Shown here piece after piece: positions 1-64,000 of a stretch of 64,000 bases of DNA. A program made the translations under genes and the position numbers. Each line of letters opens with the position of its first letter. Positions within the stretch are counted from its first letter, which is position 1. Origin of the DNA: Pseudomonadota bacterium (lineage in GTDB: Bacteria; Desulfobacterota; Binatia; Binatales; Binataceae). The DNA is taken from NCBI GenBank assembly GCA_021324885.1, contig JAJPIF010000014.1, positions 1 through 64,000 of the forward strand. Direction: 5' to 3'. The notes below the pieces were generated by a model, which was given only the letters and a program-made list of their open reading frames with translations, searched no databases and was not told the origin of the DNA.

Positions 1-1355
1 AAATAGTCGAACCCGAGCATGTCCATCAGGCGCGCGGGACGGCGCTCGGCGTCTTCCAAGGCGAGCCAGCGATTGAACTGAAGCTGCGCCTGGCGCACGG
101 TCGCCTCTATGCTGGGAATGCCTTGGCTTTCAAGCGCGGCGTCATCCGCCTCGGTGACGAAGGCGATCTGGTTCTTCAAGTCGGCGAGCCGGTTGTTAAC
201 CGGCGTGGCGGAAATCATGAGTACGCGAGTCTTGACGCCTTCCTTGATGATGCGCCGCATGAGCCGGTCATAGCGGGTCTCGCGATCGTTGTGCGTCGCC
301 TTGTTGCGAAAATTGTGCGACTCGTCGATCACGACAAGGTCGTAGTTGCCCCAATTGACGTGCCCCAGATCGATGTCGCCCGAGACACCGCCGTCGCGCG
401 AAAGGTCGGTGTGGTTGAGCACGTCGTAGTTGAAGCGATCGGAAGCGAGGAAGTTACGGCGATCATTGGCCTTGTAGAGCGTCCAATTGTCGCGAAGCCG
501 TTTCGGTACGAGCACAAGAACGCGGTCATTGCGAAGCTCGTAATACTTGATGATCGCCAGCGCCTCGAAGGTTTTGCCGAGGCCGACGCTGTCCGCGATG
601 ATGCAGCCACCCAGGCGTTCGAGTTTGTCGATCGCGCCGACAACTCCGTCGCGCTGGAACTTGAACAGCTTTTTCCAGACCGTCGTGTTACGGATTCCGG
701 TGGCGGATTTTACGATCCGCTCCTCGTCCAGCTCGTCACCAAGGTCTTTGAAAATCTGGAACAGCGTAAGGTAGTAAATGAGCGACGGCGGTTTGTGATC
801 CGTCAACTCGCGCAGTCGCGCGAGCAACGCGCTTTTGGCCTCATCCGTCGCCGGCAGACTGCTCCACAGAGAATCGAACCAGGCTCCCAGCAACTCGCAT
901 TCTTCCTTGCTCTCGGCACATTGAATCAGACTGAACTGGTTGCCCGGAGTGAGCCCCAATCCGTCGGTCGTGAACGCGCAATGCCCGGTGAGCACGCGGG
1001 ACGGCGCACCAGCGCCGTTCCCAATCGAGAACAACGCTTGCGGCAGCGGTGAGGGCGCGCTTCGAAGATCAACCTTCTTTTCGATCCAGGCGGCAAGCTG
1101 GCGGCTGAGTGCGCGCGTGTTGAGGCGATTTCGAAATGGGCGATCGGCCTCACTTCCGAGTAGTTGCGGTTCGCTGTCAGTCGGCGTCGGAATTACCAGA
1201 CGGCACCGCTCGATATTTTCGAGCAAGCCCTTGGCTTCGCCAAACGCAAAGACTGAGAAGGACGGCGACGCGATGTCCAAAGTCGCCTGTGGACCGAGCG
1301 CGGCGCGAATCTCGTCGATAACGCGATTATCGCCGATGTTCTTGATCAGCTTCAC
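1..1355 (-). CDS. PLD-SNF2 type DEAD/DEAH helicase, C-terminus cut by window edge
   Basis: The minus-strand frame is open from an in-frame TGA near 1430 to base 1, giving about 451 residues; the C-terminal helicase half lies outside the window. The chosen start is GTG at 1355 (VKLIKNIGDNR), matching the usual short N-terminus of these proteins; a TTG about 50 bases upstream is an alternative. Residues about 30-220 resemble a phospholipase-D-like fold, including the stretch LTGHCAFTTDGLGL. The SNF2 core follows: Walker A ADSVGLGKT near residue 255, Walker B VVIDESHNFRN near 340 and motif III ISATPVNNRL near 377. Proteins of this layout are nucleic-acid translocases often found in defence or restriction islands. 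A defence role here is inference, since partner genes would lie to the left. Neighbouring DNA to the right is degraded mobile DNA. Confidence 0.85.
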   Translation of the reverse strand, partial: MKLIKNIGDNRVIDEIRAALGPQATLDIASPSFSVFAFGEAKGLLENIERCRLVIPTPTDSEPQLLGSEADRPFRNRLNTRALSRQLAAWIEKKVDLRSAPSPLPQALFSIGNGAGAPSRVLTGHCAFTTDGLGLTPGNQFSLIQCAESKEECELLGAWFDSLWSSLPATDEAKSALLARLRELTDHKPPSLIYYLTLFQIFKDLGDELDEERIVKSATGIRNTTVWKKLFKFQRDGVVGAIDKLERLGGCIIADSVGLGKTFEALAIIKYYELRNDRVLVLVPKRLRDNWTLYKANDRRNFLASDRFNYDVLNHTDLSRDGGVSGDIDLGHVNWGNYDLVVIDESHNFRNKATHNDRETRYDRLMRRIIKEGVKTRVLMISATPVNNRLADLKNQIAFVTEADDAALESQGIPSIEATVRQAQLQFNRWLALEDAERRPARLMDMLGFDY

Positions 1356-1549
1356 GTCGTTCGCCCACCCGGCGCGACGGTCCTGGCCGGCCGAATCGCC
1401 GTTCAAGGACCCGTCTGGGATCCCCGCAGGAAATCACCGCTAAATTAGCAGTTTCACTCCTTTACCGCTATTGTCGGGTGATATTTGATGCAGCGATAAG
1501 CTGGATCAGGCCGCTGCGCGGGCGTTTGTAGCGTCCTAGTCATGCGATG

Positions 1550-1890
1550 GACGGGAGCAGGGGTGATGCGGAACGTGCGTTCTGGAACGCAGCCATTTCG
1601 ATATCGCGAGCGCGCCAAGGAAATCCTGTTTGCTGCGTAAGAATGCTGGCCGCCATTCGGAAGAATTGGATCCAGCCTTCGTAAAATGGCCAATCGCCTG
1701 GCACGGTGAGCGTCGTTTTCTGCGTGCCAGAAAGGACTCCGAAGGTGCGACCAAGCCGCTGGCATCGGCTTCGGCGGTATACTCCGCGCGGTAGCCTACA
1801 ACCCATTTCGCTATCCAGCTGTCGACCATGCGAAACCGCTCGGGGCACAGGAACGCCGGAAAGGTCGCCGCGACTGGAATGCTCTTCGTT
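1550..1890 (-). pseudogene. broken gene of unknown family
   Basis: Two minus-strand frames seem to make one interrupted protein. The upstream part (about 1890-1745) reads FPAFLCPERFRMVDSWIAKW and on into VVGYRAEYTAEADASG. The downstream part (about 1745-1560), in another frame, reads WPFYEGWIQFFRMAASIL, then WRARDIEMAAFQNARS. Both segments have protein-like composition, and the join falls where each frame loses sense, so a frameshifted gene is likelier than two real ORFs. I do not recognise the family. It directly follows the end of the traG remnant, with no intact gene between 1356 and 3122. Confidence 0.4.
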
Positions 1891-2563
1891 CGCGCGACCA
1901 GTGATCGGGGAGTCCCTTCCCGTCGGGATCAATGATCATCTGCACGATGTTGCGCACGTCGCGGACTTCGTGCGGCGTGCGCAGCCGCACCTCCGAAAGC
2001 GGGTTGTATCTGGCGCCGTCGCCGTCGGCGGATGCCGGCGCGAACCGGAGGCAGAGTTGCCCCATGCGCTTTCGCGCGCCAGCCGTGAGCGCCCAGTTCT
2101 CGCCCTTGAGGTCGTGAACCAAAACCGGGTGCGGCCACATGAGCAGTGTGGGCGCCACGATGCCGACGCCCTTGCCGCTGCGCGTCGGCGCGAAGACCAG
2201 CACGTGCGCCGGCCCGCAATCGCGGATGAGGGCGCGGCGCCAAGTGCCGAGATAGACGCCAGCGCGTCGCGCCTTCGGACCTACCAGGCGCAGACTTGCG
2301 GCGATGTTATGGACATAAACCGCCCCGCCTCTCGATCAGCCGCGCTGCCTTGAGATCTCGCGTCGTCGACCAGCGCGCGGAGCCATGCAAGTCGCATGGG
2401 TTCGCCAGCCATCCCTGGCGCGCTCATCCCGATTGCGCCCATCGCTAAAGCGGCGACGACGGCGGTCGGATAGAGCGCCTGCCGCGCGCACAGTGCTCAG
2501 CGCCGGCGCCTCATGCCAGCGAATCCACCATGCGATCCACCCCCACGGTGCGTAGATCCTCAT
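1890..2563 (-). pseudogene. traG: degraded TraG/VirD4 type IV coupling protein
   Basis: Three frames on the minus strand spell successive parts of a conjugative coupling ATPase in the right order. MRIYAPWGWIAWWIRWHEAP starts at 2563. GSARWSTTRDLKAARLIERR lies near 2390-2330. The segment from VYLGTW (about 2265) carries the Walker A motif APTRSGKGVG and HDLKGENWALTAGARKRMG. At least two frameshifts separate these, and homology stops after DPDGKGLPDHWSRE near 1890, so about the last two thirds of the normal 600-650 residue protein is missing. This is a scar of an integrated conjugative element or plasmid. Recognition rests on motif order and spacing typical of TraG of the Trb/Tra type. Confidence 0.8.
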
Positions 2564-3122
2564 TAAGTTAGACCGTGTTCCTCCATAGTGGTGCGCCGCA
2601 TGAACGGCTGGCAAAATACACCCAAGGTAATCATCAAATCGTACACTGCCTAAAACAAAGCAATATCTATTAAATGCCGGACCCGGCCGATGATGACTAT
2701 CAACCATTTTCCACTTGACCGAGACCACCGAAAGACGCTACTCCTTCCGACCGTGCCGTAGGCGGTAGGTCGTTTAACGGTATGTACGTCGCCACGTCTT
2801 TTCTTAACACTTGCTGACCGGGGAGGATGGTTATCGCTTTTGCTGGCCTTTCAACTGCTACAGAGTCATTGGTGTTTACGCGTTGGTCTATAGTTTACTG
2901 ACGATCTTTATGTGCCTCATGGCAAAGCGTGTCCGGACTTCAAGCGCCCGTAATAATTTCCGCACGCAACCGGACTTGTTGACCTTCCGCTTCGAATCAA
3001 CACTCCTCGGCGTTTTCTCAGCGCTCATTAATGTGATCCGCACTCGCCCAGATGTTATATCAGGGCATAATCCAGTTAGTTGTTCCTCGGTTCAGCTGGA
3101 TAACAGGAAGGAGTGCCACACA
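2564..3122. other. 559-bp stretch without a convincing gene
   Basis: An open frame extends upstream of the dimethylformamidase small-subunit gene through this stretch, but its translation has no family resemblance, and the downstream gene has its own strong ribosome site. The composition is less GC-rich than the flanks. No promoter, tRNA or repeat was recognised. Confidence 0.5.
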
Positions 3123-3422
3123 GTGTACAAGATCAAACCTGAAGACAAGGCATTTGTCGAGGAATTCAAAAAGTGTCCAATTGGGCATCATTCGCCAGGT
3201 TTACAGCGGATCCTTAATCTATTCCGCGGTGAGGCAACAGCCGGAAAATACGTGCTTGTCTGCACGACACCTCACAAGCAATGGGCACTGGGTGTACTTT
3301 CCGGAATACGTGGTGAGCCGATCAGGATGACTGGCGAGGTGTTCGAGTCGCTGATAGACGCGGAATGGTATGTCTTTCAGCGGCGCTGGGCCAAATATAC
3401 CGGGGAAGAGCTGACTAAATAA
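3123..3422 (+). CDS. dmfA1: N,N-dimethylformamidase small (alpha) subunit
   Basis: This encodes 99 residues. The GTG start at 3123 is chosen because a strong Shine-Dalgarno AGGAAGGAG (3105-3113) lies 9 bases upstream and the usual small-subunit sequence begins about there. The segment GHHSPGLQRILNLFRG, then GKYVLV and KQWALGVLSGIRGEP, matches the arrangement I remember from the about 130-residue small subunit of bacterial DMFase (HPSPYLQR, NYFR, GKYY, W..YRIAEI), so it is slightly short. It lies 41 bases ahead of the large-subunit gene in the same direction. The enzyme hydrolyses N,N-dimethylformamide to formate and dimethylamine; the small subunit packs on the large catalytic one. The pairing with dmfA2 is the strongest support. 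Confidence 0.8.
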   Translation: MYKIKPEDKAFVEEFKKCPIGHHSPGLQRILNLFRGEATAGKYVLVCTTPHKQWALGVLSGIRGEPIRMTGEVFESLIDAEWYVFQRRWAKYTGEELTK

Positions 3423-3463
3423 AAAGTCTCGTACGGCTGCAAGGGTGTGGGGAGTCTATAGCC

Positions 3464-5710
3464 ATGAAAAATATAGTGGGATACAGCGACAAGATAAGTG
3501 TGTGTCCTGGCGAGACTATCCATTTCATGGTCTCTTGTGAAGTGTCACATTATAAAGCGACGCTCGTAAGAATTATCCACGGAGACACCAATCCAGACGG
3601 CCCGGGCTTTAAAGCTGAGCCTGTTAAAAGCGAGTTTGAGGGCAGTTATAGGGGCCGTAAGCAGGTGATACGGTCGGGTTCATGCGCTATTGTCCCCAAC
3701 CATCAAACTTTTGAGAAGCTCGGCAGCTTCTCGGTGCAGGCGATGGTATGGCCAACTACTCCAGGACAAGGCCGCCAGAGCATGCTGAGTCGTTGGGATT
3801 CCAAATCAAACGCGGGTTTCATACTTGGGCTTGACGATAAGGGAGGACTTTTGCTGACGCTTGGGGATGGCACCGGGGCGCTTGAACACGTCGCTACCGG
3901 CCGGGCCATGCTGGCGCGGGAGTGGTATTTCGTGGCTGCAACGTACGATGCCACTGGCGGCGATGTCTGCTTGTACCAGGAGCCGCTAAAAGTCCATGCC
4001 AAGATGGACACGTCAGCCGAGCTGCAGCAGACGGCGAAGGTGAAACCCCGCCATGATAATGGCGCGCCGCTTATCATCGCTGCTCATTATGCGCAGACAC
4101 GCAACGGCCGCACGGAGACTAGCGGGCACTACAACGGTAAGATTGACAGACCAGTGTTGGCGAATCGGGTACTGAGCAGAGTTGAGATGGAACGGCTGCG
4201 CGCCAGCGTTTCGCTTTCGTCGCTGGGCAGCGAAATAGTCGCGCTGTGGGACTTCTCTAAGGAGATATCGTCAGACCGCATCATTGACGTATCGCCGAAC
4301 CACCATCATGGAGAGACCGTAAATCTTCCCACCCGTGCTGTAACCGGGTGGAACTGGAACGGTGAGGAAATGTGCTGGCGGCACAAACCCGAGCACTACG
4401 GCGCCATTCACTTTCATGACGACGACCTCTATGATGCGGGTTGGGAGGCAGACTTCGCGCTTACTGTGCCGGAAGAGCTCAAGAGCGGCGTTTACGCAGC
4501 GCATATCGAGACTGATGACGACGAAGACTTCATTCCATTCGTAATCAAGCCTCGTCCTGGCAAGGCGAACTCAAAATTAGTGTTCCTGGTGCCGACGGCA
4601 AGCTACATGGCGTACGCAAATGAACACACCGGAGTCGATGGTCCGCTGGCGGAGCTCGTAGCCGGCAGAGTTCTGCCGCTTCAACCAACCGACGTGTTTC
4701 TGAATGAACATCGAGAGTATGGCGGTTCATGTTATGATTCTCATTCAGATGGCAGCGGAGTCTGCTACTCATCGCGTTTGCGGCCAATACTCACTATGCG
4801 CCCAAAGTACCAGTCGTGGTTGGGCGGGATGGGTTCATCACTGTGGCAGTTTAACGCAGACACCCATATTATCGATTGGCTTGAACAGAAGCAGGTCGAT
4901 TATGACTGCATTACTGATGAGGATCTTCATTATCAAGGTTATTCGGCGCTGGTGCCATATCGGGTCATTATGACCTCTACTCATCCCGAGTACTGGTCGA
5001 AACAGATGTGGGACTCACTCGATGCTTTCAAAAGGCAGGGTGGGCGACTGATCTACATGGGTGGCAACGGCTGGTATTGGCGTATCGCGTATCATCCGAC
5101 GAAACCCGGAGTCATCGAGGTCCGCCGCGCCGAAGGAGGCATCCGAAATTGGGCGGCGGAACCGGGCGAATACTATCATAGCTTTACCGGAGAATACGGA
5201 GGGCTATGGCGGCGGCAAGGCCTTGCACCTCAAAAGATGGCGGGCGTGGGCTTTTCTGCGCAGGGCTTTGACATTTCCTCTTACTTTCGACGACGGCCGG
5301 ACAGTTTTAACCCGCGCTGCAGCTTCATTTTCGACGGCATTGGCAAGGACGAGCTGATTGGTGATTTCGGCCTGATTGGCGGAGGAGCCGCCGGTCTCGA
5401 GATCGACCGCGCGGACTTTCTCCTTGGGACGCCTCCAAACGCTTTGGTAGTAGCGAGCTCGGAGAATCACACGCCCGTATACATGGTTGTGCCCGAGGAG
5501 CTTTTAGCAAACGCTCCCGGTATGTGCGGCGGTGAAAGCGATCTGGTTCGCGCCGACATGACGTTCTATGAAACGCCTGAGGGTGGCGCGGTCTTTTCTA
5601 CCGGCTCTATCGCATGGTCGGGCAGTCTATCACACAACAACTATGAGAATAACGTGTCGCGAATTATGAGTAATGTGCTGAAACGCTTCCTTGACGACAA
5701 ACCGTTCTGA
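3464..5710 (+). CDS. dmfA2: N,N-dimethylformamidase large (beta) subunit
   Basis: This encodes 748 residues, close to the usual 760. The ATG at 3464 has GGGGAG upstream. An N-terminal Ig-like part is followed by a laminin-G-like jelly roll (about residues 85-250, with the segment REWYFVAATYDATGGD) and a C-terminal catalytic alpha/beta part. SYMAYANEHTG (Tyr near 381), CYDSHSDGSG (Tyr near 424) and HPEYW (His507, Glu509) lie at spacings that fit the two tyrosines and the glutamate reported as ligands of the mononuclear iron in Paracoccus DMFase; this is from memory and needs alignment. The gene releases dimethylamine and formate from DMF. Codon use and GC are visibly lower than in neighbouring core genes, suggesting acquisition by transfer. 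Confidence 0.9.
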   Translation: MKNIVGYSDKISVCPGETIHFMVSCEVSHYKATLVRIIHGDTNPDGPGFKAEPVKSEFEGSYRGRKQVIRSGSCAIVPNHQTFEKLGSFSVQAMVWPTTPGQGRQSMLSRWDSKSNAGFILGLDDKGGLLLTLGDGTGALEHVATGRAMLAREWYFVAATYDATGGDVCLYQEPLKVHAKMDTSAELQQTAKVKPRHDNGAPLIIAAHYAQTRNGRTETSGHYNGKIDRPVLANRVLSRVEMERLRASVSLSSLGSEIVALWDFSKEISSDRIIDVSPNHHHGETVNLPTRAVTGWNWNGEEMCWRHKPEHYGAIHFHDDDLYDAGWEADFALTVPEELKSGVYAAHIETDDDEDFIPFVIKPRPGKANSKLVFLVPTASYMAYANEHTGVDGPLAELVAGRVLPLQPTDVFLNEHREYGGSCYDSHSDGSGVCYSSRLRPILTMRPKYQSWLGGMGSSLWQFNADTHIIDWLEQKQVDYDCITDEDLHYQGYSALVPYRVIMTSTHPEYWSKQMWDSLDAFKRQGGRLIYMGGNGWYWRIAYHPTKPGVIEVRRAEGGIRNWAAEPGEYYHSFTGEYGGLWRRQGLAPQKMAGVGFSAQGFDISSYFRRRPDSFNPRCSFIFDGIGKDELIGDFGLIGGGAAGLEIDRADFLLGTPPNALVVASSENHTPVYMVVPEELLANAPGMCGGESDLVRADMTFYETPEGGAVFSTGSIAWSGSLSHNNYENNVSRIMSNVLKRFLDDKPF

Positions 5711-5789
5711 GTCCGTCGGCTTGTCTGGATGCGAGGTGTGCGCTCGCAAATCCCGATGCGAATTGTTGGATGGTTTCGGAGGAAAAACG

Positions 5790-6090
5790 ACGGGAAGGAC
5801 TGCCTTACGACGCGCGTTCTGTTTCGACGCATCGTGACAGGCGGCGAGCTTCTCCGCGCCATCGCGGAGCAGCGCCTCGTCGACGATCGCATGCCAGCGA
5901 TAGAGCGACCCGGTTTTGTGTCAGGTCGTCCGTATCGCTGCTGCATCTCCGTCGAGGCCGCGCATGTAAAGCGTGTCGCGGGTTCGCTCAGCGGGGAGCA
6001 TCCCGAACTCGGTCAAAAAGGCTTCCATCTGGGCGAGATCCGAGGGGCGTGGAACCTTACATATGCGATATCTTGAATCTTGATTCCCAT
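5790..6090 (-). pseudogene. broken VOC/glyoxalase-fold dioxygenase
   Basis: A minus-strand ATG at 6090, preceded by GGAAGTAACTC, starts MGIKIQDIAYVRFHAPR. After a frameshift near 6040 the protein continues as DLAQMEAFLTEFGMLPAERT and RDTLYMRGLDGDAAA, then meets a stop. This is the N-terminal module of extradiol (2,3-dihydroxybiphenyl-type) dioxygenases of the vicinal oxygen chelate superfamily, normally about 300 residues. Possible further remnants in other frames (LYRWHAIVDEALLRDG, then EKLAACHDASK) run towards 5790. The gene is dead through at least two frameshifts or stops. It sits between dmfA2 and a TetR gene and may mark a former aromatic catabolic cluster. Confidence 0.6.
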
Positions 6091-6103
6091 GAGTTACTTC
6101 CTA

Positions 6104-6811
6104 TTACTGCCGTGGGAGTATTGCTTCGATCGCGTCACGCATGATGCGCTCCGCCTCAGCTCTTTTGAGACCAAGCCCATGAAGCAGAATTGTGCCAAGT
6201 CCCTGTGCGAATTGGCGTACACGTCCCGCCGGTAGGTCGAGGGCGCGGTTGAGTCCGGCCGTGAAAACACCCATTACGTATGCGACCACGACATCCTCGG
6301 AGGTCGCGACGATCCTGCCTTGAGCCATGCCTTCCGCGGCGTCGCGACGTACCCCCGAGTTGATGGGCGCCGCGGGATCGGTCGCGCGAGGGAAAAGCCG
6401 CCTCATTGCGGTTGCTTCCTGCGGGGCGGTGATGCCGAGATGCAGCACGCTCAAGAATGCGCGTGCGATCCGCTGCGCCGGATCGATGACTCCCTCGTTC
6501 ACGCGCGCGATCTCACCTTCGATTCGCGCACGTGACTGCGATGCGAGTTCGCGTTCCAGCGCGTCCTTGTCGGGGAAGTAGTTGTAGAAGGTTCCACGGG
6601 CCAAGTCCGCGCGCTCTACGATTTCATCGACACTCAACGCGTCCATGCTGCGCGAGACGAGCAATGAACGTGCGGCGTTCAATAGAGCGTCGCGAGTTGC
6701 AAGCTTGCGCCGCTCACGCCGGCCTGGAGTCGGCCGCAGTGTGTGATCGGTTTCGCGACCAGGGGTTGGGTTCACCCGCCCTCCAAATGACGTGTTTGTC
6801 ATACTTGACAT
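6104..6811 (-). CDS. TetR/AcrR family transcriptional regulator
   Basis: This encodes 235 residues. The N-terminal helix-turn-helix (about residues 35-80) contains ALLNAARSLLVSRSMDALSV, DEIVERADLARGTFYNYF and PDKDALEREL, the classic TetR signature. The C-terminal ligand domain is less conserved. It is transcribed divergently from an RND efflux operon; its first codon abuts the operon's -35 box, so it very likely represses the pump and itself. A second in-frame ATG at 6802 is an alternative start. The inducer is unknown. Confidence 0.92.
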   Translation of the reverse strand: MSSMTNTSFGGRVNPTPGRETDHTLRPTPGRRERRKLATRDALLNAARSLLVSRSMDALSVDEIVERADLARGTFYNYFPDKDALERELASQSRARIEGEIARVNEGVIDPAQRIARAFLSVLHLGITAPQEATAMRRLFPRATDPAAPINSGVRRDAAEGMAQGRIVATSEDVVVAYVMGVFTAGLNRALDLPAGRVRQFAQGLGTILLHGLGLKRAEAERIMRDAIEAILPRQ

Positions 6812-6839
6812 AAACGTCAGTTTTGGACATACTCGTCAG
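6797..6839 (+). promoter_or_regulatory. efflux operon promoter overlapped by candidate TetR operator
   Basis: TTGACA (6805-6810), a 17-base spacer and CATACT (6828-6833) form a good sigma70 promoter pointing to the efflux genes. The -35 box lies inside the inverted repeat TGTCATACTTGACA (6797-6810). Two direct repeats, GACATAAACGTCAG (6807-6820) and GACATACTCGTCAG (6826-6839), start 19 bases apart and cover the spacer and -10. These repeats are the natural binding sites for the divergent TetR protein. Visible directly: the repeats and boxes; inferred: binding. Confidence 0.6.
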
Positions 6840-6918
6840 GCAAGTCAAGAGGGGTGATGCTGATTTTGAAGCCTCTGGACTTACGGTCTTAACGAAGCCA
6901 TTTGAGGGGTCGAGTAAC

Positions 6919-8136
6919 ATGTCGCACCAAGCCAATGTCCGCCAGTTCGCTCCGCCCCCGGCGTTCCGGATGACGATCGTTGGCGTGGCGGCGCTGGTCT
7001 CTCTAGCAGCCCTGAGTTGCAAGAGAGCCGCGACCCCTGGCGCTCCCCCGCCGATTCCCACGGTGACGGTCGCGACGGTCGTGCAGAAGGACGTGCCGAT
7101 CTATGAGGAATCGGTGGGCACCGTGGTTGGATTCGTCAACGCCGACATTCTGCCGAAAGTATCGGGCTATCTGCTCAAGCAGGACTACCAGGACGGCACA
7201 CGCGTCCATGCGGGCCAACTCTTGTTCGAGATCGACCCTCGCCAGTATCAAGCGTCGCTTGATCAAGCGCTCGGCAATCTCGCCCAGGCACAGGCTCAAT
7301 TAAAGCAAAACCAGCTGAATCTCGACCGCTACACCAGGCTGTTCAAGGCCGCTGTGATTCCTAAAGAGCAGTTTGACAACATTACCCAAGCGACCCGAGC
7401 AAGCGCGGCGGAGGTGCAGGCCGACGGGGCCGCGGTCGAAAGCGCGAAGCTGAATCTTCAATGGACCAAGGTCTATTCGCCGATTGACGGCGTGGCCGGG
7501 ATCGCGCAGGCGCAGGTCGGCGATCTGGTGGGCGCGAGCACTCTGCTCACGACGGTCTCGCAAGTCGATCCCATTAAAGTGTCGTTTCCCGTGAGCGAAA
7601 AGCTGTACCTGCGCTTCGCCCCTCAGCTCAACGTACTCGGAAGCCCACAGGCCGAGCCGTCGCCGCGAATTGAACTGATTCTCGGCGACGGCTCCACCTA
7701 CCGTTATCCGGGCCGGCTCTATGCCGTCAATCGGCAGGTCGACGTGCAGACCGGCACGATAACGATGCAGGCCCTTTTTCCCAATCCCGAAAACGTTCTC
7801 CGTCCCGGGATGTACGCGAAGGTCCGCGCCCAGACCGACGTCCAGCACAACGCACTGCTCGTCCCTCAGACCGCCGTTTCTTCAATTCAAGGACAATACG
7901 AGGTCGCCGTAGTCCGCGCCGATAACAAGGTGACGCTCCGTTCGGTGACTCCGGGCATGAAGACAGGCTCGTTGTGGGTGATCGACGACGGGCTGAAGCC
8001 GGGGGAGCGCGTCGTTGCCGATGGAGCGCAGAAGGTCCAGGAAGGAATGGAAGTGAAGCCGGTCGTCGCAACTGAGCAGACGCCGCCCATGTCAAGAACT
8101 CCTGCGGCCGGTCTCAACGCAGTCGGGCAGGAGTAG
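6919..8136 (+). CDS. RND efflux periplasmic adaptor (membrane fusion protein)
   Basis: This encodes 405 residues from the ATG at 6919 ([10 protein letters not shown]). The open frame extends further upstream, but that stretch contains the promoter -10, so the later start is preferred. Residues about 18-35 form a signal segment ending [12 protein letters not shown], a possible lipobox with Cys. The biotinyl-lipoyl-like domain follows ([20 protein letters not shown]), then a coiled hairpin rich in Gln/Leu (about 115-175) and the beta-barrel ([13 protein letters not shown]). It is of the AcrA/MexA type and links the inner-membrane pump to an outer-membrane channel. The pump gene follows after 4 bases; no outer-membrane factor gene is present nearby. 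Confidence 0.93.
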
Positions 8137-8140
8137 CTTC

Positions 8141-11100
8141 ATGTCAAGGTTCTTCATCGACCGGCCCATCGTCGCGATCGTGGCCGCAATCTTCTTCGTC
8201 ATCGCGGGCGCAGTGATGGTCCTGCGGCTCCCGATCGCGCAATTCCCGGATATCGTGCCGCCCCAAATCCAGACCGCCGCTACCTACCCCGGCGCCGACG
8301 CGCTCACGATGGAGCAGTCGATCGCTACGCCGATCGAGGAGCAGGTCAACGGCGCCAAGAACATGATCTACATGCAATCGATCAACGGCAATGACGGCAC
8401 GACGACGCTGCAGGTCAGTTTCGCTGTTGGGACGAACGTCGATCTCGATCAAGTGCAGGTGCAAAACCGGCTGTCGCAGGCAACGTCCGGTCTGCCTGCT
8501 GCGGTCAACAATTACGGTCTTGTGACGCAACAAACTGTGGGAATTCCTCTGCTGGTCTTCGCGATCACATCCCCGCATGGGACCTGGAGTCAGAATTTTC
8601 TCGCCAACTACATCGCGATCAACATCCAGGATGAGCTCGCCCGCATCCCCGGCATCGGCCAGGTGAAGGTCATGGGCGCCGGCAATTATGCCATGCGAGT
8701 ATGGGTGGCGCCCGACAAGCTGGCCAAACTGCAACTGACCGTGGCAGAGCTGGTGAAAGCGCTGTCGGCTCAGAACGTGGTCAACCCCGCGGGAACCATC
8801 GGCGGCGAGCCGGCGCCGCCCGACCAGCAATACACCTATACCGTGCGCGCGCAGGGGCGGCTACTGGACGCCGAGCAATTCGGCAACGTCATCCTCCGCG
8901 CCCATCCCGACGGTTCGTTCGTACGGCTCAAGGATGTCGCGCGGATCGAACTCGGCGCCGAGAACTACACGCAACAAGCGTTTATCAACGGCAAGCCGGC
9001 GGCGTTTTTGCTTCTTTACCAGAACCCCGGCTCCAACGCGCTCGAGGCCGCCAATAGGGCGAAGGCGCGGATGGCCGAACTTGCCCGGCGGTTTCCGCAG
9101 GACATGCAGGAAAGGCTGGTCCTCGACACAACGGTGCCGGTGACCGAAGGAGCCTGGGAAATCATCAAGACCCTGCTCGAAGCGATCGCGCTGGTGGTCC
9201 TAATGGTCTACGTCTTTCTGCAGAGCTGGCGCGCGACCCTGATTCCGATCCTGACCATCCCGGTATCGCTGGTCGGCGCCTTTATGCTCTTTCCCGCCGT
9301 CGGCTTTTCGATCAACACGCTGTCGCTGCTAGGGCTCGTCCTGGCGGTCGGGTTGGTGGTTGACGATGCGATCGTCGTGGTCGAGGCAATTGAGTCGAAA
9401 ATCGAACAAGGTCGATCGCCGCGCAACGCGGCGATCGAGGCGATGGACGAGGTCAGCGGCGCGCTGGTGGGCATCGCGCTAGTGTTGTCGGCTGTGTTCA
9501 TCCCCGCCGGCTTCATGACCGGACTTACCGGATCGTTGTACCGACAATTCGCCCTCACGATCGCGTTCTCGGTCCTGCTCTCGGCGTTCAACGCGCTGAC
9601 GTTGAGCCCCGCGCTTGGCGCCATGATCCTGCGGCCTCGACTGGCGAGGCGCCGCCGCGGCCCGCTGCAATTTCTGTTTGGCCTGTTCAATGCGGGCTTC
9701 GAGCGCGCACAGAACGGCTATGTTCGAATCTGCCGGCTGCTTGTCCGCAAAGTCGGCGTTGCGCTGATCATCCTGGCCGGCTTTGTCGTGCTCGCCGGCG
9801 GATTGGGCAAGACGCTCCCGCGCTCGTTCTTGCCGGATGAAGACCAGGGCTATTTTATGGTTAATGTCCAGCTGCCGGAAGCGGCCTCGCTCCAGCGCAC
9901 GGTGGCGGTGATGAAGACGATCGACGCCATTTTGAGGAGCGAGCCGGCTATCGAATACGTCAGCGGCATCGGGGGCTATAGTATGCTCTCTCAGACGAGC
10001 AGCCCGCGTAACGCCTTTTTCTTCTGCAGCTTGAAACCTTATGACGAGCGCATGACGGCGGCGCTGCAGGCTGGCCCGATTATCGAGTCGGTGAATGGTA
10101 AGCTGTTCGGGCTTCCCGGTGCCATAGCCTTCGCCTTCCCGCCGCCCGCCATCCCCGGCATCGGCCAGGCCAGCGGTGTCGATTTCTTTATCCAGGACCG
10201 CGGCGGCCATGATGTGGACTATCTCTGGAGCAACACTCAAAAGTTCCTCCCCGCCGCGCATAAACGTCCGGAGATGGCGCAACTGGCCCTTTTGTTCACC
10301 CCCGCCGTTCCGCAGCTCTTCGCCGCCGTGGACAAGGACAAGGCGTTCAAACTCGGCGTCCCGATCAACGATGTTTATGAAGAACTGCAAACCTTGCTCG
10401 GCGGCTACTATGTGAATCAGTTCAACCGCTTCGGCCGCGTGTGGAAAGTATTCCTAGAGGCGGAGCCGCAGTACCGGAACAAGCCGAGCGACGTGGGCCA
10501 GTTCTACGTGCGCAACAGCAACGGCGGGATGGTTCCGCTCTCCACGCTCGTCACAATGAGGCGTGACACGGGTCCTGAATACACCACCCGTTTCAACGAA
10601 TACCGCAGCATCGAGATATTCGCGGTGCCCGCACCCGGCTACAGCACCGACGACGCGATGCGGGCGATCGCGGAGATCTCGGACAGCGTGCTTCCGCGCG
10701 ATATGGGATACGCCTGGAATGGAATCAGCTACCAGCAGTCCATTGCCGGCGGCGGCGCGGGCGTATTCGCGCTCTCGATCGTGCTGGTCTTGCTCATACT
10801 CGCCGCGTTGTATCAGAGCTGGTCGCTGCCGTTCAGCGTGCTGCTCAGCGTACCAGTGGCGGTATGCGGTGCGTTTTTCGGGCTATGGTCGCGACAGCTC
10901 GACAACGATATCTACGCGCAGATCGGCCTGATCATGCTGATCGGGTTGTCCGCCAAGAACGCCATCCTGATTGTCGAATTCGCCAAGGCTGAACTCGAAA
11001 AGGGTGAATCCGTGATCGAAGCGGCACTCAAGGGCGCGCGCCTGCGCCTGCGGCCAATCCTGATGACCTCGTTCGCCTTCATTTTCGGCCTTTCGCCGCT

Positions 11101-11326
11101 TTGGTATGCGCTGGGCGCGGGCGCCATGGCCCGGCGGCTCATTGGCACGGTCACCATCGTCGGCATGGTGTTTTCGAGCGGGATCGCGATTTTTCTCGTG
11201 CCGCCACTGTTCGTCCTGGTCGAGCGGCTGTCACATCGTGTCAGGGGCGAGCGGATGAATGAGCAGCCACTTGCGAAAGAGCCGCGAGAAATCGCCCCGG
11301 TCCCTGCGTCCGGCGCTACCGATTAA
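8141..11326 (+). CDS. RND multidrug efflux transporter, HAE1 (AcrB-like)
   Basis: This encodes 1061 residues, normal for an AcrB/MexB homologue. It starts [20 protein letters not shown], the standard N-terminal membrane segment. The proton-relay pair is present in [15 protein letters not shown] (Asp near 407/408), and the second-half lysine helix is [18 protein letters not shown]. The expected 12 transmembrane segments and two large periplasmic loops are visible. It forms an operon with the adaptor upstream and is probably repressed by the divergent TetR protein. The substrate range cannot be told; proximity to dimethylformamidase and dioxygenase remnants could fit solvent or aromatic extrusion, which is inference. 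Confidence 0.95.
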
Positions 11327-11366
11327 CGTGCCATGCAGAGCACCTTTATGAACGGAGGATAGGACA

Positions 11367-11630
11367 ATGCCTGAGCAAGAGGAAAAGAAGGACTATTTGG
11401 AGCTCTTCGATGTCTCGGACAACTCGGTAGTTGGGACAGTTCCCATAGAGAGGGTGAAACACGTGCCGCGAATCGGTGAGCGTATCTTTCTCCCGCTCCA
11501 CCATCCAGGAGATTGGGTCGAGTTCAAGATCGTCGACATCGAATGGTTTCTGAGCACAAGTCAGAGCCAGTTCGGAGAACCGGGCACGATTCGGGTCACT
11601 CTGTATGCCGAGAAAGTTCGGCGTAGCTAA
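11367..11630 (+). CDS. small conserved-looking protein of unknown function
   Basis: This encodes 87 residues. It has a clear ribosome site (ACGGAGGA) 9 bases before the ATG at 11367. The protein is acidic, soluble and beta-rich (VVGTVPIERVKHVPRIGER, then VEFKIVDIEWFLS). No family was recognised. It follows the RND gene by 40 bases in the same direction and might be co-transcribed with it. The segment from 11631 to 11811 shows no further gene. Confidence 0.6.
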   Translation: MPEQEEKKDYLELFDVSDNSVVGTVPIERVKHVPRIGERIFLPLHHPGDWVEFKIVDIEWFLSTSQSQFGEPGTIRVTLYAEKVRRS

Positions 11631-11811
11631 CGAAACAGCACGGCTGATGCTTGCCACACTTCCCGCAGGCTGTAACGGCAATGCGGATGACGGCTCAGGT
11701 CAGGCCGTGGCGGCCACCGTCAAGAATACGGCCCTCGGCCGTGTCGTGGGTGGCGCGGCCTGGCTTCGTGGCAATCGGAAACCACTCTTAGCCTGTAATA
11801 CCGGCCACTGA

Positions 11812-12282
11812 ATGGACTCTCCAAGCGCAAATGATATCGCATTTGGCCTGCCGCTGGTCATTTCTCTGGTCACGATCTTGTGCACGATCGTAATTCACGC
11901 ACTCGCGCTGCTGGGCATCATCCATTTCGTTCGCCACCAGCACCGCTTAGGGCACGCTGGGGTCAGCTTTTGGCGAGACGTGGCAATCGTGGCCATTGCA
12001 ACGCTGCTTGCCCTAATAGCTCACTTAGTGGAAATAACAATCTGGGCGTTCGTGTTCATCTTTTGCGGGGAATTCGCGCAATTCGCCGGTGCTTTTTACC
12101 ACTCCGCGGTGAATTACACCACGCTGGGCTACGGTGATGTGGTGATGACACCCTTCTGGAGGGCATTGGGACCGCTGGAAGCCGCCGATGGTATGCTCAT
12201 GTTCGGGGTGTCGACCGCGATAATTGTTTCCGTAATTCAATTGGTGGTTCGGACGAGATTCAGCGATCTTCCTAGCTTATAG
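11812..12282 (+). CDS. two-TM potassium channel family protein
   Basis: This encodes 156 residues. A first hydrophobic helix (LVISLVTILCTIVIHALALL), a second segment, a pore helix and the selectivity filter TTLGYGDV (Thr104-Gly-Tyr-Gly108) are followed by a last helix (FGVSTAIIVSVIQLVV). The filter is the K+ channel hallmark, placing it in the Ion_trans_2-like family. No cytoplasmic RCK or cyclic-nucleotide domain is attached, so it is a minimal channel. No clear Shine-Dalgarno is visible before the ATG at 11812. Confidence 0.85.
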   Translation: MDSPSANDIAFGLPLVISLVTILCTIVIHALALLGIIHFVRHQHRLGHAGVSFWRDVAIVAIATLLALIAHLVEITIWAFVFIFCGEFAQFAGAFYHSAVNYTTLGYGDVVMTPFWRALGPLEAADGMLMFGVSTAIIVSVIQLVVRTRFSDLPSL

Positions 12283-12357
12283 GTGCGATGTGATGGCCAA
12301 GAGGACTTTGAGGATTCTCCCGTTTCCTGATCCAGTTCGGGAGTGAGTAATCCAGGT

Positions 12358-12462
12358 TCATGGGCCGGCGTCCCTCGCGGCCTGTTGCGCAAAGACGCTG
12401 GGTGGAACGTAGCCCAGCGAGGTGTGAGGTCGGCTCCCGTGCGCTCGAGATTGCGAACCTCT
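12358..12462 (-). mobile_element. C-terminal remnant of an IS3-family transposase (OrfB)
   Basis: The minus-strand frame ending at TGA 12358-12360 reads SRPHTSLGYVPPSVFAQQAA and ends RDAGP. RPHxSLGY-x-PP is the diagnostic tail of IS3-family integrase-type transposases. The catalytic DDE core upstream is absent; the rest of the 448-bp gap 12283-12730 holds no recognisable gene or terminal repeat. It is another sign that the left arm has been visited by mobile DNA. Confidence 0.6.
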
Positions 12463-12730
12463 GTCCGCCGAGGAGCCTGGGCGACGCGGTCCGGATGGCC
12501 GGCGAGTCGGCAAGCCTTATTTCGGCCGGCTGACGCTGCGCGGATAAACCCCGATTTGCGAGGTTATAGGCAATAAACGTGCTACCATTTGGACGCGGCA
12601 CCTGAGCCGCTGATGTTCGCTTACGAAGGATGGTGTCGAAGGATAAAGCACAAGAAATCTGCACCTGCATGATTGTGTATTCGGGGTGGGCGTGAAAGCA
12701 AAAATCGCCTCTTAGAGGAGGTTTCAGGCA

Positions 12731-13168
12731 ATGGCCGTGACGGTAAAGAAAGCGGTTTTGTGGCGCAAGGAAGTGGAAAATCAGCCCGGCGCACTTGCCG
12801 CGGCGCTCGGGCCGCTTGCGCAAGCGGGGGCCGACTTGCAGGTTGTAATGGGATATCGCCTCCCGGGTAACGAGAACAAGGCCGTCATCGAGGTGCATCC
12901 GGTTGCCAATAAGAAGTCCAAGGCTGCAGCGGAGGCGGCCGGCCTGTCCCCATCGTCGATTGCCACGCTGGCAGTCGAAGGTGACAACAAACCCGGTCTT
13001 GGTCACGCTATCGCCACGGCCATCGGGGAGGCCGGGATAAACATGGCCTTTATCGTGGCGCAGGTTGTTGGCAGAAAATATTCGGCGGTCTTCGGTTTCG
13101 AAAGCGAGGCCGACGCAAACCAGGCCGCGGCCCTGATCAGGAAGGCGGCGCCTGCCAGGAAGCGATGA
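12731..13168 (+). CDS. tandem ACT-domain protein
   Basis: This encodes 145 residues made of two ACT-like repeats: LWRKEVENQPGALAAALGPL (about 8-65) and LAVEGDNKPGLGHAIATAIG (about 78-135). ACT modules bind amino acids or other small ligands; a free-standing pair may be regulatory. The Shine-Dalgarno AGGAGG (12716-12721) partly overlaps a tight palindrome CCTCTTAGAGG (12708-12718), which could damp translation. The ligand is unknown. Confidence 0.75.
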   Translation: MAVTVKKAVLWRKEVENQPGALAAALGPLAQAGADLQVVMGYRLPGNENKAVIEVHPVANKKSKAAAEAAGLSPSSIATLAVEGDNKPGLGHAIATAIGEAGINMAFIVAQVVGRKYSAVFGFESEADANQAAALIRKAAPARKR

Positions 13169-13347
13169 TCAGGGGTACGCGCTGGTGGCGATGACGCTCA
13201 CCACGCCTTGACGCATGCGGCGCAACAGTTCCTCGCGCGATACCGCCCCCAGACTGTCACGCTCTCGAAAGTAGCTGAGCACCTTTTCACCTGCGGCAAC
13301 ATCGCGCTCGGCAACCCGGCGCAACGAGGCCGGCAGCGCCAGCACTT
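13169..13347 (-). pseudogene. possible C-terminal gene remnant
   Basis: The minus-strand frame reads EVLALPASLRRVAERDVAAG, then EKVLSYFRERDSLGAVSREE and ends VVSVIATSAYP at a stop overlapping the end of the ACT gene. The composition is protein-like, but the frame upstream runs into the antisense of the duplicated LLM fragment that starts at 13348, so only a tail would remain. The family is not recognised. Confidence 0.3.
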
Positions 13348-13461
13348 CATTTATTGACGAGAGTACGCCGCCGCCCCAGGTCGTCGGCCGGCACGGCGAA
13401 GAGCTGGGTTTCGGGTCCATCTGGCTGCCGGAGCATCCGGTGATGCCGGTTTCGACGCGGC
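13348..13461 (+). repeat. 114-bp partial copy of the LLM gene start (14665-14778)
   Basis: Bases 13348-13461 match 14665-14778 with about six mismatches at a constant offset of 1317. The copied part is the start of the LLM oxidoreductase gene from its seventh codon onwards, including the segment SIWLPEHPVMPVSTR. Both edges are abrupt, and the copy has no start codon of its own, so it is a dead fragment left by duplication or recombination. Confidence 0.9.
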
Positions 13462-13607
13462 GTTGCCGGATGTCGATCCGCGGGGTGGCTCTTCGACTAT
13501 TGAACGAAGGTGGCGGATGGCGAACTCGAAAAAGACGCCATGGACCGTGCAGATTGACCGGATGGCATCCGGTTTTGGGAAATAACTCGTGCCAAGGAGC
13601 AAATGCG

Positions 13608-13943
13608 ATGAGGTACCTGCTGGCGATTAAAGGCGGCGAAACTCTAACCGAGGCGGATCGGAAAAGATTTATCGAGGAACACATCCGCTTGCAGAACGAA
13701 CTTACGAAGCAGGGGAAAATGGTGGACTGCCATCCGCTGCGCCCGGCAGCGGAGATGGTCAGGATTGAGGCCGTCAAAGGCGGAGGGCGCAACGTGATCG
13801 ACGGTCCGTTCATCGAGACCAAGGAACTGCTGGGTGGCTATTACGTGATTCAAGCCGCATCGCGGGACGAGGCCGTGCAGTGGGCGAAAAGGATTCCCCT
13901 GACCACCGGCTGCGTAGAGGTTTATGAAATAACCACGATGTAA
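13608..13943 (+). CDS. YCII/DGPF-domain protein
   Basis: This encodes 111 residues from the ATG at 13608, with AAGGAG about 10 bases upstream. MRYLLAIKGGETLTEADRKR and DGPFIETKELLGGYYVI are the signature of YCII-related (PhnB/DGPF) proteins, small ferredoxin-like-fold dimers sometimes found beside ECF sigma factors or in catabolic clusters. No sigma factor is next to it. It precedes the EthD-LLM cluster on the same strand. Confidence 0.85.
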   Translation: MRYLLAIKGGETLTEADRKRFIEEHIRLQNELTKQGKMVDCHPLRPAAEMVRIEAVKGGGRNVIDGPFIETKELLGGYYVIQAASRDEAVQWAKRIPLTTGCVEVYEITTM

Positions 13944-14266
13944 TCAGCGCCCGACCCTGCGCCGCGACCCAGGCGGATCCATCGGCGTCCCGTTTCAATG
14001 TCTCCCCGACCGGGGAGCAACAGCGCGCCGGGGTTTTTCGGATACAATTTCCGGCGCGGCACGCAGACGGCGCCGATCCCTGAGCCTGTTCTCCGGTTCG
14101 CGGCGCGATGCGCAACCGGGCTCCCACCTGTCAGCGCGATCGCCGACATCAGGGCGTTCGCAAACGAGGACTAGCCGCCCGGATTGAACAGTTCGACCTG
14201 GACGCATAATACCTATCCAGACATGGAGTGCTGAGCGTCGCTTCGGATGCTCGACAGGACGGGCCC
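13944..14266. other. 323-bp gap with a candidate structured element
   Basis: No gene was recognised. Bases 14078-14154 can fold: CCCTGA (14078-14083) pairs with TCAGGG (14149-14154), enclosing CCGGTT/AACCGG (14093-14098/14114-14119) topped by GCGC-GAT-GCGC. The enclosed GGCTCCCACCTG recalls 6S RNA, but the closing stem is short and the total too small to call it. Confidence 0.25.
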
Positions 14267-14674
14267 ATGATTCATTCGCATTACTTTATCGCCAACCAGG
14301 CGGGAATGCCGCTGGACGAATTTTTCACCTACTGGCGCAAGCGCCACGTGCGCGCCGTCTCCGGGCCGGTGCCGCAGATCAGGCGCTATCTCCAAAGCCA
14401 TCGCATATCTGGGTTGGACGGCAGCTCGATCTATGAGGGATGCGCCGAATCCTGGTACGACGGCGTCGAGGAGGTGCTGGCGATGCGCAATTCGCCCGCT
14501 TATCAGTTGATGCTGGGCGATGAGCGCCTTCAACACGTTTTGGGCGCGCGAGCACCTGGTTATCTGGCCGAAGTGATTTTCCGCGCCCGCGGGGATTTGC
14601 GCGCGAGATTGAAAATCGTTGGGCGGCGGCCTAGTTGTGAAAGGCATGAAAATCGGCATCGGGGCATTTATTGA
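14267..14674 (+). CDS. EthD-domain protein
   Basis: This encodes 135 residues from the ATG at 14267 (MIHSHYFIANQAGMPLDEFF). The segment YWRKRHVRAVSGPVPQIRRY is typical of EthD/dimeric alpha-beta barrel proteins, found beside ring-cleaving or ether-degrading oxygenases. Its last 29 bases overlap the start of the next LLM gene in another frame, suggesting translational coupling. The C-terminal 20 residues (RRPSCERHENRH) look like read-through and may not be conserved. Confidence 0.75.
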   Translation: MIHSHYFIANQAGMPLDEFFTYWRKRHVRAVSGPVPQIRRYLQSHRISGLDGSSIYEGCAESWYDGVEEVLAMRNSPAYQLMLGDERLQHVLGARAPGYLAEVIFRARGDLRARLKIVGRRPSCERHENRHRGIY

Positions 14675-15527
14675 CGAGAGTACGCCGCCGCCCCAGGTCA
14701 TCGGGCGGCGGTGCGAAGAGCTGGGTTTCGAGTCCATCTGGCTGCCGGAGCATCCGGTGATGCCGGTTTCGACGCGGCCTCCGCAGACCAGCGTCAGCGA
14801 CCGCGTGTTCGAAAATCAGCAGGTTCCGCAATGGTACACGCGCATCCCCGATCCCTTCGTCACCCTGATGGCGGTGGCGGCGGCAACTTCGCGGCTGAAG
14901 CTGGGCACCGGAGTCTGCCTGGTTCCGGAGCACGAACCGATCACGCTGGCCAAGACTATCGCCACCCTCGATCTGTTCTCCGGCGGCCGCTTTCTGTTTG
15001 GAATCGGCGCCGGCGGAATCCGGGAAGAGTCCGAAGCGATGGGCGTGGATTTCCGCCGCCGATGGGTGATGACGCGCGAGTACATCCGCGCGATGAAGGA
15101 GCTGTGGACCAAAACCGAGTCGCAGTTCGAGGGCGAGTTCGTCAAATTCCCGCTGCTGAAGTCGATGCCGAAACCGTTGCAAAGACCCCATCCGCCAATC
15201 CATATCGGCGCGGGCGGAATCGGCCCCAGTTCGGCGCGCGCACTCAAAGACACGGTCGCGATGGGCGACGGATGGGCGCCGGTCGCCGTCCCCCCTGTCC
15301 GGCTGAAGCAGGACCTTGCCGCATTAAAGGAGATGTGCGCGCAGGCGGGACGCGATTTCAGCCGGATCGAGATCACGATTTTCATGCCGATTGAACTGGA
15401 CGATCCGCGCGAGACGATCCGCGCCTATGAGGAAGCGGGCGCGCATCGGCTGGTCTTCACGCTGTTCGCGCCGCAGCTTGGCGAAGCGGAACTGGAAAAC
15501 GTGGCCCGCCGCTATTTGCAGACCTGA
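14646..15527 (+). CDS. LLM class flavin/F420-dependent oxidoreductase
   Basis: This encodes 293 residues from the ATG at 14646 (MKIGIGAFIDESTPPPQVIG). It has the luciferase-like TIM-barrel signatures: GFESIWLPEHPVMPVSTRPP, LKLGTGVCLVPEHEPITLAK and RFLFGIGAGGIREES. It is closest to the next gene, with which it forms a tandem duplicate. Such enzymes use FMN or F420 for monooxygenation or hydride transfer; which one cannot be decided here. It is followed after 17 bases by its paralogue. Confidence 0.92.
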   Translation: MKIGIGAFIDESTPPPQVIGRRCEELGFESIWLPEHPVMPVSTRPPQTSVSDRVFENQQVPQWYTRIPDPFVTLMAVAAATSRLKLGTGVCLVPEHEPITLAKTIATLDLFSGGRFLFGIGAGGIREESEAMGVDFRRRWVMTREYIRAMKELWTKTESQFEGEFVKFPLLKSMPKPLQRPHPPIHIGAGGIGPSSARALKDTVAMGDGWAPVAVPPVRLKQDLAALKEMCAQAGRDFSRIEITIFMPIELDDPRETIRAYEEAGAHRLVFTLFAPQLGEAELENVARRYLQT

Positions 15528-15544
15528 AGGCGGAAGCGCGCCGA

Positions 15545-16423
15545 ATGAAAATCGGTATCCTCGCCTATATAAATGAGAACACGGCGCCTGCCGACGTTGT
15601 CGCTCGCCGATGCGAGGAACTGGGCTTCGAGTCGATCTGGTTGCCCGAGCATCCGATCATGCCGGTCAGCTTCACCCCGCCACCAACGAAAGTAAGCGGC
15701 GAAGCTTACCAGGAGCGCGCGGGCGACTGGTACGCGCGGCTCCCCGACCCGTTTGTGCTTTTGACGATGGCGGCTGCGGCCACGAGCAGCATCCGGATTG
15801 GCACCGGGATCTGCCTGGTCCCCGAGCATGAACCAATCACGCTGGCCAAGACCGTGGCCACGCTCGATTACTACTCCAACGGCCGGTTGCTTTTCGGAAT
15901 CGGCGCGGGCGGGATTCCCGAGGTCTCGCAGATCATGGGCGTGGATTTCCGCCGCCGATGGGTGGTTACGGGCGAGTACGTGCGCGCGATGAAATCGCTC
16001 TGGACGCGCAATGAATCGAGCTTCGCGGGCGAGTTCGTCAGTTTTCCGCCGGTCAAATGTTTTCCCAAGCCGCGCCAGCAACCCCATCCGCCAATCCACG
16101 TCGGCGCCGGCGGTATCACCGCCAACTACCTGCGCGCGCTGCGCAATACGGTGGCATTCGGCGACGGATGGGCGCCGCTGGCAATCGCTCCCGATCGGCT
16201 GGCTGAGGATCTGAAGACGCTGGAGCGGATGTGCGCGCAGGCCGGACGCGATTTCAGCGCGATCGAAATTTCGATTTTCTTCCCGGTCGAACTGGGCGAT
16301 CCGCGCCAGACGCTGCGCGCCTATGAAGCCGCCGGGGCCCATCGGCTGGTTTTCAATCTGTGGGCGCCGCGCGCCAACGACCCGGCGCTGGATGACCTGG
16401 CGCGCCGTTACATTGGAATCTAA
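15545..16423 (+). CDS. LLM class flavin/F420-dependent oxidoreductase, tandem paralogue
   Basis: This encodes 292 residues (MKIGILAYINENTAPADVVA). It aligns end to end with the preceding LLM protein, sharing WLPEHPIMPVS, IGTGICLVPEHEPITLAKTV, GIGAGGIPEVS and RRRWVVTGEYVRAMKSLW. The divergence is enough for separate substrates. No gap-filling gene lies between the pair, and a CoA-transferase gene follows after 21 bases, so all three are probably one transcription unit for oxidation and CoA activation of an organic acid. Confidence 0.92.
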   Translation: MKIGILAYINENTAPADVVARRCEELGFESIWLPEHPIMPVSFTPPPTKVSGEAYQERAGDWYARLPDPFVLLTMAAAATSSIRIGTGICLVPEHEPITLAKTVATLDYYSNGRLLFGIGAGGIPEVSQIMGVDFRRRWVVTGEYVRAMKSLWTRNESSFAGEFVSFPPVKCFPKPRQQPHPPIHVGAGGITANYLRALRNTVAFGDGWAPLAIAPDRLAEDLKTLERMCAQAGRDFSAIEISIFFPVELGDPRQTLRAYEAAGAHRLVFNLWAPRANDPALDDLARRYIGI

Positions 16424-16444
16424 CCAGGAAGGGTGAAACCGCCG

Positions 16445-17683
16445 ATGTCGGATCAACCAAAGGCTCTGGATGGGGTGCGGGTGCTGGAGTTCACCAACTA
16501 CATTGCCGGGCCGATGGTGGGCCGGATGATGGCCGATATGGGCGCGGAGGTGGTCAAGCTGGAGATGCCCCCGCGCGGCGATTACAGCCGCGGTCCGATG
16601 CCGCCGCCCGACGCCGTTCAGCGCTACAACCCGATTCATGCCTTTTATAATCGCGGCAAGCGCAGCCTGTGCGTGGATGTCAAACGCCCCGACGGCGCGG
16701 CGCTGGTGCGCGATTTGATTCGTCATTTCGACGTGTTTATTGAAAACCTGACGCCGGGACTGGTGCGTAAGTACGGGTTGGGCTGGGAGGATCTCAGCGC
16801 CCTCAATCCGCGCCTGATTATGTGCTCGGTGTCGGCCTTCGGGCAGACCGGGCCGTTGGCGTCCTTTCCCGGCACCGACGCGATCGCGCAGGCGACCTCG
16901 GGGATTACTTCGCTGACCGCCGACGCCAACGGCACGCCCATTTTCACCGGGGTGTTCATGGCTGACGGCAATGCCGGGGTCAGCGCGTATGGCGCCGTGG
17001 TGACCGCGCTGTTCTTTCGCGAGAAATCAGGAAGCGGACAATATATCGATTTGTCGCTGAGCGAATCGATTTTCCATCTGCACGACAACTCGCTGGCCAG
17101 TTGGCTGTTCACTCATGAGCAGCCCGCGCCCTTCGGAAGCCATCGCAACGGCGACTCGCCGCACGGATTTTTCAAGGCGCCCGATGGCTATCTCATCCTG
17201 GTCGTCCTGAACCATCGATGGGAACATCTCACCGATATCATTGGGATGCCGCAGCTCAGGGAGGATCCGCGCTTCCTCACCATGCCGGACCGATCGGCCC
17301 ACCGCTACGAGCTGGCCCAAATCGTCCAGGAATGGATCGAGCGGAACTTCAACAGCCGGGACGAGGCGATAAAGTTCTTCCGCGACAACGGCATCATCGC
17401 CGCTCCCGTGCTCACGATCCCGCAAGCGGTCGAGCATCCGCAGTTCAAGGAGCGCGGCACGATGGAGACGATCGAGGTCCCCAACGTCGGGCCGGTGGCA
17501 TTGCCCAAGGCGCCGTTTCATATGTCGAAGACGCCGGCGCGGATTGCGCCGCACGTCGCGCTGCTGGGCGAGGACAACGGCGAAATCCTGGCCACGTACC
17601 TGGGATACGGGCGCGAGCGCATCGACGATCTGATGCAAAGCGGGGTAATCGCGCAGGACCCCACGATTGCGCGCCGGCGCTGA
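16445..17683 (+). CDS. CaiB/BaiF (family III) CoA-transferase
   Basis: This encodes 412 residues from the ATG at 16445, with AGGAAGGG upstream; a GTG at 16433 is less well spaced. LDGVRVLEFTNYIAGPMVGR and MADMGAEVVKLEMPPRGDYS are the family N-terminus. The likely catalytic Asp is in FPGTDAIAQATSG (near residue 143). The enzyme moves CoA between acyl-CoA and a free carboxylate in the cytoplasm, typically opening catabolism of a carboxylic acid. It is in line with two LLM enzymes and upstream of an SDR. Confidence 0.93.
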   Translation: MSDQPKALDGVRVLEFTNYIAGPMVGRMMADMGAEVVKLEMPPRGDYSRGPMPPPDAVQRYNPIHAFYNRGKRSLCVDVKRPDGAALVRDLIRHFDVFIENLTPGLVRKYGLGWEDLSALNPRLIMCSVSAFGQTGPLASFPGTDAIAQATSGITSLTADANGTPIFTGVFMADGNAGVSAYGAVVTALFFREKSGSGQYIDLSLSESIFHLHDNSLASWLFTHEQPAPFGSHRNGDSPHGFFKAPDGYLILVVLNHRWEHLTDIIGMPQLREDPRFLTMPDRSAHRYELAQIVQEWIERNFNSRDEAIKFFRDNGIIAAPVLTIPQAVEHPQFKERGTMETIEVPNVGPVALPKAPFHMSKTPARIAPHVALLGEDNGEILATYLGYGRERIDDLMQSGVIAQDPTIARRR

Positions 17684-17854
17684 GGCCGGCTGGAACCCGA
17701 CCGCGCACATGCCTGCCAGGGGCGGACGGTCATGGTGGACGAGGGCTGGTCGCGCGCCTGAATTTTGTTCAATCGCAGGCTTCAGGCCAGGCGCTTGATA
17801 AATCGCGCCGGTAACCGTAAAGGAAGGGAAATCCGCGGCGAAGGAGAATTGACC

Positions 17855-18622
17855 ATGAGCGAGCTGCTCTCAGGCAAAGTGGCATTGGTCACCGGTGGCG
17901 CTTCCGGTATCGGCCGGGCCACAGTCAGCGGATTGCTCAAGGTGGGCGCCGCAGTCGCGGTACTCGATCGCGACGAGACCGGGCTTAAGGAAGTCGTTGA
18001 ACGCGGACGCGTCGCGGGCGGCAACACGCTGGCGGTGCCGTTCGATCTGACGAACATCAAGGAAATTCCCGGCGTCGTGGCGGACGTCGTACGCCAGATG
18101 GGCCGCATCGATATCCTGATCAATGCCGCGGGAGTCGCCGGGCGCGGCCAGCCGCTGCTCAAGCTGGAGGAGGACGACTGGGATTTCATCCAGACCGTCA
18201 ATCTGAAGGCGCCGATGCTCCTGATAAAGCACGTCGCGCAGCATATGGTGGATCGCGGCGGCGGCGGCCGCATCGTCAACATCAGCTCAAGTTCAGCTTT
18301 TCGGGCACGCCAGTCACCCACGGCCTATGCCTGTTCCAAGGCGGCGATCGTCCAGTTGACGCGCTGCGCGGCGGCGGAACTGGCGCAGTATGACATCAAC
18401 GTCAATGCGGTCGCGCCCGGATTCACGATCACCGGGATGACGCGTCGGATGGGCGAAGAGTCATTTCAGCGCGCGGTGTCCAGCGGCCCCCTGGAAAATC
18501 TTTTCCATCGGCCTTCGCAGCCTGAAGATGTCGCCGAAGCGATCGTATTCTTGTGTCTGCCCGGCAGCCGCCAAATCACCGCGCAAACGATTCACACCAG
18601 CGCCGGCGCGGTGATCCGCTAA
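17855..18622 (+). CDS. short-chain dehydrogenase/reductase (SDR)
   Basis: This encodes 255 residues from the ATG at 17855, with GAAGGAGA upstream. It has the dinucleotide motif TGGASGIG, NAAG, and catalytic Ser in NISSSSAF with YACSK (Tyr/Lys). It is a classical SDR oxidising or reducing an alcohol/ketone with NAD(P)H. It stands 171 bases after the CoA-transferase and may belong to the same catabolic set. Confidence 0.93.
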   Translation: MSELLSGKVALVTGGASGIGRATVSGLLKVGAAVAVLDRDETGLKEVVERGRVAGGNTLAVPFDLTNIKEIPGVVADVVRQMGRIDILINAAGVAGRGQPLLKLEEDDWDFIQTVNLKAPMLLIKHVAQHMVDRGGGGRIVNISSSSAFRARQSPTAYACSKAAIVQLTRCAAAELAQYDINVNAVAPGFTITGMTRRMGEESFQRAVSSGPLENLFHRPSQPEDVAEAIVFLCLPGSRQITAQTIHTSAGAVIR

Positions 18623-18650
18623 AAGCTTCCCGATCCTGCATCTGAACCGT

Positions 18651-18685
18651 CGTGGAGCGCCCAACCAGCTCCACGTCGGCGTTTT
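18651..18685 (+). terminator. probable intrinsic terminator after the SDR gene
   Basis: CGTGGAGC (18651-18658) and GCTCCACG (18668-18675) form a perfect 8-bp stem with a 9-base loop, followed by TCGGCGTTTT. It lies 28 bases beyond the SDR stop codon. Confidence 0.55.
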
Positions 18686-19367
18686 GGGCGCAGACCCGTT
18701 GCGACGAATCGACCCGCGTACATCCGTTTCCAACTCGGTAAGGCTTGCGCCAGGCGACCAACTCCGCCCTTGCGGCTTGGACTAAAGGCCGCAACCGATC
18801 CGACTCAAGCTGGTCTGAAGGAAATAGCTCGCCTTTTGCCTGGCATCCGACGGCGAAGAAAAAGCAGAAAAAAAGAGAAGGACCTTAGTCTAATCGCCTG
18901 GAAATTGGACTGCCATTTCGAGGTGCTGCCCCCGCTTCGTTTTCCGTATGAAAAGATGTGAAAATCGAACATTTTTGAGACGCTAAATGTTTCTTCACGA
19001 GGGCGAAAGAAAGCGGCAGATCGCGGGCGGGTGGCAGAAGATACCTTCAGTTATCGCTTCGATTGTTTCAGTAGAAAATAAAGAAGAAAAAAAATTATTT
19101 ATGGCCAAGAGCGCTTGACGTCTTCACGTATGACAGGTAAAAAAGAAGGGACTTGGACAGCGTAAGCCAAGTTAGGCGCACATCTCGACCGTTTTTTGCG
19201 AAAAAACAATCTGTAAAAAAAGAAAGCAGATCGCGAAGGTGCGTGCATAAGAACAAGACTTTCGGCTTACGGCCAGGCCTACGCGGCGTTCAATCGATTG
19301 TTGCCGGAATTGACGCGAGAACTGCAAGGACGATGGCGCTGCAAAGCTTTGGAAGTCGTCGGCGAGT
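18686..19367. other. 680-bp AT-rich gap before the WecA-like gene
   Basis: No gene is convincing here; the short open frames are Lys/Arg-rich and look random. The stretch about 18840-19250 is strikingly purine/A-rich compared with the flanks. A candidate promoter lies at 19115-19143 and would give a leader of more than 200 bases. Confidence 0.45.
19115..19143 (+). promoter_or_regulatory. candidate sigma70 promoter for the WecA-like gene
   Basis: TTGACG (19115-19120), a 17-base spacer and TAAAAA (19138-19143) point to the gene at 19368. The boxes are imperfect and the region is AT-rich, so a chance match is possible. Confidence 0.35.
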
Positions 19368-21197
19368 ATGGCGAAGTTGAAGTTAACTGAGTTGGTGCTT
19401 CTCGCTCCAGTGGCAGCTTTAGCTCTGGCTGCCATCACGATTCCTTATGCGCGTCGATTGGCGTGGCGGCTGGAATGGGTCGCCAAACCCACGATCGACC
19501 GCTGGCACAAGACTCCCATTGCCTTGCTCGGCGGCGTCGTAGTGACCGTGGTCTTTTGCGCGGTGGCAGGATTGTTCGGAGCGCCGCCTTGGCTTTTGTT
19601 CGGCGCGTTGCTGCTGTGCGCCCTGGGTCTGATCGACGACCTCGTCTCGCTGCGGCCGCGGACCAAACTGATCTGTGAAATTCCCCTCGCGATTATCGCC
19701 GCGCTGGCGGTAAAGGTCCCGTTTTTCCTGCCCTGGGGATTGCAACAGGCCGCGCTCGCGTTTTGGATATTGACCGCAATCAATGCCTTCAATTTGATCG
19801 ACGGACTTGACGGATTGGCAGCGGGGCTTGGAGTAATTGCCACTCTCGCCGTCGCCGTCATCGCGCTGACCCATCACGATCCTGGGGAAGCGATTACGGC
19901 TCTGGCCCTGTGCGGGGCGTTTGGCGGCTTTTTGATCTACAATCTTTCGCCCGCCTCGATCTACCTTGGCGACGCAGGCTCTCTGCCCGGCGGTTTCCTT
20001 TTGGGGGTGCTATGTCTGCAAGCGGTCAGATTTAACAGCGAGTCGAAGCTGGCGATTGTGGCCACCCCGGCGTTGCTGCTGGCGGTGCCGATAATTGACA
20101 CCTCGATTGTTACCGTAACGCGCCTGGCGCACGGCCGGGCGATATCCAATCGCGGACTGGATCACTGCCATCATCGAATCCACAACCTGGGGCTTTCGCA
20201 AAAGCGCGTGGCCTGCGTGTTATGGGTGATGGGCGCTCTGGGGGCGGCCTGGGCGGTGTTAATCAGCCTGGCCTGGAAGCCGATGATTGTCACCGTCCTG
20301 CCCTTGTGCGCGCTGATGTTTGCCACGGTCGGTCTGTTCCTGGCCAACCTGTCCTTCGAGCACGAGCCGCCCGGCCGTGTTTACGGCGCCGTCCCGCGGA
20401 TGGGGCGTCTTATTCTAAGTTTGGCGTACCGGCGGCGGGCGGTTGAATTCGCCCTGGATTTTCTGGTGATCTCCTCCGCTTATTACAGCGCGCTCCTGCT
20501 TGATCGGGATTTCCAGGTTTCATGGCCGCTGGTGATACATTTCTCTCATGGCCTGCCCGGGGCCTGCCTTGGCGCCTACCTTGCTTTCATGATCACCGGC
20601 ACCTATCGGCACATGTGGCGCTATGCCAGTATCGAGGCGGCTTTGCGACTGGCCTTCGCCGCCGTTTTGGCCGGGGTCTTCGCGGCCGGACTTTCCTTAA
20701 CGGCGGGTGTGCGGATGCCGCTGCCGATGCTGGCCCTGTTCATTATGTTGACGGCGAACCTGCTGGTCAGCACGCGCATGTCGTTTCGGATTTTGAAAAC
20801 CGTCCTGACCTATTTTTCCGCGCCTGTGCGCCGAGTATTGGTGGTCGGCGCCGGATGGGCGGGGGACAGCGCCGCGCGCGAGTTGCTGCGCGACGACCGC
20901 CAGCGTTTAAGCCTGGTCGGGTTTCTGGACGACGACGTATTCAAGCACAGCAAGATAATGCGCGGTTACCGGGTGTTGGGCGCGATCGGCGATATCGGCC
21001 GGGTATATCGGCAGACCGGCTTCAACGAAATTCTAATCGCCCAGGACGAGACGGCGGATTCGGATGTCGAAAAACTCCAGGCGTTTGCCATCGATCACAA
21101 TGTCTCGATCCATCGCTTCATGGCTCGGTTCGATTCGCTGGCCAGTCCGTCCGAAAATGGCAAACTGCTCAATCTAAAAGCGCAGCGCATTGCCTGA
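19368..21197 (+). CDS. WecA/MraY-type sugar-1-phosphate transferase fused to a Rossmann domain
   Basis: This encodes 609 residues. Residues 1 to about 335 are a polytopic undecaprenyl-phosphate sugar-1-phosphate transferase: GLIDDLVSL (near 88), NAFNLIDGLDGLAAG (near 143), YLGDAGSLPGG (near 200) and HCHHRIHNLGL (near 267). A second membrane part (about 350-470, several helices, TGTYRHMWRY) and a Rossmann fold VLVVGAGWAGDSAARELL (near 490) resemble the N-terminal half of CapD/PglF sugar dehydratases, but the catalytic epimerase/dehydratase domain is absent. The first half starts a lipid-linked glycan at the inner membrane. The second may sense a nucleotide-sugar, which is inference. Separate genes are the norm for these two parts. 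Confidence 0.88.
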   Translation: MAKLKLTELVLLAPVAALALAAITIPYARRLAWRLEWVAKPTIDRWHKTPIALLGGVVVTVVFCAVAGLFGAPPWLLFGALLLCALGLIDDLVSLRPRTKLICEIPLAIIAALAVKVPFFLPWGLQQAALAFWILTAINAFNLIDGLDGLAAGLGVIATLAVAVIALTHHDPGEAITALALCGAFGGFLIYNLSPASIYLGDAGSLPGGFLLGVLCLQAVRFNSESKLAIVATPALLLAVPIIDTSIVTVTRLAHGRAISNRGLDHCHHRIHNLGLSQKRVACVLWVMGALGAAWAVLISLAWKPMIVTVLPLCALMFATVGLFLANLSFEHEPPGRVYGAVPRMGRLILSLAYRRRAVEFALDFLVISSAYYSALLLDRDFQVSWPLVIHFSHGLPGACLGAYLAFMITGTYRHMWRYASIEAALRLAFAAVLAGVFAAGLSLTAGVRMPLPMLALFIMLTANLLVSTRMSFRILKTVLTYFSAPVRRVLVVGAGWAGDSAARELLRDDRQRLSLVGFLDDDVFKHSKIMRGYRVLGAIGDIGRVYRQTGFNEILIAQDETADSDVEKLQAFAIDHNVSIHRFMARFDSLASPSENGKLLNLKAQRIA

Positions 21198-21248
21198 CGA
21201 GTCGGAAGGACAGACCGGGACGAGCCCGATTGATCCACGGGCCATTAA

Positions 21249-21288
21249 ATCAAAAGAGGTGAACCCATATTCGTCCACCCCTTTTGAT
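21249..21288. terminator. bidirectional hairpin between convergent genes
   Basis: ATCAAAAGAGGTG (21249-21261) and CACCCCTTTTGAT (21276-21288) form a 13-bp stem with one mismatch and a 14-base loop. A-runs and T-runs lie within the arms, so it can serve both the WecA-like gene and the convergent LLM gene. Confidence 0.6.
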
Positions 21289-21367
21289 GGAAGTGCAAAG
21301 CCAAACCGGCGCCGCTCAACCTCGTATCGACGCGGGCATGGCGGCTCGCGCTACCGCCGAACCGACA

Positions 21368-22735
21368 TCAGGCTGGCTTGTTTTCCGGCAGCAGTTCCGG
21401 CCATGACACCTGTTCGCGTTTGCCCGACAGCGGGCGTGAGCCGGGCTGCACCTGGAAAGCGTCGGTCAGGCCCAATTCCTTGCCGTATTCGCGCAGGGCG
21501 GGGGCGACCTCCTGGGCGAACAGCCGGATGCTGGTCATGCGATCCTCGTGAGTGGCGGGACCGTTGACCTGCGAGATTGCCAGCGCGCCGCAGCGCAGCA
21601 CCTCCAGGATGTGCTTGATTTTCGGCAGCACGGTCTTGGGAGTGCCGGTGATGATGTTAAGGCTTTCCTGCGCCTTCTGATAGCCAGCGTAAATGGCTTT
21701 GCGCGCCTCTTCCAGGTCGATCTCGCCGCGCGCCAGGCGTGTGCGCGCGCTGACCGCCGCCGCCTTCTCATTGTGCTGATCGGGGGTGGCGCTCAGTCCC
21801 AGGAATGACGTGCGCTCCTGCTTGGAGGCGGCCTGCTGGCGGGCCAGGCGCTTGGTTGCCTCCTTGGAGTTGTAGCCCGGCGGCAGGGTCCATTCGGGGC
21901 GGGCAAAGGCCGCGCCGCCGCCGCCGTACAGATTGTATTTGGCGACTTCCTGCGCCTTCTCCTCGGTCTCGGCGACGAACACGTTCTGCATGTAGCCGAA
22001 ATTTTCCGGTCCCGCCTGAAAACCCATCTGCGCCGCGCGATCGGCATAGATGTTCCACAACTCGCTGGTCGCCTTCAGCCCGGTCCCCAGGCCGATATAG
22101 GGATAACGATGCTCAGCCGCCCAGATTACCGACTCGGGACTGAGCAGCCCCGGAATCCAAATCGGTGGATGCGGCTTCTGGTAGGGCAGCGCCCAGGGAT
22201 TGACGAAGCGGAAATGGAAATGCTTGCCCTCAAAGCGAAACGGCCCCGGCTGCGTCCAGCACTTGACCACCAGATCGTGCGCCTCGTTGAAGTATTCGCG
22301 GTTAAGCGCCGGGCTGACGTTGTTGAAGAGCTGCTCGCTGCCGGCGCCGCGAACCCATCCGGTGACCAGGCGCCCGCGCGAGATCAGGTCGATTTCGGCC
22401 AGCTCCTCGGCCAGACGGATCGGATTGCGCACCACGGGCAGCGGATTGCCCAGCAGTACGATTTTGATCTTTTTGGTGATGCGGGCCAGGATCGCCGCCT
22501 CCACGTCCATCACCGCCCCCATGCAGAAAGGCGTGCCGTGATGCTCGTTGAGCACGACGCCGTCCAGACCCATCTCCTCGACGTACTGCATCTCGTCCAG
22601 GTAGGTGTTATAGAGGTCGGAGCCCTTTTCCGGATCAAAGAAGCGGTTGGGAATCCCGAAAAATCCGCGGTTTTTGATCACTTCATCTTCGGGAACATAG
22701 CCATACGGCCGCTCATGGAAATATAACAGTAGCAT
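21368..22735 (-). CDS. LLM class oxidoreductase, long form
   Basis: This encodes 455 residues, longer than the 290-residue LLM proteins here. The barrel shows YVEEMGLDGVVLNEHHGTPF, IVLLGNPLPVVRNPIRLAEE, LAEIDLISRGRLVTGWVRG and PYQKPHPPIWIPGLLSPES. This is the bacterial-luciferase/alkanal monooxygenase-like group with an inserted C-terminal helical part (about 270-360). It probably uses reduced FMN or F420; the substrate is unknown. It is convergent with the WecA-like gene; the 245-base gap upstream (22736-22980) shows nothing notable. Confidence 0.9.
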   Translation of the reverse strand: MLLLYFHERPYGYVPEDEVIKNRGFFGIPNRFFDPEKGSDLYNTYLDEMQYVEEMGLDGVVLNEHHGTPFCMGAVMDVEAAILARITKKIKIVLLGNPLPVVRNPIRLAEELAEIDLISRGRLVTGWVRGAGSEQLFNNVSPALNREYFNEAHDLVVKCWTQPGPFRFEGKHFHFRFVNPWALPYQKPHPPIWIPGLLSPESVIWAAEHRYPYIGLGTGLKATSELWNIYADRAAQMGFQAGPENFGYMQNVFVAETEEKAQEVAKYNLYGGGGAAFARPEWTLPPGYNSKEATKRLARQQAASKQERTSFLGLSATPDQHNEKAAAVSARTRLARGEIDLEEARKAIYAGYQKAQESLNIITGTPKTVLPKIKHILEVLRCGALAISQVNGPATHEDRMTSIRLFAQEVAPALREYGKELGLTDAFQVQPGSRPLSGKREQVSWPELLPENKPA

Positions 22736-22980
22736 CGCCTTGGTTCCTTTACCTGAATTTCAGACCGCAGGCCTCGTCGCACCCCGGACCGGGAGGTCCC
22801 GCTGCCCGCGGCACGCCCGCTGTCCGCCGCTCCGACCTTAATCGCCCGGCGGGCGCGATTGTATGGCAAAACGGGTGTTTTGAATAGATCGCGTTATAGA
22901 TTTCCGTGAAGGTCGCGAAAAAGACGGTCCGGGCTACCGGCAGGCCGCGCAGCGGCAGGACGCCCGCCGCCAGCGATTGA

Positions 22981-23763
22981 CTACACTTTGAAGCCGCCGT
23001 CGACGTGTACCACCTGGCCGGTTATGGCGCTGCCCAAATCGGAGCACAGCAGCACCGCCATCGGGCCCAGTTCGTCGGGTTCGATCACGCGCCGCTGGAT
23101 ACTCTGGCTGTAGGCGAACTGCTTCGCTCCTTCCACTGTGGTATTCATTGCCCGCGCCATTCGATCCCAATCGACCATCGCGGTGTTGGTCCATCCCGGA
23201 TTGATCATATTGACGTTGATGCCCCAGCGGGCCACCGCACTGGCCAGCGATTTGGTGTAGCCGACCAACCCGTGCTTGGCGGCGGTGTAGGCGAGAATCG
23301 CCCCGGCGCGATGGGCGGAGCCGGACCCTGTACTCAGGACCCGTCCCCATCGGTTTTTGATCATGTAGGGCAGCGCGGCGCGGGTGACGTAAAACACCTG
23401 GGTCAGGTTGAAGAACAGGCAATCCTCGAAAGTCTGCGGATCGAAAGTGACAGGATCGATTTTGGCACCCTCGCCGATACTGCCGCCGGCGTTGTTGACC
23501 AGGATGTCGAGCCCGCCCAGTTGCGCGGCCGCCTGACCAACGCGCTCCTCGATATGATCGCGCCTGGTGAGGTCGATTGGTACGGCGAAGGCGCGCCGTC
23601 CCAGCGCCCGAATTTCGCCCGCCACCGCATCAAGCTGCGCCTGGGTGCGCGCCGCCACCGCGACGTCGGCGCCCGCGCGCGCCAGCGCCAGCGCGATCGA
23701 GCGTCCGATCCCGCGTCCGCCTCCGGTCACGAGGGCGCGTTTGCCGGAAAGTACCTGGTCCAT
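22981..23763 (-). CDS. short-chain dehydrogenase/reductase (SDR)
   Basis: This encodes 260 residues: TGGGRGIG cofactor motif, NNAGG, Ser in LSTGSGSAHRAG, and YTAAK. The C-terminus GQVVHVDGGFKV is typical of FabG-like SDRs. It has an insertion around residues 95-110 (KIDPVTFDPQTFEDC). It lies just downstream of coaE on the same strand, separated by a strong palindrome, so it may be transcribed separately. The substrate is unknown. Confidence 0.92.
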   Translation of the reverse strand: MDQVLSGKRALVTGGGRGIGRSIALALARAGADVAVAARTQAQLDAVAGEIRALGRRAFAVPIDLTRRDHIEERVGQAAAQLGGLDILVNNAGGSIGEGAKIDPVTFDPQTFEDCLFFNLTQVFYVTRAALPYMIKNRWGRVLSTGSGSAHRAGAILAYTAAKHGLVGYTKSLASAVARWGINVNMINPGWTNTAMVDWDRMARAMNTTVEGAKQFAYSQSIQRRVIEPDELGPMAVLLCSDLGSAITGQVVHVDGGFKV

Positions 23764-23783
23764 CTGGTATGTCCTTCACACAG

Positions 23784-23824
23784 GACCTAACCCCCGACCC
23801 CTTTCGGGGGTTACGGGTTAGGTC
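23784..23824. terminator. strong palindrome at the end of coaE
   Basis: GACCTAACCC (23784-23793) pairs perfectly with GGGTTAGGTC (23815-23824), with CCCC/GGGG (23798-23801/23806-23809) inside. The coaE stop codon lies in one arm. No T-run follows on the coaE strand, so it may be a REP-like hairpin or mRNA 3' end protector as much as a terminator. Confidence 0.5.
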
Positions 23825-24429
23825 TTTTGGTTTCTCACCAGCAGTTGCTGCCACAGCGAATTAACTTGCGTGCGCAGCTCCTCGATCGTGCCGCTGTTGT
23901 CAATCACCAGCGACGCGTGTTTGCGGCGTTCCTCGTCGGGGAGTTGCGCTTTGATGCGGGCTTCGGTCTGTTCGGGCTTCAGCCCGCGTTCGGCTTCGAT
24001 GCGCCGCAGCACCTGCTGGCGCGGCGCCACGACCAGCCAGATTTCATCGAACAGCGGCTGCCAGTGCGCCTCGATCAGGATGGCGGCCTCGATCACGATT
24101 GGCGCCGTGACTCCCTGCGCGCGCATCTCGGCCACCATCTCGCGCATCCGATCGAACATCCGGGGATGCACGATCGCCTCCAGGCGCTTTAGCTGAGCGG
24201 GATCGGCGAATACGATGGGACCCAGCTTTTTGCGATCGATCGTGCCGTCGGGCGCGAGGATTCCCCGGCCGAAGGCGGCGATCACGTCGTGGTAGGCGGG
24301 CCCGTCGGGGCTATAGATGTTGTGGCCGACCTTGTCGGCGTCAAAGCTGGGCGCGCCCAGCTCGGCCAGCATCCTGGCCACCGTGCTTTTGCCCGAACCG
24401 ATTCCGCCGGTCAATCCGATGGTGAGCAT
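23818..24429 (-). CDS. coaE: dephospho-CoA kinase
   Basis: This encodes 203 residues of normal length. It has the Walker A GLTGGIGSGKSTV at the N-terminus, FDADKVGH, and HPRMFDRM (lid/CoA region). It phosphorylates the 3'-OH of dephospho-CoA, the last step of CoA synthesis. It is downstream of the ABC transporter gene by 20 bases on the same strand, so transcription may be shared. Confidence 0.97.
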   Translation of the reverse strand: MLTIGLTGGIGSGKSTVARMLAELGAPSFDADKVGHNIYSPDGPAYHDVIAAFGRGILAPDGTIDRKKLGPIVFADPAQLKRLEAIVHPRMFDRMREMVAEMRAQGVTAPIVIEAAILIEAHWQPLFDEIWLVVAPRQQVLRRIEAERGLKPEQTEARIKAQLPDEERRKHASLVIDNSGTIEELRTQVNSLWQQLLVRNQKT

Positions 24430-24449
24430 CCTGGTCTAAATCCTGCCTC

Positions 24450-26249
24450 TCAAACCGCCTTGAGTTTTTCCGCCTCAGCCGATCCGCCCGGCTGCGATTG
24501 CAGGCCGTAAAGATAGCTGAAAAATCCACCCGCCTTGATCAGTTGGTCAAAGCTGCCCTGTTCCTCGATCCGTCCGTCGCGCAGCACCAGGATCCGAGTG
24601 GCGTTCTGGATCGTGGACAGGCGATGAGCGATCACCAGCGTGGTGCGCCCGCGCATCACCTCCTGCACGGCGGCCATCACCAGCGCTTCGGTTTCGGCGT
24701 CCAGCGCGCTGGTGGGCTCGTCCATTATGAGTATCGGCGCATTCTTGATCAGGGCGCGGGCGATTGTCACCCGCTGCGCCTCGCCCTGGGAAAGCTGATG
24801 GCCGCCGGCGCCGACGACGGTGTCCAGTCCGCCGGGCAGCCTGGCCAGCAGCGGGCCCAGCCGCGCCATCTGGGCGGCGCGCGCGATTTCGTCGATGGTT
24901 GCCGAAGGTTTGCCCAGGGCAATATTGGCCCGGATGGTGTCGCTCAGCACCATCGGGGGCTGCAGCACGATCGCGATATTCTCGCGCAGCGAGCGGATCG
25001 TGTACTGCTCGATGCGCCGGCCGTCGATCGCGACCACGCCTTCCTGTTGCTGGTAAAAACGCGCCAGCAGACTGGTCAGCGTGGTCTTGCCGGCGCCGGT
25101 GGGGCCGACGATCGCCACCGTCTCGCCCGGGTCCGCCTTGAAGCTGATGTGTTTCAGCACCGGGTCGCCGGGGCCGTATGCGAAAGTGACGTCGCGAAAT
25201 TCGACTTCGCCGCGCAGCCGTCCAGCTGCCCGCGCGTCGGGCCGGTCCGTGATTTCGGGCTCGAGCTCGAGCAGCTCCAGGCAGCGGCGCATTCCGGCCA
25301 CCGCGCTCTGCACCTGGCCATAGGTCTGGAACAGTTGATTGATCGGCGCGTAAAGCGAGGCCAGGTAAGTGACGAACACCACCAGCTCGCCGACGCTCAG
25401 TCGATGCTCCAACACGTGCAGCGCGCCGACGTAGATAACCAGCGCGGTGCCGGAGGCGATCAGGATGTTGACTGCGCCGCTGTAAACGGTCTGAAACAGG
25501 TAAAGGCGCAGGTTCTCGCTCAGGCTCTCGCTGCTTTTTTCCACGAACTCGCGATGGACCTCGGCCTCGCGCGTGAAGGCCTGCACCACGTGAATCGCCG
25601 ACAGCGCCCGATGCGCCACATTGTAGAGATCGCTCTCCTTCATCCGCGCGCCGGTGGCCAGGCGGTCGATACGCCCGCTGATCGTGCCGATCAGGATCAG
25701 CAGGAGCGGAACCACGCCGAGCGCGACCAGCGTCAGGACCGGGTCGATCCGCAGCATCATCAGGAACATCGCGGCCAGCAGGATCAGCGAGGAGAAAATC
25801 GGGAACATCCCGTTCATCGCGATGGTCTGGACCGAAAAAGTGTCGTAATTGATCCGCATCATGAGGTCGCCGACTTCGCGCCGGCGATGGAACGCGAGCG
25901 ACAGGCGCTGCAGATGCTCGAACAGGCGCGAGCGCAAATCGTTGACCATCCGCTGGCCGATCGAGATCGTCAGATAGTTGTTGGCGACCTGCAGCAATGA
26001 GACGGCGAGATAAAGCGCGACCAGACCCACGCAGGCGGCGGCCAGCAGCTCCCCGCGCGTCAGGCCGCGCAGCCAGCTCAATTGGGGCGCGGCGGTGCCC
26101 AGCACGCTGTCGATCACGATTTTGAGCGGCCACGGTTTGAGCACTTCGAAGGCCGAGATCACCACCACCTCGAAGATTGCCACAATCAGGCGGCCCGCGT
26201 ACCGGCGCATCTGGGCTGCCACCTGCGCATAGATTCGCGCGCTGCCCAT
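24450..26249 (-). CDS. ABC exporter half-transporter (MsbA/NdvA-like)
   Basis: This encodes 599 residues. A six-helix transmembrane domain (1 to about 320) is followed by an ATPase with Walker A GPTGAGKTT (near 381), signature LSQGEAQR (near 485) and Walker B ILIMDEPTSALD (near 507). It is a homodimeric type I exporter of lipids, peptides or oligosaccharides. Its ATG shares one base with the stop of the upstream GH-GT2 gene, implying coupled translation. That makes the product of that glycosyltransferase a plausible substrate, as with NdvA and cyclic glucans; the link is inference. Confidence 0.93.
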   Translation of the reverse strand: MGSARIYAQVAAQMRRYAGRLIVAIFEVVVISAFEVLKPWPLKIVIDSVLGTAAPQLSWLRGLTRGELLAAACVGLVALYLAVSLLQVANNYLTISIGQRMVNDLRSRLFEHLQRLSLAFHRRREVGDLMMRINYDTFSVQTIAMNGMFPIFSSLILLAAMFLMMLRIDPVLTLVALGVVPLLLILIGTISGRIDRLATGARMKESDLYNVAHRALSAIHVVQAFTREAEVHREFVEKSSESLSENLRLYLFQTVYSGAVNILIASGTALVIYVGALHVLEHRLSVGELVVFVTYLASLYAPINQLFQTYGQVQSAVAGMRRCLELLELEPEITDRPDARAAGRLRGEVEFRDVTFAYGPGDPVLKHISFKADPGETVAIVGPTGAGKTTLTSLLARFYQQQEGVVAIDGRRIEQYTIRSLRENIAIVLQPPMVLSDTIRANIALGKPSATIDEIARAAQMARLGPLLARLPGGLDTVVGAGGHQLSQGEAQRVTIARALIKNAPILIMDEPTSALDAETEALVMAAVQEVMRGRTTLVIAHRLSTIQNATRILVLRDGRIEEQGSFDQLIKAGGFFSYLYGLQSQPGGSAEAEKLKAV

Positions 26250-28702
26250 CAGGCGCCTTCCGAAATCACGGTTGCGTCAACCTGCAGACGATCCATCGCT
26301 TCAATCAAACCGTCACCCAAAACGGAGGGCAAGCGCGAAAGCGGCGCGATAGCAACTATCGCGCACCATGCGATCGCGGCTGCGGCCGCCGCACCGGCGG
26401 CGATCCACTGGCCGGTCGCGATCAGGCCCAGCACGATCGCGGCGGCGATCAGAATTGGAATTGGCGACGCCGCGACGCGCCAATGCAGATAAAGGCCGCC
26501 GTCCTCCTGCGCCAGGGTATTGAGCGGTACCCGCACCATCGAACCCAGCATGATTTGCAGGTCGAAAGGCTCAAAGCCGGTATTGCCCTCCACGGTCAAG
26601 CCGCGGCGAAACAAGGCGTAGCGCAATTGCTCGGCGACGGCGTCGCGATCGGGTTGGTCCGCGCCCTCGCGCGCCGCCATTGCGAGCCTGATTGAACCGC
26701 TGCGCCGCGGCATCCCGGCCTTCCCGATTTTCGGCGACGACAGCGCATGCCAAAGCGCCGCCCGTATGCGCGCATAGCTGCGGATGGCAGGGCCAAGTAT
26801 CGAGAGCAGGGCGACCAGAGCGCGCGTCGCCAGACGGTCGCGCTGGCGCTCCAGCCTGGCGCGGGCGGCATAAACGGCGGCGCTGGTGGCGGTCAGAATC
26901 AGTCCCGCGCCGCCCGCTGCGATCAGCACCGATTGCCTGCCGCCGATTCCGCTGGCGAGCAGCACCAGCGACAACGCCAGCCACCAGGCGCTCGACGCGA
27001 GTTCCACGAGCGGCTGACCGCCGGCGGGATAAATCGTCTGAAACAGGCCGCGGCCCATCGCGCCATAATAAATGCGGGGCAGCCCCAGCCATCGCGCCTG
27101 CCATCCGTCGTACCCATAAACCCGGCGGCGGCCAAGCTCGGGATACTTGCGCGCCAGCAGCGCCTCGGCGGCGCCGTAGCCGCGTTGCTGCGCCAGGTAG
27201 GCGCGGATCGATCCCCGCCGCTCATGCGTGACCACGGCGCCCGGAGCATAGGCGATCACCGCGCGAGCTCGCAGCAGGCGCCAGGAAAAGTCAACGTCGT
27301 CGCCGGCGGCCGTGAACAGCGGATCGAAGCCTCCCAGGGACTGGGCCACGGCGCGGACCACCGCCATGTTGCATCCGCACACCTGCGCCAGACTGTCGTC
27401 GGATTGGCGCACCTCGCGCGGCTGGCCGGGGGCGGCGGCGATAGCGGCGGCCAGGATGGAGGACGCGGCCGGTGGAAAATTGGGTCCGCCCGCAGCGGCG
27501 GCGGCGCGCCTGCGGATGGCCTCGACCAGATGGTAAAGCCAGTCGCGATCGGCGGCGGCGTCGGCGTCGATAAAGGCGGCGATCTCGCCCGTCGCCGCGC
27601 TCAGCCCGGTGTTGCGGGCCGCACTCAATCCCTGATGGGGCAGGCTCAGCACCTTGACGCCCGCCTGTTGCGCAATTGCGCGGGTGCGGTCGGTCGAGCC
27701 GTCATCGACCACGATCACCTCGAATTCGGGGTAATCCAGGCGCGCCAGCGACTCCAGGCATGCGCCCAACGTCGCCTCGGCGTTGTATGCGGCGACAATC
27801 ACGGAAACCGCCGGTGGGGCATCCAGCGGGGGCGGCAGCGGATGGGCGTAGACCTGGGCCACCGCCGCGAATGCCTGCTTGGGCTTGCGCTCGCGGTCCA
27901 CGATGCCGAAGGCCCAGTCCGTGATTTCCATCCCGCCGCGGTACCATTCGTCGGTGAACGCGAAGATGATAAATCCGCAAAGCCCCAGTTCGAAGGCGGC
28001 GCGGGCCTGCCATTGGAGCAACTGCGCCTGATGGGCCTCGCCTTCGCGGATAGTGTCCATCCCGGTCTCGCTCAGCACCAGCGGACGATCGCCGGTGATG
28101 GCCAGTAGATGGGTCAGGTAGCGGCGGAAATCGGCCTCGCGATGGAGATAGACGTTGAAGCAGATCAGGTCGAGGAAGCCGAGTTCGAGGTATTCGGCCG
28201 ACGGATAATTGGAATAGGTGAACAGTCCCTCGGGATCGATATTCTTGGCGGTGTCGTAGAGTTCGGCCACAAAGCGGCTGACCCGGCCCATCCCGTACCA
28301 TCGGATCAGATCGGGGCTGATTTCATTGCCCAGCGAATAGCTGAAAATCGCCTCGCGAAACGGGCGCATCTCGGCGGTCAGCCGGGCCACCGTGTCGCGG
28401 ATTTCCCGCGCGCCCGCCGCGGTTTCCAAAAACAGCGTGTGCGAAGGCCACAGCAGTGAAACCATCAGGCGCAACGAATGCTGCGCGGCCAGTTCGAACA
28501 TCCAGGGCGGTGCGGGTTCATAGACGCGGATCACGTTGACGCCCAATTCGCGCATCAGGGCGAAATCGGCGGCGACCCGCTGCGGTTCGGGATATTTATC
28601 ACCGCGGGAATTGGGCGCGAAGGTGCCGTAGGAAACTCCCCGCGCGTAGAACTTGCCGCCGCCGTCATACAGGTATTTGTCGCGAGCGATCAGTCGTGCC
28701 AT
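26249..28702 (-). CDS. glycoside hydrolase-glycosyltransferase 2 fusion, membrane protein
   Basis: This encodes 817 residues from the ATG at 28702 (MARLIARDKYLYDGGGKFYA); upstream codons look random. Residues 1 to about 285 form a GH2/GH5-like TIM barrel with VNVIRVYEPAPPWMFELAA, the putative acid/base Glu in YSLGNEI (near 125) and nucleophile Glu in LVLSETGMD (near 211). A GT2 domain follows: VSVIVAAYN (near 297), VVDDGSTDRTR (near 331), AFIDADAAAD (near 380). Membrane helices near 565-620 and 755-795 end the protein. One chain could both polymerise and trim or cyclise a beta-glycan, exported by the coupled ABC protein. Order and motifs are seen; the product is unknown. Confidence 0.85.
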   Translation of the reverse strand: MARLIARDKYLYDGGGKFYARGVSYGTFAPNSRGDKYPEPQRVAADFALMRELGVNVIRVYEPAPPWMFELAAQHSLRLMVSLLWPSHTLFLETAAGAREIRDTVARLTAEMRPFREAIFSYSLGNEISPDLIRWYGMGRVSRFVAELYDTAKNIDPEGLFTYSNYPSAEYLELGFLDLICFNVYLHREADFRRYLTHLLAITGDRPLVLSETGMDTIREGEAHQAQLLQWQARAAFELGLCGFIIFAFTDEWYRGGMEITDWAFGIVDRERKPKQAFAAVAQVYAHPLPPPLDAPPAVSVIVAAYNAEATLGACLESLARLDYPEFEVIVVDDGSTDRTRAIAQQAGVKVLSLPHQGLSAARNTGLSAATGEIAAFIDADAAADRDWLYHLVEAIRRRAAAAAGGPNFPPAASSILAAAIAAAPGQPREVRQSDDSLAQVCGCNMAVVRAVAQSLGGFDPLFTAAGDDVDFSWRLLRARAVIAYAPGAVVTHERRGSIRAYLAQQRGYGAAEALLARKYPELGRRRVYGYDGWQARWLGLPRIYYGAMGRGLFQTIYPAGGQPLVELASSAWWLALSLVLLASGIGGRQSVLIAAGGAGLILTATSAAVYAARARLERQRDRLATRALVALLSILGPAIRSYARIRAALWHALSSPKIGKAGMPRRSGSIRLAMAAREGADQPDRDAVAEQLRYALFRRGLTVEGNTGFEPFDLQIMLGSMVRVPLNTLAQEDGGLYLHWRVAASPIPILIAAAIVLGLIATGQWIAAGAAAAAAIAWCAIVAIAPLSRLPSVLGDGLIEAMDRLQVDATVISEGA

Positions 28703-28976
28703 CGGCGGTTGTCGGCTTCCAATGCGGCGTTGCGTGTGGCCGGGCGGTCTGATACCGCGCCTCGGCGTCCCCAGAGCTAATCGCAAAGCCGCCAGCCGCG
28801 CAACGCCCCTGCTGGCGCGCCGTGCAAACGCCGGACCGCTGGGGCGGCGCGCGGACCTTTATTAACCACGGGTTGAGTGGAAGAATTATCGGGTCTCATA
28901 TCGCGGCCTTGTCCCGACGTGTGGATGCAGCCCGCGCCGGATGGTAAATAGGCACAAGGCGCGAGGGGTCGTTGCG

Positions 28977-30395
28977 GTGCTGTTTAATTCCTATCCCTTC
29001 ATCCTGGGTTTTCTGCCCGCGGTATTGCTGCTGTATGGCTGGTTGGGCCAATCGCGATGGCGCAGCGCCACTCCGGCCCTGCTGGTAACGGCGTCATTGT
29101 TTTTTTACGCCTGGTGGAATTGGCATTTTCTGCCGCTTTTCCTGTTCTCGATCGGGTTCAACTACCTGTGCAGCCGGATGCTGGCGTGGAAGGCGGCCTA
29201 TCCCGAAGGCGCGCAGAGCTTCAGACGGCGCGTCGTGCTCGCGATCGGCATCGCGGTCAATATAATCCTGCTCGGCTATTTCAAGTACCGCGACTTCCTG
29301 GTCGGCAGCGTTAACGCGGCTTTGGGCGTCGGATGGCCGCTGCTGCATATGGAGCTGCCGCTGGCGATCTCGTTTTTCACCTTCGAGCAGATCACCTACC
29401 TGATGAGCTGTTACCGCGAGGAGGAGGGTACCGGCGACTTCCTCAGTTACGCGATGTTCATCACTTTCTTTCCCCATCTGATCGCCGGCCCGATCGTGCG
29501 CTACCGCGAGATCTATCCGCAGTTCAACCGCAACAGCAGGTTTTGCCTGCTGGCGGACAACCTCGCGCCAGGGCTGATGATCTTTGCGATCGGTCTGTTC
29601 AAGAAAGTAATGCTGGCCGACACCTTCCGCGACTTTGTTGGCCCGATCTACGAGGCGCATTTCCTGCCCAGCTTTCCCGACGCGTGGGGGGCGACGCTGG
29701 CCTTCGCGCTCCAGGTTTATTTCGACTTCTCCGGCTACTCCGATATGGCGATTGGCTTGGCCCGTATGTTCGGTGTGCGCTTTCCCGAGAACTTCGATTC
29801 GCCCTATCAATGCACCAACATGGTCGAGTACTGGCATCGATGGCACATTACGCTGTCGTTTTTCCTGCGCGATTACGTCTACATCCCGCTGGGCGGCAAT
29901 CGCAAAGGCGAACTGCGTCAGCATCTGAACCTGTTCCTGACCATGCTGATCGGCGGATTGTGGCACGGCGCGAGCTGGACTTTTGTAGTCTGGGGCGGGC
30001 TTCAGGGAATTGCGCTGAGCATCAATCACGCCTGGCGCAAACACAGCGCCCTGCGGCTTCCGCGGCTGGCCGGATGGGCGCTGACCTTCGGCGTGACGCT
30101 GTTCGGCTACGTGTTTTTCCGCTCGGCGTCGTTTGAGCGCGCATGGCAAATCGTGCGCGGGATGGTCGGGGCGAACGGCTTTGCCTGGCGCCCGCAATGG
30201 GGCTCGTTTACCCGGGAAAAATACCACGCGATTTTGGAGGGTCTGCTGGTGGTGTGGTTTTGCCCCAATCGTCAAACTATCATGCAATGGGACTGGCTGG
30301 GCGACTACGTGTATGCTGCCGCTTTTGTGGCTTTGGCGGCGGTGAGCCTGCTTAATCTGGCCAATCCCCCAGCCTTTGTCTACTTCCAGTTCTAG
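28977..30395 (+). CDS. MBOAT family O-acyltransferase (AlgI/DltB-like)
   Basis: This encodes 472 residues, taking GTG 28977 as start (VLFNSYPFILGFLPAVLL, the common MBOAT N-terminus), with GCGAGGGG upstream. About ten membrane helices are visible. EYWHRWHITLSFFLRDYVY and LWHGASWTFVVWG carry the conserved motif and catalytic His (near 329). It transfers acyl groups to extracytoplasmic polysaccharide. A typical SGNH partner is encoded next. The stop codon TAG lies inside the terminal repeat of the MITE-like element, so the C-terminus may have been altered by the insertion. Confidence 0.92.
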   Translation: MLFNSYPFILGFLPAVLLLYGWLGQSRWRSATPALLVTASLFFYAWWNWHFLPLFLFSIGFNYLCSRMLAWKAAYPEGAQSFRRRVVLAIGIAVNIILLGYFKYRDFLVGSVNAALGVGWPLLHMELPLAISFFTFEQITYLMSCYREEEGTGDFLSYAMFITFFPHLIAGPIVRYREIYPQFNRNSRFCLLADNLAPGLMIFAIGLFKKVMLADTFRDFVGPIYEAHFLPSFPDAWGATLAFALQVYFDFSGYSDMAIGLARMFGVRFPENFDSPYQCTNMVEYWHRWHITLSFFLRDYVYIPLGGNRKGELRQHLNLFLTMLIGGLWHGASWTFVVWGGLQGIALSINHAWRKHSALRLPRLAGWALTFGVTLFGYVFFRSASFERAWQIVRGMVGANGFAWRPQWGSFTREKYHAILEGLLVVWFCPNRQTIMQWDWLGDYVYAAAFVALAAVSLLNLANPPAFVYFQF

Positions 30396-30549
30396 CAGGG
30401 TGTTGAAAAAGCAAATTCGGACAGCTTCGATGATAATGATTGTCAACACCCTGCAGAAAAACTGGCTTCCTTCCTTAATCTTCTCTCCCTGCGGGAGAGA
30501 TAAGAGAGAGGGAGCAGGGCGTGAAAATCCTTTTTCAACGGCCTGCTAG
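30392..30549. mobile_element. MITE-like element with 20-bp terminal inverted repeats
   Basis: The left end CTAGCAGGGTGTTGAAAAAG (30392-30411) and right end CTTTTTCAACGGCCTGCTAG (30530-30549) are inverted copies with two mismatches. A second perfect pair, CAGGGTGTTGA (30396-30406) and TCAACACCCTG (30443-30453), nests at the left, and TCTCTCCC-TGC-GGGAGAGA forms an inner hairpin. There is no coding capacity. The size (158 bp), ends and location between two functionally linked genes suit a non-autonomous transposable element. Confidence 0.65.
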
Positions 30550-30561
30550 GGTAGTTTGCCG

Positions 30562-31728
30562 ATGGCCTCACGCCGCCGCCTTTGCCTGATGCTGATCGGT
30601 CTGGCCGCCGTCTTTGCCGTCTCAATCGTGGTCAATCTGGTGGTCAATCCCTGGGGCGCATGGCCAATCAATCTGATACCGGCCAAATACCGTGTGATCG
30701 TCCAGGAGCGCGTCGCCACACCTTACCTGCTGCGCACCGCCCGTCCCAATACGATCCTGCTGGGTTCCTCGCGGGTACGTTTCGGGATGAAGATCGAGCA
30801 GGGGCTCAAGGACGGCATCCAGAACGCGGCGCTGTGCGGTTCGCATCTACCGGAAATCGCCAAAGAAGTGGATCTGGCCCTGCGCAATCCCAATCTAAAG
30901 CGCATCATCTGGGGGCTGGAGTTTTACACCTTCAATTCCCGCGATAACGTCTGCTCGACCGAAACCTGCGCCCGCCTGGACGGCGATTTGGGGCTCAAGC
31001 TGACCGACAATGTTTTAAGCGAGGATACCCTGGCCGCCAGCTACCACATGGCGATGCGGGCGTGGAAGGAAAAGACTTCGGCGGACGCCGCCGTGCCGGT
31101 GCCGTGGCCTGATTCCTATATTTGCTACTCCTTCGCCCATCCGCATCCGCCCACTTTGGCCGGGATGGACGAGGTGCATCGCTTCCGCGAAGTCGCCAAT
31201 CTGCCCGAGTACCGTTATTTTGACTACTCGGCGCGCCAGCGCCAGGAATTCCTTCAGATAGTCGATCGTATCCGTGACGCCCACGTGGAACTGCTGGCGT
31301 TTATCCCGCCGCTGACGGAGTTCGAACTCGAGATGCTGCGGCAGACCGGTCGATGGGCCGATTTCGAGGACTGGAAGCGCTTTTTGGCGCAGCATATCAA
31401 TTACGTGGATTTTTCCGGCTACAACCGGATCTCCCACACCGATCGCCTGTTTATCGACGCCTGGCACATGGAACCGGCGGTCGGTGCCACTATCATGCGC
31501 AGGCTGTTGGGCGATCCGCCGCCCCGATGTCCCGACGCCGCGATTGTGCTGGATTCGGCCCTGACGGTCACCGCGGACAATGTCGATCAGATCATGGCCC
31601 TGCAGGAACGGCGCAAGCGCGAGGCCACAGCCGAACCCAACGCGTATTCCCGGATGGTAGCGGCGGCGATCATCAAGCGCTATGGCAACAACTTCACCCC
31701 GGCTCCAGCGCTCTCCGCCAGCAGATAG
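30562..31728 (+). CDS. membrane-anchored SGNH-type hydrolase, MBOAT partner
   Basis: This encodes 388 residues from the ATG at 30562. One N-terminal membrane helix (LCLMLIGLAAVFAVSIVVNL) anchors the protein. ILLGSSRVRFG gives the nucleophile Ser block (near 69), and DAWH near 299-302 fits the catalytic Asp/His of SGNH esterases or acyltransferases. Such proteins (DltD, AlgJ/X-like) work with MBOAT proteins in acylating exopolysaccharide outside the membrane. It lies downstream of the MBOAT gene across the MITE-like element. Confidence 0.75.
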   Translation: MASRRRLCLMLIGLAAVFAVSIVVNLVVNPWGAWPINLIPAKYRVIVQERVATPYLLRTARPNTILLGSSRVRFGMKIEQGLKDGIQNAALCGSHLPEIAKEVDLALRNPNLKRIIWGLEFYTFNSRDNVCSTETCARLDGDLGLKLTDNVLSEDTLAASYHMAMRAWKEKTSADAAVPVPWPDSYICYSFAHPHPPTLAGMDEVHRFREVANLPEYRYFDYSARQRQEFLQIVDRIRDAHVELLAFIPPLTEFELEMLRQTGRWADFEDWKRFLAQHINYVDFSGYNRISHTDRLFIDAWHMEPAVGATIMRRLLGDPPPRCPDAAIVLDSALTVTADNVDQIMALQERRKREATAEPNAYSRMVAAAIIKRYGNNFTPAPALSASR

Positions 31729-31778
31729 CGCTGTCTGGGCGGGGCCTGTAGAGGCGCAGACGGTACTGTCGGCCCCGT

Positions 31779-32537
31779 TTGCGATTGACAAAATCGCCAG
31801 CGCCAACGAACAATAGCTCCATCCAAACCCATCCACAATCGCAATTGCGGCCCCGCGATCCCGCGGCCCCTGCATCCGGGGAAGCTCCCCAGGGCACCGG
31901 CAGGCTGATCCTGTTGTGGTACGCGGGCTTGAGCGTTGCCGCGCTCCTGACCCATTGGGCGATGGGCGCGGAGTCGGCCGTCTTCTCCGCTGGCCTGGCC
32001 GCAGCCGCCATCGCGATTCCGCTTTTGCTGCTGGGCCATACGATGCGCAGTTACAGCGCGGTGCTGAATTCGCATGTCCTGGTTCCCGCGATCGGGCCGA
32101 TCGTGATCGCGGTGCTGATCGTCGAATACATCGAATACAACAAACATCTGGAGGACGCTCAGTCGGCCGAACTTATCCCCGCCGAGCTGGTGGTGCTGTC
32201 CGATGTAAAATGGTCCGCCGCCGGCGAAGCGGGCGGACGCCTGAGCGGCCATGTCGTCAATCGCTCGCCCCACGAACTGGTGGGGCTGAGTATCGAAATG
32301 GTGCTTTACGGGGGAAGCGAGGAACTCAGCCGCACGCGGGCGCAGGCCGAGATCGACGTCGATCCCGGGCAGGAGGGCGATTTCACGGCGGCCACCTCGC
32401 GTCCCCATCTTGCGGATGTTTCGCTGCCCTGTACGCGGGCCGATCCGTTGCTGCCCGCGCCGCCGAAAAACGCGGCCGGCCAACTCCAATGTTTCTTTCA
32501 GGTCACCGCAACCCGGGGCAGGGAAGTATTCTTCTGA
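31779..32537 (+). CDS. membrane protein of unknown function
   Basis: This encodes up to 252 residues; the start is uncertain (TTG at 31779; no good ATG). Two or three membrane helices (LILLWYAGLSVAALLTHWAM; AVFSAGLAAAAIAIPLLLLG; VLVPAIGPIVIAVLIVEYIE) precede a beta-rich exported tail (SGHVVNRSPHELVGLSIEMV) that resembles a DUF3426/FxLYD-like fold in style only. It follows the SGNH gene by 50 bases and could belong with the acylation genes. Confidence 0.6.
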   Translation: MRLTKSPAPTNNSSIQTHPQSQLRPRDPAAPASGEAPQGTGRLILLWYAGLSVAALLTHWAMGAESAVFSAGLAAAAIAIPLLLLGHTMRSYSAVLNSHVLVPAIGPIVIAVLIVEYIEYNKHLEDAQSAELIPAELVVLSDVKWSAAGEAGGRLSGHVVNRSPHELVGLSIEMVLYGGSEELSRTRAQAEIDVDPGQEGDFTAATSRPHLADVSLPCTRADPLLPAPPKNAAGQLQCFFQVTATRGREVFF

Positions 32538-32747
32538 AGCAAATTCCTGAAGCGGCAATTTCGCCTTCGTCTGCGCCGCTTGAAAGCATGCGCAGCGTTG
32601 TCACACTATCTCGCAGCCGACGCGGATGTTGTTGCAGCCGGGATGGCGGATCTTGACAGCGGACACTGGCAGCCAAAGCTTTTCTATGTCAGATTGCCGG
32701 CTATTTCAGTCCGCGCACAATCGGCAGACGGGAGGAAAAAACAATCG

Positions 32748-32930
32748 ATGGATACTTGCGAATATTGCCATCAGGACAAAGAAGATGCGCTCAACCGCTT
32801 TTACACTCATCCGGAAACCCATCGCAACACGTTTCTTACCTTGTGCGAATCCTGCGAGAACAAGGTCAGGAACTCCGAATGGGGCAAGGGCGAAGCCGGA
32901 ACGTGGCTGAAGGAGCATCTGCTGAGCTGA
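32748..32930 (+). CDS. small zinc-ribbon-like protein
   Basis: This encodes 60 residues from the ATG at 32748, with GGGAGG 12 bases upstream. MDTCEYCHQDKEDALN and LCESCENKVRNSEWG give two CxxC pairs about 30 residues apart, a likely zinc site. No family is known to me. The good ribosome site and compact Cys pairs argue that it is real. Confidence 0.6.
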   Translation: MDTCEYCHQDKEDALNRFYTHPETHRNTFLTLCESCENKVRNSEWGKGEAGTWLKEHLLS

Positions 32931-33038
32931 GGCGGCTGGTTTTGCGCCGCTTCACGGCTCCGATGAGAGGATCGACCATCACGCCAAGGCGCGATCCGCT
33001 ACAGGGGGCGCGCCCGTACGTCGATCCAATCGTTAACC

Positions 33039-33536
33039 TCAATCGGCACCCTGGACGGGGGCGGTCCGCAGCGCAGGTTGAATCGGGCCGCCCGCCCTCA
33101 CGCTGGAAGTGACCGGCGCCGGGCTGTGGATCTGGGCGGGCGCCACTTTTTCTCCTTCCAGAAAATCCCACCACGAGGACGGCTCTCGCACCGCGCCCAA
33201 ATCGATCGGATTGGTCAGGGCCTGAACGTTGCGCATCACCACCGGACCCGGTTCCTCGCGCATGTTGTAGGTTGCCGGCGGCAAGGCGACCGTGAAGGCG
33301 CCGTCGGATCCGGTGGTGGTCAGGTACGTATCGCCGGTGACAATATTCTCGAAATGGATAGCGCGTCCGGCCAGCGGCTGTCCCTCGGGGCTAAGCAGCC
33401 TGCCGGACACGATTACCGACGCCGTCTCCACCATCTTTCCCGCGACTCCGGTGCGCGGACCAGCGGCGGCTCTGGGCGCAACCGCCAAAGCCGCGAGCCA
33501 GAACGCGAGCAGTAGAAGAATTTTTGTACGCGTCAT
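33039..33536 (-). CDS. secreted protein with carboxypeptidase-regulatory-like domain
   Basis: This encodes 165 residues from the ATG at 33536 (MTRTKILLLLAFWLAALAVA), a clear signal peptide cut near AAAG. The mature part VIVSGRLLSPEGQPLAGRAI and TYLTTTGSDGAFTVALPPAT is a CarboxypepD_reg-like beta-sandwich. The tail is Pro/Ser-rich. It probably sits in the periplasm or envelope; its partner is unknown. Confidence 0.7.
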   Translation of the reverse strand: MTRTKILLLLAFWLAALAVAPRAAAGPRTGVAGKMVETASVIVSGRLLSPEGQPLAGRAIHFENIVTGDTYLTTTGSDGAFTVALPPATYNMREEPGPVVMRNVQALTNPIDLGAVREPSSWWDFLEGEKVAPAQIHSPAPVTSSVRAGGPIQPALRTAPVQGAD

Positions 33537-33725
33537 CGGGATATTAATAGCCAGCGGCAATTTATCGCTCAAATCATTTCCTTTAGCCGTTAGCGATTAG
33601 GCTGTGCGAGCGGCGTTTGGAAACCTTGCGGCCACTTGCGCGGGAGCCGATAGCATCTTGAGCGGACCTTTTACCGGCGTGCGCGGCAGGCTATTGTGCA
33701 CGGCAACAGGGAGTGCTGACAAACC

Positions 33726-34082
33726 ATGGAACGAGTCACCATTTATCACAATCCCGCCTGCAAGCATTCGCGCGGCGCGATGGAAATACTGCAATCGCGG
33801 CAGGTTGCTCACGACACTATCGAGTACCTCAAAACTCCGCCCGACCGCGCGGCACTTGAAAAAATCATCGACCTGCTCGACGAGCCGGCCGCCGAGCTGG
33901 TGCGGGACGACAATCGTTTCAAGGAACTGGGGTTGAAAAAAGCGGACTACCAGAGCAAGGAAAAAGTGGTCGAGTTGCTGCTCAAGTATCCCGAACTGAT
34001 GCAGCGCCCGATTATTATCCGCAGTGGCCGTGCGGTCATCGCCCGGCCGCCGGAAAAGCTCCTGCCGCTGCTGGAAGGTTGA
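33726..34082 (+). CDS. ArsC/Spx-family thioredoxin-fold reductase
   Basis: This encodes 118 residues. YHNPACKHSRGAMEILQSR places Cys12 as in glutaredoxin-linked arsenate reductases, followed by RPIIIRSGRAVIARPPE (cis-Pro/Arg region). The length is normal for ArsC (115-140). It reduces arsenate, or acts as a YffB/Spx-like protein; no arsenic-transport genes are nearby, so arsenic resistance is not certain. Confidence 0.85.
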   Translation: MERVTIYHNPACKHSRGAMEILQSRQVAHDTIEYLKTPPDRAALEKIIDLLDEPAAELVRDDNRFKELGLKKADYQSKEKVVELLLKYPELMQRPIIIRSGRAVIARPPEKLLPLLEG

Positions 34083-34263
34083 CCTTGGTAGTCTTCGAAT
34101 GCTCTGGGAACCAGGACGCCAATTGCGGTAAAGGAAGGGATCGAAATCAGTCTGCACCCGGACATCGGGCAATCCTGACCCCTGTGCCAGCGCCGCCGGT
34201 CAACCTTGCCTCTTCCCGATGGGAAACTTGAGGACGGCTGGAAACGTACCGCGGCGCCGAGGA

Positions 34264-34452
34264 TCAGGCGCTCTTCCTGACCTTGCCGCTGCGGATACAA
34301 CGGGTGCAGACCAGCATCCGCTTGACGCCGCCGCCAACCTGGGCGCGCACTTCCTGCAGATTGGGGTTCCATCGGCGCTTGGTTTTGTTGTTGGCGTGGC
34401 TGACGTTGTTGCCCACCGAGGGCTGCTTGCCGCAAATCGCGCAATGTCTCAT
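34264..34452 (-). CDS. rpmB: 50S ribosomal protein L28
   Basis: This encodes 62 residues. [32 protein letters not shown] and [15 protein letters not shown] are the L28 signature with four cysteines (zinc-binding form). It is divergent from mutL; the 124-base space between should hold both promoters. Confidence 0.97.
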
Positions 34453-34576
34453 CTTGACCGGCTCCGGTTTCGTGAGTGTTCTAAGTTATCCTCAGATCAC
34501 GCGCCGGGGAAGAGGGGAGGGCGGTTGTGGATAGCCCTCTTTGCTATACTTGAACCGGCCTTATCCCCGATTCACT

Positions 34577-36475
34577 GTGCTGAAAGTGCCCGACCGCGTC
34601 ATCCATATCCTGCCCGAGCAGGTCGCCAGCCAGATCGCGGCCGGAGAGGTGGTGGAACGGCCCGCCTCCGCAGTCAAGGAGCTGATCGAAAATTCGCTGG
34701 ATGCCGGCGCCCGCCGCATTACGGTTGAAATCGAGGGTGGCGGCGCCGGTTTAATCGCGGTGGCGGATGACGGCTGCGCGATGGGTCCGCATGACGCCGT
34801 GCTGTCGCTGCGCCGCCATGCCACCTCCAAAATCCGCGACGCCTCCGACCTGGCCGCGATCCGCTCGCTGGGCTTTCGCGGCGAGGCGCTCGCTTCGATC
34901 GCCAGTGTTTCCCGGATGGAACTGCGGACCCGGCGGCGTCAAGATCTGAGCGGGATCCATCTGAGTGTAATTGGCGGCGAACTTGCGGCGCGCGCGGAGT
35001 GTGCGATGGCGCCGGGGACGCGGATCGAGGCGCGCGAGCTGTTCTTTAACACTCCCGCGCGGCTTAAGTTCATGAAATCCATCGCGGCCGAACAGTCAGC
35101 CACGATCGAAACCGTGCAGCGCCTGGCCCTGGGATGCCCTTCGGTTGGCTTCGAGCTGCGGGTTGACGGCAGGAGCGTTATCGATATCGCTGCAGCCAAC
35201 GGGTTGCTGGAGCGATTTCGCCAACTCTACGGTGCCAAAGCGGCCCAGCGGATGCTCCCGGTGGCGGGCGGCGGCGAGGGGCTCCAGATCGAAGGCCTGG
35301 CTTCGGTAAGCCAGGAATCGTTCCCCACCGCCCGCATGATTTTCATCTTCGTCAACGGGCGCGCGGTGCGTGATCGGATGGTCATGCGCGCCATCAGCAA
35401 CGCGTATGCCACCTTGCTGCCGCGCGGGCGCTACCCCGCCGCCGTCATCTTCCTCACCCTGCGCCATCAGGACGTCGACGTGAACGTCCATCCGATGAAG
35501 GCCGAGGTGCGCTTCCGGCGCGGCGCAGCGGTGTTCGAGGCTGTCTATCGCGTCCTGCGCGCCCGCCTCGCCAACCAGACCGACCGTGGGGCGACCGCCG
35601 TCGACAACCTGGAGATGGAGGTCGTCAACGGGGTTTTGGCGCCGCCTCCTGATCGCGCCGCTGCCGCCCCGTCGCCTGGTCCCGGGCAGCGGGTATGGAC
35701 CGGTGAGCCGCTCTCCGGCGCGCCACTTGCACCGCCGGCTCGGGAGTACGGAGCGGCGCCGCCCGGCGGGTCGCTGCGCCTGGTGCTCGAATCGCAGGCG
35801 CCGGGCCCGGCCCTGCAGCAGCAAAACCTGGGGATTGGTTTCAAGCCGCGGGCGCCCGAGGACGCCGCAACCGCGGCCGGCGGCGGCGCAGTCCCGGTTT
35901 ATTCGGAACTCAAGCTTGTCGGCCAGATTTTCGCCGGCTATATCGCGTTGGAAAGCCCCGAAGGACTGTTGCTTGTCGATCAGCATGCCGCGCATGAAAG
36001 AGTGACGTTTGAGCGGCTCAAAGCGCAGCTTAAGCGCGGCGCAATCGAGGTCCAGGCGCAACTGGTGCCCGAAACGGTGGAGATCAATCCCGCGCGCGCA
36101 GTCCAAATCCAGACGGCGATGCCGAAACTGCGCGCGTTGGGTTTCGATCTCGATTTGTTCGGCCCCAACACGCTGCTGCTCAAGGGAACTCCTGCGGTTT
36201 TCGGCGCGCAGGGCGGACGCGCTCTGCTCGCCGACATGCTCCAGAGTATCGGCGCGACCGGTGCCGGATGGCAGGCCGAGGACGGCTTCGAGACCCTGCT
36301 CAAGCAGTTGGCCTGCCACGGGTCGGTGCGGGTCGGACGGATTTTGAACCACGCGGAAATCGAGGCTCTGCTCGCCGACCTCGACCGCACGCCGTTCAAG
36401 ACCAACTGCCCGCACGGCCGCCCCGTCCATATCCGCTTCCCGCGCGGCCAGATCGAGCGGATGTTCCGCCGATGA
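34577..36475 (+). CDS. mutL: DNA mismatch repair protein MutL
   Basis: This encodes 632 residues from the GTG at 34577 (VLKVPDRVIHILPEQVASQI). The GHKL ATPase carries ENSLDAG (near 40), ADDGCAMG and SLGFRGEALASI. A Pro/Ala-rich linker (about 345-440) joins the C-terminal dimerisation domain. That domain has DQHAAHERVTFE, fitting the endonuclease motif DQHA(x)2E(x)4E, and ACHGS plus CPHGRP metal-site motifs, so this is a nicking MutL as in organisms without MutH. It couples mismatch recognition to strand removal. Confidence 0.97.
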   Translation: MLKVPDRVIHILPEQVASQIAAGEVVERPASAVKELIENSLDAGARRITVEIEGGGAGLIAVADDGCAMGPHDAVLSLRRHATSKIRDASDLAAIRSLGFRGEALASIASVSRMELRTRRRQDLSGIHLSVIGGELAARAECAMAPGTRIEARELFFNTPARLKFMKSIAAEQSATIETVQRLALGCPSVGFELRVDGRSVIDIAAANGLLERFRQLYGAKAAQRMLPVAGGGEGLQIEGLASVSQESFPTARMIFIFVNGRAVRDRMVMRAISNAYATLLPRGRYPAAVIFLTLRHQDVDVNVHPMKAEVRFRRGAAVFEAVYRVLRARLANQTDRGATAVDNLEMEVVNGVLAPPPDRAAAAPSPGPGQRVWTGEPLSGAPLAPPAREYGAAPPGGSLRLVLESQAPGPALQQQNLGIGFKPRAPEDAATAAGGGAVPVYSELKLVGQIFAGYIALESPEGLLLVDQHAAHERVTFERLKAQLKRGAIEVQAQLVPETVEINPARAVQIQTAMPKLRALGFDLDLFGPNTLLLKGTPAVFGAQGGRALLADMLQSIGATGAGWQAEDGFETLLKQLACHGSVRVGRILNHAEIEALLADLDRTPFKTNCPHGRPVHIRFPRGQIERMFRR

Positions 36476-36654
36476 CCAGATGTTTGCGATAATGTGGACG
36501 ATGCGCTGACAGCTTTAAGAAATGGCCTGGTATTCCAACGGCGGCGCAACGCAGGCCGTCGCCCGTTTGATCAAATGACGATTCATCGCTGCCACGAACC
36601 TGTTTTTTCTTCCCGCTGGATTGACCATTCTGACGTGGGCTGAGGGTGTGACGC

Positions 36655-37668
36655 GTGCCTGAGCAGATTCAACTGCGCGCCGGCGCCGCGGCTACGTCGA
36701 ACTCGGCCTGCGCGGATCCGCGAATCAAAGTCGGCTTTATTGTCGGGCCGACCGGAATCGGCAAGACCGCGCTGGCATTGGAGGTGGCCGAGCGGCTGGG
36801 CGCGGAGATCGTCAACGCGGACTCGCGCCAGCTCTACGTTGGGATGGACATCGGCACGGCCAAGCCCAGCGCGGCCGAGCGCGCCCGCGTGCGCCATCAT
36901 CTGATCGACGTGCGCACGCCGGGCGAGCCGCTGGACGTGGCCCGTTTCCGGGCACTGGCGCAGGAGGCAATCGCCGACGTTGCTTCGCGGGGCAGGCCGG
37001 TACTGGTGACGGGCGGCAGCGGCCTTTATCTGCGCGTGCTGCGTTACGGCATTTTCGCCGGTCCCGCCGCCGCTCCCGGCCTGCGCCGGGAACTGCTCGA
37101 CGCCGCCCGCGACCACGGCGTCGAGTATCTCTACGACGAGTTGCGCCGGATCGACCCGGCCGCCGCCCACCGCCTGCAGCCGCGCGACCTTTACCGGATC
37201 GTCCGCGCGCTCGAGGTCTTCCGCCTGACCGGCACCGCGATGAGCCAGCATCAGGCGGCCCACGGCTTCAGCCGCCCGTGTTATCAGAGCCTGACGATCG
37301 GACTTAAGATGGAGCGCGAGCGGCTTTACGCCGCGATCGATCGGCGCTTCGATGCGATGATGGCGGCGGGGTTGATCGACGAAGTGCGCGCTTTATTGGA
37401 CCGCGGCTACGCTCCCGACGCTCCGCCGCTTTCGACCATCGGCTACAAGCATCTGGCGGCCTGCCTGCGAGGGCAGAGGACCGTGCAGGAGGCGGTAGCG
37501 CTGGCCAAACGCGATACCCGGCGGCTGGCCAAGCGCCAGCTGACCTGGTTCCGGCGCGATCCTGAGATCGTGTGGATTGACGCAGACGGCGGCGCGGCGC
37601 AGGCTTACAGGCTGCTGGCCGATTTCTTTGGATCGCCGGCGAGTACCGAACATGCCCAACAGCGCTGA
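36655..37668 (+). CDS. miaA: tRNA dimethylallyltransferase
   Basis: This encodes 337 residues with a GTG start. The P-loop GPTGIGKTALAL is near 32, followed by NADSRQLYVGMDIGTAKPS, HHLIDVRTPGEPLDVARF and GGSGLYLRVL. It adds a dimethylallyl group to A37 of tRNAs reading UNN codons. It follows mutL, as in many proteobacteria, and overlaps accA by 17 bases. The gap 36476-36654 shows nothing else. Confidence 0.96.
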   Translation: MPEQIQLRAGAAATSNSACADPRIKVGFIVGPTGIGKTALALEVAERLGAEIVNADSRQLYVGMDIGTAKPSAAERARVRHHLIDVRTPGEPLDVARFRALAQEAIADVASRGRPVLVTGGSGLYLRVLRYGIFAGPAAAPGLRRELLDAARDHGVEYLYDELRRIDPAAAHRLQPRDLYRIVRALEVFRLTGTAMSQHQAAHGFSRPCYQSLTIGLKMERERLYAAIDRRFDAMMAAGLIDEVRALLDRGYAPDAPPLSTIGYKHLAACLRGQRTVQEAVALAKRDTRRLAKRQLTWFRRDPEIVWIDADGGAAQAYRLLADFFGSPASTEHAQQR

Positions 37669-38644
37669 CTATATGGATTTCGAGCAGCCGCTGCGCGAAC
37701 TCGACCTGCGCGCGGCGCAGGCCGATCCCGAAACGCGCCGCGAATTGGCGGCGCGGCGCGAGCAGTTGCAGGCGGAGATCTTCGCCAATTTAAGCGCGAT
37801 CGATCGCGTGCGCCTGGCGCGCCATCCGGGACGCCCCCAGACCCTGGACTACGTGGGCGCGCTGATCACCGACTTCGTCGAAGTGCACGGCGACCGCCGC
37901 TTCGGCGACGACGGCGCAATCGTGGCGGGGCTCGGCTATTTCAAGCGCCATCCGGTCGCAATCGTCGGTCATCAGCGGGGCCGCTCCACCGCCGACCGGA
38001 TCAAGCGCAATTTCGGTCGTCCCAACCCCGAAGGGTATCGCAAGGCCGCGCGCCTCTATGAACTGGCCAGCCGCTTTCGTATCCCCTTGATCACGTTTAT
38101 CGACACCCAGGGCGCCGAGCCTGGAATCGGCGCCGAAGAGCGCGGGCAGGCCGAGGCGATCGCGCGCAACCTTGAGCTGATGGCGCGGATGGAAGCGCCG
38201 GTGATCGCCTGCGTAATCGGCGAAGGCGGCTCGGGCGGAGCGCTGGCGCTGGGCGTGGCCAACGTGATTTTGATGCAGGAGTACGCCTGCTATTCGGTAA
38301 TCACCCCGGAGGGCTGTGCGGCGATCCTGTGGCGCGAGGCCACCCCTGAAAATGTCGCCGCCGCCGCCGATGCCCTGCGCCTGTCGGCGCCCGATCTGCT
38401 GCAGTTGGGAATCGCCGACGAAATCATCCCGGAGCCACCCGGCGGCGCCCATCGCAACGCCGCCGCCGCCGCGGCCGCGCTCGGCAGGGTGCTCGCGCGC
38501 CATCTGCGGCGCCTGCTCAAACTCAACCCCTCGGCTTTGCGCGCGGATCGCGATCGTAAATTTGCCCGGATGGGCGCCGCGTTCGTGCTGGACTCCGGCG
38601 CCAACGGCCAGGACCGCGTTGAAAAAAAGCGCCGAATCAGTTAG
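37652..38644 (+). CDS. accA: acetyl-CoA carboxylase carboxyltransferase subunit alpha
   Basis: This encodes 330 residues from the ATG at 37652; a second ATG at 37673 (MDFEQPLRELDLRA) also fits the family. GDRRFGDDGAIVAGLGYF, IVGHQRGRSTADRIKRNFG, TQGAEPGIGAEERGQAEAIA and GEGGSGGALALGVANVILM are characteristic. With AccD it transfers carboxyl from biotin to acetyl-CoA. The start lies inside miaA, suggesting coupling; pheA follows at once. Confidence 0.96.
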   Translation: MPNSADYMDFEQPLRELDLRAAQADPETRRELAARREQLQAEIFANLSAIDRVRLARHPGRPQTLDYVGALITDFVEVHGDRRFGDDGAIVAGLGYFKRHPVAIVGHQRGRSTADRIKRNFGRPNPEGYRKAARLYELASRFRIPLITFIDTQGAEPGIGAEERGQAEAIARNLELMARMEAPVIACVIGEGGSGGALALGVANVILMQEYACYSVITPEGCAAILWREATPENVAAAADALRLSAPDLLQLGIADEIIPEPPGGAHRNAAAAAAALGRVLARHLRRLLKLNPSALRADRDRKFARMGAAFVLDSGANGQDRVEKKRRIS

Positions 38645-38654
38645 CGATTTGCCC

Positions 38655-39776
38655 GTGTCCGTTGCCGAGGAAAATAAGGCAGAGGGGGAAAGCCGAAAGC
38701 CCGCCGATCTGGCCGCGCTGCGCGAGCGCATCGATCAGATAAACCGCCAACTGCTGGAGCTGATGGCCGAGCGCGCGCGCCTGGCGGTCGAAATCGGCCA
38801 TCTTAAAGACGCCAACGGCGCCGAGGTCTATCAGCCGGTGCGCGAGCAGGAGATCCTGGAGCGGCTGGCGCAGCTCAATCCCGGCCCGCTCAACTCCGAG
38901 CACATCCGCCGCATTTTCACCGAGATCATCTCGGCCTGCCGCTCGCTGGAGCGCAGGGTGCGGGTGGCTTTTCTCGGGCCCGAGTACTCCTACACCCATC
39001 TGGCGGCAGTCAACCGCTTTGGCTCGAGCGCGGAGTTCGTTGCGGCCGAGTCGATCGCCGGCGTGTTCGCCGCGATCGGCGCCGGTCAGGCCGATTTGGG
39101 CGTGGTGCCGGTGGAAAATTCCACCGAAGGTTCGGTCACGCTTACGCTCGATCTGCTGATCGACACGCCGCTGCAGATCGTGGGCGAGCTGATGCTGGCG
39201 GTGCGCCATGCGCTTTTGTCCTTAAGCGGCGAGCGCGCGCGGATTCGCAAAATCATCGCGCATCAACAGTCCCTGGGCCAATGCCGCAACTATCTGGCGG
39301 CCAATTTTCCCCATTGCGTGCACGAATCGGTGGCGTCCAATTCGCTGGCGGCCAAAATGGCGGCGGCCGACCCGTCGGCGGCGGCAATCGCCTCGGCGCA
39401 GGCAGCGGCGCCCTACGGACTGCGGATCGTGGCCGACGGAATCCAGGACATGGCTCAGAACATCACGCGCTTTCTGGTCATCGGACGCGAGGGCGTGGCG
39501 CGCAGCGGCGCCGACAAGACCACGCTGCTGTTTGCGATGCCGGAGAAGGTCGGGGCCCTCAACGCGGCGCTCACGATTTTCGCCCGCAAGTCGATCAACC
39601 TGAGCATGATCCAGAGCCGCCCGCAGCGCTCGCGTCCGTGGGAATACGTCTTTATCGTTGACCTCAAGGGCCATCGCGAGGACCCGCCGATGCGCGAGGC
39701 GCTGGCGGCGCTGGAGCGCAAGGCGCTTTTTATCAAGGTGCTGGGATCGTATCCTGAAGGCAGGCCGGCGGATTAG
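38655..39776 (+). CDS. pheA: chorismate mutase/prephenate dehydratase
   Basis: This encodes 373 residues from the GTG at 38655 (a TTG at 38619 inside accA is an alternative). The N-terminal chorismate mutase helix bundle contains LRERIDQINRQLLELMAERA. The dehydratase follows with FLGPEYSYTHLAA, VVPVENSTEGSV and DMAQNITRFLVIG; the C-terminal ACT domain has KTTLLFAMPEKVGAL and ESRP-like IQSRPQRSRPWEY. It makes phenylpyruvate and is probably inhibited by phenylalanine through the ACT domain. It heads an aromatic amino-acid run. Confidence 0.96.
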   Translation: MSVAEENKAEGESRKPADLAALRERIDQINRQLLELMAERARLAVEIGHLKDANGAEVYQPVREQEILERLAQLNPGPLNSEHIRRIFTEIISACRSLERRVRVAFLGPEYSYTHLAAVNRFGSSAEFVAAESIAGVFAAIGAGQADLGVVPVENSTEGSVTLTLDLLIDTPLQIVGELMLAVRHALLSLSGERARIRKIIAHQQSLGQCRNYLAANFPHCVHESVASNSLAAKMAAADPSAAAIASAQAAAPYGLRIVADGIQDMAQNITRFLVIGREGVARSGADKTTLLFAMPEKVGALNAALTIFARKSINLSMIQSRPQRSRPWEYVFIVDLKGHREDPPMREALAALERKALFIKVLGSYPEGRPAD

Positions 39777-39794
39777 GCGGAAAGTATCACTCCA

Positions 39795-40895
39795 TTGAAA
39801 TTAACAGATCTGGTGTTGCCCTCGGTTGCCGCGCTGAAACCTTACGAGCCCGGCAAGCCGATCGAAGAAGTGCAGCGTGAACTCGGCCTGACCGATGTGG
39901 TCAAGCTGGCCTCCAACGAAAACCCGTTGGGCCCGTCCCCGATGGCGGTGGCGGCGCTGCGCGGCGCGATCGAGGAACTCAACCGTTATCCCGACGGCGG
40001 CAGCGTGATGCTGACGCGCAAGATTGCGGCCCATCATGGCGTCACTCCGGATCATATCTTTCTGGGCTGCGGCTCGGTGGAGATTCTCAACCTGCTCGCC
40101 TACCTGTTTCTCCGCCCCGGTCTCAATGCGGTTACCTCCGAGCATGCCTTTGCGATTTATGAACTGGCCGACGCGGCCAGCGGCGCGATCACCAAAACCG
40201 CGCCGATGAAAGACTACACTTTTGACCTCGACGCGATCGGCGATCTGGTGGACGCGCATACCCGGATCATCTGGCTGGCCAATCCCAACAATCCGACCGG
40301 AACGATTTACCAACGCGAGGCCTGGGAGCGGCTGCTCGCGCGGCTGCCCGATCACGTCGTGATCGTCGCTGACGAGGCCTACTTCGAGTTCGTGCGCGAT
40401 CCGTACTACCCCAACGCGCTTGACTATCTCGGCGCGCAGCCCAGGCTGATCGTGCTCAGGACGTTTTCCAAGATTTTCGGCCTGGCGGGGCTGCGGGTGG
40501 GCTACGGCGTGGCCGATCCCGTGATGGTCAACCTGCTCAACAACGTGCGCCAGCCCTTCAATATCAATCTGATGGCGCAGGCCGCGGTGCTGGCCGCGAT
40601 GGACGACGACGAGCACGTGCGGCGCACGCTGGAGGTGAATCTGCGCGGAATCGAGTACCTGGAAGGCGAGTTCCGCCGGCTTAACCTCGCTTACGTTCCC
40701 ACCCAGGCCAACTTCTTCCTGGTCGACGTGGGCGACGGGATGAAGGTATTCAACGCGCTGCTGCGCCAGGGAGTAATCGTGCGCCCGATGCATGGCTACC
40801 GATTCCCGCGCCATGTCCGGATCAGCGTGGGCCTGCCGGAGGAAAATCGCAAACTGATCGCGGCGCTGGAAAAGGTGCTGCACCAGCAGGCATAA
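39795..40895 (+). CDS. hisC: histidinol-phosphate/aromatic aminotransferase
   Basis: This encodes 366 residues with a TTG start, 18 bases after pheA. It is a fold-type I PLP enzyme: KLASNENPLGPSP, NPNNPTGTIY, ADEAYFEFV and the Schiff-base Lys in RTFSKIFGLAGLRVGYG (near 225). Its place between pheA and tyrA suggests that it transaminates phenylpyruvate/hydroxyphenylpyruvate (or prephenate) as well as, or instead of, imidazole acetol-phosphate. Confidence 0.92.
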   Translation: MKLTDLVLPSVAALKPYEPGKPIEEVQRELGLTDVVKLASNENPLGPSPMAVAALRGAIEELNRYPDGGSVMLTRKIAAHHGVTPDHIFLGCGSVEILNLLAYLFLRPGLNAVTSEHAFAIYELADAASGAITKTAPMKDYTFDLDAIGDLVDAHTRIIWLANPNNPTGTIYQREAWERLLARLPDHVVIVADEAYFEFVRDPYYPNALDYLGAQPRLIVLRTFSKIFGLAGLRVGYGVADPVMVNLLNNVRQPFNINLMAQAAVLAAMDDDEHVRRTLEVNLRGIEYLEGEFRRLNLAYVPTQANFFLVDVGDGMKVFNALLRQGVIVRPMHGYRFPRHVRISVGLPEENRKLIAALEKVLHQQA

Positions 40896-40950
40896 ATCAT
40901 ACATGTCGATCTCTCGCCTTCAATTCTCTCTCCCTGAAAGGAAGAGAACT

Positions 40951-40970
40951 GCGCCCGTCGTTGCGGGCGC
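40951..40970 (+). terminator. hairpin between hisC and the tyrA-cmk fusion
   Basis: GCGCCCG (40951-40957) pairs with CGGGCGC (40964-40970) around a 6-base loop. No T-run follows, so attenuation or mRNA processing is as likely as termination. The 290-base gap 40896-41185 is the only long break in the pheA-rpsA run. Confidence 0.35.
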
Positions 40971-41185
40971 TGGGAGGGGGACCTTGCTCGGCGCGCTATC
41001 CTTCAGTGCGCGGCTGAGCGATATCTTCCTGCAATTCCCACGATCGGGTGCGACAAAGATCGCTCCCGCGCGGGCGGCAGCCAATTTCCAATCGCGCGCC
41101 GAACCGATGGCGCGTTTGGCAGGGGCCCTCTGGCGGCGGCGCAGCGGCGCCCATCTTTTCCTTTCAGGGCGAAAGAGTTGACGCG

Positions 41186-42748
41186 ATGACCGTCCTGTTT
41201 TCCCAGATGACGATTTGCGGCGTGGGGCTGATCGGCGGCTCGCTGGCGCAGATTGCCCGCGCCCACGGACTGGTCGAGCGCATTGTCGGGCTGGGCCGCA
41301 CCCAGCAAAACCTTGACGTCGCGCTGGAGCGCGGGCTGATCGATTTGGCCACGCGCGATCCGGCGCAGGCCGCCGCCGGCGCCGATCTCGTGGTGCTCGC
41401 CTCGCCGATTGCGGCGATGCCCCAGTTGCTTGCCGCGATGGTCCCGCATCTGCCGGTCGACGCCGTTATAACCGACGTCGGCAGCGTCAAGGCCTGGGTG
41501 GTGGAAAAGCTCGAGCCGCTGCTGGGACCGCAAATGGCGCTGGTCGCGGCCCATCCGGTGGCCGGCAAGGAAACCACCGGCGCTGCTGCCGCCGATCCAC
41601 AATTGTTCACCAACCGGCGCGTGATTATCACGCCGTCGGCGCGCACCACCGCCGCCGCGCTGGACAAGGTGACGCAGCTATGGCTGGCCACCGGCGCGCG
41701 CGTGGAGCGGATGGCCGCCGAGGTGCACGACCAAATCCTGGCGCGCGTCAGCCATCTGCCGCAGGTTGTATCCAGCGCGCTGGGGGCCGCGCTGGCTGAC
41801 GAGCAGGTAGCGGGGCGCTTTGCCGCCGCGTTCGGCGCCGGCGGTTTGCGCGACACCACGCGGCTGGCGCTGTCTTCGGCCGAGATGTGGCGCGACATCT
41901 GTCTAACCAATCGCGACGCGATCCTGGAGGCCCTGTCGCTGTTCATTGCATCGATCGAAAACTTCCGCCGCGCGATCGAAGGCGGGGATGCCGATGCGAT
42001 CGAGGCGGCGTTTCGCGCCGGCCAGCGCATCCAACGCCATCTGGCGCCGCCCGCGGCCCCGCGCCGCCCGCGGCCGATCGTCGCGATCGACGGGCCGGTG
42101 GGCGCGGGCAAGTCCACGGTGGCGCGCGCGCTCGCGCGCGAGCTTGGCTTTGATTATCTCAATACCGGCGCGATGTACCGCGCGCTCGCGCTTGAGGCGC
42201 AGCGGCGCGGGATCACAGCGGAGGATCCGCAACTGGAGCAGAAGCTGGCCGCGCTTTTGCGCGCCATCTCGCTCTCGTTTGAGGGCGAGAAGATCCTGAT
42301 CGACGGCGCCGACGTCAGCGCGGCGATCGCCGATCCGGCGATCGGCGATCTGGCCTCCAGGCTTTCCACCCTGCGCGCGGTGCGGGAGCGGATGGTTGAG
42401 CTGCAGCGCGCGGCTGCGGCGCAGGGCGGCGTGGTGATGGAAGGGCGCGATATCGGCACCGTGGTGTTTCCCGACGCCGAGTTCAAATTCTTTCTCGACG
42501 CCGGCGTGGAGACGCGCGCCGCGCGCCGCTTTGCTGAACTTCAGGCCAAAGGCGGGAAAACCACGCTGGCGGAAGTGACCGCGGCGCTGCGCGAGCGCGA
42601 TCAACGCGATTGCACCCGCGAAATTGCTCCGCTCAGATGCGCGGACGACGCAATCGTGATAGACTCTACCTATCTCTCAGTTGCGCAAGTCGTTGAGCGA
42701 TTATTAAACGAAATTCACAGGCGGTTTCGAGCCGGCAGCGGGACTTGA
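41186..42748 (+). CDS. tyrA-cmk: prephenate dehydrogenase-cytidylate kinase fusion
   Basis: This encodes 520 residues from the ATG at 41186. Residues 1 to about 290 are TyrA: NAD motif CGVGLIGGSLAQ (near 11), LVVLASPIAAM, TDVGSVKAWV, AAHPVAGKETTGAAAA, and HDQILARVSHLPQVVSSALG. A short linker (APPAAPRRPRP) leads to a complete cytidylate kinase, about 296-520: AIDGPVGAGKSTVARALARE, YLNTGAMYRALAL, MEGRDIGTVVFPDAEFKFFL, and RDQRDCTREIAPL. TyrA forms hydroxyphenylpyruvate; Cmk makes CDP from CMP. In related genomes aroA often lies between tyrA and cmk; here it is missing and the two frames are joined without a stop. Confidence 0.93.
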   Translation: MTVLFSQMTICGVGLIGGSLAQIARAHGLVERIVGLGRTQQNLDVALERGLIDLATRDPAQAAAGADLVVLASPIAAMPQLLAAMVPHLPVDAVITDVGSVKAWVVEKLEPLLGPQMALVAAHPVAGKETTGAAAADPQLFTNRRVIITPSARTTAAALDKVTQLWLATGARVERMAAEVHDQILARVSHLPQVVSSALGAALADEQVAGRFAAAFGAGGLRDTTRLALSSAEMWRDICLTNRDAILEALSLFIASIENFRRAIEGGDADAIEAAFRAGQRIQRHLAPPAAPRRPRPIVAIDGPVGAGKSTVARALARELGFDYLNTGAMYRALALEAQRRGITAEDPQLEQKLAALLRAISLSFEGEKILIDGADVSAAIADPAIGDLASRLSTLRAVRERMVELQRAAAAQGGVVMEGRDIGTVVFPDAEFKFFLDAGVETRAARRFAELQAKGGKTTLAEVTAALRERDQRDCTREIAPLRCADDAIVIDSTYLSVAQVVERLLNEIHRRFRAGSGT

Positions 42749-42816
42749 ATCGGGCCCAGCTCGGTTGTATGGATTCGGATGAGCCGATCGAATTCCGCGC
42801 GGAAGGTCCCAATTAA

Positions 42817-44562
42817 ATGGATAAAGGTTTGTCTAACGCACCACACGGAGGAGACGATGAATTTGAGTCGTTGATGGAGAGAACCCTCAACGCGCCTCGT
42901 CCAGGCGATGTCCTGAGCGGCCGCGTCCTGCTCATCACCCGCGATTACGTCATCGTCGACATTAACTATAAATGCGAGGGCCAGGTGCCGCTCGCCGAAT
43001 TCATTGACCCTGAGGGCAACGTCACGGTGAATGAAGGCGACGAGATCGACGTTTATTTTGACGGCACCGAGACCGAAAACGGCACGGTGATGCTGTCGCG
43101 GGCCAAGGCGGAGAAGTTCAAGATCTGGCGTGAGCTGGAGCGCGCCTTCCAGACCGATACCGCAGTCGAAGGCGTGGTGCTGGGCAAGGTCAAGGGCGGG
43201 TTGAAGGTCGATATCGGCGTGCCGGCATTTCTGCCCGGCTCGCACGTGGACATCCGTCCCGTGCGCAATCTGGATCGCTATATCGGCCAGCGGGGGCGGT
43301 TTCAGATTCTCAAATTCAACCGCGCCCGCGCCAACGTCGTGGTCTCGCGCCGCAGCGTGCTCGAGCGCGAGCGCGCCTCGCTCAAGCAGGAGACGCTGCG
43401 CGTGCTCGAAGAGGGCGTGATTCTCGAAGGCACGGTCAAGAACATCACCGACTATGGCGCCTTTATCGATCTCGGCGGGATCGACGGCCTGCTGCATATC
43501 ACCGACATGTCATGGGGCCGCCTGCAGCATCCCTCCGAAGTGCTGAAGGTCGGCGACAAGGTCAAGGTGGTCGTACTCAAGTACGACCCCGAGCGCGAGC
43601 GCGTTTCCCTCGGGATGAAACAGATCATGGCCGACCCCTGGACTGAGGCTGCCGCCAATTATCCGGTCGGGCGGCGCGTGCGCGGCAAGGTCGTCAGCGT
43701 CACTGACTACGGCGCCTTCGTGGAGCTGGAAAAGGGTGTCGAAGGATTGATCCACGTCTCCGAGATGAGCTGGACCAAGCGCACCGTCCATCCTTCCAAG
43801 GTGGTCAACGTCGGCGACTATGTCGAAGTGCAGGTGCTGGGCGTGGACGAAGCCAACCGCCGCATCTCGCTGGGACTCAAGCAGACCGAGCCCAACCCAT
43901 GGCAGGTGCTGGCCGAGCGCCATGTGGCGGGCTCGCATGTCAAGGGCAAGGTCAAGTCCATCACCGACTTCGGCATCTTCGTCGAGATCGAGCCCGGGAT
44001 TGACGGCCTCGTGCATATCTCGGACCTGTCGTGGACCAGGAAGATCAAGCATCCTTCGGAGCTCTATCGCAAGGGCGACGAGGTTGAAGCGGTGGTGCTG
44101 GGAATCGACGTCGAGAACGAGCGGGTGAGCCTGGGAATCAAGCAGCTCAGCGACGATCCGTGGAACACCATCGCGCAGCGCTACCCGATCAACACCAAGG
44201 TCAGCGGCAAGGTTACTTCGATCGCCGACTTCGGCGTGTTCGTGGAGATCGAAGATGGCATCGAGGGGCTGATTCACGTCTCGCAGTTGAGCAGCGAGCG
44301 GGTGGACAAACCCTCGTCGCTGTTCAAGGTGGGCGATACGGTCGAAGCGCTGGTGGTGCAGCTCGATCCCAAGGAGCGGCGCATCGGGCTTTCGATCAGG
44401 GCGCTCAAGCAGCACGAGGAGCGCGAGGAGATGCAGGCTTACATGCGGCGCGAGGATCGGGGCGCGCGGTTCTCCTTCGAGGATATCCTCAACGAGGAAC
44501 TGCGCCTGGACCGCGAGGACGGCGAGAGCCGCGGCGCGCGGGGCAAGGTCCGCGAACGATAG
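42817..44562 (+). CDS. rpsA: 30S ribosomal protein S1
   Basis: This encodes 581 residues. Six S1 (OB-fold) repeats run along the chain. The last four share near-identical cores such as TDYGAFIDLGGIDGLLHITD, TDYGAFVELEKGVEGLIHVS, TDFGIFVEIEPGIDGLVHIS and ADFGVFVEIEDGIEGLIHVS, each followed by KVGDxV-like blocks. The C-terminal tail is charged (EEREEMQAYMRRED). It brings structured mRNAs to the 30S subunit. It follows cmk, the classical order. Confidence 0.97.
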   Translation: MDKGLSNAPHGGDDEFESLMERTLNAPRPGDVLSGRVLLITRDYVIVDINYKCEGQVPLAEFIDPEGNVTVNEGDEIDVYFDGTETENGTVMLSRAKAEKFKIWRELERAFQTDTAVEGVVLGKVKGGLKVDIGVPAFLPGSHVDIRPVRNLDRYIGQRGRFQILKFNRARANVVVSRRSVLERERASLKQETLRVLEEGVILEGTVKNITDYGAFIDLGGIDGLLHITDMSWGRLQHPSEVLKVGDKVKVVVLKYDPERERVSLGMKQIMADPWTEAAANYPVGRRVRGKVVSVTDYGAFVELEKGVEGLIHVSEMSWTKRTVHPSKVVNVGDYVEVQVLGVDEANRRISLGLKQTEPNPWQVLAERHVAGSHVKGKVKSITDFGIFVEIEPGIDGLVHISDLSWTRKIKHPSELYRKGDEVEAVVLGIDVENERVSLGIKQLSDDPWNTIAQRYPINTKVSGKVTSIADFGVFVEIEDGIEGLIHVSQLSSERVDKPSSLFKVGDTVEALVVQLDPKERRIGLSIRALKQHEEREEMQAYMRREDRGARFSFEDILNEELRLDREDGESRGARGKVRER

Positions 44563-44656
44563 TCGCGCGCGGGACTTCGCGGTGGATCATGTCGCAGCGC
44601 GCAAGTGCAGGCTCCTCCGCTATCGGATGCGCGTTTAGAATTGCGCGGCCCCTGTG

Positions 44657-45205
44657 ATGGAACAGCGGGGCGGATCGGGCGGCGATCAGCAGGGCGGATG
44701 GCGCCAGTTGTGGGCGCCCTGGCGCTCCGGCTATATCCGCGCCAGTCATCGGAAGGACACTCGATGCATTTTCTGTTTCGGCGCCTTGAGGGAGGCCTCA
44801 CGCCGGCGCCGCCTGGTGCTGTACCTGGATCCCCAGGCGTGCGTGATGCTCAACCGTTATCCATACAACAACGGCCATCTGCTGATTGCTCCGCGCCGCC
44901 ATCTGGCCGACCCCGAACAGCTGTCAGCGGCGGAGGCGGCGGCGATCGGCGCGCTGCAAACCGCGAGCGTAAGAATTTTGCGCCAGGCACTGGCGCCGCA
45001 CGGGTTCAACCTGGGCGCCAACCTCGGACGCGTTGCCGGTGCGGGGATCGCCGACCATCTGCATTGGCACGTGGTCCCGCGATGGAACGGCGACACCAAT
45101 TTCATGCCCGTGCTGACGCAGACGCGGGTGGTCTCCGAACATCTGGATGCCAGCTACGCCCTGCTCCATCCGCTTTTCAGACAACTCCAAATTACCGTAT
45201 CCTGA
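44657..45205 (+). CDS. HIT-family nucleotide hydrolase/AP4A phosphorylase-like
   Basis: This encodes 182 residues. LWAPWRSGYIRA and CIFCFGA (CxxC zinc pair) start the protein; VMLNRYPYNNGHLLIAPRRH is the strand core; and ADHLHWHVVPRWNGDTNFMP is the HxHxH histidine triad with extension, as in Fhit/AP4A phosphorylase-like bacterial proteins. It hydrolyses or phosphorolyses dinucleoside polyphosphates or nucleoside phosphoramidates. Confidence 0.92.
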   Translation: MEQRGGSGGDQQGGWRQLWAPWRSGYIRASHRKDTRCIFCFGALREASRRRRLVLYLDPQACVMLNRYPYNNGHLLIAPRRHLADPEQLSAAEAAAIGALQTASVRILRQALAPHGFNLGANLGRVAGAGIADHLHWHVVPRWNGDTNFMPVLTQTRVVSEHLDASYALLHPLFRQLQITVS

Positions 45206-45227
45206 ATGCAGGAAACGAGGTCCGCTT

Positions 45228-46637
45228 ATGGACGAAAGCTTGCTTCGGATTGCAACGGTGGGCGAACTCAAGCGGTCCGGCTATCAAGTCAAGCCGGTGC
45301 GTATCGAGATGCGCGAGAATCTGCTTGCTCTTTTGCGCAACAAGCAGCGCATCATGCCCGGAATTCTGGGCTATGACGATTCGGTGATCCCGGAGATCGA
45401 AAACGGAATTCTGGCCGGCCATCACATGGTTTTCCTGGGCGAGCGCGGGCAGGCCAAATCCCGCATCATCCGGGCGCTGGCGGATTTGCTCGACGAGTAC
45501 GTGCCGGCGGTCAAAGGATGCGAGATCAACGACAATCCGCTGGCCCCGATCTGCAAGGAATGCCGGCGCAGGCTGGCCGAGTCCGCCGACGCCCTGGAGA
45601 TCGAATGGATCACCCGCGACCGGCGCTACGCCGAGAAACTGGCCACCCCCGATGTTTCGATCGCCGATTTGATCGGCGAGATCGATCCGATCAAGGTGGC
45701 CGAAGGGCGCTACCTGGCCGACGAGGAAACCATCCACTACGGTCTGATCCCGCGCACCAACCGCGGCATCTTCGCCATCAACGAACTGCCCGACCTGACC
45801 GAAAAGGTGCAGGTGGGTCTGTTCAACCTGATGGAGGAAAAGGACGTCCAGATCAAAGGCTATAAGATCCGCCTGCCCGTGGACCTGGTGCTGGTCGCCA
45901 GCGCCAATCCCGAGGACTACACCTCGCGCGGGAGGATTATCACGCCGCTCAAGGATCGCTTCGACGTCCAGATCCGCACCCACTATCCCAGGACTGTCGA
46001 GGACGAAATCGCGATCATGGAGCAGGAGGCGGCTTATCCGGTCTCCGCCGGGATGGAGGTGCTGATCCCGCAGTTTATCAAGGACATCATGGCGCAGATC
46101 ACGTTTGAGGCGCGCGGCAGCAACGAGATTAACCAGGCCTCCGGCGTCTCCGTGCGCGTGACCATCAACAATTTCGAATCGATGATCTCCAATGCGGAGA
46201 AACGCGCCGTGCGCAACGGCGACACCGTCGTGGTGCCGCGCCTGTCCGATCTCCATTCCGTCTACGCCTCCACCGCGGGCAAAATCGAGATGGAGTACGC
46301 GGGCGAGGAGAAAAAGGAAGAGGAGCTGATCGAGCGGCTAATCAATCGCGCCGTGCTCAAGGTGTTCGACAAGCTGGTGAAAGTCGAGGAACTGAAGGAA
46401 ATCGTCGCCTACTTCGATCAGGGATGGGGCGTGGAGGTCTCCGACATGTCGCCGGTGGACGAGTATATCGAAGCCGTGCGGACCATCCCCGGGATGAAGG
46501 CGGCCGTCGCCAGGCTGGGAGCGGCTGAAAGTCCCGCGCTGATGGCCGCGGACGTCGAACTGATCCTGGAAGGCCTGCACCTGCATCAGAAACTCAACAA
46601 GGAACGGCGCGGCGGACGCTTCGCCTACCACGCGTGA
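45228..46637 (+). CDS. MoxR/Mg-chelatase-like AAA+ ATPase
   Basis: This encodes 469 residues from the ATG at 45228. FLGERGQAKSRIIRALADLL holds a Walker A with Ala-Lys-Ser (near 74) instead of Gly-Lys-Ser; AINELPDLTEKVQVGLFNLM is the Walker B/sensor region of BchI/MoxR types. An insertion with four cysteines (CEINDNPLAPICKECRRR, near 100-125) may bind metal. The C-terminal lid is helical. It is paired with the VWA gene downstream, a chaperone-like combination that remodels or loads metal into a partner protein; the client is unknown. Confidence 0.88.
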   Translation: MDESLLRIATVGELKRSGYQVKPVRIEMRENLLALLRNKQRIMPGILGYDDSVIPEIENGILAGHHMVFLGERGQAKSRIIRALADLLDEYVPAVKGCEINDNPLAPICKECRRRLAESADALEIEWITRDRRYAEKLATPDVSIADLIGEIDPIKVAEGRYLADEETIHYGLIPRTNRGIFAINELPDLTEKVQVGLFNLMEEKDVQIKGYKIRLPVDLVLVASANPEDYTSRGRIITPLKDRFDVQIRTHYPRTVEDEIAIMEQEAAYPVSAGMEVLIPQFIKDIMAQITFEARGSNEINQASGVSVRVTINNFESMISNAEKRAVRNGDTVVVPRLSDLHSVYASTAGKIEMEYAGEEKKEEELIERLINRAVLKVFDKLVKVEELKEIVAYFDQGWGVEVSDMSPVDEYIEAVRTIPGMKAAVARLGAAESPALMAADVELILEGLHLHQKLNKERRGGRFAYHA

Positions 46638-46684
46638 ATGGCAGGCCGGAAAGCCGGTCCCACGCAGCCAAGGATGGTCAGGCA

Positions 46685-48280
46685 ATGGCGCTAATACGCT
46701 ATACGCAATGGGACGGCTCCCAGCGCATCCGGCTGGACGCCGACAAGGTGCTGGAGAAACTGTCGGAATATCTTTCCTACACCGACGACGTGCGCCAGGC
46801 GATGGACTGGCTGACCCGCCAGGGCTTCGATATCGACGGCGCCCGCGTGATGGGCCTGGACGAGTTTCTCGAGGAGCTGCGCCAGCAGATCCGTCAGCGC
46901 TACCGCGACTTCAATCTGAAAAACGCGCTCTCCGAGATGGAACGCCGCCTCCAGGACATCCTCGATCGCGAGCGCGACACGCTGGAGGCGGGCCGCCAGC
47001 AGGGCAAGCCGGGGATGCAGGACAAGATGCGCCAGCTCGCCAGCCTGCCCTCCAAACTGTCGCAGGCTTTGCGCAAGCTGGAGAACTACGAATTCGAGGA
47101 TGCCGAGGCGGGCGAGGATTTCGAGGACCTGCTGTCGGAATACGAAAACATCCGCGATTTGGAAAACTTCCGCGACCGCTACGGCCAGATGTTCCACGGC
47201 CCCACCAGCCTCAATTACGAGCAGGCGCTGGACCTGATGCGCGAAATGGAACGGCTCAAGCAGCTTGAGCAGGACCTGATGTCGGAGAACTTCGAGTCGA
47301 TCTCGCTGGAGGAACTCAGGGAGCTGCTGGGCCAGCAGGCGATGCAGGATTTCCAGAACCTGCGCCAGGTTGTCCTGCTGCTCAAGAATTCCGGCTACCT
47401 GATGCAAAAGGGCAATCAGCTCCAGCTCTCGCCCAAGGGTGTGCGGCGGATCGGCGAACTGGCCCTGCGCGACATCTATCAGGGCCTGCTCAAGGATCGC
47501 CACGGCGGCCATCTGACCGACTACCGCGGGCAAGTCGACATGAAGCCCGAGCAGACCCATACGTGGGTCTTCGGCGAGCCCATGAATCTGGACCTGGTGG
47601 GAACGCTCAAGCGCGCGCTGGCTCGCGGGCCGTCGGTGCCGCTGAAACTGGGGCCTGAAGATTTCCAGGTCTACGATAGCGATTACGGCAGCTCGTGCTC
47701 CACCGTGCTGTGCCTGGACATGTCCTGGTCGATGAGCTGGGAAGGACGCTTCGCCGCGGCCAAAAAGGTCGCGATGGCGATGGAGACGCTGATTCGCACC
47801 AAGTTCCCCCGCGACTTCTTTGCGATCGTGGGATTTTTCACGCGCGCGGTCGAACTCAAACTGCGCGATCTGCCCGAGGCGTCATGGAACATGGGCGATC
47901 CGTTCACCAATCTGCAGGACGGGTTGCGCCTGGCCACTGATCTGCTTTCAAAACATCCGGCCAAAAACCAGCACATCATCGTGATCACCGACGGCCAGCC
48001 CACCGCCTACTTTCTGAAGGATCGGCTGTACTGCGAATGGCCGCTGTCCTTCGGCGGCATCAGCGTGCGCGCGGCGCAGGAAACGCTCAAGCAGGTCGAG
48101 CGGGTCAGCCGGATGGGGATCACGATCAACACCTTCATGCTGGATGATTCGCCCAGCCTGCGCGCGTTCGTGGAAAAGATGACCCAGATCAACCGCGGCC
48201 GCGCGCTCTACACCCGTCCCGACCATCTGGGCGAATACATGCTGGTCGATTATCTGTCGAAAAAACGCAAGCGCATCTGA
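46685..48280 (+). CDS. von Willebrand factor A domain protein, AAA partner
   Basis: This encodes 531 residues from the ATG at 46685. Residues 1 to about 330 are helical, rich in Glu/Gln/Leu coiled-coil segments (EMERRLQDILDRERDTLEAG). The C-terminal VWA domain has the complete MIDAS: LDMSWSMSWEGRF (DxSxS, near 345), a Thr region and VITDGQPTAYF. With the preceding AAA+ protein it forms a ChlI/ChlD- or MoxR-VWA-like pair. The 47-base gap supports an operon. Confidence 0.88.
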   Translation: MALIRYTQWDGSQRIRLDADKVLEKLSEYLSYTDDVRQAMDWLTRQGFDIDGARVMGLDEFLEELRQQIRQRYRDFNLKNALSEMERRLQDILDRERDTLEAGRQQGKPGMQDKMRQLASLPSKLSQALRKLENYEFEDAEAGEDFEDLLSEYENIRDLENFRDRYGQMFHGPTSLNYEQALDLMREMERLKQLEQDLMSENFESISLEELRELLGQQAMQDFQNLRQVVLLLKNSGYLMQKGNQLQLSPKGVRRIGELALRDIYQGLLKDRHGGHLTDYRGQVDMKPEQTHTWVFGEPMNLDLVGTLKRALARGPSVPLKLGPEDFQVYDSDYGSSCSTVLCLDMSWSMSWEGRFAAAKKVAMAMETLIRTKFPRDFFAIVGFFTRAVELKLRDLPEASWNMGDPFTNLQDGLRLATDLLSKHPAKNQHIIVITDGQPTAYFLKDRLYCEWPLSFGGISVRAAQETLKQVERVSRMGITINTFMLDDSPSLRAFVEKMTQINRGRALYTRPDHLGEYMLVDYLSKKRKRI

Positions 48281-48306
48281 TTTTCCGTCTGTGGATGTGC
48301 TTTGCG

Positions 48307-48885
48307 CTACTCGCGCTGGAAGCGGCGGATCTCCACTTCCCTGCTATCCGTGTCGAGAATCGCGTAAGAGCCGCGGCGGTCCTGATCGCGAGGCTCGGAA
48401 CATGAGCCCGGATTGATCACCATGACGCCGCCGGTCCTGTGGATCATCGGCATGTGGGTGTGGCCGATGATGATGAAGTCATAGGGCAGCGAGCCGACCT
48501 GTTTCAGAATCGGGCTGTTCGCGTAAACGTAATCCTCGTAGGGCGGAAGCGGGCTGGCATGGGTGACGAGGATGCGGATGTCGTCAACGCTGGTTTCGAT
48601 CGACAGCGGCCGGGTGGACAGGAATTCCAGCAGGTCGGCGGGGTACTCGCTCTGGCATTTCCTGAGGTACTGCGGATTGCGTCCGCCCAGCAATACCGCT
48701 TCGTGATTGCCGCGGATGCATTGCACCTGGTTGTCCCGCAAAATCTCGACCGTCTCGGGACAGAACCGGTATTCGCTGATCGAATCGCCCGCGCACAAAA
48801 TCATGTCGGTCGAGCCCATGTCGCAAAGCGCGTTGCGCAACGCCCGCGGGTTGGCATGTATGTCAGAAATGATCCCGATCTTCAT
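48307..48885 (-). CDS. YfcE-like metallophosphoesterase
   Basis: This encodes 192 residues. The calcineurin-like metal motifs are in order: ISDIHAN (near 6), AGDSISEY (near 32), RGNHEAV (near 58), THASP and IIGHTHMPM. The size fits small cytoplasmic phosphodiesterases of the YfcE/MJ0936 family. It is convergent with the VWA gene. Confidence 0.92.
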   Translation of the reverse strand: MKIGIISDIHANPRALRNALCDMGSTDMILCAGDSISEYRFCPETVEILRDNQVQCIRGNHEAVLLGGRNPQYLRKCQSEYPADLLEFLSTRPLSIETSVDDIRILVTHASPLPPYEDYVYANSPILKQVGSLPYDFIIIGHTHMPMIHRTGGVMVINPGSCSEPRDQDRRGSYAILDTDSREVEIRRFQRE

Positions 48886-49045
48886 CCGCTTTCCGCCATC
48901 CTCAGCCTAGGCGGTTTCGCCCACTCGGGCAACGCCAGCAGGCGCCCGTATCAGATCGACTCGCAGCCAGCGTTGCCAGGGATGACGAAATCGCGGCGCA
49001 GCGCTAAGATCGCGCAACGCCAGGATGGCAAAGGAGCGTCACCGG

Positions 49046-49489
49046 ATGGACAGCAACAAGCTTCAGGAATTGGCCGACCGCAGCGAAATCGCCGAAGTGA
49101 TCTATCGCTACTCGACCGGGGTGGACGGCAAGGATTGGGAGCTCTTCCGCACCTGCTTCACCGATCCGGTCAATGCCGATTTCACTTCGATCGGCGCGCC
49201 GGCGCCGCGCACCTTCCCGCTCGATACCTGGGTCCGCGTGGTGCAGAAGACGGTGAGCCCGTTCAAGGTAACCCAGCATTACAACTCCAACGTGACGATC
49301 CAGGTCGACGGCGACCACGCCAGCGCAATCGTGTACCTGAAGGCGCGCCATCTGCGAGCCGATGACCCCGAGGGGAAGAAGTTCTGGGATGTGGGCGGCT
49401 ACTATACCGATCGCCTGGTGCGCACGCCTTTGGGATGGAGAATCGCGAGCGTGAAATTTACCCAGACCTGGAGCGAAGGTCAGCCCTGA
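49046..49489 (+). CDS. SnoaL-like/NTF2-fold protein
   Basis: This encodes 147 residues from the ATG at 49046, with AAAGGAG upstream; a start at 49025 would run through that ribosome site. LADRSEIAEVIYRYSTGVDG, WELFRTCFTDPV and GGYYTDRLVRTPLGWRIASV are typical SnoaL_4 (bile-acid 7-alpha-dehydratase-like) segments. It could be a dehydratase, isomerase or ligand-binding protein. Its last bases overlap the convergent lipoprotein gene. Confidence 0.85.
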   Translation: MDSNKLQELADRSEIAEVIYRYSTGVDGKDWELFRTCFTDPVNADFTSIGAPAPRTFPLDTWVRVVQKTVSPFKVTQHYNSNVTIQVDGDHASAIVYLKARHLRADDPEGKKFWDVGGYYTDRLVRTPLGWRIASVKFTQTWSEGQP

Positions 49490-49908
49490 TGCTCCACGAT
49501 TGAGCCGGGCTCCAGCACGCAGCATTTCTGGATTTCGGTCTGCGCCTTGTCCGAATCCATCGGATAGAGATGGGAATGGCCGATTGCGACTCCCCATCCG
49601 ATGTCCTCTTTGAGGTAATAGATGCCGCCTGGGCGCGTGTCGAATTCAACTTCGTCGGCGGCTTCGGTCTCCGTATGGCAGGTGACCGTGCCGGGCTGGA
49701 CCTTGAACACCTGGTAGCCGCCCGGTCCAAGCCGCGCTACCGAATCGCCGCACACCACCGGCGGCCGCAACAGCGAACCGGCGTAACTGTAGGGCCGGTA
49801 AAGGTAGATCTCCGCTTCGTTGGCGGCGGCGCGCTGCCGCTGGAACGGCTGGCCCGTAACCGCGCATCCAGCCGCCGTCAGGCATAGCAGGAAAATCGCG
49901 CCCCGCAT
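49480..49908 (-). CDS. DUF2846-like lipoprotein
   Basis: This encodes 142 residues from the ATG at 49908. MRGAIFLLCLTAAGCAVTGQ is a lipoprotein signal (AAGC). The mature part AEIYLYRPYSYAGSLLRPPV and LGPGGYQVFKVQPGTVTCHT resembles DUF2846 periplasmic domains. It follows the next lipoprotein gene with only one base between, so the two are co-translated. Confidence 0.75.
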   Translation of the reverse strand: MRGAIFLLCLTAAGCAVTGQPFQRQRAAANEAEIYLYRPYSYAGSLLRPPVVCGDSVARLGPGGYQVFKVQPGTVTCHTETEAADEVEFDTRPGGIYYLKEDIGWGVAIGHSHLYPMDSDKAQTEIQKCCVLEPGSIVEHQG

Positions 49909-49909
49909 T

Positions 49910-50521
49910 TCAATGCCCCTGGCCTGCCGCGGCCGCCTGCGCAAGGCGGCTGGCGTCGCGGTAGAGCTGCTCGTCGATCTTCTGGCGCACGGCGGCCTTG
50001 GCGGCGTGCTCCAACTCGATATAGGTCGGTTGATAATAGAGCGTGTACTCACGGGTCAGTTTGACCTTGGCCGTATAATCGCCCAGTACGCGGTCGCCCT
50101 GGCTGATTCCCAGCGACGCAAAGGCCGTGACGCTGTAATTGCCCAGCGGATAGCCGACATAGGTCAGCGGATCGAAAGCCGATAACGCCAAGGGCACCGT
50201 GTAATGGTCGTGCGAGAGTTCCTCGCGGTAGTTGAATACGATATCGCTCGAATTCGACAAGGAGGCGGCGACCGCCGGCGGCAGGGCTTTGGGATTGCCG
50301 TCCAGCAGCCGCCCCTTGAACGGCAGCGGTACGGCAGCGGCCTGCGCCTGCGGTTGTGTCGTCGATTCCTCAGCGGCCGGCGCCGACGGTGCGCCGATAG
50401 GAACACTGAACGTATTGGCGTATCCCTGGACCGAACAGGCCGCCAATCCAGCCGAAAGCGCGGTCCCGAGCGCGAGCCGCGCCACTGTGCGAAAGACAGA
50501 CACCGAACAAAATTCCACCAT
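49910..50521 (-). CDS. putative lipoprotein of unknown function
   Basis: This encodes about 203 residues if ATG 50521 (MVEFCSVSVFRTVARL) is used; a start at 50563 adds 14. The lipobox LSAGLAAC is followed by a Pro/Ala/Gln-rich spacer and a domain with FNYREELSHDHYTVPLALSA and GISQGDRVLGDYTAKVKLTR. The family was not recognised. It is probably anchored in the outer membrane with its operon mate. Confidence 0.65.
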   Translation of the reverse strand: MVEFCSVSVFRTVARLALGTALSAGLAACSVQGYANTFSVPIGAPSAPAAEESTTQPQAQAAAVPLPFKGRLLDGNPKALPPAVAASLSNSSDIVFNYREELSHDHYTVPLALSAFDPLTYVGYPLGNYSVTAFASLGISQGDRVLGDYTAKVKLTREYTLYYQPTYIELEHAAKAAVRQKIDEQLYRDASRLAQAAAAGQGH

Positions 50522-50680
50522 AATCCTTGGACGTAACGTAAGAGAGTTCGTTTCAGCCATCAACGCTACCGGCGTTCCAGCCGACCGCCAACCGCAGCCG
50601 CAAAAACCTGATTCGCAACTGAAACGATCGGCGGGACTCTTACGTCATACCTGCATCCGGCCTGTGTCAGGAGATCGGCG

Positions 50681-51910
50681 ATGAATCGGCGCGGCTTCAT
50701 CAAGGGCGCGGCGGCGGTGGGCTCCGCCGCTGTTCTATGCGGTCCGTTTTCGTGGTTGGCGCGCGCTGCGGCGCAATCTGACAACCGCGCCCGGCTGGTC
50801 GTCGTCATGTTGCGCGGCGCGGTTGACGGCCTCAACGTGGTGCCGCCTCACGGCGAAGACGCCTATTTCCGGGCGCGCCCCTCGATTGCCGTCCCGCCAG
50901 CATCGATTATCGATCTTGACGGCCATTTCGGACTCCATCCGGGACTCTCCGCGCTGATGCCGTTGTGGCATGAGCGCAGCCTGGCCTTCGTCCACGCCTG
51001 CGGTTCGCCCGATCCGAGCCGATCGCATTTCGACGCGCAGGATTATATGGAGTCCGCAACCCCGGGGGTTAAGAGCACGCCCGACGGATGGCTTAACCGG
51101 CTGCTGGCCGCGATGCCGCCGCCGCATCGCCCTACCGACGCGCTCAATCTAGGGCCGGTGGTGCCGCGAATCCTGTCAGGTCCCATGGCGGTTGCGAACA
51201 TGCCGATGGGGCGGGGAGCGGCGCGCCCGCTTCCACTGGATCGTCCGCTAATCGAGCAGAACTTCTCCCGCCTGTATCAGGGAGCCGACGCTTTAAGCCG
51301 CGCCTTCCAGGAAGGCTACCAGGCGCGTGAGAGGCTGTTGGGCGAGCTCGCCCGCGATATGGAAGCGGCCGATCATGGCGCGCCCCATCCCGACCGTGCC
51401 TTTACCGACGCGTGCGCGCGCGTGGGCCGACTGATGGCGCGCGATCCCTCGATCCGAATAATTTTCGCGGCGCTGGGCGGATGGGACACGCATGTCAACC
51501 AAGGCGCTGCCGATGGACAACTGGCCAATCACCTGCGGCCTCTGGGCGACGGCTTGGCCACTTTGATCCATGAGATGGGTCCCGCCTACCAGGATACCGT
51601 AATCCTCGTCATGTCCGAATTTGGCCGCACGGTAAGGGAGAATGGCAACGGCGGCACCGACCACGGGCACGGCAACGTGATGTGGGTGGCGGGCGGCAGG
51701 GTGCGCGGCGCGCGAGTGTACGGAAGATGGCCGGGTCTGGGTGAAGCGCAGCTCTACCAGGGCCGCGACCTCGCCGTCACCACGGATTTTCGTGACGTGA
51801 TAAGCGTCGTCTTGCGCCGTCACATGGGAATCAGCCCCTTTCATCTGCGCTCGGTCCTGCCCGGATTTGATCCGGCGCCGGGGGAACTGGACGCAATGAT
51901 CGAAGCCTGA
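50681..51910 (+). CDS. DUF1501 Tat-exported protein (sulfatase-like fold)
   Basis: This encodes 409 residues. MNRRGFIKGAAAVGSAAVLC is a twin-arginine signal. ARLVVVMLRGAVDGLNVVPP, HACGSPDPSRSHFDAQDYME, GGWDTHVNQGA and VMSEFGRTVRENGNGGTDHG (DHGHG) are the DUF1501 hallmarks, an alkaline-phosphatase-superfamily-like fold. The DUF1800 partner usually found next to it is absent here. The exact substrate is unknown. It ends one base before the convergent kinase gene. Confidence 0.93.
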   Translation: MNRRGFIKGAAAVGSAAVLCGPFSWLARAAAQSDNRARLVVVMLRGAVDGLNVVPPHGEDAYFRARPSIAVPPASIIDLDGHFGLHPGLSALMPLWHERSLAFVHACGSPDPSRSHFDAQDYMESATPGVKSTPDGWLNRLLAAMPPPHRPTDALNLGPVVPRILSGPMAVANMPMGRGAARPLPLDRPLIEQNFSRLYQGADALSRAFQEGYQARERLLGELARDMEAADHGAPHPDRAFTDACARVGRLMARDPSIRIIFAALGGWDTHVNQGAADGQLANHLRPLGDGLATLIHEMGPAYQDTVILVMSEFGRTVRENGNGGTDHGHGNVMWVAGGRVRGARVYGRWPGLGEAQLYQGRDLAVTTDFRDVISVVLRRHMGISPFHLRSVLPGFDPAPGELDAMIEA

Positions 51911-52966
51911 CTATCGCCCGATCTTCTGGAACTCGCGCCATCCGATTTCCGCAATCGCGCGGGCGCGGCCCCCGTAGTCGCGGGCCAGCGCGTTGGCGGC
52001 GTTGCCCTTGATTGCGCGCACCATGATTCCCTGGAGAATCGCGGCCAGGCGGAACAGATTGAACACGATGAAAAAATCCCAATGTTCGATTGCGCTGCGT
52101 CCGCTGCGCCGGCAGTAGGCTTCCAGATATTCGGTTTCAGTGGGAATGCCGCCCTTGCCGTCCAAACCGGCGATCCCCAGCCGGTACTCCTCAGGGGTCA
52201 GACGCCAGATCATCATCGTGTAGGCGAAATCGGCGCGGGGATCGCCCAGCGTGGACAATTCCCAATCCAGCACGGCGGCGACGCGCGGCCGTACAGGATG
52301 GAAAATCATGTTGTCGAGTTTGAAATCGCCGTGAAAGATGGCGGTCTCCTCGCTGGCCGGGATGTATCGCGGGAGCGCCTCGATCAGATGGTCCATCGCG
52401 TCGATTTTTTCCATCTCAGCGGCGCGATACTGGCGCGTGAAGCGATCGATCTGGCGGGCGAAGAAGTTGCCCGGCTTGCCGTAGTCTGCCAGACCCAACG
52501 CCGCATAATCGAGCTTATGCAGACGCGCGGCGGTGTCGTTGATCGCGTCGTAAATCGCCGCCCGTTCGGCGCTGCTGACGTCGGGCATTTTGGGGTCCGG
52601 ATACTGCCGCCCCTCGACATAATCCATCACGAAAAACATCGTGCCGATTACGCTGTCTTCGGTGCATAGCGCGTGCACGCGCGGCACCGGAACATCGCTG
52701 TCAGCCAGCGCTTTGAGGATGCGATACTCACGATCGACCGCATGAGCCGAAGGCAGCAGCGCGCCCGGTGGTTTGCGCCGCAGCACATAGCGCTTGCCGC
52801 CCGCTTCCAGCAAATAGGTCGGGTTGGACTGGCCGATACCGAATTGTCGGGCGCTCAGGGCGCCGCTGAACCCCTCGACGTTGCGCTTCATCCAACGGGA
52901 AAGGGAATCGAGATCGAGCCGATGGCGCTGCTCAAGCTGATCCACCGGCGCAGCTTCGTTGTCCAT
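51911..52966 (-). CDS. aminoglycoside phosphotransferase-like kinase (ACAD10-type)
   Basis: This encodes 351 residues from the ATG at 52966 with GGAGG upstream. [20 protein letters not shown] and [20 protein letters not shown] form the nucleotide lobe; [13 protein letters not shown] and [18 protein letters not shown] hold the catalytic HGD and the metal-binding Asp. This subgroup of APH proteins often lies beside acyl-CoA dehydrogenases and CoA-transferases and may phosphorylate hydroxyacyl-CoA-type substrates. A CoA-transferase gene is divergent from it. Confidence 0.92.
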
Positions 52967-53090
52967 CAAGGCGCCTCCATCGCCGCTTTCGGATATTAGC
53001 CGATCCGGGGCTCCGATCGATGCTGGTCGTGCATATCCGGCGCAAATCGCATAATAATGTTGGTGCGAAGGCGCTTGACAGGAGGAACAA

Positions 53091-55559
53091 ATGGCCGGAC
53101 CTTGCGACGGACTCGTGGTTTTGGACTTCAGTTGGGGGATGGCCGGCGGACTTGCCACCGCAGTCCTGGCCGATTTCGGTGCCGAAGTCATCAAGATCGA
53201 ACCGCCCAGCGGCGATCCCTTTCGCTGCCATCCGGCCTGGATATCCTGGAACCGCGGAAAGAAAAGCGCGGTTTTCGATCTGAAGACCGCCGAGGGGCGC
53301 GACCGAGTCCATCGACTGGCCGAGCAGGCCGACGCGGTGTTCGAATCCTTTCGTCCCGGAGTCGCGCGGCGGCTGGGGATCGATTATGCGACGCTGGCCG
53401 AGATCAACCCGCGTCTGGCGTACGCCTCCATCACCGGATGGGGCCAGCAGGGCCCGCTCAGCCAGGTGCCCGGCTACGAAGGCGCAGTCGCTGCCAGGTC
53501 GGGCCGGATGAAGGATTTCACCGGCCAGATGAATCGCGAAGGCCCCACCTACACCGCCGTCCAGGTCGGAACGTGGGCCTCGGGGCAGGCCGCCCTGCGC
53601 GGGGTTCTGGCAGTGCTGCTCACGCGCGAAGAAACGGGGCGCGGTCAATGGGTCCGCACCAGTATCCTGCAGAACATGATCCCTTACGATTTGGCGGGCC
53701 TTATCATGCGCCAGCTTTCGCGCATCGATCCCAAAAGCTTTCCCGCAGGCTCCCTGGGCGCCGCCATCCGCTTGCCGATGCTCCAGTATATCCCGGTGCG
53801 GACCAAAGACGGCCAATGGCTCCAGCACGCCAACCTGATGGACCGGCTCTTTCGCGCCTACCTCAAGGCGGTCGGACTCGGCTGGGTGCTCGAGGAAGAG
53901 CTGTTCAAGACCGCCCCCGTCCTCAAGCATGAGGCGCGCGAAGCGCTGCGCGAACTGATCCTCAACAAGATGCAGGAGCGCACGCTGGATGAATGGATCG
54001 AGCTGTACAAGGCCGACGGAAATATCGCCGGGGAGCCATACCGCTATGCCGTCGAGGGAATGAAGCACGAGCAGTTCCTGCACAATCATCACGCGGTCGA
54101 AATTGACGATCCGCGGGTCGGCCGGCTGACGACGGTGGGGTTGCTGGCGCAACTGAGTGAAACGCCGGGCCAGGTCGGCGGTCCCGCTCCCGAACTGGGC
54201 CAGCATACGGCTGAAATCCTGCAGCGCATCGCGGCCAGCACGCACCGCGCCGCGCCAGCCAGGTCCAGGGGCCAGGCGGATTCGCAACCCTCCCCCAGGC
54301 CTGTGTTGGAGGGGTTGCGGATGTTGGATTTTTCGATGGTGATCGCGGGTCCGTATGCCGCCGAGATGCTGTCGGAGATGGGTGTGCGGGTGATCAAGGT
54401 TGATGCGACTCCGGAGCGCGAACAGGCCATCAGCACGGGCGGCGGGATGGCGCCGATGAATCTGAAGAACCACGCCGGCAAGGAAGCCATCCAGGTCAAC
54501 CTGCAAAGCGCCGAGGGCCAGAAGATCATCCATCAACTGGTCGCGCAATCCGACATCCTGCTGCATAACTTCCGCCCCGGCGTACCGCAGCGTCTGGCGA
54601 TCGATTGGGAGACCTGCCGCCGTATCAATCCCCGCCTGATCCACGTCTATGTGGGCGCGTACGGCGCGACCGGTCCGCACCATCGACGGCCCGGCGCCCA
54701 TCCGATACCCGGTGCCCTGTTGGGTGGGGCGCTGCGCCAGGCCGGCCGCGCAAACCCGCCGCCGCCCGATCAGCCGATGGACCTGGAGCAGATCAAGGAA
54801 GTGTCACGCCTTCTGATGAGAGCCAACGAAGGCAATCCCGACCCCAACACTTCGCAGGCGGTCGCCACCGCAATCATGCTGGCCCTGCTGGCGCGCCAGC
54901 GCACCGGACGCGGACAGGCGATCGAAGTTACGATGCTTCAGGGGAACGCGTGGGCCAACGCGGACGAGGCCTATGACTACGAGGGCCGGCCGCCCTACCT
55001 GTTGCCCGACGCACAATGCTACGGCCTTAACGCGTTATACCGCCTGTACCCGGCCGGCGAGGGCTGGGTCTTCCTTGCCTGTGTCTTCGATCGCGAATGG
55101 GAGGCGTTGTGCCGCGCCATCAACCGCACGGACCTGCTGAGCGATCGGCGTTTTGCCGGACCATCGGACCGCAAGGAGCATGACAGCGAACTGGCCGCCG
55201 AACTTGAAAAGATATTTAAGGCTCGTTCCGCCCAACAGTGGGAAGAGCTGCTGACGGCCGCGGGAGTCGCTTGCGTGGAGGCCGACACCAGCGTCGGCGA
55301 GTTTCTCGAAGAGCATCCGCAGGCGATCGCCAACCGGATGACGGTGGAGGTCGAGAGCCCGCGCTTCGGCCGCTATCTGCGCCACGGCGCGCTGATCGAT
55401 TTTTCCGCTTCTCCCGCGCGCCTGGAACACGGTCCGTTCCTGGGCGAGCATACGGTCAAAGTGATGCGCGAGCTGGGCTACAGCGATGAGCAGATCGCCG
55501 ATTTGCGTTCGCGCGGCGTGATCCACTGGGAGGAGCCCCGATTGAAGGCCGGGGCCTGA
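53091..55559 (+). CDS. double CaiB/BaiF CoA-transferase fusion
   Basis: This encodes 822 residues with a strong AGGAGG before the ATG at 53091. Two full family III CoA-transferase modules lie in tandem. The first (about 1-395) begins [20 protein letters not shown], with [13 protein letters not shown] in the active-site region. The second (about 405-815) begins [20 protein letters not shown]. In the second module the active-site region is replaced by a stretch without an obvious catalytic Asp ([20 protein letters not shown]), so one half may be structural. It acts on acyl-CoA catabolism in the cytoplasm. Confidence 0.9.
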
Positions 55560-55565
55560 AGCCGG

Positions 55566-56600
55566 TCATTGCGTGAGTGAAATCGCCAGGGCGCCGTCCA
55601 GCGGCGCCGTTCCGGTCAGGTCCAGCGAGCCATTGATACCGTTGCCGATCCAGTAGCCAGTGATGTTGCCGTTGCTCACGGATTGCAACCAGAATTGGGC
55701 AAAACCCTTGACCCGGCAGCATCCCCCGGCCGCTCCCCAGTCCACTAAAATCAGGGTGACCGCCCGCCCGTCGTTGGCCGTATAATCCGGAGGGGGCACC
55801 GCCGTGCCGGAGGGGTCCTCGCTGTAGCCCAGATCGATCCGGTTCAGGATGGCCTCGCTGACCGGGCCGGTGGTGGCTGATTTGTCGGCAGCCACCGCAT
55901 CGTTGAGCGACAGCTTGCTGTCGTAACCGTCAGGGAAGACCGCGGTAAACGGCCCGCCCAGGTGCAGCGCACTCCAGTAGTTGGGCGGGATGGTGGTGGT
56001 CGGGTTGGGACGAAACAGCAGCACCGTGCTGGTGCCGTATGAGTACGGCGTCGTATATTGCAGTCCGATAGGCACGGCGCCGATGACCGCGCCTGCCTCC
56101 GCCACGGTTGCCGTGGCCGTCACCGCGATCGTGGCCTGGTTCACTCCAACCAGGCGCGCAAAATAGAAATTCACGATTCGCCGCACCTGCATCGTGAGAT
56201 TGCACGCGGCCAGGGCAAACGGCGGCGGCGTCACCATCGAGCATCCGGCCGGCGGCACCAGCGCGGGACATGCCATCGGTGCCGGGCTGGACCCGGGTGC
56301 CGGACAATTGGCGCCGTACGCGGTGACAATGGAAGCCAGTTCGCGCTCGTGGATTCCGTTGAAACAGTTGGCGTAGGTTTCGGCGGTGGCAATCGCCCTG
56401 CAGGGCTGATTGGGAAGATATTTGGCGCCCGACAGCACCGAAGCGTCCGCTGCGGTCTGGATCTTCACGTAATTAAAGAAAAGATTGCCCACGTCCATCG
56501 CCAATCCGACACCCCCGATAAAGGCCGGTAAGGCTATCAGCAAAACCGTAAGGGTCTGAGCACGGCCGCGGCCAGCGCGCGGCCCCCTTGACTCTCCCAT
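55566..56600 (-). CDS. TadG-like secreted protein, paralogue A
   Basis: This encodes 344 residues. The N-terminal membrane helix QTLTVLLIALPAFIGGVGLA and MDVGNLFFNYVKIQTAADAS form the TadE/G-like (PF13400-type) pilin anchor. Shared with B and C below: IVNFYFARLVGVNQATIAVT, VPIGLQYTTPYSYG, VKGFAQFWLQSV and the ending DGALAISLTQ. Six or more cysteines suggest disulfides outside. No tad pilus machinery is in the window. AGGGGGGA precedes the ATG. Confidence 0.8.
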   Translation of the reverse strand: MGESRGPRAGRGRAQTLTVLLIALPAFIGGVGLAMDVGNLFFNYVKIQTAADASVLSGAKYLPNQPCRAIATAETYANCFNGIHERELASIVTAYGANCPAPGSSPAPMACPALVPPAGCSMVTPPPFALAACNLTMQVRRIVNFYFARLVGVNQATIAVTATATVAEAGAVIGAVPIGLQYTTPYSYGTSTVLLFRPNPTTTIPPNYWSALHLGGPFTAVFPDGYDSKLSLNDAVAADKSATTGPVSEAILNRIDLGYSEDPSGTAVPPPDYTANDGRAVTLILVDWGAAGGCCRVKGFAQFWLQSVSNGNITGYWIGNGINGSLDLTGTAPLDGALAISLTQ

Positions 56601-57306
56601 AGTCCCCCCTTTGGTTTATCCTATTTAATCAATGTTAATTTAGTTACATTCAGCTTCGCTTCACACTCCTGCGGTGGCGACGCGAAACAAATCGGGGTCG
56701 CGCTCGAATCACCGTGATCAGAGGAGAACCGCCAGGGCGTGGACATCGCCCAAGCATAAAAGGTCCCCCCTTATCCTGCTCAAGCTATATAGCTCTTAAC
56801 TGGGTCGATTTTCAACGGCCCTCACGGGGAGCACCTTGATGCGGAGGCGCGGAAGCGACGAGGACGCTGACCTTTGAAGCGACGGAAAATTTAAAAAATA
56901 AATTTCTTTAGCGTACGCAAAAACTCATGGCCTCAATCTGCGAACGCATCGGAGAAAGCCGATATTACTAACAGTAAGAATAACCTTTGTACAATTAGTT
57001 ACCCATAAAGATAAAGAACATCCAAATCACCAGAAAGAATCCTCGATAAAATTCACTTGCCGGCCAATATCAAAAAATATAGCGCTGACCAGATTTCCTC
57101 AAAATCCATGAAATAACGCGAAATCAATGACCGGATTTCATTTTTACACGTGCGTGAAGCAAGGAGCGCACGTGGAAAAAATATTGATTGCCGCGGTGTT
57201 TGGTCAATTAATATTACAAACAGTATGTAATGTCTGTATTACATATGGTCCTTAAAAATCAGTGGTAACGTGACCAAAAGTATATATGCATTTGGTAAGT
57301 TCTTTC
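56601..57306. other. AT-rich intergenic region with palindromes
   Basis: No gene was found between the divergent TadG-like genes. Bases about 56870-57300 are strongly AT-rich. TATGTAAT (57224-57231) and ATTACATA (57238-57245) form a perfect inverted repeat with a 6-base spacer, and another ATTAC just upstream (57213-57217) can pair with the first GTAAT. This could be an operator array; no binding protein can be named. Confidence 0.45.
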
Positions 57307-57336
57307 TTGACTTGTACAATTCGTCTGAGTTAATCT
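57307..57336 (+). promoter_or_regulatory. promoter P0 of TadG-like gene B
   Basis: TTGACT (57307-57312), a 17-base spacer and TTAATC (57330-57335) are followed by TTAGTTGCGCTGAAAGTTGC. The downstream sequence matches those after promoters P1 (59127) and P2 (60834): AAGG-GCGCTT-AG-TGC. It implies a leader of about 330 bases containing CCATCAG/CTGATGG, a perfect 7-bp hairpin. Confidence 0.55.
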
Positions 57337-57667
57337 TAGTTGCGCTGAAAGTTGCGATTTCCTGCTGGTGTCCAGTCTGGCCTGGAAAGCTCTGTGATGG
57401 GTGGTTGAGAGGGAGGGCGCAACGCACCATCAGTTGCCGCCGCTGATGGGCGACGCAGCGAGAACGATGGCGATCTTGGGAGAATGTGAAAAGCGATTTG
57501 AAACTGCCCGGGATTGCGCCGATGGCGATTGGTCCGCATCATTGCGCGTCCTCGATTGATTGCTTCTCACTGCGCGCAGCGCCGGCCGGTGCGCCCGGAC
57601 CGTTGGATGGAAGTAAGGCTGAGGTTTGAGCTTGGAATCCATAAAAGGAAGACTAAGAGAGCAAACC

Positions 57668-58756
57668 ATGAACCCAATAAATGCCAGGATCAAAACCGTT
57701 GCCGGTTTGAGGCTGCGTTGGGGGCGCAAACGCAAGGGCCAGACGCTGCTCGTGATGCTGCTGGTGTTGCCGGCTTTTATTGGAGCCCTGGGCCTCGCGA
57801 TGGATGTGGGGAACTTCTATTTCCAGTATTACCGGGCGCAGGAAGCGGTGGATGCGGCGGCGCTGGCCGGCGCCACCTGCCAGGCGGAGTCGTCCAAGTG
57901 CACCGCCGGGGGCAGCAGCACTGCGACCACCTATGCGCGGACCAACGACCCGAATATGACGCTTTTGCCCAACCCGGTCGCGGCGCCGTTCTTCAATAGC
58001 AGCTATTGTCCGGCGAGCACGTACCTGACACCCTGCGAAGTTACGGTCTCGGCCACGCAAACCGTGAACTATTACTTCGCCCGGTTGGTCGGGGTGAACA
58101 GCGGCACGTTCGATGTCACCGCGACCGCGGTGGGCGGGCCGCCAAACACTTACAATCCCGGGACCGGCACCAGCAACATGATGCCGATTGGACTTGATTA
58201 CACCACCCCATACAAGGACGGGAATCCCATTTCGCTGGCGTTTTTCCAGTCCCCTGGCCCGGGAAACTGGGGCTTCGTTTTGCCTCAGTCTGAAAGCGGC
58301 AAGATGGACCTGAAGGCCGATATCCAAAATGGCGTGCAGTCAAGTATGTCCATATGGAACGGCACATCTACGCCTACTTCGGCACCCAATCAATTCGTGA
58401 CCACGCAATCGGCGTCGGGCATCGGCAACTCCTTCAAGTATATGGACACCTACCATTATTCTTCGTGTGCCGGTGAAACTCCGACCAATGATCCCAGCAA
58501 CCCGTGTCTGGTCTGCATACCGCTCGTGAATTGGAGTTACGCTTCGGGTTGCGGAGGTGCGACCTGCACCGTGCCCATTATGGGTTTTGCGGAATTTTTT
58601 ATCACCGGGGTAACGGGTCCATCCATGGGCGGGACCGGAAAAAGTGCGAACATCACGGCGACCTGGGTGCAGGGCCTGTGCGGCGGCTCGGGATTTAACC
58701 AGGGCAGCGGCACGCCTCCACAGGAGGGCGCGATCGCGGTCCAACTGATTCAGTAG
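57668..58756 (+). CDS. TadG-like secreted protein, paralogue B
   Basis: This encodes 362 residues from the ATG at 57668; a GGAAGA-like ribosome site is about 20 bases before it and GAGAG closer. Anchor: GQTLLVMLLVLPAFIGALGL and AMDVGNFYFQYYRAQEAVDA. Extracellular part: Cys-rich, with CEVTVSATQTVNYYFARLVG, MPIGLDYTTPYKDGNPISLA, a second Cys cluster (CAGETPTNDPSNPCLVCIPL) and IMGFAEFFITGVTGP. The end EGAIAVQLIQ is conserved in all three. It is closest to paralogue C. The function is unknown; it is possibly a surface fibre or adhesive pseudopilin. Confidence 0.82.
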   Translation: MNPINARIKTVAGLRLRWGRKRKGQTLLVMLLVLPAFIGALGLAMDVGNFYFQYYRAQEAVDAAALAGATCQAESSKCTAGGSSTATTYARTNDPNMTLLPNPVAAPFFNSSYCPASTYLTPCEVTVSATQTVNYYFARLVGVNSGTFDVTATAVGGPPNTYNPGTGTSNMMPIGLDYTTPYKDGNPISLAFFQSPGPGNWGFVLPQSESGKMDLKADIQNGVQSSMSIWNGTSTPTSAPNQFVTTQSASGIGNSFKYMDTYHYSSCAGETPTNDPSNPCLVCIPLVNWSYASGCGGATCTVPIMGFAEFFITGVTGPSMGGTGKSANITATWVQGLCGGSGFNQGSGTPPQEGAIAVQLIQ

Positions 58757-58804
58757 GTCTCGAAGCCAGGCCGAAAGAGGGGTAAACAGCCCATCTGAAT
58801 TTGC

Positions 58805-58950
58805 CCAGGCGCAAGTCGAACGCGGCGACTGCGAGCGTCGGCCATAAGCTCGCACGCCGCGTTTTTTGCCATATCGCCCAGGATAAAAGCGCGCAGAAAG
58901 CTCGATCCGAGCGGATTTTCGCATCCGGCGGCAGGCTTGCGTTACGGCTT
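58805..58950 (+). repeat. conserved 3' block, copy 1 (copy 2 at 60657-60801)
   Basis: About 145 bases after paralogue B are near-identical to those after paralogue C at an offset of 1853, with one single-base gap. Beyond the terminator both copies keep GCTCG-ATC/ATT-CGAGC (58900-58912; 60752-60764), where only the loop differs, and CGGAT-TTTCGC-ATCCG (58912-58927; 60764-60779). Conserved stems with changes confined to loops hint at RNA structure. Confidence 0.8.
58822..58867 (+). terminator. intrinsic terminator T1 after TadG-like gene B
   Basis: The outer stem GCGGC/GCCGC (58822-58826/58856-58860) and inner stem GCGAGC/GCTCGC (58831-58836/58848-58853) enclose the loop GTCGGCCATAA, with TTTTTT at 58862-58867. 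It is a textbook rho-independent terminator, 66 bases after the stop. Confidence 0.85.
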
Positions 58951-59126
58951 CGCAACCGCCGTACTGAACCGGCCAGACTTCATTTACCCATTTAGAGCTC
59001 GACCACGGGGCCTTGCCACAAGGACTTTGCGGGCGATTGGCGAATAACGGTCCGGCGCGCATCAGCGCCCGACGCCATAAGCCTGTCGGTCGGACTGCCG
59101 GCGAAACCTACTGGAAGTACGCGAGC

Positions 59127-59155
59127 TTGACAGTCGGTTTTATCTGCATTAATTT
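59127..59155 (+). promoter_or_regulatory. promoter P1 of TadG-like gene C
   Basis: TTGACA (59127-59132), exactly 17 bases, then TAATTT (59150-59155), followed by AAGGTGCGCTTAAAGATGC. The upstream AACCTAC..GAAGTACG..CTTGAC is shared with P2. The leader to the ATG at 59514 is about 350 bases. Confidence 0.65.
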
Positions 59156-59513
59156 AAGGTGCGCTTAAAGATGCAACTTTACTGAGGATTTCCAGTCAGG
59201 CTAAAAACGTGTGTGCCGGGAGCATCCGTGAACGAAGCGCAGTTGTCCCGGGTATTCCATTGAGGTGCGGAGACAGGGTTCAAAAAGAACATGCGAGTCT
59301 CACCGCAACGGCCTGGTTGCAGTTTTCTCCTGGGAGATTGGACGCGCGGTTCAAAGCATTCATCGGGGCAGCGTGAATCGCCGGGTTTGGCCTTGGCTTG
59401 ATTCTTCTTGGCTGCGAACTGCTCATATCACGTGGTCGCGGCCCCATGGGCGGTCACTGAAAAGCGGAATTGGTGTTTGAGCCTGGAACGCATTGAAAGG
59501 AGAAAAGTAAAAA

Positions 59514-60608
59514 ATGAAGCCAGTAGTTGCCAGGATCAGCGCCCTCGCCCGCTGGAGGCCGGAACTGGGACGCAAAGGGAAAGGCCAGATGCTGGTCCTG
59601 ATGCTGCTGGTCTTGCCGGTTTTCATCGGCGCCATCGGGCTGGCGATGGACGTGGGGAATTTTTACTTCAACTACTATCGGGCGCAGCAGTCGGTTGACG
59701 CAGCCGCGCTGGCTGGGGCCACCTGCCAGGCGGAGTCGCAGAGTTGCAGTTACACGACGGGTTCGAGCAACGTTCCAACCAACTACGCCACCACCAACAA
59801 TCCCAACATCACGCTGGTTCCCAACCCGGTTGCGTCTCCGGTTTACGACCCCGCCTACTGTCCATCGCCAACTTATCTGACACCGTGCGAGGTGACGGTT
59901 TCGGCAACTCAGACAGTTCCATATTATTTTGCCCGCCTGGTGGGGGTTAACAGCGGTACGTTCGACGTCTCGGCAACGGCAGTGGGCGGGCCGATGAACC
60001 AATATAATCCGCCTGGCGGCACCGGCAACATGATGCCGATCGGGCTTGACTACACCACCCCCTACACGGATGGCAATCCGATCAGTTTGGCGTACAAATT
60101 CTCTGCCGGCCCGGGCAACTGGGGTTTCCTGGCGCTCGGTGGCAATGGTGATGCGGTGCTAACCAAAAATATTGAATACGGCGCTCAGGTCAGCATGTCG
60201 CAGTGGGATGGAACCTCCACGCCTTCATCGCAACCAGCCATGTTTGTGGACACTGAGCCGGGTGTCGGAAGAGGGTTCACGGCTATGAACACCTACCGGT
60301 ACTCAACATGTGCCGGGCAGAGCGTCACCGACTATCCCGCCAACAGCCCGTGCGCCGTATGTATTCCTTTGGTGGACTGGAGTTACGATTCGTCCACCAA
60401 TTCCGCCAGCGGCGGCTCGTGTACGGGCAAGTGCACCGTGCCCATCATGGGTTTCGCCGAGTTTTTCATTACTGGTGTGACGGATCATGGCTCTTCGGGT
60501 ACGGTCACCGCAACTTGGACTCACCACCCGTGCGAAGGTGGCGTGCTTTCTCCCGGAGGACCGACTGCCGTCAAAGAGGGCGCAATCGCTATCCAGTTGA
60601 TCAGGTAG
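59514..60608 (+). CDS. TadG-like secreted protein, paralogue C
   Basis: This encodes 364 residues with AAAGGAGA before the ATG. Anchor: GQMLVLMLLVLPVFIGAIGL and AMDVGNFYFNYYRAQQSVDA. It aligns throughout with paralogue B: CEVTVSATQTVPYYFARLVG, MPIGLDYTTPYTDGNPISLA, CAGQSVTDYPANSPCAVCIP, IMGFAEFFITGVTDHG, and the end EGAIAIQLIR. The variable parts lie between these blocks, as in surface proteins that diversify. It is a duplicate of B including its flanking control regions. Confidence 0.82.
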   Translation: MKPVVARISALARWRPELGRKGKGQMLVLMLLVLPVFIGAIGLAMDVGNFYFNYYRAQQSVDAAALAGATCQAESQSCSYTTGSSNVPTNYATTNNPNITLVPNPVASPVYDPAYCPSPTYLTPCEVTVSATQTVPYYFARLVGVNSGTFDVSATAVGGPMNQYNPPGGTGNMMPIGLDYTTPYTDGNPISLAYKFSAGPGNWGFLALGGNGDAVLTKNIEYGAQVSMSQWDGTSTPSSQPAMFVDTEPGVGRGFTAMNTYRYSTCAGQSVTDYPANSPCAVCIPLVDWSYDSSTNSASGGSCTGKCTVPIMGFAEFFITGVTDHGSSGTVTATWTHHPCEGGVLSPGGPTAVKEGAIAIQLIR

Positions 60609-60674
60609 GCTTCGTAGCGAGCCGAACCAGCCTACGAAACAATCCCGTCGCAGTCGCCCAGGTGCAAGTCGAGC

Positions 60675-60720
60675 GCGGCGGCTGCGAGCGTCGGCCATAA
60701 GCTCGCATGCCGCGTTTTTT
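60675..60720 (+). terminator. intrinsic terminator T2 after TadG-like gene C
   Basis: It has the same architecture as T1: GCGGC/GCCGC (60675-60679/60709-60713), GCGAGC/GCTCGC (60684-60689/60701-60706), identical loop GTCGGCCATAA, and TTTTTT at 60715-60720. Confidence 0.85.
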
Positions 60721-60833
60721 GCCACATCGCCAGGATAAGAGCGCGCAGAAAGCTCGATTCGAGCGGATTTTCGCATCCGTCGGCAGGCCTGCGTTTTAAT
60801 TTCGCGGTCCAAACCTACGACAAGTACGTAAAC

Positions 60834-60862
60834 TTGACGCAAATCGCTTACCTGCATTAAAT
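60834..60862 (+). promoter_or_regulatory. promoter P2 of the beta-propeller lipoprotein gene
   Basis: TTGACG (60834-60839), a 17-base spacer and TTAAAT (60857-60862), followed by TAAGGGGCGCTTTCGAGGTGC. It matches P1 across some 70 bases, which suggests co-regulation of the TadG-like genes and the propeller gene. The leader here is only about 35 bases. Confidence 0.6.
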
Positions 60863-60901
60863 TAAGGGGCGCTTTCGAGGTGCGCATAGTTTCGTTTCCG
60901 T

Positions 60902-61975
60902 ATGCTTGGTTGGATCGCAAGACCTATTACAGCGCTGCCGTTTGTCGTGATTTGCGTTGCCATCTGTGGATGCGGCAACGACCACAACTCACCTCCCTTG
61001 CCAACTCCGGTGCCGACTCCCACACCTTCAGTTGTCACTTACAGCTCAGGCGGCAATTACCCTGAGGGAATCGGAATCGACGGGTCGGACCACGTCTGGA
61101 TCGCAAACCGATACAGCGATAGTGTGGCGGAGCTGACCAATGCAGGCACGCTCCTGGCCACATTCCCGGTAGGACATCGGCCCCACGGGCTGAAGATCGA
61201 TCGCAAAGGCACAGGCGCCATCTGGGTACAGAATACGGCTGGCGGCGGTCCCGGCGCGCTCTCATCATGTCCGGGCGGGACCACCGGTACGGTCACCGCC
61301 CTGGCGGGTAGTGGCGCCTTGATTGGCAGCTTCTGCAGCGGCGGCGACAGCCCTCAGCATGCTCAGTTCGACGCTTCCGGGAACGTCTGGGTGACCAATC
61401 AGGGAAGCAACACGGTTGCCGAAATCAACGGCAGCACCGGCGCGCTCATCAACACCTTTGCGACCGGCGAAGGCCCACATGCGATTGCAAAGGACCAAAG
61501 CGGAAATTTCTGGATTGGCAACTACTACAGCGGAACGGTAAGCGTGCTCAATTCGTCCGGCACTTCGATCGGGACAATTCCCGAAGACCGGCTAGGGTTG
61601 CAGCCTACCGGCAATGATATCGATCCTTCGGGCAACCTCTGGCAATCGGTGCAGAGCATCGATCAGGTGGCGGTTTTCGCGGCAGCGCCGTCATTCGCGC
61701 CGATCCGGACCGAGGCCGTGGGAGTCGGCCCGCGCGGTGTTACCATCGACGCCGCCGGCAACGTTTTCGTTGCCAATCAGCAATCCAACAACGTGATCGA
61801 GTTCAACTCGACCGGCAGCCGCATCGCCGAGTTCCAGGTGGGCGCGTGTCCGGAGAACATGGCGGTCGATTCCAGCGGCGATGTCTGGGTCACCAACGCC
61901 TGCAGCAGTACGGTTAGCGTGCTCAAAGGTGTCGCGGTACCGTCGCCCCATTCCGACGACGATTCCAACGGCTGA
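60902..61975 (+). CDS. NHL/virginiamycin-B-lyase-like beta-propeller lipoprotein
   Basis: This encodes 357 residues. The lipoprotein signal ends VICVAICGCGND, then a Pro/Thr spacer. Six or so repeats of about 40-45 residues share the pattern GI-ID--G-VWVAN--S-TV-E: IGIDGSDHVWIANRYSDSVA, AQFDASGNVWVTNQGSNTVA, IAKDQSGNFWIGNYYSGTVS, VTIDAAGNVFVANQQSNNVI and MAVDSSGDVWVTNACSSTVS. This predicts a Vgb/NHL-type propeller outside the cell. It shares promoter sequence with the TadG-like genes, so it may be a partner or scaffold for them. Confidence 0.85.
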   Translation: MLGWIARPITALPFVVICVAICGCGNDHNSPPLPTPVPTPTPSVVTYSSGGNYPEGIGIDGSDHVWIANRYSDSVAELTNAGTLLATFPVGHRPHGLKIDRKGTGAIWVQNTAGGGPGALSSCPGGTTGTVTALAGSGALIGSFCSGGDSPQHAQFDASGNVWVTNQGSNTVAEINGSTGALINTFATGEGPHAIAKDQSGNFWIGNYYSGTVSVLNSSGTSIGTIPEDRLGLQPTGNDIDPSGNLWQSVQSIDQVAVFAAAPSFAPIRTEAVGVGPRGVTIDAAGNVFVANQQSNNVIEFNSTGSRIAEFQVGACPENMAVDSSGDVWVTNACSSTVSVLKGVAVPSPHSDDDSNG

Positions 61976-62187
61976 CCTTTAAATCGTTCCGGTTCGTGTA
62001 AAGCGCGCTGGTTCCTGTGGTCAGAAGCAGCAGGACCCTGCTCCATTGAAGGTGCCGACCCGCGGCGAGCCTTCCGAGGTTTGGGCGGACCGTGGTATTC
62101 GGGAACAGGTCGGCGGTCGGTAAAAGCCGAGGCGTAACTCGAATCGATCGGCCGGCACTACATTCGTCCACCGCGACGGTGAGGGTT

Positions 62188-63069
62188 ATGGAAGCAGATA
62201 AGATAGGCGTCGTTTGTCCGGTGGAAAATCTGAGCGCCGCCGAAGCCGCCGCGACCATCAGGAAGGCGCAGCGGCTCGGATACGCCTCATTCTGGATCGG
62301 CGAACTGGTGGTCGGGCGCGATCCCTTCGCGATGGCGGCTTTTCTTTTGAGCCAGACCGAGCGCATCAAGGTGGGACTGAGCGTGGCGATTATCTGGAAG
62401 CGCCAGCCGGCCACGATGATGAACGCCGCGCGGACGCTGGCCGGCCTGTTCGACAATCGCTTCGTCCTGACGATGGGCGCGAGCCATCGGCCGTTCATCA
62501 ACCGCTACGGGATGCATTACGACAAGCCCTACCGCTACATGTGCGAGTATGTCGAAAAGATGAAAGCGGCACCTTTCCTGGGACCCAGGCTGGCGCAGGA
62601 ACCGCCCGTTTTGCTGGCTGCGCTGATGCCGAAGATGCTGCGGCTGGCGGGCCAGACCGACGGCGCGATCGTCACCAACGGCACGCCCGAACTGACCGCG
62701 CGCGTGCGCGCGGCATTGGGCCCGGGCAAGAAGGTGTACGTGATCCAGAAGATGCTACTGGAGACCGACGCGCAGCGGGCGCGCGCCGCCGGCCGCTCGA
62801 TGTTCAGTTTCTATATGCGGCTGCCCAACTATGCCAACAGCGTGCGCTCGCTGGGATTCAGCGAGGCCGACTTAAGCGGCGGCGTCAGCGACCGCCTGGT
62901 TGACGCGCTGCTGGCGTGGGGCACGGAAGACCAGTTGCGCGCCGCGCTGGACGCGCAGTTGAAGGCCGGCGCCGATCACGTCTGTATTCTGCCGCTGGCA
63001 GCCGGCGCCCCCGCCGCTGGCGTCCCGCTGCTCGATCAGCGTACCTTCGAGGCGCTTGCCCCGCGCTAG
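62188..63069 (+). CDS. LLM class (F420/flavin) oxidoreductase
   Basis: This encodes 293 residues from the ATG at 62188 (MEADKIGVVCPVENLSAAEA). AQRLGYASFWIGELVVGRDP, RIKVGLSVAIIWKRQPATMM, DNRFVLTMGASHRPFINRYG and VLLAALMPKMLRLAGQTDGA resemble the methylene-tetrahydromethanopterin-reductase-like branch of LLM enzymes. F420 use is plausible but not shown. It is distant in sequence from the other LLM proteins here. A TonB-like gene follows. Confidence 0.9.
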   Translation: MEADKIGVVCPVENLSAAEAAATIRKAQRLGYASFWIGELVVGRDPFAMAAFLLSQTERIKVGLSVAIIWKRQPATMMNAARTLAGLFDNRFVLTMGASHRPFINRYGMHYDKPYRYMCEYVEKMKAAPFLGPRLAQEPPVLLAALMPKMLRLAGQTDGAIVTNGTPELTARVRAALGPGKKVYVIQKMLLETDAQRARAAGRSMFSFYMRLPNYANSVRSLGFSEADLSGGVSDRLVDALLAWGTEDQLRAALDAQLKAGADHVCILPLAAGAPAAGVPLLDQRTFEALAPR

Positions 63070-63095
63070 CGAAGCCGTATGACTGGTTTGACGCG

Positions 63096-64000
63096 ATGAA
63101 CCGGCTTTCCCAACCGCGTTGCCCGCCGCCTCTGGACCGTCCGCTGATCCGTCTGATGTGGATCATTCCCGCGGCTTTGGGTCTGTGGACGCTGATACTG
63201 GCCGGCTTCGCTTTCCTGCTTGGAAATCCAATTGGTTTGCGGGCTGCGGGTGAGATTGAGGTCAGCCTCGCCGACTCGGGTCAGGGCGCGCCGGGAGGCG
63301 CTCGCAGCGGCGATAACAGCCCAGCTCGTGCCGCGGGGACAAGCAAAAAGTACGCTGGTTCAGCGCCGGGCGGACCAGTTACGGCGTCAAGGTCCCACGC
63401 GGTGGCGTTGTCCAGACCGCATCCAAAGCGGCCGGGAAGGCGGGCACATTCGCTCGATCATAACCCGCGATTCAGCGGTCGCGACGAGGACGCCGGAGCT
63501 GAATCATCAGCACATCGGCAGTATGAAGCGTCTGCAGCCAGGGCAATCGCGCCAACTGCGGGCGAACAGCCCAAGCCGCAGCAGCCGCCGCGCACCGCAA
63601 TCGCCGGTCTCGGAAATGGTACGCCAAAGCCGAATGGCGCAGGCGGCTTGGGTGCGAGCGCCAAAGCAGGGGCAGGTAATGGTAGCGGCGCTGGAGGTGA
63701 AACGGTCGCTGGCGGCGCCAATCAGGTCTATAACCTGGTTGACCATCCGCCGGTGCCGGTTTCCAGGGTCATGCCGGCATATCCCGGCGCCGCCCGGGCC
63801 CAGGGAATTGAAGGCGAGGTCGTGCTGCGCGCGATTGTTGATCAGGATGGAGCGGTGGAGCGCAACATCGTGGTGGTGCAGTCAATTCCGCAGCTCGATC
63901 AGGCCGCGATACAGGCGCTGCGGCAATGGCGTTTCGAGCCGGGACGGGACGCCGCCGATCATCCGGTGCGCGTGCTGATTGAGGTGCCGCTGCGATTCCG
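63096..64000 (+). CDS. TonB-family energy transducer, cut by window edge
   Basis: The frame from ATG 63096 is open to the last base, giving 301 residues. One N-terminal membrane helix (LMWIIPAALGLWTLILAGFA) is followed by a long Gly/Ala/Pro-rich periplasmic spacer and a TonB C-terminal domain: VMPAYPGAARAQGIEGEVVL, VQSIPQLDQAAIQALRQWRF and EPGRD. It would transmit membrane energy to outer-membrane receptors or act as a TonB-like envelope protein. ExbB/ExbD would be looked for to the right. Confidence 0.85.
   Translation, partial: MNRLSQPRCPPPLDRPLIRLMWIIPAALGLWTLILAGFAFLLGNPIGLRAAGEIEVSLADSGQGAPGGARSGDNSPARAAGTSKKYAGSAPGGPVTASRSHAVALSRPHPKRPGRRAHSLDHNPRFSGRDEDAGAESSAHRQYEASAARAIAPTAGEQPKPQQPPRTAIAGLGNGTPKPNGAGGLGASAKAGAGNGSGAGGETVAGGANQVYNLVDHPPVPVSRVMPAYPGAARAQGIEGEVVLRAIVDQDGAVERNIVVVQSIPQLDQAAIQALRQWRFEPGRDAADHPVRVLIEVPLRF

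Follow-up and report, generated by a model that had tools for sequence, protein, structure and literature searches.

The closest described systems are the Kil Tips of Myxococcus xanthus and CpaL of Caulobacter crescentus. According to the available part of the report on the Kil pilus (PMC12075869), the Kil Tips comprise KilL, KilM and KilN, of which KilN is a large TadG-type minor pilin and a homologue of TadG. The same part describes four interchangeable Tips, each a three-gene set with TadE/TadF-type partners, and reports the tip genes to be restricted to Myxococcota. CpaL is presented, in the available part of PMC12607857, as a minor-pilin-like protein that is predicted at the tip of the Tad pilus and carries a vWA domain. 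Among the matches listed in the literature, none was on point for Tad pili in Binatota. Here we describe three TadG-like genes (A, B and C) that are probably, though by no means certainly, detached TadG-type minor pilins likely to act as tip proteins of a Tad pilus, one of them duplicated in tandem together with its promoter and terminator.

The genes lie in the window, the whole 64,000-nucleotide stretch of DNA that was analysed, and the features are collected in Table 1. The analysis shows their PF13400 homology, their relation to tad-operon genes of a genome of the same genus (G001) and the tandem B/C copy that includes promoter-like (P) and terminator (T) elements. The preliminary description of tandem membrane-anchored TadG-like genes with repeated promoters and terminators holds, with PF13400 in B and C, three P elements and two T blocks. 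The divergent TadG-like gene A had been overlooked.

Table 1. Features of the locus, in window coordinates.
Feature	Position	Strand	Length	Description	Basis
Gene A	55566..56600	-	344 aa	TadG-like, divergent from B	PF13400 E 2.9e-6, above curated cut-off
P0	57307..57339	+		promoter-like, before B; TTGAC to ATG 361 nt	pattern match, alignment with P1
Gene B	57668..58756	+	362 aa	TadG-like	PF13400 E 1.1e-7, above curated cut-off
T1 block	58806..58943	+		intrinsic-terminator hairpin (loop GTCGGCCATAA, stem in 58820-58862 region, T6) and conserved stretch downstream	
P1	59127..59158	+		promoter-like, before C; TTGAC to ATG 387 nt	pattern match, alignment
Gene C	59514..60608	+	364 aa	TadG-like	PF13400 E 6.5e-9, above curated cut-off
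T2 block	60659..60795	+		copy of T1: terminator hairpin and conserved stretch downstream	
P2	60834..60866	+		promoter-like, before propeller gene; TTGAC to ATG 68 nt	pattern match, alignment, sigma-70 scan
Propeller gene	60902..61975	+	357 aa	beta-propeller lipoprotein-like	NHL E 4.7e-12, SGL E 4.8e-12 (Pfam)

B and C are paralogues that share 233 of 354 residues (66%) in a pairwise alignment, and their fourfold sites are identical at only 67 of 135 positions. The sequence-based NG86 estimates (dN 0.28, dS 1.54, dN/dS about 0.18) indicate that the pair is under purifying selection; by maximum likelihood dS is saturated (23.8), and YN00 failed on this pair. The two proteins share a conserved base (47 of 56 residues identical at 20-75 and 51 of 58 at 125-182), whereas other parts are variable (32 of 68 at 209-276 and 10 of 27 at 326-352). 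Each contains ten cysteines, in a pattern that is kept between them. Read by eye, GQ precedes the hydrophobic stretch, and there is no Glu at position 5. Typical pilins have Glu at this position. The Pfam profile search reports no vWA family for A, B or C.

C alone was modelled with AlphaFold2 (pLDDT 75.3, pTM 0.70), and its predicted structure has a long N-terminal helix at residues 22-73, strands from residue 125 on and a mostly beta globular part. The alignment used for the model holds 25 sequences, 3 from the window and 22 of the 25 loci examined; L117, L118 and L121 were dropped because the frame closed immediately at the match start, and 54 further loci were left out. Fold comparison of the model with the PDB gave nothing at E <= 0.001, its best VIA-align match (Z 6.1) is an unrelated enzyme and not a pilin, and no solved sequence relative was found (best E 0.46). 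No library match thus confirms a pilin fold, and the empty fold comparison is not proof of a new fold.

As had been stated, no tad machinery lies nearby: contig C1, which carries the window, has no Tad ATPase, since all three T2SSE matches found genome-wide fall on other contigs. Contigs C29 and C20 of the same genome carry Tad loci with a TadA-type ATPase, a TadZ-like ATPase, a secretin, RcpC and T2SSF (a candidate second T2SSF gene of the C29 operon, in the gap L011:8229-9216, was omitted by the gene caller), and contig C9 carries a TadE-TadE-TadG set. Beside B and C, the ORF list and Pfam searches on four genes show TadG-like genes only, with no TadE/TadF-like partner. B and C are not located in a tad operon, whereas their G001 relatives are; this absence lowers the probability that they are tad operon members, but not that they work with a Tad pilus.

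The tad operon of G001 runs TadE, RcpC, secretin, TadZ-like ATPase, TadA, two T2SSF and three TadG-like genes in a row; the genes related to B/C and to A sit together after tadC at its end. The closest relative of A is the third of these TadG-like genes (L049:8589-9587, 49% identity). In the trees, one of which has 48 rows that contain the window genes at least two times and a single G007 gene two times, B and C group with a tad-unlinked gene of G002 and the first G001 operon gene (support 98/97), the C29 tad-operon copy of the window's own genome is the next branch to this group (100/99), and A pairs at 100/99 with the last of the three TadG-like genes in the G001 operon. An alternative tree that unites both tad-operon copies is disfavoured (p-AU 0.019), and the node that bears on whether B and C duplicated before or after the split from G002 has low support (60/19). 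TadG of the C9 type is longer (430 aa) and forms a separate clade; in G007, two short TadG-like genes adjoin a TadE-TadE-TadG set.

In relatives, 53 of 65 TadG-like genes are not close to a Tad ATPase, which is an upper limit for unlinked genes because contigs are short. Members of the longer canonical TadG clade are counted among the 65. The ATPase side of this count comprises 32 places of Tad-like strength, taken only from genomes with TadG-like matches and with G032 left out. PF13400 copy numbers counted in 118 genomes of the class rise to 11 in the same family (G014), but also to 9 and 8 in two others (G083 and G059), so a family-specific expansion is not clean.

The preliminary description had P0, P1 and P2 sharing sequence, and this stands for two of the three pairs: for P0-P1, as for P1-P2, 0 of 2000 shuffles and 3 of 4000 random window pairs attain the local alignment score, whereas the P0-P2 alignment alone is weak (64 of 2000 and 365 of 4000). 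The 4.5-Mb genome matches the pattern TTGACN{11,14}CTGNRTTAANNTNAG three times, at 57307, 59127 and 60834; because the pattern was derived from these same sites, only the missing fourth match is informative. Its reversed control gave no match, and neither did the other two genomes of the genus. A generic sigma-70 scan flags P2, but not P0 and P1 at their positions. The whole-genome search found the pattern at none of the genome's own tad loci, and therefore no shared promoter ties B and C to the Tad machine. Supposed co-regulation of the three genes has the shared P sequence as its sole basis.

The T1 and T2 blocks are identical at 128 of 138 positions, and each 138-nt element lies about 75 nt 3' of a stop codon. 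The shared loop noted earlier extends to the whole 23-nt stem-loop, which is identical in both and has two copies genome-wide. The differences between the blocks (8 transitions, 1 transversion and 1 indel) do not favour unpaired over paired parts, and the likeness of the blocks stops abruptly at their ends. The 70-nt hairpin stretches (58806-58875 for T1) fold better than shuffles (z -3.5 for T1 and -3.0 for T2); the generic scan, which takes loops of up to 8, did not list T1 or T2 with their 11-nt loop. Further hairpins had been described downstream of the terminators, but this stretch folds no better than shuffles (z +0.2 and +0.5), and since the long-range end pairing of T1 is also not kept in T2, a second RNA structure 3' of the terminator was rejected. 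A dispersed repeat element was likewise rejected, as the T block occurs no more than twice in the genome. P and T are alike, whereas the leaders show hardly any relation (36% identity, where shuffling gives a mean of 31% and a maximum of 38%) and the T-to-P spacers are not alike either. That P and T are conserved while leaders and genes have diverged is a small puzzle in itself.

Absence of the modules from relatives had been named in advance as a refuting outcome, and the searches went against a module shared by relatives. Among 38 genomes, five others than the window's own have one 3-mismatch match each to the T module, against five control matches. Long DNA matches to the T block in 23 genomes, all with short chance-like matches at E <= 1, are confined to the two own copies; the best match outside the genome, in G009, spans 30 nt (E 4.1e-4) and is 18 kb away from the propeller relative there. 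A module common to relatives was rejected, neither P nor T having been found in those searched. G001 and G002 contain 82-83% relatives of the CaiB-type gene at 53091-55559, and in the stretches fetched around these no other of 12 window genes appears at >45% identity and 40% coverage. With no linked window genes near the CaiB-type relatives, no empty site can be defined for an island inserted between otherwise linked genes, and this candidate was rejected.

The propeller gene was correctly described as that of a beta-propeller lipoprotein, given its NHL and SGL matches and a lipobox-like cysteine near the N-terminus, read from the sequence and present also in five relatives. These relatives (five genomes, 50-78% identity) are all on contigs without a TadG-like match. 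By this distribution, the propeller appears as a neighbour of B and C and not as a conserved partner.

As detached minor pilins, A, B and C would have separated from a tad operon, and their long N-terminal helix would insert them into the inner membrane. The Tad machines of C29, C20 or both may use them in trans, with the TadE-type proteins of C9, and place them at the pilus tip or close to it, so that their variable distal parts could touch surfaces or other cells. Since B and C each have their own promoter-like element and terminator, one tip or a mixture might be selected by the cell, as with the four Kil Tips of Myxococcus. The P and T copies would have been born with the tandem duplication; they are far more alike than neutral gene sites, which points to selection on P and T or to later gene conversion. 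As for the use of P2 by the propeller gene, the duplicated segment may have ended at this point, or P2 may have been the promoter of that gene beforehand.

That the repeated promoters and terminators are a mere by-product of segmental tandem duplication and gene conversion, with ordinary sigma-70 promoters and no special co-regulation, is a serious possibility that falls just short of an even chance: the evenly spread T-block differences and abrupt block ends, the lack of P and T modules in the relatives searched and the ordinary look of TTGAC -35-like with AT-rich -10-like boxes agree with it, but the unlike leaders and T-P spacers do not, and the P pattern, which the genome does not contain a fourth time, has more specificity than a common promoter. 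We regard as unlikely a self-copying unit, in which single-gene Tad tips, each with its own homogenised promoter and terminator, are detached from the machine, can be added by tandem duplication and are expressed as a set with the propeller lipoprotein as surface partner. An integron-type array of gene, repeat, gene and repeat, with the T block as recombination site, is hardly credible despite two near-identical elements at like distances past stop codons, because the element contains an intrinsic terminator and occurs just twice in the genome, the paralogues B and C are not unrelated cassettes, and each gene has a promoter-like element.

Two further readings concern the proteins themselves. 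The undescribed extracellular structure of the preliminary description, which proteins that had left the Tad system would build with the propeller lipoprotein as outer-membrane part, would suit the lack of tad genes nearby, the sharing of P2 by the propeller gene and the many tad-unlinked TadG-like copies in relatives. We set it aside as distinctly improbable, since the closest kin of A, B and C are in the G001 tad operon and the genome retains its Tad loci and TadE-TadE-TadG set; moreover, none of the five close propeller relatives shares a contig with a TadG-like match, and the unit shows no gene for secretion or assembly. Genes apart from any tad locus could also be decaying, functionless remnants of a tad operon, but their intact frames, the low NG86 dN/dS, the kept cysteines and the well-conserved N-terminal helix make this very improbable.

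Should B and C prove to be tips, this uncultured soil lineage would adapt one or two Tad pili through a dispersed stock of TadG-type proteins, and the adaptable-tip idea, as set out in the available part of PMC12075869, would extend from predators to probable Ca. Binatota in a form testable by sequence. If they are only a duplicated minor pilin gene, the case is ordinary. Compared with canonical tad-operon TadG (the C29 copy and the C9 set), B and C have the same PF13400 N-terminus, with the C29 copy as next branch, but differ in that no tad genes adjoin them and each comes with a promoter-like element and a terminator. A, B and C are minor-pilin-like as CpaL is in the part of PMC12607857 available, but no vWA family is reported for them. 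With the Kil Tips, as far as the available part of PMC12075869 describes them, A, B and C share several TadG-type copies, many away from the machine locus, and a long N-terminal helix, conserved base, variable distal part and many cysteines; they differ in being TadG-like only and not a TadE/TadF/TadG-type trio. Their arrangement resembles the interchangeable Kil Tips of that account in kind.

The stretch holds a real and neatly duplicated unit, and its TadG-like proteins are most likely Tad minor pilins. As the preliminary description had it, two TadG-like genes (B and C) and a propeller gene stand in tandem, with the expected domain matches. The B and C proteins are identical at 233 of 354 residues and have ten cysteines each at similar positions, and the two unit copies are spaced by approximately 1.85 kb. 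CaiB/BaiF-like CoA-transferase genes (e.g., 53091-55559) are abundant in this genome, with 76 matches at E <= 1e-20.

Features in and beside the duplicated unit (window positions)
Feature	Positions	Remarks
Stretch under study	57307-61975	two TadG-like genes and propeller gene
Gene A, third TadG-like	55566-56600	minus strand, opposite to B/C; beyond the preliminary description's coordinates
Gene B, TadG-like	57668-58756	PF13400 above curated cut-off
T1 block	58806-58943	
Gene C, TadG-like	59514-60608	PF13400 above curated cut-off
T2 block	60659-60795	
Propeller gene	60902-61975	NHL and SGL model matches

The strongest oddity of the unit is that its promoter-like elements (P0, P1, and P2, before B, C, and the propeller gene) and the terminator blocks behind B and C are kept alike against all surrounding sequence. 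The T1 and T2 blocks are identical at 128 of 138 positions, differing by eight transitions, one transversion, and one indel, and the identity noted earlier for the loop covers the whole stem-loop, which occurs twice in the genome at <=3 mismatches. Around these elements, 67 of 135 fourfold sites agree between B and C (dS = 1.54, NG86), 28 of 51 positions from stop codon to T block are identical, and the identity of the two leaders is close to the shuffled level. The T1 and T2 hairpins fold better than shuffles and the stretch downstream of them no better; conservation of the blocks extends approximately 70 nt beyond the terminator, into the part without a significant fold. The P0-P1 and P1-P2 alignments each beat all 2000 shuffles, and P0-P2 by itself is unremarkable (reached by 64 of 2000). 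Because a plain sigma-70 scan flags P2 and neither P0 nor P1, calling these predicted elements promoters is reasonable, though unproved.

A pattern composed from P0, P1, and P2 themselves has three matches in the 4.5-Mb genome, exactly these elements, and none in the genus's two other genomes. T-like matches at <=3 mismatches occur once each in five other genomes of the 38 searched, all at three mismatches, and the reversed control also gives five; the expectation that the module would recur in relatives is thus not borne out. When 23 genomes were compared with the T block at the DNA level, its two own copies were the only long matches. The propeller has five close relatives (G014, G002, G009, G010, and G004; 50-78% identity), all on contigs different from those bearing TadG-like matches, with no P element upstream by eye, nor by pattern in G002. 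Its putative link to B and C, as far as shown, is the shared P2.

None of the three T2SSE matches in the genome falls on the window's contig (C1), in agreement with the reported lack of tad machinery nearby; one is of PilB strength (contig C4) and two are Tad-like. Contig C29 encodes a TadA-type ATPase, a TadZ-like ATPase, a secretin, RcpC, and a T2SSF protein, and carries one TadG-like and one GT87 gene besides. C20 encodes the same two ATPase types, a secretin, RcpC, and two T2SSF proteins and has no PF13400 match. Behind the C29 operon (L011:273-5983) lie two large proteins (703 and 715 aa) without Pfam match and the GT87 glycosyltransferase; the pilus may be glycosylated. A TadE-TadE-TadG set on C9 (G000:C9:188443-188853, L013) is apart from both Tad machines, and its TadG also matches DUF7305.

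The congeneric genome G001 has three TadG-like genes directly behind an operon of the order TadE-RcpC-secretin-TadZ-TadA-T2SSF-T2SSF, the middle one lacking a Pfam family at 1e-3 and recognised through its likeness to A. In a carefully built tree, B and C, together with a G002 gene not linked to tad, group with the first of these three (98/97), the C29 copy is the next branch (100/99), and A groups with the third (100/99); a rival topology joining both tad-operon copies is disfavoured (p-AU 0.019). From operon order and tree, A and B/C most likely derive from neighbouring genes downstream of a tad operon, or else the operon copies were brought together there; the direction is an inference.

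Matches to C at E <= 1e-5 number 65 in 18 of 38 genomes, the longer canonical TadG clade included. A Tad-like ATPase lies within 20 kb of 12 of them and not of the other 53, with eight clusters; owing to short contigs, 53 is an upper limit for the unlinked ones. PF13400 copies per genome reach 11 in this family, but 9 and 8 in other families. In G007, two short TadG-like genes adjoin TadE, TadE, and TadG. At five loci from several genera (L052, L053, L056, L110, and L113), TadG-like genes adjoin murA, hisD, and prmC, and in four also prfA. TadG-like genes not linked to tad thus recur at this site, which in G007 also has TadE-TadE-TadG. Candidatus Binataceae MAG011 has prfA-prmC-murA-hisD surroundings of TadG-like genes in common with family members, which makes Ca. 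Binatota the likely placement; other members carry NCBI labels of different phyla.

The model of C (pLDDT 75.3, pTM 0.70) has a helix (22-73) and then a mostly beta part, and comparison with solved structures gave no convincing match. A comparison of B with C shows good conservation of the helix and the first beta part, and variability at 209-276 and 326-352. In Myxococcus, the Kil Tips are described as complexes of minor pilins; KilN, their large member, is a TadG homologue, and four sets can replace one another at the pilus end (PMC12075869). CpaL of Caulobacter is described as minor-pilin-like with a predicted tip location (PMC12607857). By analogy, B and C may serve, either as alternatives or jointly, at the tip of the Tad pili encoded on C29 or C20. 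Compared to the Kil Tips, B and C stand without TadE/TadF partners alongside, which is a real difference.
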